The notes beneath the pieces are model-generated. The model saw only the letters and a program-made list of their open reading frames with translations. It ran no database searches and was not told where the DNA came from. Both the position numbers and the translations under genes were made by a program. A DNA stretch of 64,000 nt from Amycolatopsis thermophila (GTDB lineage: Bacteria > Actinomycetota > Actinomycetes > Mycobacteriales > Pseudonocardiaceae): the NCBI RefSeq assembly GCF_030814215.1, contig NZ_JAUSUT010000001.1, positions 6,138,001 to 6,202,000 on the forward strand, in the 5' to 3' direction. Shown here piece after piece: positions 1-64,000 of the stretch (position 1 is its first letter; every line of letters starts with the position of its first letter).

Positions 1-882
1 AACCGTCGCCTTCATCACCCCGCTGTCGGCCTTGATCAGGTCCATCATGTTGCGCGATCCGGCGCCGCCGACCATGAAGAAATCGTTGCGGCGCGCGTTG
101 TCGATCGCCGCCAAAACGCCGATGCCCTGGTCGTCGTCGTGGTTCCACAGCGCGTCCAGCTTGCTCGCCGACTGCAGCAGGTTCGACGTCATCTGCTCGC
201 CGCTCTCCGGCGTGAACTGGGCGGACACGCGCGGGCCGACGGTGAACCCGTTCTTCGCCAGCGCGTCCCGGAACCCCTGGCTGCGTTCCTTGGTCAGCGG
301 CAGCGAGTCGATGCCGGCGACCTCGCCGATCACCGGGTTGCTCACGCCCTTCTTCTTCAGCTCACCGGCGATGTAGTTGCCGGCGTTGACGCCCATCCGG
401 TAGTTGTCGCCGCCGATCCAGGTGCGGTAGGCCAGCGGCGTGTCGAACACCCGGTCCACGTTGACCACCGGGATGCCGCGGTCGGTGGCCGCCTGGCCCG
501 CGGCGGTGAGCGCCTTGCCGTCGAAGGGCAGGATCACCAGCACGTCGACCTTCTGGTTGATCAGCGTCTCGACCTGCGCGATCTGCTGGTTGACGTCGTT
601 GGTGCCCTCGGTGGCGGTGAAGGTGACGTCGGAGAACTGGCCGGCCTGGGCTCGGGCGTTCTTCGTCATCGCGGCCATCCAGCCGTGGTCCGCGGCCGGT
701 GCGGAGAAGCCGATGGTGACGTGCTTGCCCGGCTGAGCGTTCTGGCCCGCGGCGCCGGCCACGGCCTGCGGCGCGGACTGGGGGGACTCGTTGGAGGTGC
801 AGGCGGCGAGCAGGGCGCCGGCACCGACGGCCGCGCCCCCGGTGAGGAACCGGCGTCGCGCGAGGGAGGATGGTCCGGACAT
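1..882 (-). CDS. Sugar ABC transporter substrate-binding lipoprotein (ribose/xylose type), 3' end cut by the window
   Basis: Periplasmic-binding protein of the RbsB class (Peripla_BP_4), which delivers a sugar to the permease and ATPase encoded downstream. The N-terminus has RRRFLTGG followed by a hydrophobic stretch ending LLAAC, so it is probably a twin-arginine-exported lipoprotein with the lipid Cys near residue 28. The fold signature is visible: TIGFSAPAADHGW, then DVNQQ and DVLVILPFDGKAL, later PVVNVDRVF and DALWNHDDDQGIGV. ATG at 882 is preceded by GGAG at good spacing. The C-terminus lies outside the window. It is the last visible gene of a minus-strand ROK-ATPase-permease-SBP operon. 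Class is certain; the sugar cannot be read from sequence. Confidence 0.9.
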   Translation of the reverse strand, partial: MSGPSSLARRRFLTGGAAVGAGALLAACTSNESPQSAPQAVAGAAGQNAQPGKHVTIGFSAPAADHGWMAAMTKNARAQAGQFSDVTFTATEGTNDVNQQIAQVETLINQKVDVLVILPFDGKALTAAGQAATDRGIPVVNVDRVFDTPLAYRTWIGGDNYRMGVNAGNYIAGELKKKGVSNPVIGEVAGIDSLPLTKERSQGFRDALAKNGFTVGPRVSAQFTPESGEQMTSNLLQSASKLDALWNHDDDQGIGVLAAIDNARRNDFFMVGGAGSRNMMDLIKADSGVMKATV

Positions 883-930
883 GGCGAGCTCCAGTGGTCG
901 TCGGGGATCTTTCCGGGTGGGTGGTCGGTC

Positions 931-1962
931 CTAGGTGGACTTGCGGGCGCGGTTGGTGCGGAACTGCAGCAGAACGGCCAGGACGATGATGGCGCCCTTG
1001 GCGATGTTCTGGATGTCGGTGTCGAGGTTGTTGAGCGTGAAGATATTGCCCAGCACCGTGAAGATCAGGACGCCGATGAGCGTGCCGATCAGGGTGCCGC
1101 GGCCGCCGGAGAGCAGGGTGCCGCCGATGACCACCGCGGCGATCGCGTCCAGCTCGTAGTAGAGGCCGTTGGTCGAGGCGCCCGAGGTCGTGCGGGCGAC
1201 GACCATGATCGCCGCGATGCCGCAGCACAGGCCGGCGACGCCGTAGACGAGCGCGGTGTGCCGCTTGACGTTGATGCCGGCCAGCCGCGCGGCCTCGGTG
1301 TTGCCGCCCACGGCGAACGTGCGGCGGCCGAACGTGGTGCGGTTGAGCAGGATCCAGCCGACCACGAACACCAGGGCGAACATCCAGATCAGCACGGGGA
1401 TGCCGAGGAAGTCGCCGCGGAAGAAGGCGAGGAAGTCGGCCTGACGCACCACCTGGGTGTTGCGGCCGCTGATGCGCTCGGCCAGGCCGCGCGCCGAGGC
1501 GTACATGGCCAGCGTGGCGATGAACGGCACCACCCGCCCGTAGGAGACGAGCACGCCGTTGATCAGCCCGCAGACGAGCCCCACCGCGAGCGCGCACACG
1601 ACCATCACGACCGGGCCGAACGACTGCGTCGCCAGCGTCGTCATCCACACGCTGGACAGCGCGACCATCGAGCCGACGGACAGGTCGATGCCGCCGCTGA
1701 TGATCACGAACGTCATGCCGACGCTGACCACACCGATTGCCGCCGCCAGCCGCAGGACGGTCGACAGATTGCCCTCGGTGAAGAACGCGTCCGGCCGGGT
1801 CAGCCAGCCGACCAGGCACAGCAGCACGAACACGCCGAACAGCCCGGCCAACCGCGCGTCCACCGGGAACCGCCCGCGCGGGGCCTTCGCCGCCGGTGGC
1901 GCGGCCCGGGGCGGCGGGGCCTGCGTGGCCTCCGGCAACACCGACGAGGGGTCCTTCGTCAT
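931..1962 (-). CDS. Sugar ABC transporter permease (RbsC/BPD_transp_2 type)
   Basis: 343-residue inner-membrane permease of the ribose/xylose uptake family, normal length. After a proline/alanine-rich cytoplasmic N-terminus (residues 1-35) it has about eight to ten hydrophobic helices. Family landmarks include GGIDLSVGSMVAL, which is the conserved ISGGIDLSVG region, and GGTLLSGGRGTLIGTLIGV near the C-terminus. The start codon overlaps the ATPase stop by 4 nt (ATGA), so translation is probably coupled. It forms the channel for the upstream ATPase and the downstream binding protein. Substrate is unknown; an aldose or polyol is likely given the isomerase and sugar dehydrogenase nearby. Confidence 0.93.
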   Translation of the reverse strand: MTKDPSSVLPEATQAPPPRAAPPAAKAPRGRFPVDARLAGLFGVFVLLCLVGWLTRPDAFFTEGNLSTVLRLAAAIGVVSVGMTFVIISGGIDLSVGSMVALSSVWMTTLATQSFGPVVMVVCALAVGLVCGLINGVLVSYGRVVPFIATLAMYASARGLAERISGRNTQVVRQADFLAFFRGDFLGIPVLIWMFALVFVVGWILLNRTTFGRRTFAVGGNTEAARLAGINVKRHTALVYGVAGLCCGIAAIMVVARTTSGASTNGLYYELDAIAAVVIGGTLLSGGRGTLIGTLIGVLIFTVLGNIFTLNNLDTDIQNIAKGAIIVLAVLLQFRTNRARKST

Positions 1963-3467
1963 GCCGCACTTCCCTCCATCACCAGTTCCAGCACGTCTGC
2001 TTCGGTCAGCTCGCCGGCGGGCGCCTCGCGGACCACGTGGCCCTCCCGCAGCACGAGCACGCGGTCGGCGAGCCCGAGCACCTCGGGCATCTCGCTGGAG
2101 ACCAGCACCAGCCCGACCCCGGAGGCGGCCAGCTCGCGGATCAGCCGGTACAGCTCGGCCCGCGCGCCGACGTCCACGCCGCGGGTCGGCTCGTCCAGCA
2201 GCAGGATCGAGCAGCCGCGCACGAGCCAGCGCGCCACGACGGCCTTCTGCTGGTTGCCGCCGGACAGGGTGCCCACGGCGCGGCGCGGGTCGGCCGGGCG
2301 CAGGTCCAGCTCCTTCAGTCGCTCGGCCGAGTCGCCGATCTCGCGGGCGGAGTCGGTGAAGCCGAACCGGCTGTAGGCGGGCAGGCTCGCCAGGGTCACG
2401 TTGTGCGCCACCGACATCTCCAGCAGCAGCGCCTGGCTCTTGCGTTCCTCCGGCGCCAGGCCGATCCCGGCGGCGACCGCGGCGGGCACGTTCCCGGGCT
2501 TGAGGCGCTCGCCCTCGACGAAGACCTTGCCCGCGTCGGGCTTGCGGGCGCCGAAGATGGTCTCCAGCAGTTCGCTGCGCCCGGCGCCGACGAGCCCGGC
2601 GAGGCCGAGGATCTCCCCGCGGCGCAGGGTGAAGCTGATGTCCTCGAACTCGCCGCGGCGGGTGAGGTTCTCCACGCGCAGCAGTTCGGTCTGGGCGTCC
2701 ACTGTGGATTCCAGGCGTTCCGGGTAGACGGTCTCGACGCGGCGGCCGGACATCAGCGACACGAGGTGGTCGGTGGTGACGCCGCCGACCTCGAGCCCCG
2801 CGGCGACGGTGGCGCCGTCCTTGAGGACCGTGACGCGGTGGCCGATGCGGCGGATCTCCTCGAGCCGGTGCGAGATGTAGACGACGGCGACGCCGTCGGC
2901 GGTGAGCTCGGCGACGATGCGGAACAGGTTGTCCACCTCGTCGGCGGCCAGCGCGGCGGTCGGTTCGTCCATCACGATCAGCCGGGCGTCGTGCACCAGG
3001 GCGCGGGCCATGGACACCAGCTGCTGGCCGGCCGCGGACAGGTCGCCGACCTCGCGGTCCGGGTGGATCTCCGGGTGGCCGAGGCGGGCGAGCAGTTCGG
3101 TGGCCCTGGCGCGGGCCTGGCGGTCGCGGGTGAACCCGGCCTGGGACGGTTCGTGGCCGAGGAAGATGTTGTCGGCCACCGACAGCGCCGGGATGAGATC
3201 GAGCTCCTGGTACATGGTGGCGATGCCGCGCCGCAGCGCCGCGACCGGTGAGGACAGGGTGACCGGTTCGCCGCGCCAGCGGATCTCGCCGGCGTCGGGC
3301 TGGTGGGCACCGGCGAGGACCTTGATCAGGGTCGACTTGCCGGCGCCGTTCTGGCCGAGCAGGCAGTGCACCTCCCCCGCGCGCACCGACAGCTCGACAC
3401 CGTCCAGCGCCCGCACACCCGGGAACGTCTTGACGATGCCGTGCATGGTCAGCAGGTCTTCGGTCAT
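1959..3467 (-). CDS. Sugar ABC transporter ATP-binding protein (RbsA type, two ABC domains)
   Basis: 502-residue double ATPase that powers the adjacent permease. The first domain has Walker A GQNGAGKST, signature LSAAGQQLVSMARAL and Walker B LIVMDEPTAAL. The second has a degenerate P-loop LVGAGRSELLE, signature LSGGNQQKAVVARWL and ILLLDEPTRGVDVGA; this asymmetry is normal in RbsA/XylG/MglA. The frame is open far upstream, but ATG at 3467 gives the family N-terminus (TEDLLTMHGIVKTFPG) and overlaps the ROK stop by one base (TGATG), so I chose it. Operon order is ROK, ATPase, permease, binding protein. Confidence 0.94.
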   Translation of the reverse strand: MTEDLLTMHGIVKTFPGVRALDGVELSVRAGEVHCLLGQNGAGKSTLIKVLAGAHQPDAGEIRWRGEPVTLSSPVAALRRGIATMYQELDLIPALSVADNIFLGHEPSQAGFTRDRQARARATELLARLGHPEIHPDREVGDLSAAGQQLVSMARALVHDARLIVMDEPTAALAADEVDNLFRIVAELTADGVAVVYISHRLEEIRRIGHRVTVLKDGATVAAGLEVGGVTTDHLVSLMSGRRVETVYPERLESTVDAQTELLRVENLTRRGEFEDISFTLRRGEILGLAGLVGAGRSELLETIFGARKPDAGKVFVEGERLKPGNVPAAVAAGIGLAPEERKSQALLLEMSVAHNVTLASLPAYSRFGFTDSAREIGDSAERLKELDLRPADPRRAVGTLSGGNQQKAVVARWLVRGCSILLLDEPTRGVDVGARAELYRLIRELAASGVGLVLVSSEMPEVLGLADRVLVLREGHVVREAPAGELTEADVLELVMEGSAA

Positions 3468-4681
3468 CACGCCTCCACGCTCACCGGGGTGCCGGCCGGG
3501 GCCAGCGTCGGATCGTCCAGCAGGGGCCGGATCGCGGCCTGGGCCGCGCCGGTGCCGACCGCGGTGAACCCGAGCCGGGACGCCACGATGCGGGGGCCAC
3601 CGGCTTCGGCGGTCACCGAGCGGGCGGCCAGTTCGATGCGGATCGGTTCGGTCAGCCACTCGCGCAGCGGGGCGAAGTAGCCGCCGAGCACGACGGTGTC
3701 GGGGTCGAGCAGGTCGGTCAGCACCGCGATGCCGTGCCCGAGGTGCGCGCCCAGCTGGGTGAGCGCGCCCAGGACGCGGCGGTCGCCCTGCTGGGCGCGC
3801 TGGCGGATGATCGCGGTCCGCTGCGCGAGGTCGAGGGCCGGGTCGTGGAGCAGGTCGCCCGGTGCGGCCAGGGAGTGCAGGAGCGCGTCGATGCCGACGA
3901 CGGTCTGCCAGCAGCCGCGGCGGCCGCACACGCAGGGCCGGCCGGTGGGTTCGAGGGAGAGGTGCCCGGCCTCGCCCGCCGCGCCGCGGATCAGGGTGCC
4001 GCCGGTGATCAGCCCGGCGCCGACGCCGAGGCCGCCGAGGAGGTAGACGACGTCGGTGGCGCCGGTGTTGTCGGTCTCGGCGAGGGCGGCGAGGTTGGCG
4101 TCGTTGCCGATCGCGATGCGGGCGAGGGGGAAGCCCGTGCGAGCGGCGAGCCCGTCGGCGAGGGCGACACCCCGCCACCGCAGACCCGGCGCGAGGCGCA
4201 CGGTGGTGGCATCGACGATCCCGGGTGCGGCGATGGCGATCCCGGCGACGTGTCCGTCCACTTCGGACATCGCGGCGTCGGCGAGGGCGGCCAGGGCGTC
4301 CAGCGTGCGTTCCGGGCCCAGCGCGCGCACGTCGGCGGTGGTGCGGCGGCGCGTGGTGGCGGTGCCGGACAGGTCGAGGACGGTGCTGCCGAGGTGGTCG
4401 GAGTCCAGTTCGAGGCCGATGCCCCAGATGCCGCGGGGCTTGAGTTCGACCAGCTGGCCGGGGCGGCCCTGGCCGCCTTCGTGGCGGCCGCCGGCCTGCA
4501 GGAGCTGCCGGGTTTCCAGCTCGGCGACCAGGTTGGAGACGGTCGCCTTGCTGAGCCCGCTGCGGACCGCCAGCTGGGCCCGGGACTGGGCGCCGTGGCG
4601 GCGCAGCAGCCGGACGAGCAGGGCGAGGTTCGCCCGGCGGACACCGGCGCGATCTCTCGGCCGGGTGAGGGTGTGCGGCAC
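3467..4681 (-). CDS. ROK-family transcriptional regulator, first gene of the sugar ABC operon
   Basis: 404 residues: an N-terminal MarR-like winged helix (about 18-70, with GLSKATVSNLVAELETRQLL) joined to a ROK sugar-kinase-like domain. Such proteins are usually sugar-responsive repressors of the transport operon they head, as with XylR and NagC. ROK landmarks are IAIAAPGIVD, GNDANLAAL and GEAGHLSLEP. The zinc motif is CVCGRRGCWQ, where the family commonly has Glu rather than Gln after the last Cys-x, a mild departure. The ROK-to-ATPase junction is TGATG. A small dyad at 4784-4804 upstream is a plausible operator. Regulation by a sugar ligand is inference from family. Confidence 0.9.
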   Translation of the reverse strand: MPHTLTRPRDRAGVRRANLALLVRLLRRHGAQSRAQLAVRSGLSKATVSNLVAELETRQLLQAGGRHEGGQGRPGQLVELKPRGIWGIGLELDSDHLGSTVLDLSGTATTRRRTTADVRALGPERTLDALAALADAAMSEVDGHVAGIAIAAPGIVDATTVRLAPGLRWRGVALADGLAARTGFPLARIAIGNDANLAALAETDNTGATDVVYLLGGLGVGAGLITGGTLIRGAAGEAGHLSLEPTGRPCVCGRRGCWQTVVGIDALLHSLAAPGDLLHDPALDLAQRTAIIRQRAQQGDRRVLGALTQLGAHLGHGIAVLTDLLDPDTVVLGGYFAPLREWLTEPIRIELAARSVTAEAGGPRIVASRLGFTAVGTGAAQAAIRPLLDDPTLAPAGTPVSVEA

Positions 4682-4783
4682 CGCGGAGCTCCACTTCGTT
4701 GGGAAACTGGCCGGTTCTCAGTGCTCTTGCGTACCGGGCCTACTCTGACCGGCCGACGACTTCTGCCGCAATCCGGCAAAAGG

Positions 4784-4804
4784 AGTAACAACGAGATCGT
4801 TACT
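4784..4804. promoter_or_regulatory. Inverted repeat between the ROK operon and the epoxide hydrolase gene; candidate ROK operator
   Basis: The 232-bp divergent gap 4682-4913 contains AGTAAC and GTTACT separated by 9 bp, with an overlapping AACGA-GA-TCGTT dyad inside. Two direct copies of TTCGAACG follow at 4805-4812 and 4836-4843, 31 bp apart (about three helical turns). ROK repressors bind palindromes upstream of their own operons, so this is the best operator candidate here. Assignment to this ROK protein is inference. Confidence 0.4.
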
Positions 4805-4913
4805 TTCGAACGAGGATGCCAAAAGTCGGCTCAGCTTCGAACGGGATTCCACTGAGTGGAAGCGGTAAGGGCGTCTCGGCAACGGTCAGGATCCGGCCGC
4901 TAGGGGTGACACC

Positions 4914-6074
4914 GTGTACCCCATGACCACACCGGAACCGTTCCGCATCGCCGTGCCCCAGTCCGATCTGGACGACCTCGGCGCCAGGCTCGGGCGCACT
5001 CGCTGGCCGGGCCAGCTCCCCGGCGCCGGCTGGACCTACGGCGTCGACGAGGACTACCTCGTCGACCTCGCCGAGTACTGGCGGACCGGCTACGACTGGC
5101 GCGAGCACGAGGCCCGCCTGAACGAGGTCCCGCAGTTCACCACCACCATCGACGGCCAGACCGTGCATTTCCTGCACGCGCGCTCGCCCGAGCCCGGTGC
5201 GACACCGCTGATCATCACGCACGGGTGGCCCAGCACGGTGTACGACTTCATCGACATCCTCGGCCCGCTGACCGATCCACGCGCCCACGGCGGGGACCCC
5301 GCCGACGCCTTCCACGTGGTGGCCCCGTCGGTCCCGGGATTCGCGTTCTCCGGGCCGACCCGCGAATCCGGCTGGGGCGTGCGCCGCATCGCCCGGGCCT
5401 GGGCGGAGCTGATGCGGCGGCTCGGATACCGGCGCTACGGCGCTCAGGGCGGCGACTTCGGCAGCATCGTCTCACCGGAGCTCGGCCGGATCGCGCCGGA
5501 GCGCGTCCTCGGCGTGCACGTCAACGCGCTGGCCAACGCCTCGACCCCGATCCACCCCGGCGAGCTGGACCTGGTCTCCGAGGAGGAGCGGGAGCAGGCC
5601 CGGCAGAACCAGCGGTGGTGGTACCGCCACTCCGGCTACGCCACCCAGATGTCGACCCGGCCGCAGACCCTGGCCTACGCGCTCAACGACTCGCCGGCCG
5701 GCCAGCTGGCCTGGAACCTGGAGTGGTTCGCCGACTGGGACCCGGACCGCAGCGACCGGACGCCGATCGACCGGGACGCCGTCCTGACCGACGTCACGAT
5801 CTTCTGGCTGACGGGAACGGCCGGCTCCGCGGCACGCCTGTACTACGAGGCGGGCGCCGAGGCGTGGGGCCATCGCCCCGCGCGCTCACCCGTGCCGACC
5901 GCCGTGGTCAACTTCCTCGGCGACCGGGCGATCCGCGGCCTCGCCGAACTGTCCAACACCGTCACGCGCTGGACGAGTCATCCGCGCGGCGGTCACTTCG
6001 CCTCGCTGCAGGCACCGGACCTCCTGGTCGCCGACATCCGGGAGTTCTTCCGGCCACTCACCCCGGCACGCTGA
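4914..6074 (+). CDS. Epoxide hydrolase family alpha/beta hydrolase
   Basis: 386 residues. The N-terminal EHN domain (PFRIAVPQSDLDDLGARLGRTRWP) is followed by an alpha/beta hydrolase fold. HGWPS carries the oxyanion HGxP motif, the nucleophile is Asp181 in AQGGDFGS and the base is His361 in GGHFAS. This is the microsomal-epoxide-hydrolase-like class that opens epoxides to diols through an alkyl-enzyme ester. GTG at 4914 has AGGGG seven bases upstream and is preferred over the in-frame ATG at 4923. Its 3' end overlaps the convergent ROK gene by 17 nt. The natural substrate is unknown. Confidence 0.9.
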   Translation: MYPMTTPEPFRIAVPQSDLDDLGARLGRTRWPGQLPGAGWTYGVDEDYLVDLAEYWRTGYDWREHEARLNEVPQFTTTIDGQTVHFLHARSPEPGATPLIITHGWPSTVYDFIDILGPLTDPRAHGGDPADAFHVVAPSVPGFAFSGPTRESGWGVRRIARAWAELMRRLGYRRYGAQGGDFGSIVSPELGRIAPERVLGVHVNALANASTPIHPGELDLVSEEEREQARQNQRWWYRHSGYATQMSTRPQTLAYALNDSPAGQLAWNLEWFADWDPDRSDRTPIDRDAVLTDVTIFWLTGTAGSAARLYYEAGAEAWGHRPARSPVPTAVVNFLGDRAIRGLAELSNTVTRWTSHPRGGHFASLQAPDLLVADIREFFRPLTPAR

Positions 6075-7254
6075 ACGCGTGGTCGCTGGCCAGCCAGGCC
6101 GCTCCGACCACCCCCGCCTGATCACCCAGCTCCGACAGCACGATCGGCAGGTTCCCGGTCGCCAGCGGCAGCGACCGCCGGTACACCGCAGACCGCACCT
6201 CGGCCAGCAGCGCGTGCCCCAGCCGCGACACCCCGCCGCCGATGACGACCATCCCCGGGTTGAGGAAGCTCACCAGCGAAGCGATCACCTGCCCCAGCCG
6301 CCGCCCGCCCTCGCGCACCAGGGTCGCCGCCGCGAAGTCGCCCGCCTGCGCCGCTTCGGCGACGTCCCGTCCGGTCAGCCGGTCCCGCCCGGCCAGCAAC
6401 CCCGCCAGGTACGGCGACCGCCCGCTCCGGGCCAGCGTCATCGCGTCCCGCGCGAGCGCCGCCCCGCCGAAGTACGCCTCCAGGCACCCGACCTCGCCGC
6501 AGGCGCACGCCGGCCCGTAGTCGTCCAGCTTGATGTGCCCGATGTCCCCCGCGGTGCCGGCCACCCCGCGGTACACGCGCCCACCGACGATGATCCCCCC
6601 GCCGATACCCGTGCCGACCTTCACGAACACCAGATCGTCCAGCGACCGCGCCACCCCGGCGTGCCGCTCCCCCAGCGCCATCACGTTCACGTCGTTGTCG
6701 ACCGTCACCGCGCAACCCCAGTGCCCCGCCAGCCGGTCGCGCACCGGGAACCGGTCCCAGCCGGGCATGATCGGCGGCGCGACCGGCATCCCCTCGCGGA
6801 AACTCACCGGCCCGGGCAGCCCGACACCGGCGCCCGCCAGCCGTCCCGGGGCGTCGCCGAGCACCTTCGCCGCCAGCTGCTCCACCCGGTCCAGGACCGG
6901 CACCGGCCCGCGCCGCACGTCGCAGTCCTCCACCGCGTGCGCCAGCACCTCGCACCGCCCGTCGGTGACGGCCACGCCCACCGACGTCGCGCCGACGTCC
7001 ACCCCCAGGAACCGCACGTCGTCGGCCAGGCGCACCAGCGTCGAGCGCCGCCCGCCGCGGCTGGCCGCCGGACCGCCCGCGAGCACCAGCCCGCCTTCGG
7101 CCAGCCGGGTGATCTCCGCGGCCAGGCGGGCCCGCGGCACACCCAGGCGTTCGCCGAGTTCGACGCGCGCCAACGGCCCCTCGTCGCGCAGCAGGGCGAG
7201 CAGCCCGGCCTGCTCGCGGGTCTCGGCCGATGGGGGAAAACCGCTGGTGGTCAT
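6058..7254 (-). CDS. ROK-family transcriptional regulator (second copy)
   Basis: 398 residues. An N-terminal winged helix (RDEGPLARVELGERLGVPRA, about 20-70) precedes a ROK domain. The kinase-like core is intact: GVDVGATSVGVAV (phosphate loop), VDNDVNVMALGE, GTGIGGGIIVGG and GTAGDIGHIKLD. The zinc site CACGEVGCLEA has the canonical Glu, unlike the ROK protein at 3467-4681. It is divergent from the isomerase-like gene at 7443 with a 23-bp dyad between them, so it probably controls that gene and itself. The DGAP-type catalytic Asp of true kinases is not obvious, which favours a regulator. Confidence 0.9.
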   Translation of the reverse strand: MTTSGFPPSAETREQAGLLALLRDEGPLARVELGERLGVPRARLAAEITRLAEGGLVLAGGPAASRGGRRSTLVRLADDVRFLGVDVGATSVGVAVTDGRCEVLAHAVEDCDVRRGPVPVLDRVEQLAAKVLGDAPGRLAGAGVGLPGPVSFREGMPVAPPIMPGWDRFPVRDRLAGHWGCAVTVDNDVNVMALGERHAGVARSLDDLVFVKVGTGIGGGIIVGGRVYRGVAGTAGDIGHIKLDDYGPACACGEVGCLEAYFGGAALARDAMTLARSGRSPYLAGLLAGRDRLTGRDVAEAAQAGDFAAATLVREGGRRLGQVIASLVSFLNPGMVVIGGGVSRLGHALLAEVRSAVYRRSLPLATGNLPIVLSELGDQAGVVGAAWLASDHAFSVPG

Positions 7255-7329
7255 GGGGCACCAGCCTCCTCGCAGCTCGCGCGTGCTCCGACCCTAACCC
7301 CGTTCACCCGGCTTTTGAGCACACGCGGC

Positions 7330-7352
7330 CGAACTTTGTTCCGCGAAGTTCG
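7330..7352. promoter_or_regulatory. Inverted repeat CGAACTT-N9-AAGTTCG; candidate operator of the second ROK regulator
   Basis: A perfect 7-bp dyad with a 9-bp spacer lies in the 188-bp divergent gap between the ROK gene (start 7254) and the isomerase-like gene (start 7443). Position and symmetry fit a regulator acting on both promoters. The binding protein is inferred from position only. Confidence 0.45.
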
Positions 7353-7442
7353 AAACTCTGGACACTTCCGGCGAAAGGCTCCTACGTTGACCCGCGCACT
7401 GCGCAAGGGGGGTCGGTTCCTACTCGGCTGAAGGAGAAACCC

Positions 7443-8402
7443 GTGTCCCACTCGTCGTTCGACCGCCGCGGATTCCTGCGTACCGCGGCGGGCGCGACCG
7501 TCGCGGTCAGCGCCGCGGCACTCGCCGGCTCGCTGCCGGCCGCCGCGACCCAAGGCGGCGGCCGCCTCGTCCCGCAGAACCAGATCGGCATCCAGCTTTA
7601 CAGCGTCCGCGACAAGGTCACGCAGCTCGGCTTCCGGGCGGTGTTCGAACAACTGTCCCGCATCGGCTACCGCGAGATCGAGTTCGCCGGCTACACCCAG
7701 AGCACCTCGATCCTCGGGCGGCAGATCACCGTGCCCGAGATCGCCCAGCTGCTCAACGACTTCGGCCTCAAGGCCGTGGGCAGCCACGTCGGGCTGGGCA
7801 ACTTCCGCACCAACCTCCAGGGCGAGCTCGACAACGCCGAAATCCTCGGCCTGAAGCACATCGGGACCGCCAACGCGCCCAGCAACGTCAACACCGTGGC
7901 GGGTTACCAGGCGGCCGCGGAGGAGTTCAACCGGTTCGGGGCCGCGGCCGCCGACCGCGGCATGAAGTTCTACCAGCACAACCACTCCGGCGAGTTCGCC
8001 TTCGCCACCGACCGCCCGGACGTGCGGCTCTACGACGTCTTCTTCGACAACACCGACCCGGATCTGGTCTTCCTCGAGATGGACGTCTACTGGGCCTACG
8101 TCGGCCAGTACCGCTACCCCGGGTTCGAACCGGCCGACTACATCACGCGCGCGCCGCACCGCTACCCGTTGCTGCACCTCAAGGACGGCGACACCAACCC
8201 GGCCAACCCCAACGGCTACGACATCGTCGAGTTCGGCGCCGGCGACCTGCCCTACAGCCAGTTCCTGCGCCGCGTGAACGGACGCGGCCGCTACCACGGC
8301 ATCTGGGAGCAGGACACCGCCCCGAACACCCAGCCCAACCCGCCCGGCTCGTTCGCCGCCGCCCTGCGCAGCTACCAGGCGCTCACCGACCTGCGCGGCT
8401 GA
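7443..8402 (+). CDS. Exported sugar phosphate isomerase/epimerase-like TIM barrel
   Basis: 319 residues. The N-terminal twin-arginine signal (FDRRGFLRTAAG followed by an alanine-rich stretch, cleavage near AAA about residue 37) implies export of a folded protein, probably cofactor-bound. The remainder is an AP_endonuc_2/xylose-isomerase-like barrel: IGIQLYSVRDK, REIEFAGY, KAVGSHVGLG, FYQHNHSGEF, VFLEMDVYWAYV and LLHLKDGD, giving the usual Glu/His/Asp metal ligands. GTG at 7443 has AAGGAG upstream. It precedes the secreted dehydrogenase-like protein by 36 nt, so the pair is likely co-transcribed. An exported isomerase fits extracellular keto-sugar or glycan chemistry; the substrate is unknown. 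Confidence 0.85.
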   Translation: MSHSSFDRRGFLRTAAGATVAVSAAALAGSLPAAATQGGGRLVPQNQIGIQLYSVRDKVTQLGFRAVFEQLSRIGYREIEFAGYTQSTSILGRQITVPEIAQLLNDFGLKAVGSHVGLGNFRTNLQGELDNAEILGLKHIGTANAPSNVNTVAGYQAAAEEFNRFGAAAADRGMKFYQHNHSGEFAFATDRPDVRLYDVFFDNTDPDLVFLEMDVYWAYVGQYRYPGFEPADYITRAPHRYPLLHLKDGDTNPANPNGYDIVEFGAGDLPYSQFLRRVNGRGRYHGIWEQDTAPNTQPNPPGSFAAALRSYQALTDLRG

Positions 8403-8438
8403 CCCTCCCCGTCGAAACCCCATCGGAGTGATGTCGCG

Positions 8439-11400
8439 ATGCATGCTGCCCTGAGACGGCTGCTCACCGCCGCGGCGGTGACAGCCCTGCCGGTGCTCGG
8501 CCTCGCCGTGCCGGCGTCGGCACTCGAGGAAGACCCCGCACTCAACTGGACCAACTACGAAAAGATCACGCTCACCAAGACCGTGGGCGAACCGATCGAC
8601 CTGGCGGTGCTGCCGGACAGCCGCGTCCTGCACACCGCCCGCAGCGGCGAGCTGCGGCTGACCGACCCGAAGACCGGTGTGACGAAGGTCGTCAACACCA
8701 TCCCCGTCTACCAGAACTCGGAGATGGGCCTGCAGACGGTGACGCTCGACCCGGGCTTCGCCGAGAACCACTGGGTCTACCTCTACTACTCCCCCAAGCT
8801 GAACACCCCGGCCGGCTCGGCGCCGGAGCGGCTTCCCGCCGGCGCTGACGACTCCTACTGGAAGCAGTGGGAGGGCTACGACGTCCTGAGCCGGTTCAAG
8901 TGGACCGGCGACGCGCTGGACCTGAGCACCGAGCAGGAGATCATCCGCGTCACCACCAACCGCGGCCAGTGCTGCCACGTCGCCGGTGACGTCGACTTCG
9001 ACGCCCAGGGCAACCTGTACCTGTCCACCGGCGGCAACACCCCCGCCTCCGGCCCGAACGTCAACGGCTACACCCCGATCAACGACGCCCCCGGCTACAA
9101 CCCCGGCCTCGACGAGCGGCGGGGCTCGGGCAACACCAACGACCTGCGCGGCAAGATCCTGCGCATCCACGTCAACGACGACGGCAGCTACACCATCCCC
9201 GAAGGCAACCTGTTCGCGCCGGGCACCCCGCTGACGCGGCCGGAGATCTTCGTGATGGGCCTGCGCAACCCCTACCGGATGACCGTCGACAAGGCCACCG
9301 GCGCGGTGATGTGGGGCGACTACGGCCCCGACGCCGGTACCGCGGATCCCAACCGCGGCCCGATGGGCTACGTCGAATGGCAGACCACGACGAAGGCGAT
9401 GAACTCGGGCTGGCCGTACTGCACGGCCGACAACACCCAGCCCTACCGGGACTTCGACTTCGCCACCCTCACCCCGGGACCGGCGTTCGACTGCGCCGCC
9501 CCGGTCAACGACTCGCGCTGGAACACCGGCCTGCGCACGCTGCCGCCCGCCACCCCGGCCACCCTGTGGTACGGCGACAAGGACAGCGACCAGCCCTGGC
9601 CCGAGCTGACCGCGTTCCGCTCCAGCGGCGGTCAGGCCCCGATGGGCGGCCCGGTCTACCACTACGACGCGAACAACCCGTCGCCGACGAAGTTCCCGGC
9701 CTACTGGGACGGCAAGGCGTTCTTCGGCGAGTTCTCGCAGGACTACGTCGCCGCGTTCACCCTGGCCGGCCCGGACGGACCGGTGACGAAGCTGGAGAAC
9801 TTCCTGCCCAACAAGGACCTGTCCACCTTGGGCCAGCCGATCTGGGACAACCCGATGGACCTGGAGTTCGGCCCGGACGGTTCGCTCTACGTGCTGGAGT
9901 ACGGTGACGGCTTCTTCCGGCAGAACCCGGACGCCGGGCTGTACCGGATCGACTTCGCGCAGGGCAACAAGACGCCGACCGCGCGGATGACGGCGACCCC
10001 GTCCTCCGGGCAGGCGCCGCTGACGGTGTCCTTCGACGCCAGTACCTCCAGCGACCCCGAAGGGTCCGCGCTCACCTACGAGTGGGACTTCGATGGCGAC
10101 GGCACGTTCGACGCCACCGGCGTCCAGGCCTCGCACACCTACACCGAAAACGGTCAGGTCGAGGCACGGCTGCGGGTCACCGACGACGCGGGCAAGCACG
10201 GGCTGACCTCGGAGCAGGTGACGATCGGCAACACCGCGCCGACCGTGGGGCTGCCCGCGCCGGCCAACGGCGGGTTCTTCGACTGGGGCGACGCGATCCC
10301 CTACGCGGTGACCGTGACCGACCCGGAAGACGGCGCGAACCCGGTGTGCAGCCGGGTGGCGTGGGCCTTCGGCCTGGGCCACAACCAGCACGGGCACCCC
10401 GTCAACAGCGGCACCGGCTGCAGCGGCGCGGTGGTCACCCCGGCCGACGCGGGCCACGGTGCGACGGAGAACGTCTTCGGCGTGCTCAACGTGACCTACA
10501 CCGACAACGGCGCGAACGGCGTTCCCGCCGCGACCGGTGAGGCGCAGGCGATCCTGAACCCGAAGCTCATGCAGGGCGAGCACGCCGACGCCAGCAGCGG
10601 CGTGACCATCACCGACGACACGTCCGCGTCCGGGCTGCGTTCGGTCACCGGCTTCGACGCCGGCGACTGGCTCGCCTACGACCCGGTCAACTTCACCGGC
10701 ATCACGGGCGTGCAGACCCGGGCGCACGGGGCGGGCCGGCTGCAGCTGCGGTGGAACGCCGCGGACGCCGCACCGTTCGCGACGATCGACGTGCCCGCCG
10801 GCGACGGCTGGCAGACGGTGACCACACCGTTGAGCGGCCTGCCCGCCGGTGCCGGGAAGCTGTTCGTCACCTCCGGCGGCGGGGTCGACGTCGACGCCTT
10901 CACCTTCCAGGGCGCCGGAGTCGCCGACAAGACACCGCCCGCGGTGACGGCGTCGCTGACGCCGCCGGCGCCGACCGGCGCGAACGGCTGGTACACCGGC
11001 AACGTCACGCTCGCCGTGTCGGCCACCGACAACGGCACCGTGTCCAGCCGGCAGTACTCGGTGAACAACGGCGCGACGTGGGCCAACGCGGCCAACCCGG
11101 TGACCCTGTCGGCCGAGGGCACCACCACGGTGCTGTACCGGGCGACCGACAGCGGCGGCAACGTGTCCCAGCCGGGCAGTCTGACGGTCAAGATCGACAA
11201 GACCGCGCCCGCGGTGACGGTCGGCGGCGTGAGCGAGGGGCAGAACTTCGGCGACTCCGCCGTCCTGACCCCCGTGATCACCGCGACCGACGCCACGTCC
11301 GGGGTCGCCGCGGTGACCGCGACGGTCGACGGGCAGCCGGCCGAACCGGGCAAGCCGCTGGAGCTGTGGCGGCTGCCGCTCGGGGCGCACCGGCTGGCGG

Positions 11401-11717
11401 TGACCGTCACCGACCAGGCCGGTCTCACCACGACCAGGACGGTGGCCTTCACGACCGGGACGTCGTTCGGTGACGTGCGGACGCTGGTCGACCGGTTCCG
11501 GGACGCCGGCCTGGTGACCAGGACGGGCGCGATGCAGCTGCACAACGCGCTCGACCAGGCCCAGAAGCACGCCGATGCGGGACGGATCGACGCCGCGCGG
11601 GACGCGCTGCAGAACTTCGCGGCGGTCACCACCGACCCGGCGAAGGTCCGGGACCGGCTCGTCGCGGAGGCCCTCCGTCGCGACGCCACCGCCCTGTCGG
11701 AGTCACTGAAGTCCTGA
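8439..11717 (+). CDS. Large secreted PQQ-type sugar dehydrogenase-like protein with PKD, CBM6-like, Ig-like and FIMAH domains
   Basis: 1092 residues. A Sec signal ends at VPASA (about residue 27). Residues about 40-505 form a GSDH/soluble aldose dehydrogenase beta-propeller (LDPGFAENHWVYLYY, GDVDFDAQGNLYLSTGGN, LRGKILRIHV, VMGLRNPYRMTVD, NPMDLEFGPDGSLYVLEYG). Next come a PKD domain (about 510-600, WDFDGDG), a CBM6-like module (about 705-825, GEHADASSG), an Ig-like OmpL47-type repeat (about 830-930) and a C-terminal FIMAH helical domain (about 1013-1065). Actinobacterial proteins of this build sit beside ThuA/isomerase genes and are thought to act on extracellular glycans. GGAGTGA precedes ATG 8439. 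A strong hairpin follows the stop. Enzymatic activity is not proven by sequence. Confidence 0.85.
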   Translation: MHAALRRLLTAAAVTALPVLGLAVPASALEEDPALNWTNYEKITLTKTVGEPIDLAVLPDSRVLHTARSGELRLTDPKTGVTKVVNTIPVYQNSEMGLQTVTLDPGFAENHWVYLYYSPKLNTPAGSAPERLPAGADDSYWKQWEGYDVLSRFKWTGDALDLSTEQEIIRVTTNRGQCCHVAGDVDFDAQGNLYLSTGGNTPASGPNVNGYTPINDAPGYNPGLDERRGSGNTNDLRGKILRIHVNDDGSYTIPEGNLFAPGTPLTRPEIFVMGLRNPYRMTVDKATGAVMWGDYGPDAGTADPNRGPMGYVEWQTTTKAMNSGWPYCTADNTQPYRDFDFATLTPGPAFDCAAPVNDSRWNTGLRTLPPATPATLWYGDKDSDQPWPELTAFRSSGGQAPMGGPVYHYDANNPSPTKFPAYWDGKAFFGEFSQDYVAAFTLAGPDGPVTKLENFLPNKDLSTLGQPIWDNPMDLEFGPDGSLYVLEYGDGFFRQNPDAGLYRIDFAQGNKTPTARMTATPSSGQAPLTVSFDASTSSDPEGSALTYEWDFDGDGTFDATGVQASHTYTENGQVEARLRVTDDAGKHGLTSEQVTIGNTAPTVGLPAPANGGFFDWGDAIPYAVTVTDPEDGANPVCSRVAWAFGLGHNQHGHPVNSGTGCSGAVVTPADAGHGATENVFGVLNVTYTDNGANGVPAATGEAQAILNPKLMQGEHADASSGVTITDDTSASGLRSVTGFDAGDWLAYDPVNFTGITGVQTRAHGAGRLQLRWNAADAAPFATIDVPAGDGWQTVTTPLSGLPAGAGKLFVTSGGGVDVDAFTFQGAGVADKTPPAVTASLTPPAPTGANGWYTGNVTLAVSATDNGTVSSRQYSVNNGATWANAANPVTLSAEGTTTVLYRATDSGGNVSQPGSLTVKIDKTAPAVTVGGVSEGQNFGDSAVLTPVITATDATSGVAAVTATVDGQPAEPGKPLELWRLPLGAHRLAVTVTDQAGLTTTRTVAFTTGTSFGDVRTLVDRFRDAGLVTRTGAMQLHNALDQAQKHADAGRIDAARDALQNFAAVTTDPAKVRDRLVAEALRRDATALSESLKS

Positions 11718-11730
11718 CCGGGTGAATACG

Positions 11731-11770
11731 AGGGCCACCCTCGGTGCACGGACGCACCGAGGGTGGCCCT
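11731..11770 (+). terminator. Hairpin terminator after the secreted dehydrogenase-like gene
   Basis: A perfect 17-bp stem (AGGGCCACCCTCGGTGC and its complement) with a 6-nt loop lies 13 bp beyond the stop at 11717. No clear T-tract follows, as is common for high-GC actinobacterial terminators. Confidence 0.8.
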
Positions 11771-11805
11771 TCCCGTGTCCGGCGGGACTGGCAACATCGG
11801 GCGCT

Positions 11806-12915
11806 ATGCGCATCCGCTCGGTTCTCGCGGCCCTCGCGGCGGTCCCGCTGCTCGCCTCCTGCTCCGGATCCGGCGGCGACCCGGCCGGCGGTGGCACGAG
11901 CGCCGCGGTCACGCCGCGGGCGGACAGCGGGTTCACCGTCGCCGCCACCGGGGACGTGCTGATCCACCCCGCGCTGACCGACCAGGCCACCTCCGACGGC
12001 GGCGGGACGCGCGACTACCGGCCGCTGCTGGCCGCGATCGCCCCCGAGATCAGCAGCGCCGACCTGGGTGTGTGCCACCTGGAGACGCCGCTCGCGCCGG
12101 CGGACGGCCCGTTCGAGGGCTACCCCGAGTTCAGCGCGCCGCCGGAGATCGCCGGCGCGCTGGCCGCCACCGGGTACGACGACTGCTCGACCGCCTCCAA
12201 CCACACGCTCGACCAGGGCGTCGAGGGCGTGAACCGGACGCTCGACGAACTCGACGCGGCCGGCATCCGGCACACCGGCTCGGCGCGGAGCCGGCAGGAG
12301 GCGGCCACACCGCTGGTGCTGGACGTGCACGGGGTGAAGGTCGGGCACGTGTCCGCCACGTTCGGGTTCAACGGCAAGAAGCCACCCGCGGGCAAGCAGT
12401 GGGTGTCGAACACGCTCGACGCGGACGCGGTGCTGGCCTCGGCTCGCGCGGCGCGGGCCGCCGGGGCGGAGGTCGTGATCGCGAGCCTGCACTGGGGCAC
12501 CGAGTTCCAGCACGAGCCGACCGCCTCCCAGCGCCAGATCGCGCAGCGCCTGCTGGGCGACCCGGCGGTGGACCTGATCATCGGGCACCACGCGCACGTC
12601 GTGCAGCCCATCGAGAAGATCAACGGCAAGTGGGTCGCCTACGGGCTGGGCAATTCGATCGCCAAGCACGACGAGCCGCGCGGCACCACCGAGGAAGGCC
12701 TGATCGGGCGGTTCCACTTCACCCGCTCGGGCACCGGGTGGACCGTCGACCACGCGGAGTACGTGCCGACGGTGATCGACCTGGGCCCGCCGATCCGGCT
12801 GCGCACCGCCGACGACCCGGCCCTGGCCCCGGCCCGCGCCGCCCAAGCGGTCGCGCGCACGGACGGGATCGTGCTCAGCCGGGGCGCCGGCGGGCAGGGC
12901 CTGACCCGCGGCTGA
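11806..12915 (+). CDS. CapA-family metallophosphatase-like lipoprotein
   Basis: 369 residues. The signal peptide ends in a lipobox LLASC (Cys about 17), so the protein is membrane-anchored outside the cell. The PGA_cap domain shows TGDVLIHPAL, ADLGVCHLETPL, STASNHTLDQG, IASLHWGTEF and LIIGHHAHVVQ with YGLGNS, i.e. the Asp/Asn/His ligands of the calcineurin-like fold. CapA homologues are linked to poly-gamma-glutamate export in Bacillus, but no capBC genes are present here, so capsule synthesis should not be assumed. The frame is open upstream; ATG 11806 is chosen because it gives the lipoprotein signal. Confidence 0.85.
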   Translation: MRIRSVLAALAAVPLLASCSGSGGDPAGGGTSAAVTPRADSGFTVAATGDVLIHPALTDQATSDGGGTRDYRPLLAAIAPEISSADLGVCHLETPLAPADGPFEGYPEFSAPPEIAGALAATGYDDCSTASNHTLDQGVEGVNRTLDELDAAGIRHTGSARSRQEAATPLVLDVHGVKVGHVSATFGFNGKKPPAGKQWVSNTLDADAVLASARAARAAGAEVVIASLHWGTEFQHEPTASQRQIAQRLLGDPAVDLIIGHHAHVVQPIEKINGKWVAYGLGNSIAKHDEPRGTTEEGLIGRFHFTRSGTGWTVDHAEYVPTVIDLGPPIRLRTADDPALAPARAAQAVARTDGIVLSRGAGGQGLTRG

Positions 12916-13099
12916 GCACCGGACTCGCCCCGGCTCGCGAGTTCCGCGACCCGGGAGCGCCGCGCCGCCGTCGGCGAGGCGGTCGCCGAGAGCCGGGTGC
13001 CGCACCGTCCACAACAGACCAACCCGGCCGGGTGGCGGGTGCGCTCTGAAAACTGCCAGAGGTTGTTGACGGTCTGGGCTCCTGATGCAGGAAGGGAGC

Positions 13100-13384
13100 T
13101 CATGGCTGGGCGAGTGTGGAGTGAGATTCGGCCCACTGAAGATTCGAAATGTACCTGCGTCGCTACCACGATCACCAGATCGGCCACTCGACGATCTACC
13201 GCATCCTCAACCGCGTGGGCATGAGCCGGCTGCCCGCCTCCCAGCGCTACAAACGCCATCACCACCGGTGGAAGCGCTACGCCCACACGGCGGCCTGGGC
13301 GGCCACACCCCGGATGAGAAGCCCCTACAGAAGACCCAGTCCCGATCCCCGGGTGTCAACGACCAACAGCAGCAGCACAGCTAG
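13100..13384 (+). pseudogene. Decayed IS481-type transposase remnant (frameshift and internal deletion)
   Basis: Three pieces of an IS481/IS3-like transposase are readable. FGPLKIR (about 13121-13148) is in one frame; MYLRRYHD onwards to RLPASQRYKRHHHRWKRYA (13149-13290) is shifted by one base at the run CGAAATG; then RPHGGLGGHTP to QQQQHS and the stop at 13382-13384 returns to the first frame. The DDE catalytic core between the last two pieces is missing. The rest of the gap 12916-13380 shows nothing else I can identify. The remnant ends exactly against the VOC gene. No intact inverted repeats were recognised. Confidence 0.75.
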
Positions 13385-13794
13385 CGGCCGTTGATCTGCT
13401 GCACCGCCCAGGAATTGCCGTCCGGGTCGGCGAAGAAGACGAATCCCGTGTTGTGCAGGTCGTCGTCGGCCCGGGCGGGGCGGAACCCCTCCGGGCCGGC
13501 GAACTGCACCTCGCTCGCCTCGACCCCGCGCGAGACCAGTTCATCGTGCGCGGCGCGGACGTCGGGCACCACGAGCTGCAGCCCCTTGAGCGACCCGGGC
13601 GTCATGTCCGGGACCACGCCGCGGCCGATGACGATCGAGCAGCCGGATCCGGGCGGGGTCAGCTGGACGATCCGGTTGCCGCCACCGACGTCGGTGTCGT
13701 GGTCGACCGCGAAGCCCACCTGGTCCGCGTAGAACGCCTTGGCGGTGTCCAGGTCGGACACCGGCACGATCACCACTTCGAGGCCCCAGTACAT
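13381..13794 (-). CDS. VOC-family protein (glyoxalase/dioxygenase fold)
   Basis: 137 residues forming two beta-alpha-beta-beta-beta modules: LEVVIVPVSDLDTAKAFYAD at the start and LQLVVPDVRAAHDELVSRG in the middle, ending VFFADPDGNSWAVQQI, the standard VOC C-terminal strand. Such small stand-alone proteins may be glyoxalase-like enzymes, dioxygenases or drug-binding proteins; the metal set is incomplete to the eye, so no reaction is assigned. ATG 13794 is the natural start. Its 3' end abuts the transposase remnant. Confidence 0.85.
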   Translation of the reverse strand: MYWGLEVVIVPVSDLDTAKAFYADQVGFAVDHDTDVGGGNRIVQLTPPGSGCSIVIGRGVVPDMTPGSLKGLQLVVPDVRAAHDELVSRGVEASEVQFAGPEGFRPARADDDLHNTGFVFFADPDGNSWAVQQINGR

Positions 13795-13857
13795 CGCCCC
13801 ACGATGCCACGCCCGCGCGTGGGTGTGAAGGTTCCGCCGTCCGGGTAACTCACGGTC

Positions 13858-14157
13858 GTGACACCGCGCAACGACGAGCCACTGGACCTGGGCGCCACGG
13901 AACTGTCCGGCGCCGAGGAGGACCGCATCCGCGACGAGCACGACCTGGACCGGCCGCAGGTGTTCGACGAGCGCAACGCCGTGGGTGACCGCGCGGAGAC
14001 GCGCTCGACGCTGCTGCCCGAGGAGGAGCACGCCGGCAGCGCCGACCCGCGGGCGCAGGCCCGCGAGGTGCTGCGGGACTCCGACCTGCGCACCGAGGTC
14101 CCCGAGTCGGCCCCGGACACCATGATCGAGCGGCGCCGCCCCGAAGAAACCGCCTGA
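13858..14157 (+). CDS. Small acidic hypothetical protein
   Basis: 99 residues, strongly charged and acidic (Asp/Glu/Arg rich), no signal peptide or membrane segment, probably largely disordered. Pieces such as PLDLGATELSGAEEDRIRDEHDLDRPQVFDERN look like conserved actinobacterial hypothetical proteins, but I recognise no domain. GTG at 13858 is the most upstream start; no strong ribosome site precedes it. It lies between a divergent VOC gene and a co-directional SDR gene 50 nt downstream. Confidence 0.6.
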   Translation: MTPRNDEPLDLGATELSGAEEDRIRDEHDLDRPQVFDERNAVGDRAETRSTLLPEEEHAGSADPRAQAREVLRDSDLRTEVPESAPDTMIERRRPEETA

Positions 14158-14207
14158 GCCGCCGCCGGCACCGCGGCACCCGCGTCCGCCTCTGATTCAA
14201 TGCGGGA

Positions 14208-14996
14208 ATGGATCTCCGGCTGAACGGGAAACGGGCCATCGTCACCGGCGGCAGCCGGGGCATCGGGTTCGCGGTCGCGGCGGCGCTCACCGCCGAGGGC
14301 GCCGACGTCGCGATCGTCGCGCGCGACGCCGAAGCGCTCGACCGCGCCCGCGCGCGGATCGGCGGCAACACCCTCGCCGTGCCGGCGGACGCGACCGACG
14401 ACAGCGCCGTGCGCGCCGCGGTGGAGCGGACCGTCGCCGGATTCGGCGGGGTCGACATCCTCGTCAACGCCGCCGCGCAGCCCGCCGACCCGACGAAGCC
14501 GGCCACCCTGGCCGACCTGGACGACGACGACCTGCGCGCCGAGATCGAGACGAAGGTGCTCGGCTACCTGCGGTTCGCCCGCGCCGCCGCGCCGCACATG
14601 ATCGCGGGTGGCTGGGGCCGCATCGTCAACATCTCCGGCCTCAACGCGCGCCGCACCGGCAGCCCGTTCGGGTCGATCCGCAACGTGAGCGTCGCCGCGC
14701 TGACCAAGAACCTCGCCGACGAACTCGGCCCGCACGGCATCACCGTCACGGTCGTCCACCCCGGGCTCACCGTCACCGAACGCACCCCGGGGATGGTGGA
14801 GGGCGTGGCACGCTCCCACGGCGTCAGCGCGGCCGAGGCGGAGACCCTCCTCGGCCGCGGCAGCGCGATCGGCCGGATGGTCACCGCCGAGGAGGTCGCC
14901 GACGTCGTCACCTTCCTCGCCTCACCGCGCAGCGTGGCCATCACCGGTGACGCGATCGCCGCCGGCGGCGGCATGCCGGGCCCGATCTTCTACTGA
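14208..14996 (+). CDS. SDR-family oxidoreductase lacking the YxxxK catalytic pair
   Basis: 262 residues with a Rossmann fold: TGGSRGIG (cofactor loop, about 13-20), NAAAQP where the usual NNAG lies, and VNISG with Ser143. The region that should carry YxxxK reads SPFGSIRNVSVAALTK; no Tyr or Lys occurs in the expected window 150-165. Downstream ADELGPHGITVTVVHPG and GDAIAAGGG are normal SDR. It is therefore a divergent SDR whose chemistry may be altered or lost, or which uses other residues. It converges on the amylase gene with a 7-nt overlap. Confidence 0.88.
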   Translation: MDLRLNGKRAIVTGGSRGIGFAVAAALTAEGADVAIVARDAEALDRARARIGGNTLAVPADATDDSAVRAAVERTVAGFGGVDILVNAAAQPADPTKPATLADLDDDDLRAEIETKVLGYLRFARAAAPHMIAGGWGRIVNISGLNARRTGSPFGSIRNVSVAALTKNLADELGPHGITVTVVHPGLTVTERTPGMVEGVARSHGVSAAEAETLLGRGSAIGRMVTAEEVADVVTFLASPRSVAITGDAIAAGGGMPGPIFY

Positions 14997-16249
14997 CCGA
15001 GGATCGCCCACCCGTGCGGCGGCACGGTCGGCCACGGCGCCTTCCCGTCCGGCGACGAGGAGTCCAGCACCCGCAGCCCGTCGATGCCCACCGGGAATGA
15101 ATACGGGTCGTCGCGGGTGTTGAGCAGCGTCAGGACCTGGTTGCCCTCGTCGTCGCGGGAGCGGAACGCCATCGCCCGGTTCGTGAGGTGCTCGACCTCC
15201 GTGCGGGCGCGCACCAGCCAGGCGTTGCGCCGCCGCAGGCCGATCAGCCGCTGGTGCAGCCGGTACACCGGCCAGCCGTGCGGCGCGAGCCGGGTGGCGT
15301 CGGCGGGGAACTCGGGCCGGATCTCGTCGTCTCCTCCGGCCCGCTGCTCCTTGACACCGCGGAAGGCCTGCTCGTCGCCGTAGTACACGCTGGGCACGCC
15401 GCCGACGGTGAACAGCACGGCCAGCGCGTGCGCCAGGTGCCGCTCGTCGGGCAGCTGGCTGGCCAGCCGGGTCACGTCGTGGTTGCCCGCGAAGGTCTGC
15501 GGCACGAACGAGCCGAGCAGCTCGTCGTGCCGCTCGAGCGCCCAGGACAGCTCGAAGAAGTTGCCGTCGCGCAGGGAACTCCAGATCGCCTTCCACAGCT
15601 CGTACTGGGTGACCGTGTCCAGCCCGCTGCGCGCGACGTAGGCCGCGTAGTCACCGTGCAGCACCTCGCCGGCGAACCAGGCATCCGGGTACCGCTGCCG
15701 CACGCCCGGCAGGACCCGCGCCCAGAACTCCGGCGGCACCGCGTACGCGGCGTCCAGCCGCCACCCGGACACGCCGCGGGCGAGCCAGTGGCTCATCACG
15801 CGGGCCACGTAGTCCGCGACGGCGGGCTGGTCGTGGTCGAGCGCGACGAGGTGCCGGTGGCCTTCGAAGACCGCGTGGTCGCCGCCCTCGCGCCGGAACC
15901 ACTCCGGATGGCCGAAGCCGCGGGCGACGTGATTGAACACACCGTCCAGCACGATCCGCAGCCCGCGGTCGTGCGCGGCGGCCACCAGCCGGTCGAAATC
16001 GGCGTCGTCGCCCAGCCTGGGGTCGATCCGGAAGTGGTCGACCGTGTCGTACCCGTGGGTCTCGGCGGCGAACACCGGCCCCAGCAGCAGACCCGAACAG
16101 CCCAGTTCAACCGCGTAGTCGAGCCACCCCTCCAGCCGGGCGAGCCGGTGCTGCGGCTCACTGCCCGCCGGGAGCGCTTCGCGCGGCGCGCCGGTGAAGC
16201 CGAGCGGGTACACGTGCCACCAGATCGCGTGGTCGGCCCAGCGCGCCAT
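14990..16249 (-). CDS. Alpha-amylase family (GH13) glycoside hydrolase
   Basis: 419 residues, compact for GH13. The catalytic set is visible: nucleophile Asp166 in GWRLDAAYA, acid/base Glu195 in WFAGEVL and transition-state Asp258 in GNHDVTR. HGYDTVDHFRIDPRLG marks region V. No signal peptide is present, so it acts in the cytoplasm on maltodextrins or glycogen. GAGGAGAAGG directly precedes ATG 16249. It is divergent from malQ with a 57-bp shared promoter region, which ties it to the glucan cluster. Precise specificity (amylase, maltogenic enzyme or glucosidase) is open. Confidence 0.9.
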   Translation of the reverse strand: MARWADHAIWWHVYPLGFTGAPREALPAGSEPQHRLARLEGWLDYAVELGCSGLLLGPVFAAETHGYDTVDHFRIDPRLGDDADFDRLVAAAHDRGLRIVLDGVFNHVARGFGHPEWFRREGGDHAVFEGHRHLVALDHDQPAVADYVARVMSHWLARGVSGWRLDAAYAVPPEFWARVLPGVRQRYPDAWFAGEVLHGDYAAYVARSGLDTVTQYELWKAIWSSLRDGNFFELSWALERHDELLGSFVPQTFAGNHDVTRLASQLPDERHLAHALAVLFTVGGVPSVYYGDEQAFRGVKEQRAGGDDEIRPEFPADATRLAPHGWPVYRLHQRLIGLRRRNAWLVRARTEVEHLTNRAMAFRSRDDEGNQVLTLLNTRDDPYSFPVGIDGLRVLDSSSPDGKAPWPTVPPHGWAILGQ

Positions 16250-16306
16250 GCCTTCTCCTCGTCTCGTCGTGTGGCGGCACCCGCCCCGGACCGCGATCCT
16301 GGACGG

Positions 16307-18247
16307 GTGGACACCGACCTCGCCGCTCTCGCGCACGCCTACGGCGTGGCCACCCGGTACGAAAACGCCGAGCGCCGCGAGGTCGAGGTGGAGCCGGACG
16401 TCGTCGTCGCCGTGCTCGCGCAGTTCGGCGTGGACGCGTCCGGGCCGGACGCGGTCCGCCGCGAACTGGCCGCGATCCGCGAGCGGCGGGCAACCACGGT
16501 GCTGCCCCCGACCCTCGTGCTGCGAGAAGGTACCGAACACGACGCGGGCGGCCCGGCTGTCCTGCATTTGGAGGACGGCACCCGCCGGGAGATCGGACGG
16601 ACGATTCCCGCCGATCTGCCGCTGGGCTGGCACCGGGTGGAGACCGCGGACGCCGAGATCACCCTCGCCGTCGTGCCGCACCGCCTGCCCGAGGTGCCGC
16701 CGGCCTGGGGCTGGATGCTGCAGTTGTACGCGCTGCGCTCGGCGGAGTCCTGGGGTGCCGGCGACTTCGCCGACCTCGCGGAGTTCGCGCGCCGGTCGGC
16801 CGCGGAGCTGGGCGCCGGCGTGGTGCTGGTCAACCCGGTGCAGGCGATCAGCCCGACCCACCCGGTCGAGCGCTCGCCCTACTCCCCCGCCAGCCGCCGC
16901 TACGCCAACCCGCTCTACCTCCGGGTCACCGACACGGCCGAGTTCGCCCGCGCGGACGATGACCTGCGCGCCCGGGTGCTCGCCCTGCGCCCGGACAACC
17001 CGGACCTGATCGACTACGACGCGATCTGGAACGCCAAGCTCGGCGCGCTGGACCTGCTGTGGCCCCTGCACGAGCCGGAGCCGCTGGACGAGGCCGTGCG
17101 CGACTTCGCGACCTTCTGCGCGCTGGCCGAGCGGCACGGGCCGGACTGGCGCGAGTGGCCGGAACCGCTGCGCGATCCGCACGGCGCCGCGGTCGCCGCC
17201 GCCCGCGGCGAACTCGGCGACCGGATCGCCTTCCACGGCTGGCTCCAGCAGTTGTGCGAGGACCAGCTGGGCCGGGCCCGGGAGGCGGCGCGGGCGATGC
17301 CGGTCGGGATCGTGCACGACCTGCCGGTGGGGGTGCACCCGGGCGGCGCCGACACCTGGGCGCTGGGCGAGGTGTTCGCGGCGAAGGTGACGGTCGGCGC
17401 GCCGCCGGACACCTTCAGTCAGCAGGGCCAGGACTGGAACCTGCCGCCGTTCCGCCCGGACCGGCTCGCCGAGCTGGGCTACGCGCCGTTCCGCGACGTC
17501 GTCCGCGGGGTCCTGCGGCACGCCGACGGCATCCGCGTCGACCACGTGGCCGGGCTGTGGCGGTTGTGGTGGATCCCGCCAGGCGAGCCGCCGTCGCGCG
17601 GCACGTACGTGCACTACGACGCCGAGGCGATGCTCGGCATCCTCGCGCTGGAGGCGCACCGCGCGGGCGCGGTCGTGGTGGGCGAGGACCTGGGCACGGT
17701 CGAGGCGGCGGTGACCAAGACGCTGCACGAGCGCGGCGTGCTCAGCTCCGCCGTGCTGTGGTTCCAGCGCGACTACGACGCGCCCGGTCACCCGTTCGTG
17801 CCGCCGCCGGACTGGGACCGCGACGCGATGGCGAGCATCACCACGCACGACCTGCCGACGGCCGCCGGCTGGCTCGCGGGCGAGCACGTGCGCGTGCGCG
17901 CCGAACTGGGCCTTCTCCACGAGCCGCCGGAGCAGGAGCACGCCACGGCCGCGGCCGAGCGCGCGGACCTGCTGGCGTTCGCCGCGGCGCGGGGCATCCC
18001 CGTCGACGACCCGGTCGCGGCGCTGCACGCGCTGCTGGCGTCCGCCGCGTCGCGCCTGCTGCTGACCACACCGGCCGACGTCGTCGGCGAACGGCGCCAG
18101 CCCAACCTGCCCGGCACCATCGACGAGTACCCGAACTGGCGGATTCCCTTGCCCGTCACCGTGGAATCGTTTTTCGCGGACGCACGACTGCGCCACTTCG
18201 TGAGCGCATTGCGCGCCGCGCGCCCGCTGACCCGGCGAAGCGCGTGA
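16307..18247 (+). CDS. malQ: 4-alpha-glucanotransferase (amylomaltase, GH77)
   Basis: 646 residues. MalQ moves alpha-1,4-glucan segments between acceptors, releasing glucose and extending short maltodextrins. The GH77 residues are present: Asp412 in IRVDHVAGLWRLW, Glu460 in VVGEDLGTV and Asp515 in TTHDLPT, plus family blocks SPYSPASRRYANPLYL and SQQGQDWNLPPF. The roughly 150-residue N-terminal extension is usual in actinobacterial MalQ. The frame is open far upstream; GTG 16307 is chosen because it lies just past the divergent amylase start. It begins the plus-strand glucan genes, with glgX 58 nt downstream. Confidence 0.94.
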   Translation: MDTDLAALAHAYGVATRYENAERREVEVEPDVVVAVLAQFGVDASGPDAVRRELAAIRERRATTVLPPTLVLREGTEHDAGGPAVLHLEDGTRREIGRTIPADLPLGWHRVETADAEITLAVVPHRLPEVPPAWGWMLQLYALRSAESWGAGDFADLAEFARRSAAELGAGVVLVNPVQAISPTHPVERSPYSPASRRYANPLYLRVTDTAEFARADDDLRARVLALRPDNPDLIDYDAIWNAKLGALDLLWPLHEPEPLDEAVRDFATFCALAERHGPDWREWPEPLRDPHGAAVAAARGELGDRIAFHGWLQQLCEDQLGRAREAARAMPVGIVHDLPVGVHPGGADTWALGEVFAAKVTVGAPPDTFSQQGQDWNLPPFRPDRLAELGYAPFRDVVRGVLRHADGIRVDHVAGLWRLWWIPPGEPPSRGTYVHYDAEAMLGILALEAHRAGAVVVGEDLGTVEAAVTKTLHERGVLSSAVLWFQRDYDAPGHPFVPPPDWDRDAMASITTHDLPTAAGWLAGEHVRVRAELGLLHEPPEQEHATAAAERADLLAFAAARGIPVDDPVAALHALLASAASRLLLTTPADVVGERRQPNLPGTIDEYPNWRIPLPVTVESFFADARLRHFVSALRAARPLTRRSA

Positions 18248-18305
18248 AGACCGCTAGATTGGGCACACATCGGAAGTCACGGCTCACGACGCAAGAGGAG
18301 ACCCT

Positions 18306-20419
<2,114 letters not shown>

Positions 20420-20423
<4 letters not shown>

Positions 20424-22690
20424 GACCGTCGTCGACCTACCGGATCCAGCTGCGCCCGGAGTTCACCTTCGCCGACGCCACCGGCCAGATCGGTTACCTG
20501 CGCCGGCTCGGCGCCGGCGCGCTCTACGCGTCGCCGGTGCTCGACGCCACCCCCGGGTCCACGCACGGCTACGACGTCGTCGACCCGACGCGGGCGCGGC
20601 CCGAGCTGGGCGGCGAGGAGGCCCGGCGGGAGCTGGCGAAGCGGCTGCGCGACGCGGGGCTCGGGTTCGTCGTGGACATCGTGCCCAACCACATGGCGAT
20701 CGAGGCCGCCCAGGCGAACCCGTGGTGGTGGGACGTACTGCGAAACGGCCCGGGCTCCGCGTACGCCGACTACTTCGACATCGACTGGCGCCGCGGCAAG
20801 ATCCTGCTGCCCGTCCTCGGCGACGACGCGGACGTGGCGGAGTTGCGCGTCGAGGGGGACGAGCTCGTCTACTACGAGCACCGGTTCCCCGTCGCGCCGG
20901 GCACGGGTGAGGGCTCGCCGCGGGAGGTGCACGCCCGCCAGCACTACGAACTCGTGGGCTGGCGGCGCGGCAACGCGGAGCTGAACTACCGGCGGTTCTT
21001 CGACATCACCACGCTCGCCGCGGTGCGGGTCGAGCTGCCGGACGTCTTCCACGCCACGCACGGCGAGGTGCTGCGCTGGGTCGCCGAGGGCGACGTCACC
21101 GGGCTGCGCGTCGACCACCCGGACGGGCTGGCCGATCCCGGCGGCTACGTGCGGATGCTGCGCGCGGGCGCCCCGGAGGCGTGGCTGGTGGTGGAGAAGA
21201 TCCTGCACCCGGGCGAGGACCTGCCGCAGAGCTGGCCGGTGGACGGCACGACCGGCTACGACGCGCTCCGCGAGATCACCGGGCTGCTCGTCGACCCGGC
21301 GGGCGAGGCGCCGCTGACCGAGCTGGCGCGGTCGCTGGGCCAGCCGGTGGACTACCACGAGGTCGAGCAGCGGGCCCGGCGCCTGGTCACCGACGGCATC
21401 CTGGTGGCCGAGGTGCGGCGGATCGCGGCGCTGGTGCGCGGCATCGACCACGAGGCGGCCCAGGGCGCGGTGGCCGAGACGATGATCGCCTTCCCGGTGT
21501 ACCGGTCGTACCTGCCCGAGGGCGAGTCGCACTGGGCCACCGCGATCGCCGAGGCCCGCGCCGCCCGGCCGGATCTGGCCGAGGCGATCGACGCGCTGGA
21601 CTTCCAGGTGCGCGAGGACCCGCACGGCGAACTGGCCACGCGCATCCAGCAGACCTCCGGCATGGTGGTCGCCAAGGGCACCGAGGACACCACCTTCTAC
21701 CGCTACACGCGCTTCGCCGCGCTCAACGAGGTCGGCGGCTCGCCGAACGACTTCGGCGGCGAGGTGGACGCCTTCCACGCGATGGCCGCCGCGCGCGAGG
21801 CCGGCTGGCCCGCGGCGATGACCACGCTGACCACGCACGACACCAAGCGCTCGGAGGACGTGCGGGCCCGCCTGGCGGTGCTGTCCGAGGTGCCGGCCGA
21901 GTTCGCCGCCGCGGTCCGCCGGTGGACGCGCCGGCGCGGGATCGACGAGCCGTCGCTGAACCTGCTGGCGTGGCAGACGCTCGTGGGCGCGTGGCCGATC
22001 ACGCCGGACCGCCTGCGCGGATACCTGGACAAGGCGGCCAAGGAGAGCAAGCTCCGCACCACCTGGACCGACCACGACGAGGAGTTCGAGCGGGCCGTCG
22101 CCGCCTGGCCGGAGCAGGTCCTCGGCGACGCCGAGCTGGCCGGCGAGGTCGAGGCGTTCGTCGGGCGCGTCCGGGGTCCCGGCTGGTCGAACTCCCTGGC
22201 GCAGAAGCTCGTCCAGCTCACCGCGCCCGGCGTGCCGGACGTCTACCAGGGCACCGAGCTGTGGGATCTGTCGCTGGTCGACCCGGACAACCGGCGGCCG
22301 GTGGACTACGCGCTGCGGTCGGCACTGCTGGCCGAGATCGAGGGCGGGTGGCTGCCCGAGGTCGACGAATCCGGGGCGGCGAAGCTGCTGGTCGTGCACC
22401 GCGCGCTGACCCTGCGACGGGACCGGCCGGAGCTGTTCACCGGCTACCGCCGCCTGCACGCCGAAGGCCCGGCCGCCGGTCACGCGATCGCCTACGAGCG
22501 CAGCGGGCTCGTCGTGGTGGCCACCCGGTTGCCCGTGGGCCTGGCCGCGGCGGGCGGCTGGCGTGACACCGTGCTGCCGCTGCCGGCGGGTGAGTGGACC
22601 GACGCGATCACCGGGTCGGCCGTCACCGGTGAGCTGTCCGCGATGCTCGCGCGCTACCCGGTCGCCCTGCTGGTGCGAGGAGAGTCATGA
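20420..22690 (+). CDS. treY: Malto-oligosyltrehalose synthase
   Basis: 756 residues. TreY isomerises the reducing-end alpha-1,4 bond of a maltodextrin to alpha,alpha-1,1, giving maltooligosyltrehalose. It has the family N-terminus STYRIQLRPEFTFADA and the GH13_26 residues Asp232 (GLRVDHPDGL), Glu259 (LVVEKIL) and Asp474 (TTHDTKRSED). The typical VPDVYQGTELWD block is near the C-terminus. Both ends overlap neighbours by 4 nt (glgX upstream, treZ downstream), so the three are translationally coupled. Length is normal. Confidence 0.96.
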
Positions 22691-24396
22691 CGTTCCGCGT
22701 GTGGGCCCCCGCGGCCTCCCGTGTCCGCGTACGCACCCGGGACACCGATCACGAGATGACCACCGGTGGCGGCGGCTGGTGGTTGTCCGACGTCCCGGCG
22801 CCGCCGGGCACCGACTACGCCTTCGTGCTCGACGACGACGAGAAAGCGCTTCCCGACCCGCGCTCGTCGTGGCAACCCCGGGGTGTGCACGGGCCGTCGC
22901 GGGTCTACGACCACTCCGCGTTCCCCTGGACCGACCAGGACTGGACCGGGCGCGCACTGCCCGGCGGGGTGATCTACGAGCTGCACATCGGCACGTTCAC
23001 GCCGGAGGGCACGTTCGACGCGGCGATCGACCGGCTCGGCCACCTCGCCGACCTCGGTGTCACCTTCGTCGAGGTGCTGCCCGTGAACTCCTTCGACGGC
23101 ACGGACGGCTGGGGCTACGACGGCGTGCTGTGGGGCGCGGCGCACGAGCACTACGGCGGGCCGGACGGGTTCAAGCGGTTCGTCGACGCCTGTCACGCCC
23201 GCGGCCTGGCCGTGGTCCTCGACGTCGTCTACAACCACCTCGGCCCCTCCGGTGCCTACCTGGACCGGTTCGGGCCGTACTTCGCCGGCCGCAACGACTG
23301 GGGCCCCGGGCTCAACCTGGACGGCGAGGGCTCCGACGAGGTCCGCCGCTACGTCCTGGACAACGCGCTGGGCTGGCTGCGGGACTTCCACGTCGACGCG
23401 CTGCGGCTGGACGCCGTGCACGCACTGGCCGACCGGCGGGCGACGCACCTGCTGGAGGAACTGGCCGTCGAGGTCGAGGCCCTGTCCGCGGCCGTGCGGC
23501 GCCCGCTGACGCTGATCGCCGAGTCCGACCTGAACGACCCGCGGCTGGTCACCGCCCGCGAGGGCGGCGGGTACGGCCTGCACGCCCAGTGGTGCGACGA
23601 CCTGCACCACGCGCTGCACGTGACGCTGTCCGGCGAGACCAGCGGCTACTACACCGACTTCGGCACGCCCGGCGCCCTGGAGCGGACGCTCCGGCAGGCG
23701 TTCTTCCACGCCGGCACGTGGTCGTCGTTCCGCGAGCGCACGCACGGCCGTCCCGTGGACACCCGCACCCTGCCGGGCCACCGGTTCCTGATCTACCTGC
23801 AGAACCACGACCAGATCGGCAACCGCGCCACCGGCGACAGGCTGTCCGCGTCGGTCTCCCCCGGCCGTCTGGCCTGCGGCGCGGCCATCGTGTTCTGCTC
23901 GCCCTACACACCGATGATCTTCATGGGCGAGGAGTGGGCGGCGAGCACGCCGTGGCAGTTCTTCGCGTCCTTCCCGGACCCGGAGCTGGCCGAGGCGGTG
24001 CGCACCGGGCGGCGGCGCGAGTTCGCCCGGCACGGCTGGGGCGAGGCCGAGGTGCCCGACCCGATGGACCCGGAGACCGTCGAGCGCTCCCGCCTGGACT
24101 GGTCCGAGCCGGCCAAGGAGGGGCACCGCGAGGTGCTCGAGCTGTACCGGGCGCTGATCAGGCTGCGGCGGGAGCGGCCGGAGCTGGCCGACCCGTGGCT
24201 GGACCGGTTCCGGGTGCGGTCGGAGGGGTCGTGCCTGGTGCTCGACCGCGGCCCGCTGCGGCTGGTGTGCAACTTCGGTCCCGACCCCGCCGACCTGGGC
24301 GGACAGGCCGGTGAGGTCGTCCTGTCGTGGGGCTCGGCCACGGCGGGTCACCTTCCGCCGGACACCTTCGTCCTGATCGACACCGATCGGCCCTGA
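22687..24396 (+). CDS. treZ: Malto-oligosyltrehalose trehalohydrolase
   Basis: 569 residues. TreZ releases free trehalose from the product of TreY. A CBM48-like N-terminus (FRVWAPAASRVRVR) is followed by a GH13_10 barrel with Asp242 (ALRLDAVHAL), Glu279 (LIAESDLND) and Asp375 (LQNHDQIGNR), and the family blocks GWGYDGV and FMGEEWAASTPWQFF. ATG 22687 overlaps treY by 4 nt, with an AGGAG inside the treY end. It ends the coupled glgX-treY-treZ unit; the second glgX starts 34 nt later. Confidence 0.96.
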   Translation: MTFRVWAPAASRVRVRTRDTDHEMTTGGGGWWLSDVPAPPGTDYAFVLDDDEKALPDPRSSWQPRGVHGPSRVYDHSAFPWTDQDWTGRALPGGVIYELHIGTFTPEGTFDAAIDRLGHLADLGVTFVEVLPVNSFDGTDGWGYDGVLWGAAHEHYGGPDGFKRFVDACHARGLAVVLDVVYNHLGPSGAYLDRFGPYFAGRNDWGPGLNLDGEGSDEVRRYVLDNALGWLRDFHVDALRLDAVHALADRRATHLLEELAVEVEALSAAVRRPLTLIAESDLNDPRLVTAREGGGYGLHAQWCDDLHHALHVTLSGETSGYYTDFGTPGALERTLRQAFFHAGTWSSFRERTHGRPVDTRTLPGHRFLIYLQNHDQIGNRATGDRLSASVSPGRLACGAAIVFCSPYTPMIFMGEEWAASTPWQFFASFPDPELAEAVRTGRRREFARHGWGEAEVPDPMDPETVERSRLDWSEPAKEGHREVLELYRALIRLRRERPELADPWLDRFRVRSEGSCLVLDRGPLRLVCNFGPDPADLGGQAGEVVLSWGSATAGHLPPDTFVLIDTDRP

Positions 24397-24430
24397 CGGA
24401 ACTGTCGGGGGTGCCTGGGACAATCGGGGC

Positions 24431-26566
24431 ATGGCCACCCGACCTGCCTCCGACAGCCTCGTCCTCGCCGGGCGCCCCTTCCCCCTGGGCGCGCACCCCG
24501 AGGGCGGGGGTGTCCGGTTCGCCGTGACCTCGACCGTCGCCGACGCCGTGGAGGTCTGCCTGATCAGCGAGGACGGCACGGAGCGGCGGGTCGAGCTGAC
24601 CGAGCGGACCTTCGGGGTGTGGCACGGGCTGGTGCCCGGCGTGACGTCGGGCCAGAAGTACGGCTACCGCGTGCACGGCCCGTACGACCCGTCGCGCGGC
24701 CTGCGGTGCAACCCGAACAAGATCCTCGTCGACCCGTACGCCACCCGGATCTCGGGCGGCCTGACCGACCTCGACGCCGCACTGGGGTACGCGGGCGATC
24801 CCATGCACCACCGCCGCTCCAAGGTCGACTCGCTGGGCAGCGTGCCGCTGTCCGTGGTCACCTCGCACGGCGGGCCGGACACCGGCGCGAAGCCGGAGGT
24901 GCCGTTCGAGGAGTCGGTCCTCTACGAGTTGCACGTCAAGGGCTTCACGCAGCGGCACCCGGAGATCCCGCCGAACCTGCGCGGCACCTACCTGGGCCTG
25001 GCGCACCCGGCGGCGATCGAGCACCTGGTGCGGCTCGGGGTCACCGCCGTGGAGCTGCTGCCCGTGCACTGGTTCACCGAGGAGCCCTACCTGGTGCGCA
25101 CCGGGCGGAAGAACTACTGGGGCTACTCGCCGCTGGGCTACTTCGCACCGCACGCCGGGTACGCCACCGAGCCCGGGCGGGAGGTGGCCGAGTTCCGCAC
25201 CATGGTCGCCGCGCTGCACGCCGCCAACATCGAGGTCATCCTCGACGTGGTGTTCAACCACACCTGCGAGGGCGGCCTGGACGGGCCGACGCTGTCCTTC
25301 CGCGGCCTGGACGCCCCGGCCTACTACCTGCACGCCGGGCGCGGCCACGCGATCGACCTCACCGGCTGCGGCAACACCCTGGAGCCGCGTTCGCCCACGG
25401 TCATCCGGCTGGTCACCGACTCGCTGCGGTACTGGGCGACCGAGATGGGCGTCGACGGGTTCCGGTTCGACCTCGCCAGCACGCTGGGGCGGCCGGGCGG
25501 CGGCGCGTTCGACCGCGATTCGGCGATGCTGACCGCGATCACGGCCGATCCGGTGCTGTCCCGGTGCAAGCTGATCGCCGAGCCGTGGGACGTCACCGGC
25601 CACGGCTACCGGGTGGGCGACTTCGGGGCCCAGTGGGCGGAGTGGAACGGCCGCTACCGCGACACGGTGCGCGACTTCTGGCGCGGCGCGGTCAGCGTGG
25701 ACGACCTGGCGTTCCGGCTGTCCGGGTCGTCGGACCTCTACGACCACAACCTGCGCCGCCCGTGGCAGTCGATCAACTTCGTGACGGCGCACGACGGTTT
25801 CACGTTGCGGGATCTGGTGTCCTACAACGACAAGCACAACGAGGCCAACGGTGAGGACAACCGCGACGGCACCAACGACAACCGGTCGTGGAACCACGGC
25901 GCCGAGGGCGAGACGGACGATCCGGAGATCCGCGCGCTGCGGGCCCGCCAGGCGCGCAACCTGCTCGCCACGCTGCTGCTGTCGACGGGCACGCCGATGC
26001 TCGTCGCGGGCGACGAGCTGTGGCGCACCCAGGGCGGCAACAACAACGCCTACTGCCTGGACGACGAGACGTCGTGGCTGGACTGGTCCGGCGACCCCGA
26101 CGCGACGGCGATGCTGGCGTTCACGCGCCGGCTGGTGCACCTGCGGGCCGCCAGTCCCGCGCTGAGGCAGCCGGAGTTCTTCGAGGGCCGCACGACACCC
26201 ACCGGGCGCCCCGACCTGATCTGGTTCCGCCCGGACGGGGAGGAGATGACGGAGGAGGACTGGTTCGACGGCGGCCGGCGCACGCTGATGATGTGGATCG
26301 ACGGGTCGAACAGCCAGTCCCGCACCCGCGAGGGCGAACTGATCGCCGACCACTCGTGGCTGCTGATCCTGCACGCGGGCGACGAACCGGCGAAGGTGGT
26401 CCTCCCCGGGCCCGAGTTCGGAGCCACCCTGAAGCCGACGCTGGACACCACCACCCCCGACGGGAGCCCCGCCACGCCGGGCACGCTGACGGCCGGCAGC
26501 CGCGTGACGCTGCGCCCGCGATCACTCCTGCTGCTGCGAGCGCCCCGCGACATCCCGGAGCGCTGA
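24431..26566 (+). CDS. glgX: Glycogen debranching enzyme GlgX (second copy)
   Basis: 711 residues, paralogous to the copy at 18306-20423 and sharing long identical blocks (YGYRVHGPYDPSRGLRCNPN, GEDNRDGTNDNRSWN in similar form). Catalytic residues are Asp347 (GFRFDLAST), Glu384 (LIAEPWD) and Asp455 (TAHDGFT). The N-terminus differs by about 12 extra residues before the CBM48. It lies 34 nt after treZ and is probably read from the same transcript, although its own weak promoter cannot be excluded. Two debranching enzymes in one cluster may separate trehalose formation from general glycogen turnover; that is inference. Confidence 0.93.
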   Translation: MATRPASDSLVLAGRPFPLGAHPEGGGVRFAVTSTVADAVEVCLISEDGTERRVELTERTFGVWHGLVPGVTSGQKYGYRVHGPYDPSRGLRCNPNKILVDPYATRISGGLTDLDAALGYAGDPMHHRRSKVDSLGSVPLSVVTSHGGPDTGAKPEVPFEESVLYELHVKGFTQRHPEIPPNLRGTYLGLAHPAAIEHLVRLGVTAVELLPVHWFTEEPYLVRTGRKNYWGYSPLGYFAPHAGYATEPGREVAEFRTMVAALHAANIEVILDVVFNHTCEGGLDGPTLSFRGLDAPAYYLHAGRGHAIDLTGCGNTLEPRSPTVIRLVTDSLRYWATEMGVDGFRFDLASTLGRPGGGAFDRDSAMLTAITADPVLSRCKLIAEPWDVTGHGYRVGDFGAQWAEWNGRYRDTVRDFWRGAVSVDDLAFRLSGSSDLYDHNLRRPWQSINFVTAHDGFTLRDLVSYNDKHNEANGEDNRDGTNDNRSWNHGAEGETDDPEIRALRARQARNLLATLLLSTGTPMLVAGDELWRTQGGNNNAYCLDDETSWLDWSGDPDATAMLAFTRRLVHLRAASPALRQPEFFEGRTTPTGRPDLIWFRPDGEEMTEEDWFDGGRRTLMMWIDGSNSQSRTREGELIADHSWLLILHAGDEPAKVVLPGPEFGATLKPTLDTTTPDGSPATPGTLTAGSRVTLRPRSLLLLRAPRDIPER

Positions 26567-27571
26567 CACCCCGGACGCCCGGACAACCGGCTCCCGCGAA
26601 CACCGCCGGACGCTGCGGGCCGCTCCCCGATCGCCGGGCCCCCGATCTCCGGGCGCACCGCGGAGCAGCGGCTCGCGAAGCGCGCCGCCCCCGGCCGGGC
26701 ACATCGGGCGGCGCCCGCGCCGCCGCTCGCGAGCGCCGGGCCGACCGGGTGGGTGGGGCGCGCGCTGCTGCCCGCGAAGGTGCCGCGACCGGAACCCGGC
26801 GCGAACCAGCCGGGCGAACCCTGCGGGCCGGCTGGTCGCCGCCCGCCAGCGCCGCGCCCGGCGTCCGCCGGAGACGCGGGGCGCGCCGCGAGCGGCACGG
26901 GCACTCACCCGGCGCAGGACACAGCCGGAAATTCCGTCGACCCGACCCGACCCGACCCGCCACGCACAGCGCCGTCTTCCTGTCCCGGGCGCCCCTGCCC
27001 GGGGCACGCCTCCCCCGCACCCGGGCACGCGTTCCGCCGCCACGCTCCGGGCACGCCTCCGCCCCGCCGGACCTTCCGAACCTCCCCCGCACCCGCCGCA
27101 TCCCGGGACGCGCCCCCGCCCCGCCGAACCTTCCGAACTTCCCCACACCCGCCGCACCCCGGGGCACGCCTCCCGCCGCCGCGCTCCGGGCACGCACCCG
27201 CCGGACCTTCCGCCAATCCCGGCAGCATCCGCAAACCCGGTTACCCGCCAGTACGCCCACCGGCCCGAATCCCGCGGAGCGGCAAGCCCTTTCAAGCTGA
27301 CGCCCGTTGGAGTTACCCGGCTTGCCTGAACGCCGTCGAAGGGCCGAAAGTGCACTCCGGAAGGCCCCGGAGCGAACCGGGCCGTGACGCCTGGGTTACC
27401 AGTCGATGACCACACTGGACACACGTGGCCCCCCGACGGAAAGTGGCACCCGAGGCGGTAGTTTGCGCACGTTCGCGGCTGGGTACTTCCTTTCGAAGAC
27501 CTGCACGTCCCCCACCGGGTCGTCGGGTGAGGCTGCACTACCACACAACTCGGGTGAGAGGGGCTCTGCCG
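26567..27571. repeat. 1-kb GC-rich gap before glgE containing degenerate repeats
   Basis: No credible gene lies here: open frames are Pro/Arg/Ala-rich low-complexity shadows. The stretch about 27001-27215 contains degenerate repeats. The core CCGCCGGACCTTCCGAA occurs at 27064 and, with one or two changes, at 27121 and 27198; GGGGCACGCCTCCC and GCTCCGGGCACGC each occur twice, flanking these cores. The last 270 bp (about 27300-27571) is less GC-rich and probably holds the glgE promoter, but I could not fix -35/-10 boxes with confidence. Function of the repeats is unknown. Confidence 0.55.
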
Positions 27572-29551
<1,980 letters not shown>

Positions 29552-29642
29552 CGCCACAACAGATGTTGTCCCGCAACCCCGCGCACCGACCGGCGCCGGG
29601 GTGATCGAACGCACCCGGATGAGGTGGGGAGAGGTGGAGTTC

Positions 29643-31454
29643 ATGGACGAAGACGCCCGGCCCGACTCGGCACTCGGGCTGGAGGGCATCCCGCACACCG
29701 GTGAGGCGATGACTCCGGACGGGATGCTCGTCGAGCCGCAGGCCGAGGACTTCAAGCACGCGAAACAGGCCCCGGACAACCCGCTGTGGTACAAGGGCGC
29801 CGTCTTCTACGAGGTGCTGGTGCGCGCCTTCCGCGACTCCAACGGCGACGGCACCGGTGATCTGCGCGGTCTGGCGAGCCGGCTCGACTACGTCGAATGG
29901 CTCGGCGTCGACTGCCTCTGGCTGCCGCCCTTCTACGCCTCGCCGCTGCGCGACGGCGGTTACGACATCAGCGACTTCCGCGCGGTGCTGCCCGAGTTCG
30001 GCACCGTCGAGGACTTCGTCTACCTGCTCGACGAAGCCCACCGGCGCGGCATCCGGGTGATCACCGACCTCGTCCTCAACCACACCTCCGACCTGCACCC
30101 GTGGTTCCAGCAGTCCCGCTCGGACCCGGACGGCCCCTACGGTGACTACTACGTCTGGAGCGACGACGACTCGCGCTACTCCGACGCCCGCATCATCTTC
30201 GTCGACACCGAGACCTCCAACTGGACCTACGACCCGGTGCGCGGGCAGTTCTACTGGCACCGCTTCTTCTCCCACCAGCCCGACCTCAACTACGAGAACC
30301 CGGACGTGCAGGAGGCCATGCTCGACGTCCTGCGGTTCTGGCTGGACCTGGGCATCGACGGGTTCCGCCTGGACGCGGTCCCCTACCTGTTCGAACAGGA
30401 GGGCACCAACTGCGAGAACCTGCCCCGCACGCACGAGTTCCTCAAGCGCTGCCGCAAGGTCGTCGACGACGAGTACCCGGGCCGGGTTCTGCTGGCCGAG
30501 GCCAACCAGTGGCCCTCCGACGTGGTCGAGTACTTCGGCGACCCGGCCACCGGCGGCGACGAGTGCCACATGGCGTTCCACTTCCCGCTGATGCCGCGCA
30601 TCTTCATGGCCGTGCGGCGGGAGTCCCGCTTCCCGATCTCGGAGATCCTGGCGCAGACGCCGAAGATCCCCGACGGCGCCCAGTGGGGGATCTTCCTGCG
30701 CAACCACGACGAGCTGACCCTGGAGATGGTCAGCGACGAAGAACGCGACTACATGTACGCGGAGTACGCCAAGGATCCGCGGATGAAGGCCAACATCGGC
30801 ATCCGCCGCCGTCTGGCGCCGCTGCTGGAGAACGACCGCAACCAGCTCGAGCTGTTCACGGCTTTGCTGCTTTCGCTGCCCGGCTCACCCGTTCTGTACT
30901 ACGGTGACGAGATCGGAATGGGCGACAACATCTGGCTGGGTGACCGCGACGCGGTGCGCACACCCATGCAGTGGACGCCCGATCGCAACGCCGGTTTCTC
31001 GGGTTGCGACCCGGGCCGGATCTACCTGCCGGTGATCATGGACCCGGTGTACGGGTACCAGGCGATCAACGTCGAGGCCCAGCGGGACAGCGCGTCGTCG
31101 CTGCTCAACTGGACCCGGCGGATGATCGAGGTCCGCAAGCAGCACCACGCGTTCGCCGAGGGCGACTTCGTCGAGCTCGGCGGGTCGAACCCGAGCGTGC
31201 TGGCGTACAAGCGCACCTGGATCCGGCCGGACGGGCGGCTCGACATCGTCCTGTGTGTGAACAATCTGTCGCGATTCCCGCAACCGGTCGAGCTGGACCT
31301 GTCGGAACACCACGGCTACACGCCCCTCGAGCTCACCGGCGGTGTGCAGTTCCCCGACATCGGGGAACTGCCGTACCTGCTGACGTTGCCCGGGCACGGC
31401 TTCTACTGGTTCCAGCTGCTGGACGCGGACGCGAAGGCGAGGCGAGGTGAGTGA
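29643..31454 (+). CDS. treS: Trehalose synthase (maltose alpha-D-glucosyltransferase)
   Basis: 603 residues, the usual length. TreS interconverts maltose and trehalose and supplies maltose to Mak. The family N-terminus [20 protein letters not shown] is followed by a GH13_16 barrel with Asp244 ([10 protein letters not shown]), Glu286 (LLAEANQWP) and Asp356 ([10 protein letters not shown]). Earlier in-frame starts exist at 29601 and 29619; ATG 29643 is chosen for its GGAG seven bases upstream and agreement with family length. It overlaps mak by 8 nt, and actinobacterial TreS and Mak are known to form a complex. Confidence 0.95.
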
Positions 31455-32844
31455 CTTGACCGATCCCCGTGACCTGGTCGGTGCGCTGGTGACCGAACTC
31501 CCGGAGTGGCTGCCCACGCAGCGGTGGTTCGCCGGGAAGGACCGGCCGGTCACCGCGGTCCGCCCGCTCAGCACGACGGTCCTGCTGGAGGGCGACCCGC
31601 TCCTGCTCCACCTCGTCGTCGAAGTGGAGCAGGACGACCGTCGCGAGCCGTACCAGCTGCTGATCGGCAGCCAGGCGCACCTGCCGGAGTACCTCGGCTC
31701 CAGCTGGATCGGCACCGAGCGCGGCCTGCCCTGCTACGAGGCCGCCGGCGACGCCGACCTCACGGGCACGCTGCTGGACCTCATCGTCGAGGACGCGCGG
31801 ATCGGGTCGCTGCGGTTCGCCCGCGAACCCGGCGCGCAGGTGCGCGGCGGGCTGCGGGCACGGCCGGTGACCGCCGAGCAGAGCAACACCTCGCTGGTGT
31901 TCGGCCACCACTACATCCTCAAGCTGTTCCGCAAGCTCACCCCGGGCGAGAACCCGGACCTGCGGCTGCACCGCGCGCTGCACGGGGTGGGCTGCACGCA
32001 CATCGCGGAGCTGCTCGGCTCGATCACCGGGGACCTCGGCGGCGAGCCGGCCACGATCGGGATGCTGCAGAAGTTCGTGCCCGACGCGGTGGACGGCTGG
32101 GCCATGGCCACCACCAGCGTCCGCGATCTCATGGCCGATCCCGAGCTGCCCCCCGACGAGGTGGGCGGCGATTTCGCCGGGGAGGCGCAGCGGCTCGGCC
32201 AGGCTGTCGCCTCCGTGCACTCCGACCTGCGGCGGGCCCTCGGCGACGAAATCGCCGACGAGGGCGAGTTCGACCGCACGGTCAAGGCGATGCGGGATCG
32301 TCTGGACACCGTGATCCGCGCGGTGCCCGCACTGGCCGAGCACGCCACCGCGCTGCGGGCCGCGTTCGACAAGGTGCGTGAAGCCCGTGGACCGGTGTCC
32401 ATGCAGTACATCCACGGCGACCTGCACCTGGGGCAGGTGCTGCGCACGGTCACCGGATGGCTGCTGATCGATTTCGAGGGCGAGCCGGCCGCGCCGGCGG
32501 CCGAACGGGTCGCGCTGCGCTCGCCGTTGCGCGACGTCGCCGGGATGCTGCGCTCGTTCGACTACGCCGCGCACCAGATGCTCATCGGTCAGGACGGCGA
32601 CCCGAAGCTCACCGAGCGGGCGCTGGAGTGGGCGCGGCGCAACCGGTCGGCGTTCTGCGACGGCTACGCCAAGGCGGCGCCGGACACGGTCGGCGACCCG
32701 CGCGGGCACGCGGACCTGTTGCGCGCCTTCGAGCTCGACAAGGCCGTCTACGAAGTGGCCTACGAACACGCCAACCGGCCGGAGTGGCTGACCGTGCCGC
32801 TGACGTCCATCGCCCGGATCACCGCAGGAGGCGAACAACCGTGA
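31447..32844 (+). CDS. mak: Maltokinase
   Basis: 465 residues. Mak (Pep2) phosphorylates maltose at C1 with ATP, giving the GlgE donor. It has the eukaryotic-kinase-like aminoglycoside-phosphotransferase fold: N-lobe with [11 protein letters not shown] (the N-cap seen in maltokinases), catalytic loop [12 protein letters not shown] and metal motif [12 protein letters not shown] 31447 overlaps the treS stop by 8 nt, and its own stop overlaps the glgB GTG by 4 nt, so treS-mak-glgB are coupled. Not a fusion with TreS, unlike some actinobacteria. Confidence 0.94.
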
Positions 32845-35027
32845 ACGCGGTCCCAGCCGAACTGCCGGACGCGGCCCCGCCGCCCGGCGACATCGACCGG
32901 CTGCTGGCCGGCTCGCACCACGACCCGCACTCGGTCCTCGGTGTGCACACCGTGGGTGAGACGGTGGTGGTGCGCGCCTTGCGGCCCGGCGCACGCCGGG
33001 TCACCGTGGTCGCCGCCGACCACAAGTTCGACCTCGACCGCGTCGTCGACGGGCTGTGGGCCGGCTCGGTGCCCGAGCACCCCGGCGACTACCGGCTCGA
33101 GGTCGACTACGACGGGCACGTGTGCACGATCGACGACCCGTACCGGTGGCTGCCCACGGTCGGGGAGCTCGACCAGCACCTGATCGGCGAGGGCAGGCAC
33201 GAGCGGTTGTGGGACGTGCTCGGCGCCCACCCGCGCTCCTACGAAACGCCCAACGGGGTCGTCACCGGCACCTCGTTCGCCGTGTGGGCGCCCACCGCGC
33301 GCGGGGTGCGGGTGATCGGCGACTTCAACGGGTGGGACGGCCGGTCGCACCCGATGCGCTCGCTCGGCTCCTCCGGGGTGTGGGAGCTCTTCATCCCCGG
33401 CGTGGAGATCGGGACGCACTACAAGTTCCGCATCCTCGGCGCCGACGGCAACTGGCACGAGAAGGCCGATCCGATGGCGTTCGCGACGGAGAAGCCGCCC
33501 GCGACCGCGTCGGTGGTCACCGCGTCGGCCTACGAGTGGTCCGACGACGCGTGGCTGGCCCAGCGCGACGCGACGAACTGGGCCAACGCGCCGATGAGCG
33601 TCTACGAGGTGCACCTCGGGTCGTGGCGGCCCGGCCTGGATTACCGGGAGCTGGCCGAGGCGCTCGCGGACTACGTCCAGGACATGGGTTTCACCCACGT
33701 CGAGCTGCTGCCGATCGCCGAGCACCCGTTCGGCGGGTCGTGGGGCTACCAGGTCACCTCCTACTACGCACCGACCGCGCGGTTCGGGCACCCGGACGAC
33801 TTCCGGTACTTCGTGGACCGGCTGCACCAGCGCGGCATCGGGGTGATCGTGGACTGGGTGCCCGCCCACTTCCCGAAGGACAACTGGGCGCTGGCCCGCT
33901 TCGACGGCACGCCGCTGTACGAGCACCCCGACCCGCGCCGCGGCGAGCAGCCGGACTGGGGCACCTACGTGTTCGACTTCGGCCGCAACGAGGTCCGCAA
34001 CTTCCTGGTCGCCAACGCCCTGTTCTGGCTGGAGGAGTACCACCTGGACGGTCTGCGCGTGGACGCGGTGGCGTCGATGCTGTACCTGGACTACTCGCGG
34101 CCCGAGGGCCAGTGGGTGCCCAACTCCTACGGCGGGCGTGAAAACCTGGACGCGGTGCGGTTCCTCCAGGAACTCAACGCCACCGTCTACAAGCGACACC
34201 CGGGCGCGGTGATGATCGCCGAGGAGTCGACCGCCTGGCCCGGTGTCACCCGGCCGACGCACCTGGGCGGGCTCGGGTTCGGGTTCAAGTGGAACATGGG
34301 CTGGATGCACGACACGCTGCACTACCTGGCCCACGACCCGGTGTACCGGTCCTACCACCACAACGAGATGACCTTCTCGCTGGTGTACGCGTGGAGCGAG
34401 AACTTCGTGCTGCCGCTGTCGCACGACGAGGTGGTGCACGGCAAGGGTTCGCTGTGGGGGCGCATGCCCGGCGACGACTGGAACAAGGCGGCCGGGGTGC
34501 GGTCGCTGCTGGCGTTCATGTGGGCGCACCCGGGTAAGCAGCTGCTGTTCATGGGCGGCGAGTTCGGCCAGGAGCAGGAGTGGTCGGAGGAGCGGTCGCT
34601 GGACTGGCACCTGCTGGACCAGCCGCTGCACGCCGGGATCCAGAAACTGCTGCGGGACCTCAACGGGGTGTACGCCTCGACGCCGGCGTTGTTCAGCGCG
34701 GACACCACGCCGGAGGGCTTCGCGTGGATCGACGCGAACGACTCGGGCGGCAACGTGGTGAGCTTCCTGCGCATCGGCGAGGACGGGTCGCGGCTGGCGT
34801 GCGTGGCGAACTTCGCCGGCATGCCGCACCACGACTACCGCGTGGGCCTGCCGGTGGCCGGCCGGTGGCGCGAGGTGGTCAACACCGACGCCGGGATCTA
34901 CGGCGGGTCCGGCGTGGGCAACTACGGCGCGGTGGAGGCCGAACTGGAGCCCTGGCACGGGCAGCCGGCGTCCGCGGTGCTGCAGCTCCCGCCGAACGGG
35001 GTGCTCTGGCTGACCCCGGACGAGTGA
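32841..35027 (+). CDS. glgB: 1,4-alpha-glucan branching enzyme
   Basis: 728 residues. GlgB cuts alpha-1,4 chains and re-attaches them as alpha-1,6 branches. Two N-terminal beta domains (N1 about 15-110, with [15 protein letters not shown]48 about 125-220, with [20 protein letters not shown]) precede the GH13_9 barrel: Asp408 ([11 protein letters not shown]), Glu461 ([10 protein letters not shown]) and Asp529 ([12 protein letters not shown]). GTG 32841 has GGAGG upstream and overlaps the mak stop (GTGA). It ends the glgE operon; a 17-bp hairpin follows. Confidence 0.96.
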
Positions 35028-35053
35028 GCCGGACCACGATCACCAGCACTAAT

Positions 35054-35093
35054 GGCACGGGGTGCCACTCCTCCCGGAGTGGCACCCCGTGCC
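35054..35093. terminator. Bidirectional hairpin terminator between glgB and the TetR gene
   Basis: A perfect 17-bp stem, GGCACGGGGTGCCACTC and its complement, with a 6-nt loop, sits 26 bp after the glgB stop and just before the convergent TetR stop at 35097. TTT follows on the plus strand, so it can terminate the glgE-glgB transcript and probably the TetR transcript. Confidence 0.85.
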
Positions 35094-35096
35094 GTT

Positions 35097-35840
35097 TCAG
35101 TCCTCGGACCGCAGCGCCCGGCTGATCTGCCGGACCACTTCGGACAACGGCGCGGAAGCTTTGAGCACGGCGATCACCGCCTCGTCGTCGCCGGTGTCCC
35201 GCGGGGGTCCGGTCGTGTCGCCGAAGGCGTCGATGACCAGTGCGAAGGCTTCCTTGGCGTGGGCGTGGGCGTCCTCGGCGCCGCCGCTGCGCAGCCACCG
35301 CCGCAGCACGTGGTTGTGCGCCGCCGCGACGGCCGCCGCCGCCACCGAGCCGCGCAGGTCCCACAGCGGATCGCCGGCCGCCTGGAACCGCGCGCGCAGG
35401 TACGTCGCGAGCACGCGCTGGTAGCGGTCGACGCTCGCGACCTCCTTGTCCCGCAACGAGGGCACGGTGCGGGTCAGCGCGAAGCGCTTGACCGAGACGT
35501 CCGGGTCGGCGAGGTAGGAGTCGAGCACCAGACCCACGCCCGCGCAGGCCACCTCGAGGGGGTTCTGCCGGTCGTCCGCGCTGGCGAACAGCTGCTCGAT
35601 GCGGACCAGGACCTCCTCGTGGTTGGGGAAGATCGCGTCCTCCTTGGACCGGAAGTACCGGAAGAAGGTGCGCCGGCCGACCCCGGCGGCCGAGGCGATC
35701 TCGTCCACCGTCGTGGCGTCGTACCCCTGCTCCGAGAACTTCTCGATCGCCGCGACGGTGAGGGCGTGGCGCAGCCGCCGGCGGCCCGCGGTGGTCCTGC
35801 CCACCCGCGGCCGCGGCGCGGGCCGGGACTCGTCGGACAT
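35097..35840 (-). CDS. TetR-family transcriptional regulator
   Basis: 247 residues. The N-terminal helix-turn-helix (about 25-70) reads AIEKFSEQGYDATTVDEIASAAGVGRRTFFRYFRSKEDA in two blocks, textbook TetR with the R-FFRYF ending common in actinobacterial members. The C-terminal ligand domain is helical and not assignable. It is divergent from the small gene at 35963; the 122-bp gap contains a near-perfect palindrome, so autoregulation with control of that gene is likely. Confidence 0.9.
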   Translation of the reverse strand: MSDESRPAPRPRVGRTTAGRRRLRHALTVAAIEKFSEQGYDATTVDEIASAAGVGRRTFFRYFRSKEDAIFPNHEEVLVRIEQLFASADDRQNPLEVACAGVGLVLDSYLADPDVSVKRFALTRTVPSLRDKEVASVDRYQRVLATYLRARFQAAGDPLWDLRGSVAAAAVAAAHNHVLRRWLRSGGAEDAHAHAKEAFALVIDAFGDTTGPPRDTGDDEAVIAVLKASAPLSEVVRQISRALRSED

Positions 35841-35865
35841 GAGGACGAACCTAACAGGCCGGACT

Positions 35866-35892
35866 TGCTAAGGGCACGCAGTGCCATTAGCA
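35866..35892. promoter_or_regulatory. Palindromic candidate operator of the TetR regulator
   Basis: TGCTAAGGGCAC-GCA-GTGCCATTAGCA: 12-bp arms with one mismatch and a 3-bp spacer, located 26 bp upstream of the TetR start and 71 bp upstream of the divergent gene. Size, symmetry and position are typical of a TetR operator overlapping divergent promoters. Confidence 0.7.
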
Positions 35893-35962
35893 TCACAGTC
35901 ATCCACCACCGCTTCGGGCACTGCCGCTCTGGTGCCCCACCTCACCGGGAAGGGGACCGGCC

Positions 35963-36415
35963 ATGAGTGTCGATCACGACCTGGGCACCAAGCGCCCGGG
36001 TACCACGCCGATGGACTACCGCCGCGTGTTCGGCTGGCCGGTCCACTGGCAGAACGGCTCCCTCAATTTCGTGATCGGGGCCGGGATCGGCGCCGTCGCG
36101 GTGCCGCGGGCCCGGGCCGAGCAGGTGCTGGAGCACCTGACGCGGCAGGGTTGCCGCGGGCCGGCGCTGAGTGTGCCCACCAAGCACGGTTCGGTGGTGA
36201 TCTTCCTCGTCGAGGCCGACATCCTGGGCAGCGACGCCGAGTTCCTGCCGCGCGACGTGCGGGTGCTGACGGCCGGCACCTCGGTGCCGATGCCGGGCAC
36301 CCACGGCCCGGCCGACCTGGCGCGCTGGATCGTGCCGCCGGACCCGCAGCAGCGGTGGCTGCCGAGCCTGACGGCGGTCCTGGCCGCCATCCGGTCCGCG
36401 GGCCGCTACCGCTGA
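35963..36415 (+). CDS. Hypothetical protein divergent from the TetR regulator
   Basis: 150 residues, soluble, no signal or membrane segment. It opens MSVDHDLGTKRPG and continues with YRRVFGWPVHW, FVIGAGIGAVAVP and a conserved-looking C-terminal RWIVPPDPQQRWLP. I have seen similar small actinobacterial proteins described as resembling the N-terminal part of bifunctional primase/polymerases, but no catalytic acidic triad is evident here, so I give no function. GGGAAGGGGA precedes ATG 35963. Control by the adjacent TetR protein is likely from the shared palindrome. The repeat array follows immediately. Confidence 0.8.
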   Translation: MSVDHDLGTKRPGTTPMDYRRVFGWPVHWQNGSLNFVIGAGIGAVAVPRARAEQVLEHLTRQGCRGPALSVPTKHGSVVIFLVEADILGSDAEFLPRDVRVLTAGTSVPMPGTHGPADLARWIVPPDPQQRWLPSLTAVLAAIRSAGRYR

Positions 36416-36419
36416 CGAA

Positions 36420-37010
36420 CGCGGCCCGCGCGGCGGCGCGCCCCCGGCGGCGCGAGCTCCGCAGGATCTGACAACACCCGCGGCCGACTCCCGCTCCGGG
36501 GCATGTTGCGGTTGCGGCGGCACGAGGTCCGGCGCGCCCATCGAAACAACCTCACCGGGGCGGCGGCCCGCTCCCGGGGGCGATGTTGCGGTTGCAGCGG
36601 AACAGGTTCCCAGGGTCACCCTCGGGCCGCCCGGACCGCGGCCCGCGCCGACGTGAGGATCCGGTTCCGGCGGCGTGAAGTCCGGGGCGCCCATCGAAAC
36701 ACCCTCGCCCCACCCGGGCCCCGGCCCGCGCCGACGCGAAGGCCCGATTGCGGCGGCGCGAGGTCCGGCGCACCCATCGAAACAACCCCACCCCACCCGA
36801 GGCGCCGCCCGCGCCGGAACGAGGGTCCGGTTGCGGCGGCGCGAGGTCCCGGGGGCGCCCACCGAAACACCCTTACCCGGGCGGCAGCCCGCGCGGGGGC
36901 GATTTTCAGCGGCAGCGAAACAGGTTCCCCGAGGCCACCCTCGGCGCCCACCCTCACCCCACCCGGGCCGCGGCCCGCGCGGGGGCGATGTTGCGGTTGA
37001 AACGGAACAG
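36420..37010. repeat. Degenerate tandem array (about 8 units, 66-86 bp) reaching into the 3' end of the FAD oxidoreductase gene
   Basis: Units are marked by CCCGC(G/T)C at 36424, 36490, 36567, 36642, 36725, 36808, 36888 and 36974; the steps are 66, 77, 75, 83, 83, 80 and 86 bp. Units at 36490, 36642, 36725 and 36808 share TTGCGGCGGCGCGAGGTCC and GGCGCCCATCGAAAC. Units at 36567 and 36888 instead resemble the coding end of the FAD oxidoreductase (GATGTTGCGG, CGGAACAGGTT); the native copy is at 36974. On the minus strand the 36567 unit still encodes DPGNLFRCNRNIAP, matching the true end DPRNLFRFNRNIAP. The period is not a multiple of 3, so it is not coding. This fills the gap 36416-36953. Confidence 0.8.
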
Positions 37011-38219
37011 GTTGCGCGGATCGTGGCGGGCCTTGAGGGTGGCCAGGCGCTCGTAGAGTTCCGGCTCGTAACCCGCCCGGGTCTGAGCCTCGCTCGCCGT
37101 GTCGGCGCCGCCGTACAGGAACGCCAGGTTGTGGCCCGTCGTCCAGGGCGCGAGGTCCCGCGCGACCCTCTCGTGCACGTCCCGGTCGTCCGGGCCCGAG
37201 ATCACCCGCACCGCGTAGCGCGCCGCCCGGTGGCCGACCATCGCCGGGCCCGGACGGCCCATCGCACCGCCCAGGTGGCGGATGTCGACCACCGCACCGA
37301 CCCCGGCCACGGCCTCCAGCGCTTCCGGCGCCAGGTCGCGCAGCAGGTGGTTCGTCGCCCGGTAGGCGTGCGGCTCGTCCGGATCACGGTGGATCGACGA
37401 CGTCTCCGCGTACGGCATCGTCCGCACCGTGTCGCTCAACCGCTCCCCCACCGCGCGCAACGGAGCCACCAGCCCCGCGTCGTGCACCAGCGACGCCACC
37501 CGCACCGACGCGATCCGCCCGGCGGGCCCCGGCACCAGCGTCACCGACGAGGTCACCTCCTCCCGCAGCGACTCCGTCCACTCGCGCCACACCTCCAGCA
37601 CCCGCGGGACCAACGGCGCGGCGAACACCAGCTGCCCGCCGAACACCGCCGGCACCTCCACCAGATCCACCTCGAGCGCGGTCACGACCCCGAAGTTCCC
37701 GCCGCTGCCCAGCACGGCGCCGAACAGCTCGTCGCCCGGCGCCAGACAACGCGACAGCCCGTCCGCGGTGACGATCTCGACGCGCCGCACGTGGTCGGCG
37801 GCGAACCCGAACCTCCGCCCCAGCAACCCGACTCCCCCGCCGAGCGTGTACCCGGCCACCCCGACCGACGGCGACGACCCATTCAGCGGCGCCAGGCCGT
37901 GCGCGGCCGCCGCTTCCACGAGCGCACCCGCCCGCACACCGGCCCCGACCCGGGCCGTCCGGCGCACCGGATCCACGTGCAGTTCCGTCAGCCGCCGCGT
38001 GCTGATGAGAACCCCGCCGTCGGCGGGGACCGACAACCCGTGCCCGGTCGCCTGCACCGCGACGGGCAGGTCCCGTTCCGCCGCGTGGACGACCGCACGC
38101 CGGACGTCCCCGGCGTCGCGCGCCGGAACGACCACCGCGGGCCGGTGCCGGTAGGCCGTCTGAAAACCGCGGACCTCGTCGTCGTAGCCGTCGTCGGCCC
38201 GTGTGAGCATCTCCACCAT
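36954..38219 (-). CDS. FAD-binding oxidoreductase (berberine bridge/6-hydroxynicotine oxidase type)
   Basis: 421 residues. The N-terminal FAD_binding_4 domain shows YRHRPAVVVPARDAGDVRRA, QATGHGLS (the His position often linked to FAD), GSSPSVGVAGYTLGGGVGLL and GSGGNFGVVTALE. The C-terminal BBE segment DPRNLFRFNRNIAP is canonical. Enzymes of this type oxidise alcohols, amines or sugars using O2. ATG 38219 is preferred over the in-frame start at 38255 because the family begins close to MLTRADDGYD. The gene's 3' end is the probable source of some units of the downstream repeat array. An NTF2-like gene lies 79 nt upstream. Confidence 0.9.
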   Translation of the reverse strand: MVEMLTRADDGYDDEVRGFQTAYRHRPAVVVPARDAGDVRRAVVHAAERDLPVAVQATGHGLSVPADGGVLISTRRLTELHVDPVRRTARVGAGVRAGALVEAAAAHGLAPLNGSSPSVGVAGYTLGGGVGLLGRRFGFAADHVRRVEIVTADGLSRCLAPGDELFGAVLGSGGNFGVVTALEVDLVEVPAVFGGQLVFAAPLVPRVLEVWREWTESLREEVTSSVTLVPGPAGRIASVRVASLVHDAGLVAPLRAVGERLSDTVRTMPYAETSSIHRDPDEPHAYRATNHLLRDLAPEALEAVAGVGAVVDIRHLGGAMGRPGPAMVGHRAARYAVRVISGPDDRDVHERVARDLAPWTTGHNLAFLYGGADTASEAQTRAGYEPELYERLATLKARHDPRNLFRFNRNIAPARAAARVG

Positions 38220-38298
38220 GCCCCCAGCCTCGGCCAGTGCGGGCCAGAAGTCCAAGAGCTGCTGGGTCTGCTGACCAGAACCAGCCGTTATGGCACGG

Positions 38299-38616
38299 TC
38301 AGCGGATGCGCAGCCGGGCGATGCGGTCGTCCCGCACGACGAACTCGAACGTCCCCGGTCCGTTGAAGCCGTTGCCGCTGACCTGCAACGTGACCGTCGT
38401 GGTGTCGCCGCTGGTCCGGGAGCCGGTGACGTCGAAGTGGGCCTGGACGCCGATGTTCTCCCGGTCGTTCCAGCCGGCGAGCTCGTCGCGGCCGGTGAAG
38501 GTGCGGCCCCAGTCGTCGACCTGACCGTCCTCGGTGAAGGCGTCGAGGAACGCCTCGCTGTCGCCGCGGTTGGTGGCGTCGAACATCCGCCGGACGGCGG
38601 CGGGCAGGTCCGTCAT
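38299..38616 (-). CDS. NTF2-like/SnoaL-type small protein
   Basis: 105 residues with the NTF2 fold pattern: helix AVRRMFDATNRGDSEAFLDAFTEDGQVDDWG, then strand-rich VTLQVSGNGFNGPGTFEFVVRDDRIARLRI. Members act as small isomerases/hydrolases or stress proteins; no catalytic set is visible, so the role is unknown. It sits upstream of the FAD oxidoreductase on the same strand and 10 nt downstream of the PucR gene. Confidence 0.82.
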   Translation of the reverse strand: MTDLPAAVRRMFDATNRGDSEAFLDAFTEDGQVDDWGRTFTGRDELAGWNDRENIGVQAHFDVTGSRTSGDTTTVTLQVSGNGFNGPGTFEFVVRDDRIARLRIR

Positions 38617-38626
38617 GGAACCCAGC

Positions 38627-40189
38627 CTATACGCCGGGCGGCAGCCTGAGCTGCAACGACGCGAACAGCCGCACCAGCGGATCGCCGAGGTCGATCCCGG
38701 CCACCTCCGCCGCGCGGCGCACCCGGTACCGCAGCGTGTTCGGGTGCACGTGCAGGCGGGCCGCGGCCGGCCGGACGTCCCCCAGGGCGTCCAGGTAGGC
38801 CAGCAGTGACACGGCCAGGTCCGGATGCCGCGATCGCAACGCCGTCAGGCGGGGGTCGCGCAGCCGGGGCTGCTCGGCCAGCATCGCGAGCGTCTCGCTG
38901 ACCAGCACCTGGGAGCGCACGTCGGCCAGGGTCGCGACCTCCAGGTCGAGCCCGCGCGCCATCGCGTCCAGCACCCGGTCCGCCTCCTGGCGCGAGACGC
39001 CGACGTCCTCCACCCCCGCCACGACGCACCCGACCGCGGCCCGCACCCGGGTCCGCGCGGCCGCCACCATCTCGCGGGTCAGCTCGAGCAGCGCCGGTTC
39101 CCCGTTCGGCGGCAGGTCGGGCAGGAAGGCGTACGTCCGGTCGCCGAGCTGGGTCACCAGCGCGCTGCGCCGGTAGGCCGCCGCGTGCACGGAGATCACC
39201 GCGGCCAGCGCGGCGCGGCGCAGTTCCAGCTCCGTCCGGTCCGCCGGCTCGGCCTCGCGCGGGGCGAACGCCACGACCGCGGCCGGTTTGGCCGGGTCGG
39301 CGCCGATCTGCCGCGCCACCGAAACCGGGTCGCTGCGCCCGTCGAGCATCCCGGCCAGCAGGTTCTCCCGGAACCGGGTGCCGGCCGCGCTGGGCTGCCG
39401 CACCAGGTGCAGTGCCGCGACGCGCGCGGCACCGACCAGCGCCTGCTCGGCCCGCTCGGCCAGCGGCGTCGCGCCCTGCTGCACCCAGATCGACCCGAGC
39501 GGCCGCCCGCCCGCGTGCACCCCGACCGCGAGCCGCGTGCGGATGCCCAGGTCGGGGCGTTCCTCGATGCGCACCACCTCTTCGGTGGCCCGCAGCCGCC
39601 GGTAGACACCCCACTCGTGCAGCATCGCCAGGTACGGCGCGGGCCCCTGCCTGCCCAGGATCGACAACCGCCGCAGCTCGTCCACCTCGTCGTCGGAGCG
39701 GGAGTAGGCCAGGACCCGGCTCGCGGTGTCCTCGATGCTCACGATCCCGCCGGTCAGCTCGGCGATCGTCTGGGCCAGCGAGAACAGGTCGCCGAGCGTC
39801 TCCCCCGCGTCCTCGTCCGCCGCGCCCCGCGCCGATTCCAGCACCCCGCGCACCAGCGTCGCCAGCTGCTCCCACCGCACGTCGGGCGCGACGGCGAGCA
39901 GCGCGATCCCGGCATCGGTGGCCGCCGACCGCAGCAGGGGCAACGCGGAGTCGGACTCGACCTTGACCGCCGCCGCGGCCGCGCCCTGCCGGCCCGCGGC
40001 CCGGATCAACGGCACCGCTGCCCGGCCGCGCGCCCCGATCACCAGCGCCAGGTCGCCGGGCCGCACCTCGGGCGGGTCATCCGGTTCGATCACCACGACG
40101 TCGGTGATCTCGCCCTCCAGCCCGTCCGGTGCGACCTCCACCTCGACCAGCGGATCGCCCAGCGCGATGAGGATCTGCCGCAGGCTCAC
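38627..40189 (-). CDS. PucR-family transcriptional regulator, probable activator of proline catabolism
   Basis: 520 residues: N-terminal PucR domain (VSLRQILIALGDPLVEVEVAP), a central GGDEF-like/CdaR domain (about 290-410) and a C-terminal HTH_30 (HVHPNTLRYRVRRAAE, about 480-500). PucR proteins divergent from pruA-putA in actinobacteria (PutR type) activate proline use, and the gene is divergent from pruA here. A TTG at 40201 would add four residues, but it overlaps one arm of an upstream dyad, and GTG 40189 matches the usual family start, so I prefer GTG. Confidence 0.88.
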   Translation of the reverse strand: MSLRQILIALGDPLVEVEVAPDGLEGEITDVVVIEPDDPPEVRPGDLALVIGARGRAAVPLIRAAGRQGAAAAAVKVESDSALPLLRSAATDAGIALLAVAPDVRWEQLATLVRGVLESARGAADEDAGETLGDLFSLAQTIAELTGGIVSIEDTASRVLAYSRSDDEVDELRRLSILGRQGPAPYLAMLHEWGVYRRLRATEEVVRIEERPDLGIRTRLAVGVHAGGRPLGSIWVQQGATPLAERAEQALVGAARVAALHLVRQPSAAGTRFRENLLAGMLDGRSDPVSVARQIGADPAKPAAVVAFAPREAEPADRTELELRRAALAAVISVHAAAYRRSALVTQLGDRTYAFLPDLPPNGEPALLELTREMVAAARTRVRAAVGCVVAGVEDVGVSRQEADRVLDAMARGLDLEVATLADVRSQVLVSETLAMLAEQPRLRDPRLTALRSRHPDLAVSLLAYLDALGDVRPAAARLHVHPNTLRYRVRRAAEVAGIDLGDPLVRLFASLQLRLPPGV

Positions 40190-40193
40190 GATC

Positions 40194-40240
40194 TTGTCCA
40201 ATCAGCCAATCGAGGGCTCGAAGCTTAGCCGATCGGACAA
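40194..40240. promoter_or_regulatory. Inverted repeat in the pucR-pruA gap; candidate proline-regulator operator
   Basis: TTGTCCAATC (40194-40203) and GATCGGACAA (40231-40240) are inverted 10-mers with one mismatch, separated by 27 bp, between the divergent PucR gene and pruA. The 37-bp centre spacing would put both on nearly the same DNA face, fitting a dimer-of-dimers regulator. The binding protein is inferred from position. Confidence 0.5.
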
Positions 40241-40303
40241 CCTTCCGCGGTCTTCGCGCTCCTAGCGTTGAGACATCCCGCACGTCGACGAGAAGGAGCA
40301 GCC

Positions 40304-41929
<1,626 letters not shown>

Positions 41930-41939
41930 GGAGGCCGCC

Positions 41940-42848
41940 ATGTTGCGCACCGCGTTGCTCGCCGCCGCCGGGTCGCCGGGGTGCCGGTCGCTCGTCGAAC
42001 GGTCCCCGCTGACCCGTCCGGTGGTCCGCCGCTTCGTCGCCGGGTCCGGAGTGGACGAAGCGGTGGCCGCGACCGCCGCCCTGGCCGGCACTGGCCGGGC
42101 GGTCACGCTCGACCACCTCGGCGAGGACACCACCGACGCGTCGAGGGCCGCGGCGACCGTCAAGGCCTACGTCGAACTGCTGACCCTGCTGGCCGATCAC
42201 GGCCTCGCCGGCGGCGCCGAGGTGTCGGTGAAGCTGTCCGCCGTCGGGCAGCGGCTGCCCGACGGCGACCGGGTGGCCCTGGACAACGCCCGCCGCATCT
42301 GCGAAGCCGCGGCCGCGGCGGGCACCACGGTCACGCTCGACGCGGAGGACCACACCACGACCGACGCCACGCTCGGCGTGCTGCGCGAGCTGCGCGCGGA
42401 CTTCCCGTGGACCGGCGCGGTCCTGCAGGCCTATCTGAGGCGGACCGAACAGGACTGCCGCGACCTCGCCCACGCGGGCTCGCGGGTCCGCCTGTGCAAG
42501 GGCGCCTACTCGGAGCCGGCCTCGGTCGCGTTCCCGGAGCGGTCCGAAGTGGACCGTTCGTACGTGCGGTGCCTGCGGGTGCTGATGGCCGGCGACGGGC
42601 ACCCGATGGTCGCCACGCACGATCCGCGGATGATCGCCATCGCCGAGGAGCTGGGCCGCGGCCGGCCGGACTGGGAGTTCCAGATGCTGTACGGCATCCG
42701 CGACGCCGAGCAGCGGCGGCTCGCCCGCGACCACACCGTGCGCGTGTACGTCCCGTACGGCGACGAGTGGTACGGCTACTTCATGCGGCGGCTGGCCGAG
42801 CGCCCGGCGAACCTCGCGTTCTTCCTGCGGGCACTGGTCAGGCGGTGA
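41940..42848 (+). CDS. putA: Proline dehydrogenase (monofunctional)
   Basis: 302 residues, the size of single-domain bacterial PRODH. It oxidises proline to P5C with FAD. The barrel shows VSVKLSAVGQ, VTLDAEDHTTTD, QAYLRRTEQD and VRLCKGAY (FAD/substrate binding), then EFQMLYGIRD and VRVYVPYGDEWYGYFMRRLAERPAN in two blocks, the terminal signature. GAGGAGG precedes ATG 41940. It forms a two-gene operon with pruA and overlaps the convergent serine hydrolase by 11 nt. Confidence 0.95.
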   Translation: MLRTALLAAAGSPGCRSLVERSPLTRPVVRRFVAGSGVDEAVAATAALAGTGRAVTLDHLGEDTTDASRAAATVKAYVELLTLLADHGLAGGAEVSVKLSAVGQRLPDGDRVALDNARRICEAAAAAGTTVTLDAEDHTTTDATLGVLRELRADFPWTGAVLQAYLRRTEQDCRDLAHAGSRVRLCKGAYSEPASVAFPERSEVDRSYVRCLRVLMAGDGHPMVATHDPRMIAIAEELGRGRPDWEFQMLYGIRDAEQRRLARDHTVRVYVPYGDEWYGYFMRRLAERPANLAFFLRALVRR

Positions 42849-43818
42849 GCTCCGCGAGCCGGCGCGCGAGCGGCCAGGCCCCCTCGGCGGTGTTGGACAG
42901 CACCGTGCAGGTGACCTCCGGGCGGTACGCGGTCCGGAACGACACGCCGGCGTCGTAGCCCTCGAGGACGACCGCGTCGCCGTCGAGCCAGAACCCCAGG
43001 CCGTAGCGCATGGCCTCGGAGGGCACGCCACTGCGGGCGGCGGTCATCTCCCGCACCCGCGAGAGCGGGACGATCCGGCCCGCGAACAACGCGGCCCAGA
43101 AGGCGTGGACGTCGGCGGCGGTCGAGTAGACGCCGCCGTCCCCGCTGCCGGTGACGGGCAGGTGGAACACGTTGGTCCGCGTCTGGCCGAGATAGCCGAG
43201 CGCGACCCCGGCCGCGGGTTCGTCGGACCGCAGGAACGCCGTGGCGGCCATGCCCGCGGGCTCGCAGACCAGCTCGCGGACCAGATCCGGGAACGGGCGG
43301 CGGGCGGCGCGCTCGGCGAGCAGGGCGAGCACGACGTAACCGCTGTTGCAGTAGGAGAACCGCTGCCCGGGCGGGAACTTCGGCGGATGGCCGTCGAGCA
43401 CGCCCAGGTAGTCCTCCGTGGACTCCAGTTCGTGCACGGGCACCGGCAGGACGTGGTCGGTGACCGGCCGGCCGGCCTCCTCGTCGCAGTAGTCCCCGAT
43501 GCCCGAGGTGTGCGCGAGCAGGTGCCCGACCGTCACCTCGTCACCGATCAACGGCAGGTCGGCGCCGAGCAGCGACCGCGCGGTGGTGTCCAGTCCGAGC
43601 ACGCCGCGCTCGGCCAGCGCGGCGATCGTCAGCGCCGTGAGCCCCTTGGTGCCACTGGCCAGCGCGAAGCGGGTGCCGACGGTGTTGCGCACCCGCAGCC
43701 CCCGGTGGGCGAAGCTGTAGGCCTTCGCGAACGTGCGGCCGCCGGAGTCCACCCGGACGACACCGGAGAACCCGGTTCCGGCGGCCACCGCGTCGACGAT
43801 CTCCTCCACCCGGTCCAT
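42838..43818 (-). CDS. Beta-lactamase-fold serine hydrolase
   Basis: 326 residues. Class C/AmpC-like fold with SxxK at ASGTKG (Ser about 54), the family block LLAHTSGIGDY and YxN as YCNSGY (about 153). The third motif, usually HxG or KTG, reads YDAGVS. No signal peptide, so it is cytoplasmic and more likely an esterase or peptidase than a beta-lactamase. The substrate is unknown. It converges on the proline dehydrogenase gene and lies 33 nt from the ssuD end. Confidence 0.88.
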   Translation of the reverse strand: MDRVEEIVDAVAAGTGFSGVVRVDSGGRTFAKAYSFAHRGLRVRNTVGTRFALASGTKGLTALTIAALAERGVLGLDTTARSLLGADLPLIGDEVTVGHLLAHTSGIGDYCDEEAGRPVTDHVLPVPVHELESTEDYLGVLDGHPPKFPPGQRFSYCNSGYVVLALLAERAARRPFPDLVRELVCEPAGMAATAFLRSDEPAAGVALGYLGQTRTNVFHLPVTGSGDGGVYSTAADVHAFWAALFAGRIVPLSRVREMTAARSGVPSEAMRYGLGFWLDGDAVVLEGYDAGVSFRTAYRPEVTCTVLSNTAEGAWPLARRLAELTA

Positions 43819-43851
43819 CGTGCCCGGTGGAGGAGATCGTCACACCTGCTT

Positions 43852-45009
43852 TTACTGCGCGGCGACGTGCCGTTCCTCCGGCAGTCCCACCCGCCGGTCC
43901 CGCGTGCCGCGCAGCAGCCCGCGGTGCGCCAGCTCGGGCAGCACGCCCTCGGCGAACCAGTACGCCTCCTCCAGGTGCGGGTACCCGGACAGCACGAACT
44001 CCTCGATGCCGAGCGCGTGGTACTCCTCGACCAGGTCGGCGACCTCGGCGTGGCTGCCGACCATCGCCGTGCCGGCGCCGCCGCGGACCAGGCCGATCCC
44101 CGCCCACAGGTTCGGGTGGATCTCCAGCCCGCGCACTCCCCGGCCGAGCCCGCCGCCGTGCAGGGCGACCATCCGGCGCTGCCCCTCCGACTCGCTGGCC
44201 GCCAGCTGTGCCTGTGCCTTCGCGACCTGCTCGGGGCTGAGCGCGTCGAGCAGCTTCCCCGCCTCCGCCCACGCCTCGGCCGAGGTGTCCCGGGAGATGG
44301 TGTGCAGCCGGATGCCGAAGCGGATCGTGCGGCCCCGCGCCTGCGCCAGTTCCCGCACGCGCCGGATCTTGTCCGCGACCTGCGCCGGGGGCTCGCCCCA
44401 GGTCAGGTAGACGTCGGCGTGCCGGGCCGCGACCGGCAGCGCGGCCGGCGACGAGCCGCCGAAGTACAGCGGCGGCACCGGGTCCGGCGGCGCGAGCACC
44501 GTGGCGCCCTCGACCGACAGGTGCTCCCCGGTGAAGTCGAAGGGCTCGCCGCTCCACACGCCGCGCGCGATCGTGAGGAACTCGTCGGTGCGGGCGTAGC
44601 GCCGGTCGTGGTCGTGGAAGTCGCCGAACCGCTTCTGCTCGATCGAGTCGCCGCCGGTGACGATGTTGAGCAGCAGCCGCCCGCCGGAGATCCGCTGGTA
44701 GGTGGCGGCCATCTGCGCGGCCAGCGTCGGCGAGATGACGCCGGGCCGGAAGGCGACGAGGTACTTCAGCCGCGTGGTCTCGCGGATCAACGCGGCCGTG
44801 GTCAGCCACGCGTCCTCGCACCACGTGCCGGTCGGGGTCAGCACGCCCTCGAACCCGAGCTGCTCGGCGGCGCGCGCGACCTGCGCCAGGTAGCCGATGT
44901 CGGCGTCGCGTTGCGCGACCGGTCCGCGCGATCGGTTCGCGTGGAAGCGTTCCACGATCGTGCGCCCGTCGCCGGACGTGGGCAGGAACCAGTGCGGTGT
45001 GATCGTCAT
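43852..45009 (-). CDS. ssuD: FMNH2-dependent alkanesulfonate monooxygenase (LLM class)
   Basis: 385 residues. SsuD releases sulfite from alkanesulfonates for use as a sulfur source. The bacterial-luciferase-like TIM barrel has the SsuD N-terminus TPHWFLPTSGDGR, LKYLVAFRPGVISPTLAAQM, GRLLLNIVTGGD and LYFGGSSPAALPVAARHADVYL in two blocks, with YARTDEFL and RFGIRLH, all characteristic of the family. ATG 45009 has GAGGGG at a proper distance; the alternative ATG 45015 would overlap the ssuA stop (ATGA) but leaves no spacing. Last gene of ssuCBAD; the partner flavin reductase SsuE is not in the window. Confidence 0.92.
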   Translation of the reverse strand: MTITPHWFLPTSGDGRTIVERFHANRSRGPVAQRDADIGYLAQVARAAEQLGFEGVLTPTGTWCEDAWLTTAALIRETTRLKYLVAFRPGVISPTLAAQMAATYQRISGGRLLLNIVTGGDSIEQKRFGDFHDHDRRYARTDEFLTIARGVWSGEPFDFTGEHLSVEGATVLAPPDPVPPLYFGGSSPAALPVAARHADVYLTWGEPPAQVADKIRRVRELAQARGRTIRFGIRLHTISRDTSAEAWAEAGKLLDALSPEQVAKAQAQLAASESEGQRRMVALHGGGLGRGVRGLEIHPNLWAGIGLVRGGAGTAMVGSHAEVADLVEEYHALGIEEFVLSGYPHLEEAYWFAEGVLPELAHRGLLRGTRDRRVGLPEERHVAAQ

Positions 45010-45011
45010 CG

Positions 45012-46019
45012 TCATCCCCTCACGGCGGCCAGATCGGCGGCGAACCGGGTATCGGTGAACTCGGCGAAGTCGACTTTGCCGGGCAGGACCCCGTCGTCGG
45101 TGAACGCGTCGGCGAGCTCCTGCTCCGAGGCGATCACGGTCGCGTCCAGGGCGACCGGCACGTCCGGCCCGTTGCGGGCGGCGGCCAGCGCCACCTCGGG
45201 AGCCAGGCCGGTGTCGGCGGCCCAGGCCCGGCCCCAGTCGTCGCGATGCGCGTCCGCCCAGTGCTGCGCCTTGGCGATGCGCACGACGTAGTCCCGGATC
45301 GCGGCGTTCTTCCCGGCGTCGGACAGTGCGGCGTTCCCGGCGACCTGGAACGTGTAGCCGTTGGCGATGCCCGTGCCGTCGACGAGGGTGCGCGCACCGG
45401 CCTCGAGCTTGGCCTGCGCGGTGTAGGGGTCCCACACCGCCCACGCGTCGATCTGGTGCCGGGTGAACGCGCCGTAGGCGTCGGCGGGCTGCAGGAACGA
45501 CAGCTTGACGTCCTTCGTGGACAGTCCGGCCTTGCGCAGGTTCAGCAGCACCTGGCCGTGCGCGGAGCTGCCCTTGGCGACGCCGATCGTCTTGCCCTTG
45601 AGGTCGGTGATCGACCGCGCGGCCGAGTCGGCGGGCACCAGCAGGGCGTCGCCGCGGACGTCGCCCTGGGCCGAGCTGACGATCGAGATCTTCGCCTTCG
45701 CGGCGGCGGAGAAGATCGGCGGTGTGTTGCCGACCCCGCCGACGTCGATCGCGCCCGCCGAGGCGGCCTCCAGCAACGGTGGCCCGGAGGTGAAGGTGGA
45801 CCACTCGATCCGGTAGGGCAGGTCACCCAGCAGGCCGGCGGCCTTGAGCAGCGCGTGGGAGCCGCCCTTCTGGTCGCCCACCTTGAGGGTCACCTTCGCC
45901 AGGTCGGCCGCGCTCACCGGCGGCGGCACGGACGGGCCCGGCGATTCGGTCCCGCCGCCACACGCGGTGAGGCTCAGCGCGAGCGCCGCGACGACGGTGA
46001 GAACTCTAGGCAATCGCAT
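45012..46019 (-). CDS. ssuA: Aliphatic sulfonate ABC transporter substrate-binding lipoprotein
   Basis: 335 residues. The signal ends LSLTAC, giving a lipid Cys about residue 20. The rest is an NMT1/SsuA-type binding protein: VGDQKGGSHALLKAAGLL, STFTSGPPLLEAASAGAIDVGGVGNTPP (split over the hinge), GDALLVPADSAARSITDLKGKTIGV and AWAVWDPYTA. It captures alkanesulfonates outside the membrane for SsuBC. It overlaps ssuB by 14 nt. Substrate class follows from the adjoining ssuD. Confidence 0.9.
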   Translation of the reverse strand: MRLPRVLTVVAALALSLTACGGGTESPGPSVPPPVSAADLAKVTLKVGDQKGGSHALLKAAGLLGDLPYRIEWSTFTSGPPLLEAASAGAIDVGGVGNTPPIFSAAAKAKISIVSSAQGDVRGDALLVPADSAARSITDLKGKTIGVAKGSSAHGQVLLNLRKAGLSTKDVKLSFLQPADAYGAFTRHQIDAWAVWDPYTAQAKLEAGARTLVDGTGIANGYTFQVAGNAALSDAGKNAAIRDYVVRIAKAQHWADAHRDDWGRAWAADTGLAPEVALAAARNGPDVPVALDATVIASEQELADAFTDDGVLPGKVDFAEFTDTRFAADLAAVRG

Positions 46020-46716
46020 GATCGGTCACTCCCAGATCGGCCAGCACCCTGGCGCGAACGTCGATGTGGTCGGACAGGGTGCGCGGACGCGGGTGGTCCA
46101 GCGCGTGCTCGGCGACGATCCGGCCCTCCCCCAGCACGAGGACGCGGTCGGCCAGCAGCAGCGCCTCGTCCACGTCGTGGGTCACCAGCAGCACACCCGG
46201 CCGGTGCTCGGTCCACAGGTCCTCGACGAGGCGGTGCATCGCCAGCCGCGTCAGGGCGTCCAGCGCGCCGAACGGCTCGTCGAGCAGCAGCAGGTCCGGT
46301 TCGCGGACCAGGGCCCGCGCCAGCGAGACCCGCTGCGCCTCGCCGCCGGAGAGGGTGCGCGGCCAGGCGTCGGCGTGACCGGCCAGGCGGACCTCGGCCA
46401 GGGCTTGTTCGGCGAGCGCCCGGTCGCGGCCGCGGCCCGGCAGGCCGAGGACGACGTTGCGCCACACCCGGCGCCACGGCAGCAGCCGCGGCTGCTGGAA
46501 CGCCACCGACACCGCCCCGTCGACGACGACCTCGCCCTCGATGTCGGCGTCCAGCCCGGCGAGGATCCGCAGCAGCGTCGACTTGCCCGAGCCGCTGCGG
46601 CCGAGCAGGGCGACGAACTCGCCGCGCGCGATCTCGGCGTCCACATCGGACAGGACGGTGCGCTCGCCGAAGCGTTTGGTCAGGCCGCGCACCCGGGCGG
46701 TCAGTTCCCGCGCCAT
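46006..46716 (-). CDS. ssuB: Aliphatic sulfonate ABC transporter ATP-binding protein
   Basis: 236 residues. Single ABC domain with Walker A LLGRSGSGKSTLL, Q-loop AFQQPRLLPW, signature LSGGEAQRVSLARAL, Walker B LLLLDEPFGALD and H-loop LLVTHDVDEAL. QPRLLPWR is characteristic of the SsuB/TauB class. ATG 46716 overlaps the ssuC end by 16 nt and gives normal length; the frame remains open upstream but that part is antisense shadow of ssuC. Confidence 0.93.
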   Translation of the reverse strand: MARELTARVRGLTKRFGERTVLSDVDAEIARGEFVALLGRSGSGKSTLLRILAGLDADIEGEVVVDGAVSVAFQQPRLLPWRRVWRNVVLGLPGRGRDRALAEQALAEVRLAGHADAWPRTLSGGEAQRVSLARALVREPDLLLLDEPFGALDALTRLAMHRLVEDLWTEHRPGVLLVTHDVDEALLLADRVLVLGEGRIVAEHALDHPRPRTLSDHIDVRARVLADLGVTDHAIA

Positions 46717-47525
46717 CGCAGCGCCCTCCGTTCGATCAGGCGGACCAGCGCGTCGGTGATCAGGCCCAGCGCGGCGTAGACGATCAGGCCCACGACGATC
46801 ACGTCGGTGCGCAGGAACTCGCGCGCGTTGTTGATCAGGTAGCCCAGACCCGCGTCGGCGTTCACGGTCTCCCCGACGATCAGCGCCAGCCACGCGACGC
46901 CGAGCGACTGCCGCAACCCAACCAGGGTCTGCGGCACCGCGGACGGCAGCACCACGTGGACCAGCCGTTCCCAGCGGGTGAACCCGAGCGCCGTGGTGGC
47001 CTCGACCAGATGGTCGTCGACCGTGCGGATCCCGGCGTGGACGTTGAGGTACAACGGGAACGCCACACCCAGCGCGACCAGGACGATCTTCGGTTCCTCG
47101 CCGATGCCGAACCACAGGATGAACAACGGGATCAGGCCGAGGAACGGCAGCGTGCGCAGCATCTGCACCGGCGGGTCGATGAGCACACCGCCCCAGCGCG
47201 ACAGACCGGCGACCACGCCGAGGACCAGCGCGACGCCGGCGCCGAAGACGAACCCGAGACCCACCCGCACGATCGACACGGCGAACGCCTCACCCAGCTC
47301 GCCCGAGCGCGCGGTCTCGACACCGGCCTGCAGCACCGTCCACGGTGAACTCAACTGGTCCGGGGACAGCACGCCCGTCGAGCTGGCCAGCTGCCACAGG
47401 ACGAGCAGCGCGACCGGGCTGATCCAGCGGCGCAGGTCGGGCAGGCGGCGTCTCCGGGACGGACGCGGCGGCGACCCGGAAACCTCCTCGGGGCGCGCGA
47501 GAACGTCCGTTGCGGAAAGCGACAC
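46701..47525 (-). CDS. ssuC: Aliphatic sulfonate ABC transporter permease
   Basis: 274 residues with about six membrane helices after a basic N-terminus (SRRRRLPDLRRW). The binding-protein-dependent transport motif is present in EATTALGFTRWERLVHVVLPSAVPQ split around the EAA loop, and QSLGVAWLALIVGE follows, both typical of SsuC/TauC. GTG 47525 (VSLSATD) has GGAG seven bases upstream. It is the first gene of the ssuCBAD operon; the promoter lies in the 169-bp gap shared with the divergent cupin gene. No SAM riboswitch or other leader structure was recognised there. Confidence 0.92.
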   Translation of the reverse strand: MSLSATDVLARPEEVSGSPPRPSRRRRLPDLRRWISPVALLVLWQLASSTGVLSPDQLSSPWTVLQAGVETARSGELGEAFAVSIVRVGLGFVFGAGVALVLGVVAGLSRWGGVLIDPPVQMLRTLPFLGLIPLFILWFGIGEEPKIVLVALGVAFPLYLNVHAGIRTVDDHLVEATTALGFTRWERLVHVVLPSAVPQTLVGLRQSLGVAWLALIVGETVNADAGLGYLINNAREFLRTDVIVVGLIVYAALGLITDALVRLIERRALRWRGN

Positions 47526-47694
47526 GACTTTCTCCCAAGTTTTCGGGGATTTCGAGGAGAAATGCTTCCCGCCACGAACGGGTGGGTCAACGCCGTCCCG
47601 GATGCCGGACCCGGTTCCCCTGAACAGCCCCGACTTTCTTTCACCGTGTCCGGAAACCGTTGACAGCCGGGGCAAACACGGCGAAGGTGGGCCG

Positions 47695-48033
47695 ATGACC
47701 GACTTCCGCACGCTGACCCACGTCGAAGGACTCGAGCTCACCGGCGGCCCCGGCCGGTTCCGGGTGCTGCGGGAGAGTCCGCGGGGACTGCTGCTGGAGA
47801 TCTGCTACCCGGCGGGCGTCGCGTCGCCCGAGCACTCGCACGACCACGACAGCTTCGTCTACGTGCTCTCGGGCGAGCTGACGGGCACCATCGACGGCGA
47901 ACCGGTGCGGCTGGGGCCCGGCGACACGGCGGTCCACCCGCGCGGGGTGCCGCACACGGTGGCGGCCGTGACGGACGGGCGGTGGCTGGAGTTCAAGGCG
48001 CCGGCGCCCGAGGTGGGGCGCGTGCTCAGGTGA
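47695..48033 (+). CDS. Cupin-domain protein
   Basis: 112 residues, a single small beta-barrel. Motif 1 is PEHSHDHDSFVYVLSGE (His/His/Glu-like metal ligands), motif 2 is GDTAVHPRGVPHTV. Such proteins bind a metal or small ligand and may be dioxygenases, isomerases or sensors; no reaction is assigned. It is divergent from ssuC and overlaps the winged-helix gene by 8 nt at its 3' end. Confidence 0.88.
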   Translation: MTDFRTLTHVEGLELTGGPGRFRVLRESPRGLLLEICYPAGVASPEHSHDHDSFVYVLSGELTGTIDGEPVRLGPGDTAVHPRGVPHTVAAVTDGRWLEFKAPAPEVGRVLR

Positions 48034-48436
48034 TGTCGGCGCGCCCGTCGAAGCGGTAACCGACGCCGCGGACGGTGGTGATCAGGGAGCGGCCGATCTT
48101 CGAGCGCAGCTTGCGGATGTGCACGTCGATGGTGCGGCCGCGGCTCGGACCGGGCAGGCGCCAGACGTCCGCGGTGAGCGCCTCCCGGTCGAAGACGCGG
48201 CCAGGGTGGCGGGCCAGGTGCAGCAGCAGCTCGTACTCCAGGCGGGTGAGCCCGACCTCGGTGCCGTGCGAGAGGACCCGCCGCGCGGTGGTGTCGATCC
48301 GCAGTGCGGCCGCGGGCTCCAGGGCGTCCAGCGCTTCGCTGATGAGCGCCCCGATCCGGTCCGGGTCCCCGTGCACGACGATGTGCAGTTCGACGGCGCC
48401 GTCCGGTCGGTCGACCCGGGTCAGGGACTGCGTCAT
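48026..48436 (-). CDS. Stand-alone OmpR/PhoB-type winged-helix DNA-binding protein
   Basis: 136 residues. The C-terminal half is a Trans_reg_C domain: EVGLTRLEYELLLHLARHPG, FDREALTADVW, RTIDVHIRKLRSKIG and ITTVRGVGYRFDG. The N-terminal 50 residues are too short for a receiver domain and show no phosphoacceptor Asp pattern, so this is an output domain without a classical input domain. Similar orphan proteins occur in actinobacteria. No histidine kinase is adjacent. Convergent with the cupin gene (8-nt overlap). Confidence 0.85.
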   Translation of the reverse strand: MTQSLTRVDRPDGAVELHIVVHGDPDRIGALISEALDALEPAAALRIDTTARRVLSHGTEVGLTRLEYELLLHLARHPGRVFDREALTADVWRLPGPSRGRTIDVHIRKLRSKIGRSLITTVRGVGYRFDGRADIT

Positions 48437-48524
48437 GACCCCATCGAGCCAGGGTCGGGCGGGTGGGTCAATCGCGTCCCGGTGGGTGGGCCGGGATCAC
48501 CGGACGGCGTGCGACACTCGTCCC

Positions 48525-49286
48525 GTGGCCAGGAAGCCGACCGGGGAGTCCGTCCTCGCGCGCGCGGTGCGGATCTTCGAGGCGTTCACGCCGGAGGAAC
48601 CCGTGCTGCAGGTCTCCGAGATCGCCCGGCGCACGGGACTGCACCTGGCCACCGCGTCGCGGCTGGTGGCCGAGCTCGCCGCGCACGGGCTGCTCGCCCG
48701 GGACGACGATCGCCGGGTGCGGATCGGCGTGCGGTTGTGGGAGCTGGCCCTGCGCGCCTCCCCCACCGCCACGCTGCGCGACACCGCGATGCCGTTCATG
48801 GAGGACGTCCACGCGGTCGTCGGCCACCACGTGCAGCTCGGTGTCCTCGACGGCGACGAGGTGATCTTCCTGGAACGCCTCTCCGCGCCGAAAGGGGTCA
48901 TCAACTACACCCGCATCGCGGGACGGCTGCCGCTGCACGCCTCGTCCTCCGGGCTGGTCCTGCTCGCCCACGGGCCCGCGGACCTGCGCGACCGCATCCT
49001 CGCCGCCCCCATGCAGGCCTACACCGCGAACACCATCACCACGTCCGCCCGGCTGCGCCGCGCGCTCGCCGACATCCGCAAGCAGGGCTTCGCCTGGTGC
49101 CCCGGACACATCCACGAGGAGGCCCTCGGGGTGGCCGTCCCCGTCCGCGACGCGCGCGGCACCGTCGTCGCGGCCCTGTCGGTCATCGTGCCCAACACCG
49201 CCGAAAGCCGGGCCGTCACCGGGATCCTGATGACCGCCGCGCGCGGCGTCACCCGCTCCCTCCCGCCTTCACCTCTCATTCATTGA
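48525..49286 (+). CDS. IclR-family transcriptional regulator
   Basis: 253 residues. The N-terminal winged helix (about 10-70) has VLQVSEIARRTGLHLATASRLV, and the C-terminal IclR effector domain has VQLGVLDGDEVIFLERL, LPLHASSSGLVLLAH and GVAVPVRDARGTVVAALSV. IclR proteins beside aromatic-degradation genes usually sense the aromatic substrate. GTG 48525 starts the family N-terminus (ARKPTGESVLARAVRIFEAF). The reductase-P450 pair begins 73 nt downstream on the same strand, so it is the likely regulator of that pair. Confidence 0.9.
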   Translation: MARKPTGESVLARAVRIFEAFTPEEPVLQVSEIARRTGLHLATASRLVAELAAHGLLARDDDRRVRIGVRLWELALRASPTATLRDTAMPFMEDVHAVVGHHVQLGVLDGDEVIFLERLSAPKGVINYTRIAGRLPLHASSSGLVLLAHGPADLRDRILAAPMQAYTANTITTSARLRRALADIRKQGFAWCPGHIHEEALGVAVPVRDARGTVVAALSVIVPNTAESRAVTGILMTAARGVTRSLPPSPLIH

Positions 49287-49359
49287 GAACCCGCTCGCCG
49301 CCGCCGTCCGCCGAACCGCATCCTCGTGCCGGACAGAACCAGCGCGAGGAGGCGTTCCG

Positions 49360-50301
49360 GTGAGCGAAGTCGTGCCCCTGCGGGTCACCGCACGAGAACC
49401 ACGCGCCGACGGGGTACTGGCCCTGACCCTGGCCCGGCCCGACGGCGGACGGCTGCCCGACTGGACCCCCGGCGCGCACATCGACCTCGTGCTCCCGGCC
49501 GGCACGACCCGCCAGTACTCGCTCTGCGGCGACCGCTGGGACGCGCACACCTACCGGATCGGCGTGCTGCGCGAACCGCACGGTCGCGGCGGCTCCGCCT
49601 ACGTGCACGACCACCTGCGCGTCGGCGACCACGTCGGCGTCGGCGGGCCGCGCAACAACTTCCCGCTCGTCCCCTCGCCGCGGTACCTGTTCATCGCCGG
49701 GGGCATCGGCATCACCCCCCTGCTGCCGATGATCGCCCAGGCCGCCCTGCTCGGCGCCGACTGGACCCTGCTCTACGGTGGCCGCCGCCGCGACTCGATG
49801 GCCTTCACCGACGAACTGGCGGTCCACGGCGAACGCGTCCACCTGGTGCCGGAGGACGAGCGCGGCCTGCTCGACCTCGCCACCTGGCTCGGCACCCCGC
49901 GCCCGGACACCAAGGTCTACTGCTGCGGGCCGGCGCCGCTGCTGGCCGCGGTGGAAGCCGCCTGCCGCCACTGGCCGCCGCACTCCCTGCACGTCGAGCG
50001 CTTCACCGCGCGGGAACAGGCGCCGGTGCGGGACGAGCCGTTCGAGGTCGAGCTGCGCCGCACGGGCACCACGGTCACCGTCCAGCGCGAGGTGTCGGTG
50101 CTCGACGCGGTGCGCCGGGCGGGCGTGGACGTGCTGTCCTCCTGCCGCCAGGGCACCTGCGGCACGTGCGAAACCGGTGTCCTGGACGGGATCCCGGACC
50201 ACCGCGACGCGATCCTCGGCGACGACGAACGCGCCGCGGGCGACTGCATGTTCGTGTGCGTGTCCCGCTCCTGCACCGACCGTCTCGTCCTCGACCTGTG
50301 A
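49360..50301 (+). CDS. PDR/VanB-type oxidoreductase (FMN/FAD, NAD(P)H and 2Fe-2S domains), probable P450 reductase
   Basis: 313 residues in the order flavin domain (RQYSLCGD, the flavin RxYS motif), NAD domain (FIAGGIGITPLLPM, YCCGPAPLL) and C-terminal plant-type 2Fe-2S ferredoxin with CRQGTCGTC and a distal Cys in FVCVS. This is the phthalate-dioxygenase-reductase layout, which carries electrons from NAD(P)H to an oxygenase in one polypeptide. GTG 49360 follows GAGGAGG. The P450 gene starts 14 nt after its stop, strongly implying that this is the P450 electron donor. Confidence 0.92.
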   Translation: MSEVVPLRVTAREPRADGVLALTLARPDGGRLPDWTPGAHIDLVLPAGTTRQYSLCGDRWDAHTYRIGVLREPHGRGGSAYVHDHLRVGDHVGVGGPRNNFPLVPSPRYLFIAGGIGITPLLPMIAQAALLGADWTLLYGGRRRDSMAFTDELAVHGERVHLVPEDERGLLDLATWLGTPRPDTKVYCCGPAPLLAAVEAACRHWPPHSLHVERFTAREQAPVRDEPFEVELRRTGTTVTVQREVSVLDAVRRAGVDVLSSCRQGTCGTCETGVLDGIPDHRDAILGDDERAAGDCMFVCVSRSCTDRLVLDL

Positions 50302-50315
50302 CCACGGAGGCCACC

Positions 50316-51521
50316 ATGACCGGCACCCTCGCCCCGCCCGTCGACGACACCGACCCGTTCGGCCACGACGTCCTCGCCGAACCCGGGCCCCTGCACGCCC
50401 GGTTGCGCGACGCCGGGCCGGTCGTCCACCTGAGCCGCTACGACGTCTACGCCCTCGCGCGGTACGAGCACGTGCACGCCGCGCTGGTGGACTGGCAGGA
50501 CTTCTCCTCCGCCGCGGGCGTGGGACTGGCCGACTTCCACACCGAGAAGCCCTGGCGCCCGCCGAGCCTGCTGCTGGAAGCCGATCCACCGCACCACGAC
50601 GCGCCGCGCCGCGTGCTGTCCGGCATCCTCGGGCCGCGCGCGCTGCGGAAACTGCGCCAGGAGTGGTTCGCCGCCGCCGAGGAGCTGGTCGAGCGGACCC
50701 TGACCGCCGAACTCGACGTCGTCCCGGCGCTGGCCGAGGCGTTCCCGCTGCGCGTGTTCCCGGACGCGGTCGGCATCGGCCGCGAGGGGCGGGAGAACCT
50801 GCTGCCCTACGGCAATTTCGCCTTCAACGCCTTCGGCCCGCGCAACGACCTCGTCACCGAACTCGCCCCGCGGATGCCGCGGTGGTCGGGCTGGGTGACC
50901 GAGCAGTGCGCCCGCGAGGCGCTCGGCGCGGACGGCTTCGGCGCCGCGATCTGGGCGGCCGCCGACCGGGGCGAGATCACGCCCGAGCAGGCGCCGCTCG
51001 TGGTCCGGTCCCTGCTGACCGCCGGGGTGGACACCACCGTGCACGGCCTGGCCGCGGTGCTCTACGCCTTCGCCACCCATCCGGAGCAGTGGGACCGGCT
51101 GCGCGATCAGCCCCACCTGGCCCGGGTGGCCTTCGACGAGGCGGTGCGCTGGCAGTCGCCGGTGCAGACGTTCTTCCGCACCGCCACGACCGGCACCCGG
51201 ATCGGCTGCGTGACCATCCCGGCGGGCCGCAAGATCCTCATGTTCCTCGGCGCCGCCAACCGGGATCCGCGGCGCTGGGCCGATCCGGACGTCTTCGACC
51301 TGGGCCGCGACCCCTCCGGGCACGTCGGGTTCGGCATGGGCCTGCACCAGTGCGTCGGGCAGCACGTCGCCAGGCTGGAGGCCGAGGCGCTGCTGACCGC
51401 ACTGGCGAAGCGGGTGCGCCGGTTCGAGCTGCTCGGACCGGGCACCCGCCACCTCAACAACACCCTGCGGGCCTGGAAGTCGCTGCCGATGCGGCTGCAC
51501 CTCACTCCGCCGCGCCGGTGA
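50316..51521 (+). CDS. Cytochrome P450, CYP199A-like (candidate para-substituted benzoate O-demethylase)
   Basis: 401 residues. Heme Cys346 in FGMGLHQCVGQ, ExxR as Glu275/Arg278 in FDEAVRWQSP, I-helix TAGVDTTVHG. Blocks KPWRPPSLLLEADPPHHD, LPYGNFAFNAFGPRN and VQTFFRTATTGT recall CYP199A enzymes that demethylate 4-methoxybenzoate and related lignin aromatics; this is from memory of the family, not a search. GGAGG sits five bases before ATG 50316. The adjacent single-chain reductase replaces the separate ferredoxin and ferredoxin reductase of classical CYP199 systems. It converges on the broken ABC permease with a 20-nt overlap. Confidence 0.9.
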   Translation: MTGTLAPPVDDTDPFGHDVLAEPGPLHARLRDAGPVVHLSRYDVYALARYEHVHAALVDWQDFSSAAGVGLADFHTEKPWRPPSLLLEADPPHHDAPRRVLSGILGPRALRKLRQEWFAAAEELVERTLTAELDVVPALAEAFPLRVFPDAVGIGREGRENLLPYGNFAFNAFGPRNDLVTELAPRMPRWSGWVTEQCAREALGADGFGAAIWAAADRGEITPEQAPLVVRSLLTAGVDTTVHGLAAVLYAFATHPEQWDRLRDQPHLARVAFDEAVRWQSPVQTFFRTATTGTRIGCVTIPAGRKILMFLGAANRDPRRWADPDVFDLGRDPSGHVGFGMGLHQCVGQHVARLEAEALLTALAKRVRRFELLGPGTRHLNNTLRAWKSLPMRLHLTPPRR

Positions 51522-52959
51522 GCGACACCGGGTTCGGCCGGGTCGCGGACAGCGCCGTCCACAGGCTCGTCACGCCGGTCACCGCGAACGCGCCCGCCAC
51601 CACGACGGCGATCAGGCCCCACGGGACCACCAGGACCGTCTGCCCGGTGACGCGGCCGGTGGCCGACGAGATGCCGATCAGCGTCAGCGCGGCCGCGAGA
51701 CCGCCCAGGACCAGGCCGATCCCGGTGACCGCACCGGACTCGAGCACCGCCGAACGCACCACCTGACCGCGGGTCAGGCCGGTCACCCGCGCCACGGCGA
51801 ACTCGCGGCGGCGGTCCGCGGCCGCGATGACCACGGCGTTGATCACCGCGATCAGCGCGTACAGCCCGGCCGGGCCCATGATCACCGTCATGATGCCGTT
51901 GCCGGTATCCTGCTGCCGGGAGCCGGCCGCGGCGAGGTAGTCGTCCACTGTGGTCACTTCGCCGCGGGTGGCGAGGTGCGCGCGCACCGCCGCGGCGTCG
52001 GCTCCGGGGGCGAGCCGCACGACCCCCTGGGGCAGCAGGAATTCCGCACCGCCGAGGGATTCCGGTAGCACGGCCACCACCCGCAGGTCCAGTCGCGGTC
52101 ACCGATCCGCACGGTCACGGAGCTGCCGGCCGGCGGGAAACCGGCGGCGACCGCGATGCTGGCGCCGGTCAGGTCGGCCAGCGATCCGCTCGCGGGGCCG
52201 CGGGTGTGGGTGGCGGTGTAGGCGGCCGGGTCGACGACAGTGGCGACCCCCTGCTCGGTCTCGGTGTCGACGCCGGAGTCGGGGTCGGGGTCCTCGGTGC
52301 GGGTGATGACCGAGACCGGTACCCGGCTCTGCGGGGACACCACCCCACCAACGTCCAGATCCGACGGTCCGGTCGTGGTGACCACCAGGTCGCCGCGGAG
52401 GCCGGCGCGTTTCGCGCAGGGCCTCCATCGGCCGGACCTTCGCGGCCCGCCGGGACGCGGCGAGCACGCCCACCACCGCCACACCCAAGCCGACACCCGG
52501 GGAGACGCCGAGGATCCAGTCCTGCCGGCGCGCGGTGAACGTCGCCGGGACGAACCCGAGGTCGTGCAGCAACCAGGTCTGCGCGCGCATCGCCAGCAGG
52601 CCGAGCGGGACGCCGGCGCCGGTGCCGATCACGCCCAGCAGCAGGGCTTCCGACAGCAGCAGGCGGCGCACCTGGCCGCGGGCGCCACCGACGAGCCGCA
52701 GCAGCGCGAGGTCGCGGCGGCGCTGGGCGACCGTGAAGGCGAAGGTCGAGCTGACGATGAACACCGCGAGGAACGCGGAAACGGCCGGCGTCAGGCCGAG
52801 CAGGGTGATCGCCTCGACGGCCTCGCCGCCCGCGGTCGCCGCGGACACGAGGATCAGCAGCGACGACTGGACGAGCGCGACGCCGAGGCACACGGTCAGG
52901 ATCGCGCCGAGGAACAGCTGCCAGCGGTCGGTGAAGGTGTGCCAGGACAGGCGCAGCAC
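51502..52959 (-). pseudogene. FtsX-type ABC exporter permease, broken by an internal deletion and a second frameshift
   Basis: The 5' part (52959 to about 52415) encodes a first FtsX module: LRLSWHTFTDRW, TFAFTVAQRRRDLALLRLVG and GVLAASRRAAKVRPMEALRE. The frame then shifts, and AGLRGDLVVTTTGPSDLDVGG to VTVRIGDRDW is read in a second frame (to about 52095). At that point loss of one base (GACTGGACCTGC where GACCTGGACCTGC is expected) shifts to a third frame with VVAVLPESLGG and a final FtsX module ending LTGAAE. The normal central helix between the modules is missing. GTG 52959 follows the ATPase stop by 2 nt. A sequencing error could explain one shift but not the deletion. Confidence 0.8.
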
Positions 52960-52961
52960 GG

Positions 52962-53692
52962 TCAGGCCTCCAGCCGGGCCAGGCGGTCGGCGACCTCGCG
53001 CGCGGTCGGTGCCGTGGCGTGGTCGACGATCCGGCCGTCGCGCAGGAACACCACCGACTCGGCACTGGCCGCGGCGGCGGGGTCGTGGGTCACCATCACG
53101 ATGCTCTGGCCGCCGGTGACGAGTTCGCGCAGCAGCCCGAGGACGTTCCGGGCCGCGGTGGAGTCGAGGGCGCCGGTGGGTTCGTCGGCGAAGAGCACGC
53201 GGGGCCGGGTGACCATGGCGCGGGCGATCGCGACCCGCTGCTGCTGGCCGCCGGACAGCTCCCGCGGCCGGTGCCGGCGGCGCTCGTCCAGCCCGACGGC
53301 GGCGAGCACCGCGCGAACATCCTTGGTGGACGGACGGGCACCGGCGAGCCGCAGCGGCAAGGCGACGTTCTGTTCCGCGGTGAGCGAGCGGATGAGGTGG
53401 AAGCTCTGGAAGACGAACCCGATGTCGCGGCGGCGCAGGGCGGTGAGGTCGGCGTCCCCGGCGGCGGTCACGACGCCGCGGGGAACGCGACGCTCACGCC
53501 GTCGAGCGCGCGCACGCTGTGGTGCCCGGCGCCGTAGGTGCGGGTGACCGCCCGCAGCTCGACGGCGGGCAGGGCGGGCGCGGTCCGCGCGGCGCGGGTT
53601 CCAGTGGCGTTGTCAGAGGGACGATCCCACCGCGAACGGACGCCGGGGGACAGCGGTGCCGGCCACCGGATGCGGGGTGGGGCCTGCCCCAC
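52962..53692 (-). pseudogene. ABC exporter ATP-binding protein lacking Walker A (pseudogene)
   Basis: The N-terminus PAVELRAVTRTYGAG to LDGVSVAFPAAS runs into a stop near 53468. A second frame resumes with [26 protein letters not shown] and continues through LSGGQQQRVAIARAM, VLFADEPTGALDS and VMVTHDP to the normal end. The roughly 28 residues expected between FPA and RVTAAG, including the GPSGSGKST P-loop, are absent, so the product could not bind ATP normally. The true start is unclear: no good ATG/GTG exists in the N-terminal frame after the hairpin at 53672-53697. It pairs with the broken permease downstream. Confidence 0.8.
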
Positions 53693-53697
53693 CCCGC
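53672..53697 (-). terminator. Hairpin downstream of the universal stress protein gene
   Basis: A perfect 12-bp inverted repeat (GCGGGGTGGGGC and its complement, 2-bp centre) lies 11 bp past the stress-protein stop on the same strand. No T-tract. It separates that gene from the broken ABC genes. Confidence 0.6.
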
Positions 53698-53707
53698 CAC
53701 CCGCCGA

Positions 53708-54556
53708 CTACTCCGGCCGGACCACGAGCACGGGACACTCCGCGTGGTGGATCAGCGCCTGGCTCGTCGAGCCGAGCACCAGTCCGCGGAACCCGCCCCG
53801 CCCGCGGCTGCCCACCACCACCAGCTGCGCCCGTGCGCTGCGGGACAGCAGCTCGTCCCGCGGCCGGTCCCGCACCACGACCCGCTCGACCGGCACGTCC
53901 GGGTAGCGCTCCCGCCAGCCGGCGAGCCGCTCGGCCAGCAGCCGCTGCTGTTCGCGCTCCACCTCGGCCCAGTCGAGGTCCGGGGCGGGCAGCGGGACAC
54001 CGTAGTCGGCGTCGCTCCAGGCGTGGACCGCCACCAGCGGCACCTCGCGCCAGGCCGCCTCGTCGAAGGCGACCGCCAGTGCCCGCTCGCTGGTGGGGCT
54101 GCCGTCGACCCCCGCCACCACGGGGCCGCTCGCGTCCGGCCGCCCGCGCACCACCGCGACCGGGCAGTGCGCGTGCGCGCTCACCGACACCGCGGTCGAT
54201 CCGGCCAACATCCCCGTGAACCCACCCCGGCCGGACGAGCCCAGGACGATCATCCGCGCCGTCCGCGACAGCTCCAGCAGCAGCGGAGCCGCCGGCTCCA
54301 GCGGCATCTCCGTCGACACCGTCACCTCGCCGGCCTCGCGCGCGGCGTCGGCGAGCAGCTGCTGCCCGGCGCGCTCCAGCTCGTCGAAGAAACTCTGCGG
54401 CACCGGCAGCCCGCCGTCGAACCGCCCGCCGGTGACGTCGGCGGCGTAGACCAGGCGCAGCGGCAGCTTGCGCAGCGCCGCCTCACCCGCCGCCCACCGC
54501 ACGGCCTCCAGCGCCGCCGCCGAACCGTCCACACCCACCACGATCTCGTCCGCCAT
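53708..54556 (-). CDS. Tandem universal stress protein (two UspA domains)
   Basis: 282 residues, two UspA modules (about 1-140 and 145-282). Each begins with the VGVDGS or AGVDGSP strand-loop and ends with an ATP-binding signature: GSSGRGGFTGMLAGSTAVSV in module 1 and GSRGRGGFRGLVLGSTS in module 2 (GxxGxGG-x9-GS). Actinobacterial double Usp proteins bind ATP and act in dormancy or redox stress. ATG 54556 faces the quinone reductase promoter. Confidence 0.93.
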   Translation of the reverse strand: MADEIVVGVDGSAAALEAVRWAAGEAALRKLPLRLVYAADVTGGRFDGGLPVPQSFFDELERAGQQLLADAAREAGEVTVSTEMPLEPAAPLLLELSRTARMIVLGSSGRGGFTGMLAGSTAVSVSAHAHCPVAVVRGRPDASGPVVAGVDGSPTSERALAVAFDEAAWREVPLVAVHAWSDADYGVPLPAPDLDWAEVEREQQRLLAERLAGWRERYPDVPVERVVVRDRPRDELLSRSARAQLVVVGSRGRGGFRGLVLGSTSQALIHHAECPVLVVRPE

Positions 54557-54576
54557 GTGCCCCACGCTACCCACGC

Positions 54577-54607
54577 TTGACCTCCACCGCGGTGGAGGTT
54601 GCAGCCT
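54577..54607 (+). promoter_or_regulatory. MerR-type promoter with a perfect 20-bp palindrome ahead of the quinone reductase gene
   Basis: TTGACC at 54577-54582 is a good -35 box. A perfect palindrome ACCTCCACCG/CGGTGGAGGT spans 54580-54599 and occupies the spacer. A -10 at 54602-54607 would leave a 19-bp spacer, the over-long spacing that MerR-family activators correct by twisting DNA. The ATG is at 54614, so the transcript may be nearly leaderless. No merR gene is in the window. Confidence 0.65.
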
Positions 54608-54613
54608 GGGCGC

Positions 54614-55555
54614 ATGCGCGTGATCGAGGCGGAGCGGTTCGGCGGACCGGAGGTGCTGCGGGTCAAGACGGTGCCCGACCCGCGTCCCGGCCCGGGGCAG
54701 GTCGTGGTCGAGGTCAAGGTCGCGGGGGTGCTCTCGATCGACACGGTGATCCGGCGCGGCGAAGCCGGCGACCTGTTCCCGGTGTCCCCGCCCTACGTGC
54801 CCGGTGCCGGCGCGGCGGGGCAGGTCGCCGAACTCGGGGACGGGGTGGACCGGTCGTGGTGCGGGCAGTGGGTGCTGGCCGACGTCGACGGCGGCGGCTA
54901 CGCCGAACAGGTCCTCGCGACACCCGGTCAGCTGATCCGCGTCCCGCCCGGGGTGGGGCTGCGCGAGGCGATGGCGCTGCTGCACGACGGCGCCACCGCG
55001 CTGGCGGTGTTCGAGCGGGCCGGTGTGCGGCGTGGCGAGACGGTGCTCGTCCAGCCCGCTGGGGGTGGGCTGGGCAGCCTGCTCGTGCAGCTCGCGCACG
55101 CGGCGGGGGCGCGGGTGACCGGCGCGGCCCGCGGTGCGGAGAAGCTGGAGACGGTACGCGCGCTGGGCGCGGACGCGGTGGTGGACTACAGCGAGCCGGG
55201 GTGGGCCACCCGGGTCGGCCCGGTGGACGTGGTGTTCGACGGCGTCGGCGGCGGGCTGGGCCGGGCGGCGGCGGAACTGGTGGTGCCGGGCGGGCGCTAC
55301 TCCAACTACGGCTTCGCCGGGGGCGCACCGCTGCGGGCGGACGAGGTGAAGCCCGGTGTGACCGCCTACGGGCTGGACCAGCTGCACGACTACGCCCCGG
55401 GCCGCCGGGACCGGGCCCGCCGGATGCTCGGCCTGGCCGCCCGCGGCAAGGTGCGCACGGTCATCGGGCAGACCTTCCCGCTGGCCCGCGCCGCCGACGC
55501 CCACCGGGCGCTGGAGGCACGTGCCGCGAAGGGCAAGACCCTGCTGGTGGTCTAG
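54614..55555 (+). CDS. Zinc-binding-dehydrogenase-like NADPH:quinone oxidoreductase
   Basis: 313 residues, MDR superfamily, QOR-like (no structural or catalytic zinc Cys sets). A GroES-like N-terminus (GPEVLRVKTVPDPRPGPGQVV) is followed by a Rossmann NADPH site VLVQPAGGGLGSLLVQLA, the standard quinone-reductase motif with AAGG-type loop. It reduces quinones or enones. ATG 54614 lies 7 bp after a proposed -10, and no ribosome site is visible, suggesting leaderless translation. Control by an unlinked MerR-family activator is inferred from the promoter dyad. Confidence 0.88.
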   Translation: MRVIEAERFGGPEVLRVKTVPDPRPGPGQVVVEVKVAGVLSIDTVIRRGEAGDLFPVSPPYVPGAGAAGQVAELGDGVDRSWCGQWVLADVDGGGYAEQVLATPGQLIRVPPGVGLREAMALLHDGATALAVFERAGVRRGETVLVQPAGGGLGSLLVQLAHAAGARVTGAARGAEKLETVRALGADAVVDYSEPGWATRVGPVDVVFDGVGGGLGRAAAELVVPGGRYSNYGFAGGAPLRADEVKPGVTAYGLDQLHDYAPGRRDRARRMLGLAARGKVRTVIGQTFPLARAADAHRALEARAAKGKTLLVV

Positions 55556-55584
55556 GCCGTGCCCTGGATCGGGCGCGGACCGGT

Positions 55585-56427
55585 TCATCGGCGGGCGGCC
55601 ACCACCGCGCCGGTGAGGACCAGGGCGCAGCCGATCAGCTGCGACGGTGACAGCCGCTCCCCCAGCACCAGCGCGCCCAGCACGACCGCGCCCACCGGGG
55701 TGAGCAGGAGCAGCACCGCGCCGACGTGACTGGGCAGCCGCGGCGCGCCGACCGCGACCAGCAGCCACCCCAGGACCTGCCCGGACACGGCGACCAGCAC
55801 CAGCCAGCCGATCGCGGCCCAGCCGGGCGCGAGGTCGAGCCCGTACCCGAGCAGCCCGGCGATCGCGGAGACGATCGCCGCGGAGGCGGTCACCACGAAG
55901 TACGGCCGGCGGGTGCGGCCGTCCTGCCCGCCGCGCCGCAGCAGGAACAGGAACGCCGAGTAGCACAGCGCGGCCAGCGAGGCGTGGATCGCCCCGGCCA
56001 GTGGCGCCGGCCCGGTCGAACCGCCGGTCAGACCCGCCGCGAGCACCACCCCGGGCAGCACGAGCACCACGGCCAGGAGGTAGCGGGGCGGCACCCGCTC
56101 CCGGTCGACCAGCCACGCGATCAGCGGCACGATCACGACCTGCAGGTTCACCAGCACCGTCGACAGCCCGGCACCGACCTCGCCGATCGCCTGTGTCCAC
56201 AACAGACTGTCACCGGCGAAGAACACCCCTGCGAGTGCCGCGCGGACGACGTCGGCCCGGCTCGCCGCCCCGGCTCGTTCCCGTGCGGCGAGCACCGCCA
56301 GCGGCGGCAGCGCGAGCAGGCAGCGGTAGAACGACGCCGTCCCCGGCGCGGTCCCGGACAGCTCGATCAGCACGGCCGAGGCGGAGACGGTCAGCGCCCC
56401 CGTCGCGACTCCCCAGGCAGGTCGCAT
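55585..56427 (-). CDS. EamA/DMT-family transporter
   Basis: 280 residues, about ten membrane helices in two EamA repeats (first about 5-135, second about 145-278). The second-repeat end LLTPVGAVVLGALVLGERLSPSQ with IGCALVLTGAVVAARR carries the typical GE(R/K)ls signature. Such permeases export metabolites, amino acids or drugs; substrate unknown. ATG 56427 is divergent from the CGNR gene with a 10-bp dyad in between, so the transporter is probably under that regulator. Confidence 0.9.
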   Translation of the reverse strand: MRPAWGVATGALTVSASAVLIELSGTAPGTASFYRCLLALPPLAVLAARERAGAASRADVVRAALAGVFFAGDSLLWTQAIGEVGAGLSTVLVNLQVVIVPLIAWLVDRERVPPRYLLAVVLVLPGVVLAAGLTGGSTGPAPLAGAIHASLAALCYSAFLFLLRRGGQDGRTRRPYFVVTASAAIVSAIAGLLGYGLDLAPGWAAIGWLVLVAVSGQVLGWLLVAVGAPRLPSHVGAVLLLLTPVGAVVLGALVLGERLSPSQLIGCALVLTGAVVAARR

Positions 56428-56449
56428 CCCGTCCGGCTACCCCCTGGAC

Positions 56450-56479
56450 CTAACGACCAAACGCGGTTATGGTCGTTAG
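56450..56479. promoter_or_regulatory. Perfect 10-bp inverted repeat abutting the CGNR start codon
   Basis: CTAACGACCA and TGGTCGTTAG, spaced by 10 bp, occupy the whole 52-bp divergent gap and end directly against ATG 56480. This is a strong candidate operator for autoregulation by the CGNR protein and for control of the EamA transporter. Confidence 0.6.
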
Positions 56480-57031
56480 ATGTTCGTCGGTGGGCACGTG
56501 GCGCTGGACCTGGTGAACACGGTGGCCTGGCGGCTGGACCCGTCACGCCGGGAGGACCGGCTCCGCGACGACGAGGCGCTGCGCGACTGGGCGGTGTCCG
56601 CGGGGATCGCGTCCGGCCCGGCGGTGGCCGGCGGGGTGGCACAGGTGCGCGACCTGCGGGAGGCGGCCTACCGGGTGCTGCACCCGATGGCGACGGCGGG
56701 CTCCGCGCCGCGGCGGCGGGCGGCCGCGGACTTCGAGCCCCTGCGGGGCCCGGTACTGGACGCGCTGGCCCGGGCCGAGGTCGTGTCGGTGGTGCCGCTG
56801 GAGTGGCGGATCCCTGTCCGCGCGACGAGCGACCTGCCCGCGGCGCTGGCGCTGGAGGTGTGGCGGCTGCTGCAGTTCGAGGACCTGACCCGCCTGCGCC
56901 AGTGCGCCGACGACGGCTGCGGATGGCTGTTCCTCGACCGCAGCCGCAACGGCTCCCGCCGCTGGTGCAGCTCCGCCGACTGCGGCAACCGGGAACGGGC
57001 TCGACGCCACTACCGCCGCGGCCGGGCCTGA
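56480..57031 (+). CDS. CGNR zinc-finger (ABATE-domain) transcriptional regulator
   Basis: 183 residues. The N-terminal ABATE domain begins GGHVALDLVNTVAWR, and the C-terminal zinc finger reads RQCADDGCGWLFLD then RRWCSSADCGNRERARRHYRR, the defining CGNR motif. These are stress-linked putative regulators widespread in actinobacteria. ATG 56480 follows the dyad immediately, implying a leaderless mRNA or an operator covering the start. Divergent EamA transporter is the likely target. Confidence 0.9.
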   Translation: MFVGGHVALDLVNTVAWRLDPSRREDRLRDDEALRDWAVSAGIASGPAVAGGVAQVRDLREAAYRVLHPMATAGSAPRRRAAADFEPLRGPVLDALARAEVVSVVPLEWRIPVRATSDLPAALALEVWRLLQFEDLTRLRQCADDGCGWLFLDRSRNGSRRWCSSADCGNRERARRHYRRGRA

Positions 57032-57039
57032 TCCGGGCC

Positions 57040-57469
57040 CGCTGGGCGCGGCCAAACCAGTCCGCGCGCTGTGAGTCGTCGGAGCCGGAGGATGATGACG
57101 GCGACGGTGAGTTCGGCGTGGGTCGGTTCGGCACCGTGGTCGACGCGGTCCGATCCGGGCGACCGCGACCCCGTCGAGCAGCGGCACCAGCGGCGGGTTG
57201 TCCCCCGGCGTGGCCGGCGGTGAGCAGCACGCATCGGCAGGCCGCGCCCGTCGACGGCGAGGTGGATCGTGGTGCTCAGCCCGCCGCGGGAGCGTCCGAG
57301 TCCTTCCCCTGCGAGGGCGAGGGCGTCGACGGCGCGGGTGCAGCCCCCATTTTCCGGGCCCCAGCCGCGTGCCGGTGCGCCCGGACCACACCCGATCCGT
57401 CACCTCACCCCGACCACCACGCCCAAGATCAAACCAGAACCCACAGCCGGATCAATTACAGGACACCGC
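57040..57469 (-). pseudogene. Decayed IS5-family transposase remnant
   Basis: On the minus strand, about 57380-57150, pieces of an IS5-type transposase are readable: GLGRSRGGLSTTIHLAVDGRGLPMR, then in a second frame LLTAGHAG, then DNPPLVPLLDGVAVARIG in a third. The DGRGLP and TAGHAGDNP blocks are typical of the actinobacterial IS5 group. At least two frameshifts and missing ends make it inactive. The right edge (about 57440-57469) contains GGATCAATTACAGGACACCG, which may be a terminal repeat next to dinB. Nothing else is visible in this 438-bp gap. Confidence 0.65.
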
Positions 57470-58504
57470 CTAGTCCGCGCGCTCGAACTCCGCGCGCACA
57501 CCCAGCAAGCGCACCGGCCGGGTCCATTCGAAACGGTCCAACAGCGACAGTGCCGCGCGCTCGATCTCCCCGCGTTCCCGGGTCGGCGCGGGCAGGGTCA
57601 GGCTGCGGGTGAACGTGAGGAACGGCTTGAACCGCACCTTGACACCGATCCGCACCGCCGGGCGGCCCTCGGCCAGCACGTCCTCCGCGACGCGCGCCGC
57701 CAGCACCGACACCTGCTCGTCGACCGCGGCGCGGTCGGTCAAATCGGTCTGGAAGGTCGTCTCCCGGCTCCGCGAGCGCGCCACGTACGGCGTCGCGGTG
57801 ACCTGGGTGTCGCCGGCGCCCTGGGCGAGCATCCGGTACCACGGGCCCATCGTCGGGCCGAAACGCGCGGCCAGCTCGTCCGGGTCCGCGAGCCCCAGGT
57901 GCCGGACCGTGGTCAGCCCGGCCTCCGCCAGCTTCTTCGCCGTCTTGCGCCCGATCCCCCACAGCGCGTCCGTGGGCAGGTCCGCCATCACCTCGACCCA
58001 GTTCGCCCGGGTCAGCCGGTAGGTACCGGCCGGTTTCGCGAACCCGGTCGCGATCTTGGCGCGCACCTTGTTGTCCCCGATCCCGACCGAGCACGACAGG
58101 CCGGTCGTCTCGGCGACCCGCCGCCGGATGTCCGCGGCCAGGCCCTCCGGGTCATCGGTGCGCGCGCCGACGAACGCCTCGTCCCACCCCAGCACCTCCA
58201 CCACCACGGGGAACGAGCGCAGCGTCGCCATGACCCGTTCGGAGACCTCCTCGTAGGCCTCCTTGTCGACGGGCAGGAACACCGCGTCCGGACAGCGCTT
58301 CGCCGCCAGCCGCAACGGCAGGCCGGACTGGACGCCGAACTCGCGGGCCTCGTAGGACGCGGTGGCCACCACGGCCCGCTCCCCCGGGTCGCCGTTCCCG
58401 CCGACCACCACCGGTTTCCCGCGCAGCTCGGGGTGCCGGGCGACCTCGACCGCCGCGATGAACTGGTCCAGGTCCACGTGCAGGACCCAGTCGCCGGCAG
58501 ACAC
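57470..58504 (-). CDS. dinB: Y-family DNA polymerase (DNA polymerase IV)
   Basis: 344 residues. Error-prone translesion polymerase with palm residues in HVDLDQFIAAVE and LGWDEAFVG; the family more often has MDAFFASVE and SIDEAY, so this is a divergent actinobacterial DinB. SCSVGIGDNKVRAKIATGFAKPAG (two blocks) and the helix-hairpin-helix LWGIGRKTAKKLAEAGL are standard. The little-finger domain ends in RLLGVRAEFERAD without a beta-clamp-binding QLxLF tail. GTG 58504 is preceded by GGAG at short spacing. The IS5 remnant ends at its stop codon. Confidence 0.9.
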   Translation of the reverse strand: MSAGDWVLHVDLDQFIAAVEVARHPELRGKPVVVGGNGDPGERAVVATASYEAREFGVQSGLPLRLAAKRCPDAVFLPVDKEAYEEVSERVMATLRSFPVVVEVLGWDEAFVGARTDDPEGLAADIRRRVAETTGLSCSVGIGDNKVRAKIATGFAKPAGTYRLTRANWVEVMADLPTDALWGIGRKTAKKLAEAGLTTVRHLGLADPDELAARFGPTMGPWYRMLAQGAGDTQVTATPYVARSRSRETTFQTDLTDRAAVDEQVSVLAARVAEDVLAEGRPAVRIGVKVRFKPFLTFTRSLTLPAPTRERGEIERAALSLLDRFEWTRPVRLLGVRAEFERAD

Positions 58505-58542
58505 GCGCTCCAATCTAGCCCGCCAGGCCCCACAATGACCCG

Positions 58543-59310
58543 GTGAACGCGCACCCGACCGGCTACGACGCGGAACTGCGACGGCACACCGAGGTCCTGC
58601 GCCGGGCCTGCGACATCCAGCTCCACGACCACGTCCTCGACCTCGGCTGCGGGGCCGGGCAGACCACCCGGCAGGCCGCCCGCGCCGCCCGGGCGGGCGG
58701 GGCGCTCGGGGTCGACATCTCCGCACCCGCCATCGAGCGCGCCCGCGAACTCGCCCGCGCCGAGGGGCTCGGCAACGTCACCTTCGAGCACGCCGACGCC
58801 CAGGTCCACCCCTTTCCGCCGCAGCGCTTCGACCTGGCGATCAGCAGGTTCGGCACGATGTTCTTCGCCGACCCCACCGCCGCGTTCAGCAACATCGCGC
58901 GCGCCCTGCACCCGGGCGGGCGCTTGGTGATGCTGGTCTGGCAGACCGCCGACCGCAACGACTGGGACATCGCCCTCCGCCGGGCCCTCGACGCCGAGGT
59001 GCCACCCGGCGGCCCGGACCCGTTCTCACTCGGCGAGCCGTCCACGGTGCGACAGGTCCTGGGCTCCGCCGGGCTCGCGGACGTCACCTTCACCGACATC
59101 CGCGAGCCGGTCTGCTACGGCCCCGACGTGCCCACCGCCCTCGACTGGGTCCGCGGGTTCACCTGCACCAGCCGGACACTGCGGCGGCTCGACCCCGCGA
59201 CCGCGGCCCGCGCGGTCGAGCGTCTGCGCGAGACGCTCGCCGCGCGGCTGACCGGCGCGGGTGTCGAGTTCGGCTCCCGGGCCTGGCTCGTCACCGCTCG
59301 CCGGCCCTGA
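58543..59310 (+). CDS. Class I SAM-dependent methyltransferase
   Basis: 255 residues. Motif I is VLDLGCGAGQTTR, the acidic strand-2 end is LGVDIS, motif II region EHADAQVHPFPPQRFDLAISRFGTMFF and motif III LHPGGRLVMLVW. This is a Methyltransf_25-type Rossmann enzyme of the UbiE/SAM-MTase class with unknown small-molecule substrate. GTG 58543 lies 38 bp from the divergent dinB start. It converges on the amine oxidase gene with a 3-nt gap. Confidence 0.9.
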   Translation: MNAHPTGYDAELRRHTEVLRRACDIQLHDHVLDLGCGAGQTTRQAARAARAGGALGVDISAPAIERARELARAEGLGNVTFEHADAQVHPFPPQRFDLAISRFGTMFFADPTAAFSNIARALHPGGRLVMLVWQTADRNDWDIALRRALDAEVPPGGPDPFSLGEPSTVRQVLGSAGLADVTFTDIREPVCYGPDVPTALDWVRGFTCTSRTLRRLDPATAARAVERLRETLAARLTGAGVEFGSRAWLVTARRP

Positions 59311-59313
59311 CAC

Positions 59314-61230
59314 TCAGCCCGCGTGACAGTGCCCGCCGCCCGACGGCGGGACGTCCAGCGTCGGGTTGCGGTCGAAGAAGCCGACCGGCTTCAGCTTGAA
59401 CCCGGTGTAGTCCACCGGCATCACCGGCCAGTCCTCCGGACGCGGGAAGTGCGTCAGCCCGAAGGTGTGCCACAGCACGATGTCCTCGCCGTCGATGTCC
59501 CGGTCCGCCGCCGTCCACGCGGGCAGCCCGGCGCCGCCCGGATTCTGGTTCACCAGGTCACCGGCCGGGTACCGCTGGGCGTCGTCGTAGCGGGTCACCC
59601 ACAGGTGCTTCGTCGCGAAGGTCGCGCGGGCGTGCACCGACGACGACTCGTCGGCCAGCAGCGTCGGCTGCCCCTCCGGGTACAGCACGTAGGCCGGGTT
59701 GCGCCCGAACCGGTTGCGCCGCTCCGGGTTGACGATGTGCCACACGCGCCCGCGCGTGTTGTCGGCCGCCCGCGCCGCCCCGGACTCGCGCCCCAGCCGC
59801 GTCCGGGCCTCGCGGAAGGCGTTGCCGTACGGGTTGGCCTCGCTCACCGGCACCCGCACCGCGTCCACCTCGTCCACGGCGTTGCGGTCGCCGTCCACAC
59901 TGACGTCCAGCCGCGCGCAGAACAGGTGCTGGTGGTAGGGCGCGCCCAGGCCGGGCGCCATCTCGGTGGCGTACTCGTGTCCCTCCACCGGGTAGGCCGA
60001 GGTGAACGTGATCCCGGTGGCCTTCGCCTCCAGCTCGATCGTGCCGTCGAGGTAGAAGTACCAGTAGAACCCGTAGTCGTAGTTGCCGATCGTGGTGAAG
60101 AACGACACCACCAGCCGCCGCTGCCGCCGCGTCTCGTGCGAGCCGGCGAACATGTCGCTGTGCTTCCACAGCACGCCGAAGTCCTCTTCGTGCATGCAGA
60201 TCGCCTTGCGGATGGTGCGCGGCTGCCCGAGGTCGTCGGCGACCACCGCGTCGAAGTAGCGGATCTCGCCCAGGCAGTCGCAGCCCAGTTCGAGCGAGTT
60301 GGTGTAGCGGGCGAACATGTACTCGCCGCAGTCGAAGTAGTTCTGCCAGAACCGCACCGGCGACGGGTCGGCGTAGGGCACCACCATCTCGGCCACCGAC
60401 GCCCGGTAGAGCACCGGACGATCGTGGAAGGAGATCTGGTGCAGTGTCAGGCCTTCCCGCTCGTTGAAGCCCAGCCGCAGGTCCCAGTTCTCCCACCGCA
60501 CGCGGTGGCCGTCGACGGTGAAGCTCGGGCCCTCCGGCTGCGTGATCTCGATCGGTTTGAGGCTGGTGCGGTGCGGCCCGGTCTGCGCCGGGTCGTCGAA
60601 GTTGCCGGGCTCGGCGGGCACCGGCAGCTCGCGGTGGTCGATCACGCGGGTCACCGCGCGGGCGGTCAGGTCGACGTAGGCGACCAGCCCGTCCACCGGG
60701 TGCGCCCACGGGTGGTCCTTCTCGTGCAGCTGCTGGAACCCCAGTGCCCGCACCACGCGCCGCCCGGTCTCCTCCGGGTGGTCGTAGGCGCCCGCGGACA
60801 GCGGCACCGCCCGCACGGTCGCCGGGTCCAGGCCGCGGCGCGAGAGGGCCTCGGTCCAGCGGGGTTCGGCGTTGAGGATGTCCTCGATGAGCTCGAACTC
60901 GGTGTCGATGATCGGCGGCTGGCCGTCGGTCACCGGGTCGATCTCCCGCACCGCGTCCACAGTGGACCTCGTCACCGACGCGACCACGTCCTTCGACGAG
61001 CCGTCGGCCAGGTCCAGCAGGATCGCCCGGAACCGGCGGTCCACCTCCTCGCCCGGCCGGTACGCCCGCACGGCGGCCTTGGCCGGTTCCTCCAGCGCCA
61101 GGAAGGCGAACCGGACGGACTCCGCGAGCAGGCCGGCCGCGGCCAGGATCTCGCGCACCGCGCCCACCTCGCCGGCGGTCATCGGGTCCAGCGGGTGCGT
61201 CGTGGTGGTGCGTTCTTCGGCGAGTGTCAT
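59314..61230 (-). CDS. Copper-containing primary amine oxidase
   Basis: 638 residues, normal length. It oxidises primary amines to aldehydes with H2O2 and ammonia. Tyr384 in TIGNYDYGFYW is the precursor of the TPQ cofactor (consensus N-Y-D/E-Y). Copper ligands are His in PYHQHLF and the later His in LTHFPRPEDWPVMP; the catalytic base Asp is in QNYFDCGEYMFARYTNSLELG (split). N2/N3 domains precede the large beta-sandwich. No signal peptide, so it is intracellular. It follows an APC permease 15 nt upstream on the same strand, a natural amine-uptake partner. Confidence 0.95.
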   Translation of the reverse strand: MTLAEERTTTTHPLDPMTAGEVGAVREILAAAGLLAESVRFAFLALEEPAKAAVRAYRPGEEVDRRFRAILLDLADGSSKDVVASVTRSTVDAVREIDPVTDGQPPIIDTEFELIEDILNAEPRWTEALSRRGLDPATVRAVPLSAGAYDHPEETGRRVVRALGFQQLHEKDHPWAHPVDGLVAYVDLTARAVTRVIDHRELPVPAEPGNFDDPAQTGPHRTSLKPIEITQPEGPSFTVDGHRVRWENWDLRLGFNEREGLTLHQISFHDRPVLYRASVAEMVVPYADPSPVRFWQNYFDCGEYMFARYTNSLELGCDCLGEIRYFDAVVADDLGQPRTIRKAICMHEEDFGVLWKHSDMFAGSHETRRQRRLVVSFFTTIGNYDYGFYWYFYLDGTIELEAKATGITFTSAYPVEGHEYATEMAPGLGAPYHQHLFCARLDVSVDGDRNAVDEVDAVRVPVSEANPYGNAFREARTRLGRESGAARAADNTRGRVWHIVNPERRNRFGRNPAYVLYPEGQPTLLADESSSVHARATFATKHLWVTRYDDAQRYPAGDLVNQNPGGAGLPAWTAADRDIDGEDIVLWHTFGLTHFPRPEDWPVMPVDYTGFKLKPVGFFDRNPTLDVPPSGGGHCHAG

Positions 61231-61245
61231 GAGCAGTTCCTTCCG

Positions 61246-62646
61246 TCAGGCGAGGGCGGGTTCGGTGGCGGGCGAGCGCAGGACGGCCGAGAGGACGGCG
61301 CCGGCCGCGAACGCTCCGGCGAGCACGGCTCCGATGACGGCGGCCAGGCCGACCGAGCCGCCGATGAGGGTCGGGAAGTTGAGCACGGTCAGCACCAGGC
61401 AGGTGCCCAGCCCGGCCAGGCCGAGCACCGGCGCGGCGAAGGTGTGCCAGACGCGCCGGTCCACCCGCGTGCGGCGGAAGAACACCACCACGGCCAGGCA
61501 GGTCAGCGTCATGAGCACGAGCACGCCGAGGGTCGCGGTGCCGGCCATCCACGAGAACACCTGGGTGACCGGGTCCATCCCGGCCAGGGCGAACACCGCG
61601 ATCAGCACGACCGCGCTCGCCGACTGCGCCAGCGACGCGACGTGCGGGGAACCGTGCCGGCCGTGGCTGCGGCCGCACGCCGCGGGCAGCGCGCCGGAGT
61701 TGCCGAGCGAGAACGCGTACCGGGCGATCACGTTGTGGAACGACAGCAGCGCGGCGAACAGGCTCGTCACCAGCAGGACCTGCACGACGTCCGCGCCCGC
61801 GGTGCCCAGGTAGCGCCCGACCGTGGTGATCAGCATGCTGCCCGGGTCGGCCCCGGCCTGCTCGACCGCGGCGGAGTCACCCCAGGCGGACACCACGGCC
61901 CAGCTGGACAGGGTGTAGAACCCGGCGATGAGCAGCAGCGACGCGTAGGTCGCCCGCGGGATGGTGCGGCCCGGGTCGCGGGCCTCGTCGCGGAACACCG
62001 CGGTGGCCTCGAACCCGATGAAGCTCGCGATCGCGAACATGATCGCGATGCCGACCGACCCGGAGCCGATCGACGCCGGCCGCAGGAACGCCGTCGACAG
62101 GCCGCCGGCCCCGCCGCGCGCGGCGACGACCGCGTCGAAGACGAGCACGATTCCGGCCTCGCACAGCAGCAGCACGCCGAGCACCTTGCTGCTCAGCTCG
62201 ATGTGGCGGTAGCCGAGGAACCCGACCACGGCGAGCGCGGCCAGCGACCACACCCACCACGGCAACGCCGGGCCCCCGTAGTGCTGGACCAGGCCGTCGA
62301 CGGCGGCGCCGAGGTAGCCGTAGACGGCCAGCTGCACCGCCGTGTAGGTGACCAGCGCGAGGAAGGCGGTGCCGAGCCCGGGCGCCCGGCCCAGCCCGCG
62401 CCGGACGTAGGCGTAGAACGCCCCGGCCTGCGGCACGTGACGGCTCATCGCGCAGAACCCGACCGCGAACAGCAGCAGGACCACGCAGCACAGCACGAAC
62501 GTGGCGGGGAAGGCGGCGCCGTTGCCGAGCGCGAGGCCCAGCGGCACGCTGCCGGCGACGACCGTCAGCGGCGCGGCGGCCGCGACGACCATGAAGACGA
62601 TGGAACCGGCACCCAGTGAACCGGCGAGGGACCGTGGCGAATCCAT
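61246..62646 (-). CDS. APC-family amino acid/amine permease
   Basis: 466 residues, about twelve membrane helices. The APC core is visible in SLGAGSIVFMVVAAAAPLTVVAG (helix 1, unwound region), the conserved FIGFEATAVFRDEARDPGRTIPRA loop (in two blocks) and SFHNVIARYAFSLGNSGALP. ATG 62646 (MDSPRSLAGS) has GGAGG upstream and matches the family N-terminus; the frame is open further upstream. Operon with the copper amine oxidase suggests uptake of a primary amine. Confidence 0.92.
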   Translation of the reverse strand: MDSPRSLAGSLGAGSIVFMVVAAAAPLTVVAGSVPLGLALGNGAAFPATFVLCCVVLLLFAVGFCAMSRHVPQAGAFYAYVRRGLGRAPGLGTAFLALVTYTAVQLAVYGYLGAAVDGLVQHYGGPALPWWVWSLAALAVVGFLGYRHIELSSKVLGVLLLCEAGIVLVFDAVVAARGGAGGLSTAFLRPASIGSGSVGIAIMFAIASFIGFEATAVFRDEARDPGRTIPRATYASLLLIAGFYTLSSWAVVSAWGDSAAVEQAGADPGSMLITTVGRYLGTAGADVVQVLLVTSLFAALLSFHNVIARYAFSLGNSGALPAACGRSHGRHGSPHVASLAQSASAVVLIAVFALAGMDPVTQVFSWMAGTATLGVLVLMTLTCLAVVVFFRRTRVDRRVWHTFAAPVLGLAGLGTCLVLTVLNFPTLIGGSVGLAAVIGAVLAGAFAAGAVLSAVLRSPATEPALA

Positions 62647-62886
62647 GAGACCTCCGGGGGAGGAGCGGGATTTCGATGACGGCTGCACAGCGTTGAGCAG
62701 CAACGTTGCGCCACGGGCGCATACCGGTCAAACCCCGGTCTCCGGCACCGGGAACTCCGGCGGGGGCGTTCTCGCAACGCGGGAACGGGCCGGGAGAAAT
62801 TCTCATTCGGCCGCACGGAGCATGTTCGGAGGCGCAACCCCGGAGTTACAGTGCCAGGTTACCGTCCACAGAGGAGGAAGAACCGG

Positions 62887-64000
62887 ATGCCGTTGCCACC
62901 CCGGGTGCTGCCGCCGCTGCGGCGCGAGTCCCCGATGTCCGGGCTCGACCGGCGCAACCTCGGCCCGCTCCAGGTGTTCGCGCAGTCGATCTCGGCGGCG
63001 GCACCCTCGGCGGCGATGGCGGCCGCGCCGGCGGTCGCGGCGGCCGCCGCGGGGTCGGGGGTCCTGTGGTCGTTCGTCGTGGCGACCGTGCTGGCGCTGC
63101 TCATCGGGCTGGGCATCGGGCAGTTCACCCGCCGCATGGCCGCCGCCGGGTCGCTGTACAGCCTGACCGCGAAGGGCCTGGGCGCGGTCGCGGCGTTCGC
63201 CTGCGGCTGCGCGCTGCTGGTCGGGTACGGGCTGCTCACCACGGCCGCGCTCACCGGCTCCGGCGTCTACCTGCAGGACCTGCTGGGGCGGGCCGGGATC
63301 GAGGTGGGCTGGGGCCTGGTCGCCGGGATCGTCCTCGTGCTGGGCGCGCTGGCGACCGTGTGCGTGCTGCGCGGCGTGCGGCTGTCGGCGCAGGTCGTGC
63401 TCGTGACCGAGGCGGTGTCGATCACGCTGATGCTGGTGGTGTTCGGGCTGTTGCTGGTCCGGGTCGGGCCGGACCTGGCGCCGGCGGCGCCGGACCGCGG
63501 CGTGGCCGGGATCGCGGCCGGGGTGCTGCCCGCGCTCGGCGCGTTCATCGGGTTCGAGGCGGCCGCGTCGTTCGGCGTCGAGGCGCGGCGGCCGTTCCGC
63601 ACGGTGCCGCGCGCGGTGCAGGGCACGGCCGCGCTGTGCGGAGTGCTGTACCTGGTCGCGGCCTACACCCAGGTCGTCGGGCTGGGCCGGTTGCCGGGCG
63701 GGCTGGCCGGGCAACCCGAACCGGTGAGCACCCTCGCGGCGCTGCAACGGCTGCCGTGGCTGTCCTACCTGCTCGACCTCGGGATCGCGGCGTCGTTCTT
63801 CGCGTGCGCGCTCGCGACCGGCAGCGCGCTGGTGCGGGTGCTGCTGTCGATGGGGCGGGAGGGCGTGCTCCCGGCGGCGCTGGGCCGGACGCACCCGCGC
63901 TACCGCACCCCGCACGTCGCGATCCTGGTCGCGCTGCCGCTCGCCACGCTGCTGCCGGTGGTGCTGGTGGCGACCGGGACGAGCACGTCGTCGGCGTTCG
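62887..64000 (+). CDS. APC-family permease, 3' end cut by the window
   Basis: At least 371 residues to the edge. Landmarks: SGLDRRNLGPLQVFAQSISAAAPSAAM (helix 1), FIGFEAAASFGVEARRPFRTVPRAVQG (in two blocks) and SMGREGVLPAALGRTHPRYRTPH, an APC signature before helix 9. GAGGAGGAAG precedes ATG 62887. It is divergent from the other APC gene with a 240-bp gap holding both promoters. Only its start and first nine or so helices are in view; substrate unknown, possibly an amine or amino acid linked to the amine oxidase. Confidence 0.88.
   Translation, partial: MPLPPRVLPPLRRESPMSGLDRRNLGPLQVFAQSISAAAPSAAMAAAPAVAAAAAGSGVLWSFVVATVLALLIGLGIGQFTRRMAAAGSLYSLTAKGLGAVAAFACGCALLVGYGLLTTAALTGSGVYLQDLLGRAGIEVGWGLVAGIVLVLGALATVCVLRGVRLSAQVVLVTEAVSITLMLVVFGLLLVRVGPDLAPAAPDRGVAGIAAGVLPALGAFIGFEAAASFGVEARRPFRTVPRAVQGTAALCGVLYLVAAYTQVVGLGRLPGGLAGQPEPVSTLAALQRLPWLSYLLDLGIAASFFACALATGSALVRVLLSMGREGVLPAALGRTHPRYRTPHVAILVALPLATLLPVVLVATGTSTSSAF

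Follow-up and report, generated by a model that had tools for sequence, protein, structure and literature searches.

The spacer between two convergent genes of the soil bacterium Amycolatopsis thermophila is probably a degenerate, locus-specific intergenic minisatellite, which was formed by repeated tandem duplication at the end of an oxidoreductase gene and is tolerated there. It lies within the stretch of 64,000 nucleotides that was analyzed as a whole (the window, at 6.138 to 6.202 Mb of the 7.3-Mb single-contig genome), in which the stop codons of an FAD/BBE gene and of a gene for a 150-amino-acid protein face each other with 538 bp between them (36416-36953). The whole spacer consists of degenerate direct repeats, down to about position 36421, adjoining the stop of the convergent gene at 36415 (Table 1). 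The FAD/BBE gene was assigned by its Pfam matches (FAD_binding_4, E 6e-25; BBE, E 5.5e-6, the latter match ending at residue 423 of 433), and its start is uncertain, with TTG 38255 and position 38219, the choice of the codon-based caller, as candidates. No Pfam family was detected at E 0.001 for the convergent neighbor.

Table 1. Genes and repeat units at the array (positions in the window)
Feature	Position	Strand	Basis and remarks
FAD-binding/BBE-domain oxidoreductase, source gene	36954..38255	minus	433 aa if TTG 38255 is the start; Pfam, ORF list
Convergent neighbor gene, 150 aa	35963..36415	plus	stop is the array boundary
Unit 0, array template: last 19 codons, stop and 27 bp of spacer	36927..37013	minus	alignment with A. 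deserti gene end
Unit 1, first downstream copy	36849..36926	minus	alignments; probably present in common ancestor with A. deserti
Unit 2	36766..36848	minus	alignment, shuffle test
Unit 3	36683..36765	minus	alignment, shuffle test
Unit 4	36609..36682	minus	alignment, shuffle test
Unit 5, copy nearest in sequence to the gene, still reads NLFRCNRNIAP	36530..36608	minus	ORF list, alignments
Unit 6, incomplete, diverged	36460..36529	minus	alignment, shuffle test
Unit 7, partial, adjoins the convergent gene	36421..36459	minus	weak: alignment alone, outside the shuffle test

Seven further copies of the 3' end of the FAD/BBE gene, the last two of them incomplete, follow each other head to tail in the downstream spacer. 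When cut at equivalent points, the units step by 87, 78, 83, 83, 74, 79, and 70 bp, followed by a 39-bp remnant. The tandem array with irregular steps that was reported in the initial annotation is therefore real, its steps ranging from 70 to 87 bp: Tandem Repeats Finder (TRF) assigned a score of 319 to positions 36617-36873, the top of 27 rows in the window, whereas 500 dinucleotide shuffles of 36416-36953 produced a single row with a period of at least 30, which scored 77. The last 90 nt of the gene aligned with the downstream spacer at a score of 77, as compared to a maximum of 37 in 1000 shuffles. Furthermore, each of units 0 to 6 aligns with the A. deserti gene end and the DNA following its stop (85 bp) better than 500 of 500 shuffles, so that the two interleaved unit types proposed initially reduce to one. 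The core GGCGCCCATCGAAAC corresponds to A. deserti post-stop DNA, and the gene-strand form GTTTCGATGGGCGCC aligns 3' of the stop codon. On these alignments, the repeat unit is the gene tail (last 19 codons) with its stop and about 27 bp of spacer, and the units differ mainly by the extent of their decay. It was also correctly noted that the minus strand spells GDPGNLFRCNRNIAP within the array, but not at about 320 bp past the gene end: this copy, unit 5, is 405 bp distant from its counterpart in the gene, and 320 bp is approximately the spacing between units 1 and 5. Marker 36888 is itself located beyond the stop codon (36954). A head-to-tail unit of tens of base pairs, repeated above chance in noncoding DNA between genes, is what is found in intergenic minisatellites, or VNTRs.

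Two open frames cross the spacer, one of 165 amino acids on the plus strand (36503-37000) and one of 306 amino acids on the minus strand (35942-36862), and speak for a reading in which it codes for a repeat protein or a C-terminal extension. Nevertheless, long open frames are expected at 76% G+C, which is the value of tail and spacer, and the codon-based caller placed no gene in the 538 bp. As had been argued initially from the nontriplet period, only two of the seven steps are divisible by three, and the other five shift the frame between units, which makes a coding spacer scarcely credible.

Units 5 and 6 resemble units 1 and 2 at 79% over 162 columns when shifted by 317 bp, suggesting a single block duplication. 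When compared to the gene end of a more distant congener (G008), unit 5 scores 55 and the present FAD/BBE gene 49; unit 5 thus seems to have been copied from an earlier state of the gene end, before the latest changes of the gene.

A search of 19 genomes of the genus identified a homologue at E 1e-60 in seven and an orthologue of at least 71% amino acid identity in four, A. thermophila included. Among these four an array is present in two and lacking in two. In the more distant congeners G008 and G018, the two genes are likewise paired, but their stops are only 4 and 9 bp apart, respectively, and there are no repeats, whereas A. deserti (G006), the FAD gene of which shares 86% amino acid identity, has a spacer of 537 bp with a differently built array (138-bp period, 2.5 copies). 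Aligned end to end, the 85 bp following the stop in A. thermophila and A. deserti score 59 against a shuffle maximum of 42, exceeding 2000 of 2000 shuffles. A local test over 90 bp for a first unit common to both species was negative, its score of 26 falling below the shuffle maximum of 31; given these opposite outcomes, the presence of unit 1 in both species is graded only as probable. The founding duplication probably occurred before the split from A. deserti and was followed by separate expansion. The spacers are of nearly equal length (538 and 537 bp) in spite of their differently built arrays, which would fit a length constraint; with two spacers, this is treated as a coincidence.

An origin of the array at the FAD gene 3' end, as initially suggested, is supported by the homology of units 0 to 6, the arrayless relatives, and the lack of dispersed copies among the 40 of 205 first-look candidates scored; slippage is the process that we infer from the sequences of different species, A. 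thermophila being represented by this strain. An ancestral tandem duplication across the stop codon would have left the gene intact and provided direct repeat copies of about 80 bp. From these, each species may have gained units independently through slipped-strand replication or unequal recombination, in one instance as a block of about 317 bp, and mutation would have worn the copies down at the same time. The array may persist since additional DNA is of little cost where two convergent genes end.

The initial annotation named a dispersed, genome-wide repeat as the finding that would speak against a tie to this gene end. A search of the 7.3-Mb genome for the unit, in which 40 of 205 first-look candidates were scored, found no such second place. 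Matches at E 10 or better numbered at least 42, namely, the array, the gene end, and 40 weak ones, the best of which reached E 0.003 over 38 bp; the reading as a dispersed repeat was rejected on this basis. Among the candidates scored, the unit was thus not found at many genomic places, unlike mycobacterial interspersed repetitive units (MIRUs). Within the family, 50 of 390 genomes match the array at E 1e-5 when the two best candidates per genome are scored. Beyond A. thermophila and A. deserti, eight of these matches extend past the gene end and the others fall on the coding tail. TRF (score of at least 100) detected no array in any of 10 excised matches, comprising those eight and two others, and open frames of at least 450 nt cross all 10; two further excised stretches, L186 and L187, were left out of this check. 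The presence of the unit in other family members was hence rejected, and these matches are taken for short G+C-rich similarities.

The FAD array is ordinary in kind and exemplifies a type of repeat found at scattered sites across the genome. In a sample of 1.664 Mb (the window and 80 further stretches), TRF with a score of at least 150 and a period of at least 30 identified 41 arrays. Of these, 29 lie outside called genes, which amounts to 17.4 per Mb with the FAD array counted; some of the 29 may be uncalled coding repeats, since 16 of their best periods are divisible by three. The gene caller was made for this analysis, and its start sites are rough. With about 17 arrays per Mb outside called genes in the sampled part of the genome, the initial view of the locus as unusual applies only in part. 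Corresponding numbers in relatives were 3 in 400 kb for A. deserti, 1 in 400 kb for G008, 4 in 200 kb for G112, none in 100 kb for G016, and 1 in 100 kb for G003; the A. deserti stretches came from one contig, and one of them deliberately includes the FAD locus, which is one of its three arrays. At the rate of the A. thermophila genome, at most one array in 400 kb would occur with P 0.007 and at most three with P 0.08. For one of the 29 arrays, no position between two genes could be assigned. Of the other 28, 12 lie in convergent gaps (7.1 expected by base pairs), 15 in co-directional gaps (13.8 expected), and 1 in a divergent gap (7.2 expected), corresponding to a convergent excess (P 0.03) and a divergent deficit (P 0.003). 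In co-directional gaps, the arrays are about equally often nearer the 5' and the 3' end (7 and 8). Their G+C content is 0.787, against 0.688 in gaps without arrays, and they are densest in the 2- to 5-Mb part of the contig (18 of 29).

This preference for convergent gaps, together with the position of the FAD array between convergent genes, is what would be expected if the array were retained as a multi-hairpin, two-way transcription stop or insulator. A G+C palindrome within the FAD/BBE gene end and two short-stemmed terminator-like sites on the minus strand, as compared to a mean of 0.3 in 50 shuffles, point in the same direction. The folding tests do not. Over 13 windows of 80 nt, the mean folding z was +0.12 on the strand of the gene, with one window below -2, and +0.33 on the opposite strand. 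A consensus fold of nine units (seven from A. thermophila, two from A. deserti) had double changes in 2 of 16 pairs, and Rfam at gathering thresholds returned no match in the window. Across the genome, array windows fold no better than convergent gaps without arrays (mean z of -0.43, n=87, and -0.69, n=82, respectively), and G008 and G018 manage without an array at this junction. A stable structure beyond composition that is kept across copies, as expected of an RNA element, was consequently not found. With no fold excess, little compensatory pairing, and no Rfam match, the data lend no support to the earlier proposal that the array is retained as a transcription-end or RNA structure element; the case for a terminator role is weak, the two short-stem sites being the sole hint of function, and we consider retention as a stop or insulator unlikely.

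Another question is whether gene tails are copied downstream at other loci. The last 90 nt of each gene were compared to the downstream gap and the first 90 nt to the upstream gap at a threshold score of 40, dropping genes below 300 bp, caller scores below 25, and gaps below 60 bp. In the A. thermophila sample, this score was reached at 5 of 535 3' ends and at none of 750 5' ends, with shuffles reaching 31 (Fisher's exact P 0.012). Adding G008, G112, G003, and G016 resulted in 8 of 798 3' ends and 1 of 1128 5' ends (P 0.005), the latter being a 5' end in G016 that scored 42. A. deserti was left out of this pooled test because its single hit (score 40, among 95) is the FAD locus itself. Copied ends were found at none of 184 3' ends and 1 of 241 5' ends (L029, score 58) at 79 related loci, mostly from other genera, the inclusion of which weakens the contrast to 8 of 982 against 2 of 1369 (P 0.02). 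The 3' bias is thus modest, resting on two genomes of the genus, and is not shown beyond the genus.

The tail copies of A. thermophila belong to the FAD gene, a SpoU methylase gene (L139; shift of 175, 94%), an APH-family gene (L154), and a MerR regulator gene (L239), and a weaker one, at the score threshold, to an amidase gene (L144). Junctions of three of these were compared in relatives by match coordinates only. A. deserti matches L139 continuously over gene and array (query 1-1480), whereas in G008, G018, and G016 the flanking matches are 60 to 89 bp apart, versus about 780 in A. thermophila, so that the array is absent from the same junction in three of the four relatives searched. The L239 gap of about 230 bp corresponds to 15 bp in A. 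deserti, 56 in G008, 49 in G018, and 503 in G016; that of L154, about 250 bp, corresponds to 456 bp in G016, and G008 and G018 lack the gene there. The L154 flanks are located on different contigs in A. deserti (C8 near 345199 and C11 near 159, at the contig start), as if the assembly had broken at the repeat.

A duplication across a stop spares the gene, but expression may be disturbed when the duplication spans a start region, so that selection alone could generate the 3' excess. Alternatively, tandem duplications in this lineage may favor gene 3' ends owing to breakage or stalling of replication by transcription termination or by convergent transcription, an idea to which we give little credence. 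Staggered nicks that are filled in and joined would offer a possible route, by which coding tails with their stops would be repeatedly copied downstream. If this were true, gene-end arrays would be the record of a transcription-coupled duplication process in bacteria.

Integrating elements of the attachment-site type duplicate gene 3' ends, and the copies could in principle be scars of an element that entered gene 3' ends and restored them. The tail copies in G016, at shifts of 180 to 352 bp with other DNA in between, would suit such attachment-site accretion. At the FAD locus, seven copies follow at steps of 70 to 87 bp without cargo, the unit contains post-stop DNA common to the A. deserti gene end, and a Pfam search of the FAD/BBE gene and three neighbors, with farther neighbors seen through the ORF list only, revealed no integrase or transposase family. 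An origin by integration is accordingly highly improbable, and tandem duplication at the gene end is the reading retained.

The rnc-fpg1 array of Mycobacterium tuberculosis (MIRU-VNTR/ETR) may be regarded as a close parallel. As described in the sections covered here, this gap contains 279 to 358 bp of repeats within the species complex and few bp in relatives outside it (PMC2734929). Like the FAD array, it is an actinobacterial tandem array between genes, with a unit length of the same order and a tiny gap in relatives. It runs from the rnc stop to the fpg1 start, its length being linked to fpg1 expression, whereas the FAD array separates convergent genes, and an origin from the upstream coding tail, shown for the FAD array, is not stated for rnc-fpg1 in those sections (PMC2734929). 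MIRUs are described there as 100-bp repeats at 41 locations, unlike the FAD array unit, for which no second place was found (PMC2734929). Archaeal Borg elements also carry many independent arrays, intergenic or coding, but their repeats are perfect, recently formed, and A-enriched, in contrast to the decayed, G+C-rich FAD array (PMC9879509). A survey of prokaryotic "satellites" lists 23 for A. mediterranei (2.25 per Mb), a density that is not comparable to ours because its criteria and the TRF threshold used here were not matched (PMC6749651). Some species in that survey have unique, unrelated arrays scattered in one genome, as observed here, and the part of it covered mentions no link to gene 3' ends (PMC6749651). 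Among the titles and abstract openings found in an open-access library, none indicated gene-tail-derived intergenic arrays in Amycolatopsis.

The single FAD locus matters little, being a decayed noncoding repeat that may serve as a strain marker. Of broader relevance are the duplications of coding tail and stop at several unrelated genes, with no such case seen at gene starts in the part of the genome that was sampled, which makes it possible to test whether tandem duplications in bacteria originate at the ends of transcription or are merely tolerated there. Annotators should also be warned that gene-like fragments just beyond a stop codon can be duplication debris.

Several further repeats were observed. 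A second degenerate intergenic array in the window (27002-27203; 57-bp period, score 187) has a CBM48/alpha-amylase-type gene (24431-26566) on one side and a glgE-type gene (27572-29551) on the other; at about 480 bp from the upstream stop, it is not an obvious copy of a gene tail. In G016, the gap downstream of the minus-strand gene at 4010-4366 of L261 contains a copy of the tail shifted by 352 bp, and an apparent long inverted repeat, seen by eye, lies between the tail copies, as if a palindromic element were inside the duplication. Finally, a G+C-rich repeat of about 69 bp in L239 (17935-18003) is dispersed, with seven other matches in the sampled stretches of the A. thermophila genome, namely, in L231, L158, L151, L118, and L150 over 65 to 68 columns and in L122 and L124 over about 30 columns. 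The matches in L122 and L150 overlap arrays, and the repeat also matches nine times in A. deserti and six times in G016.
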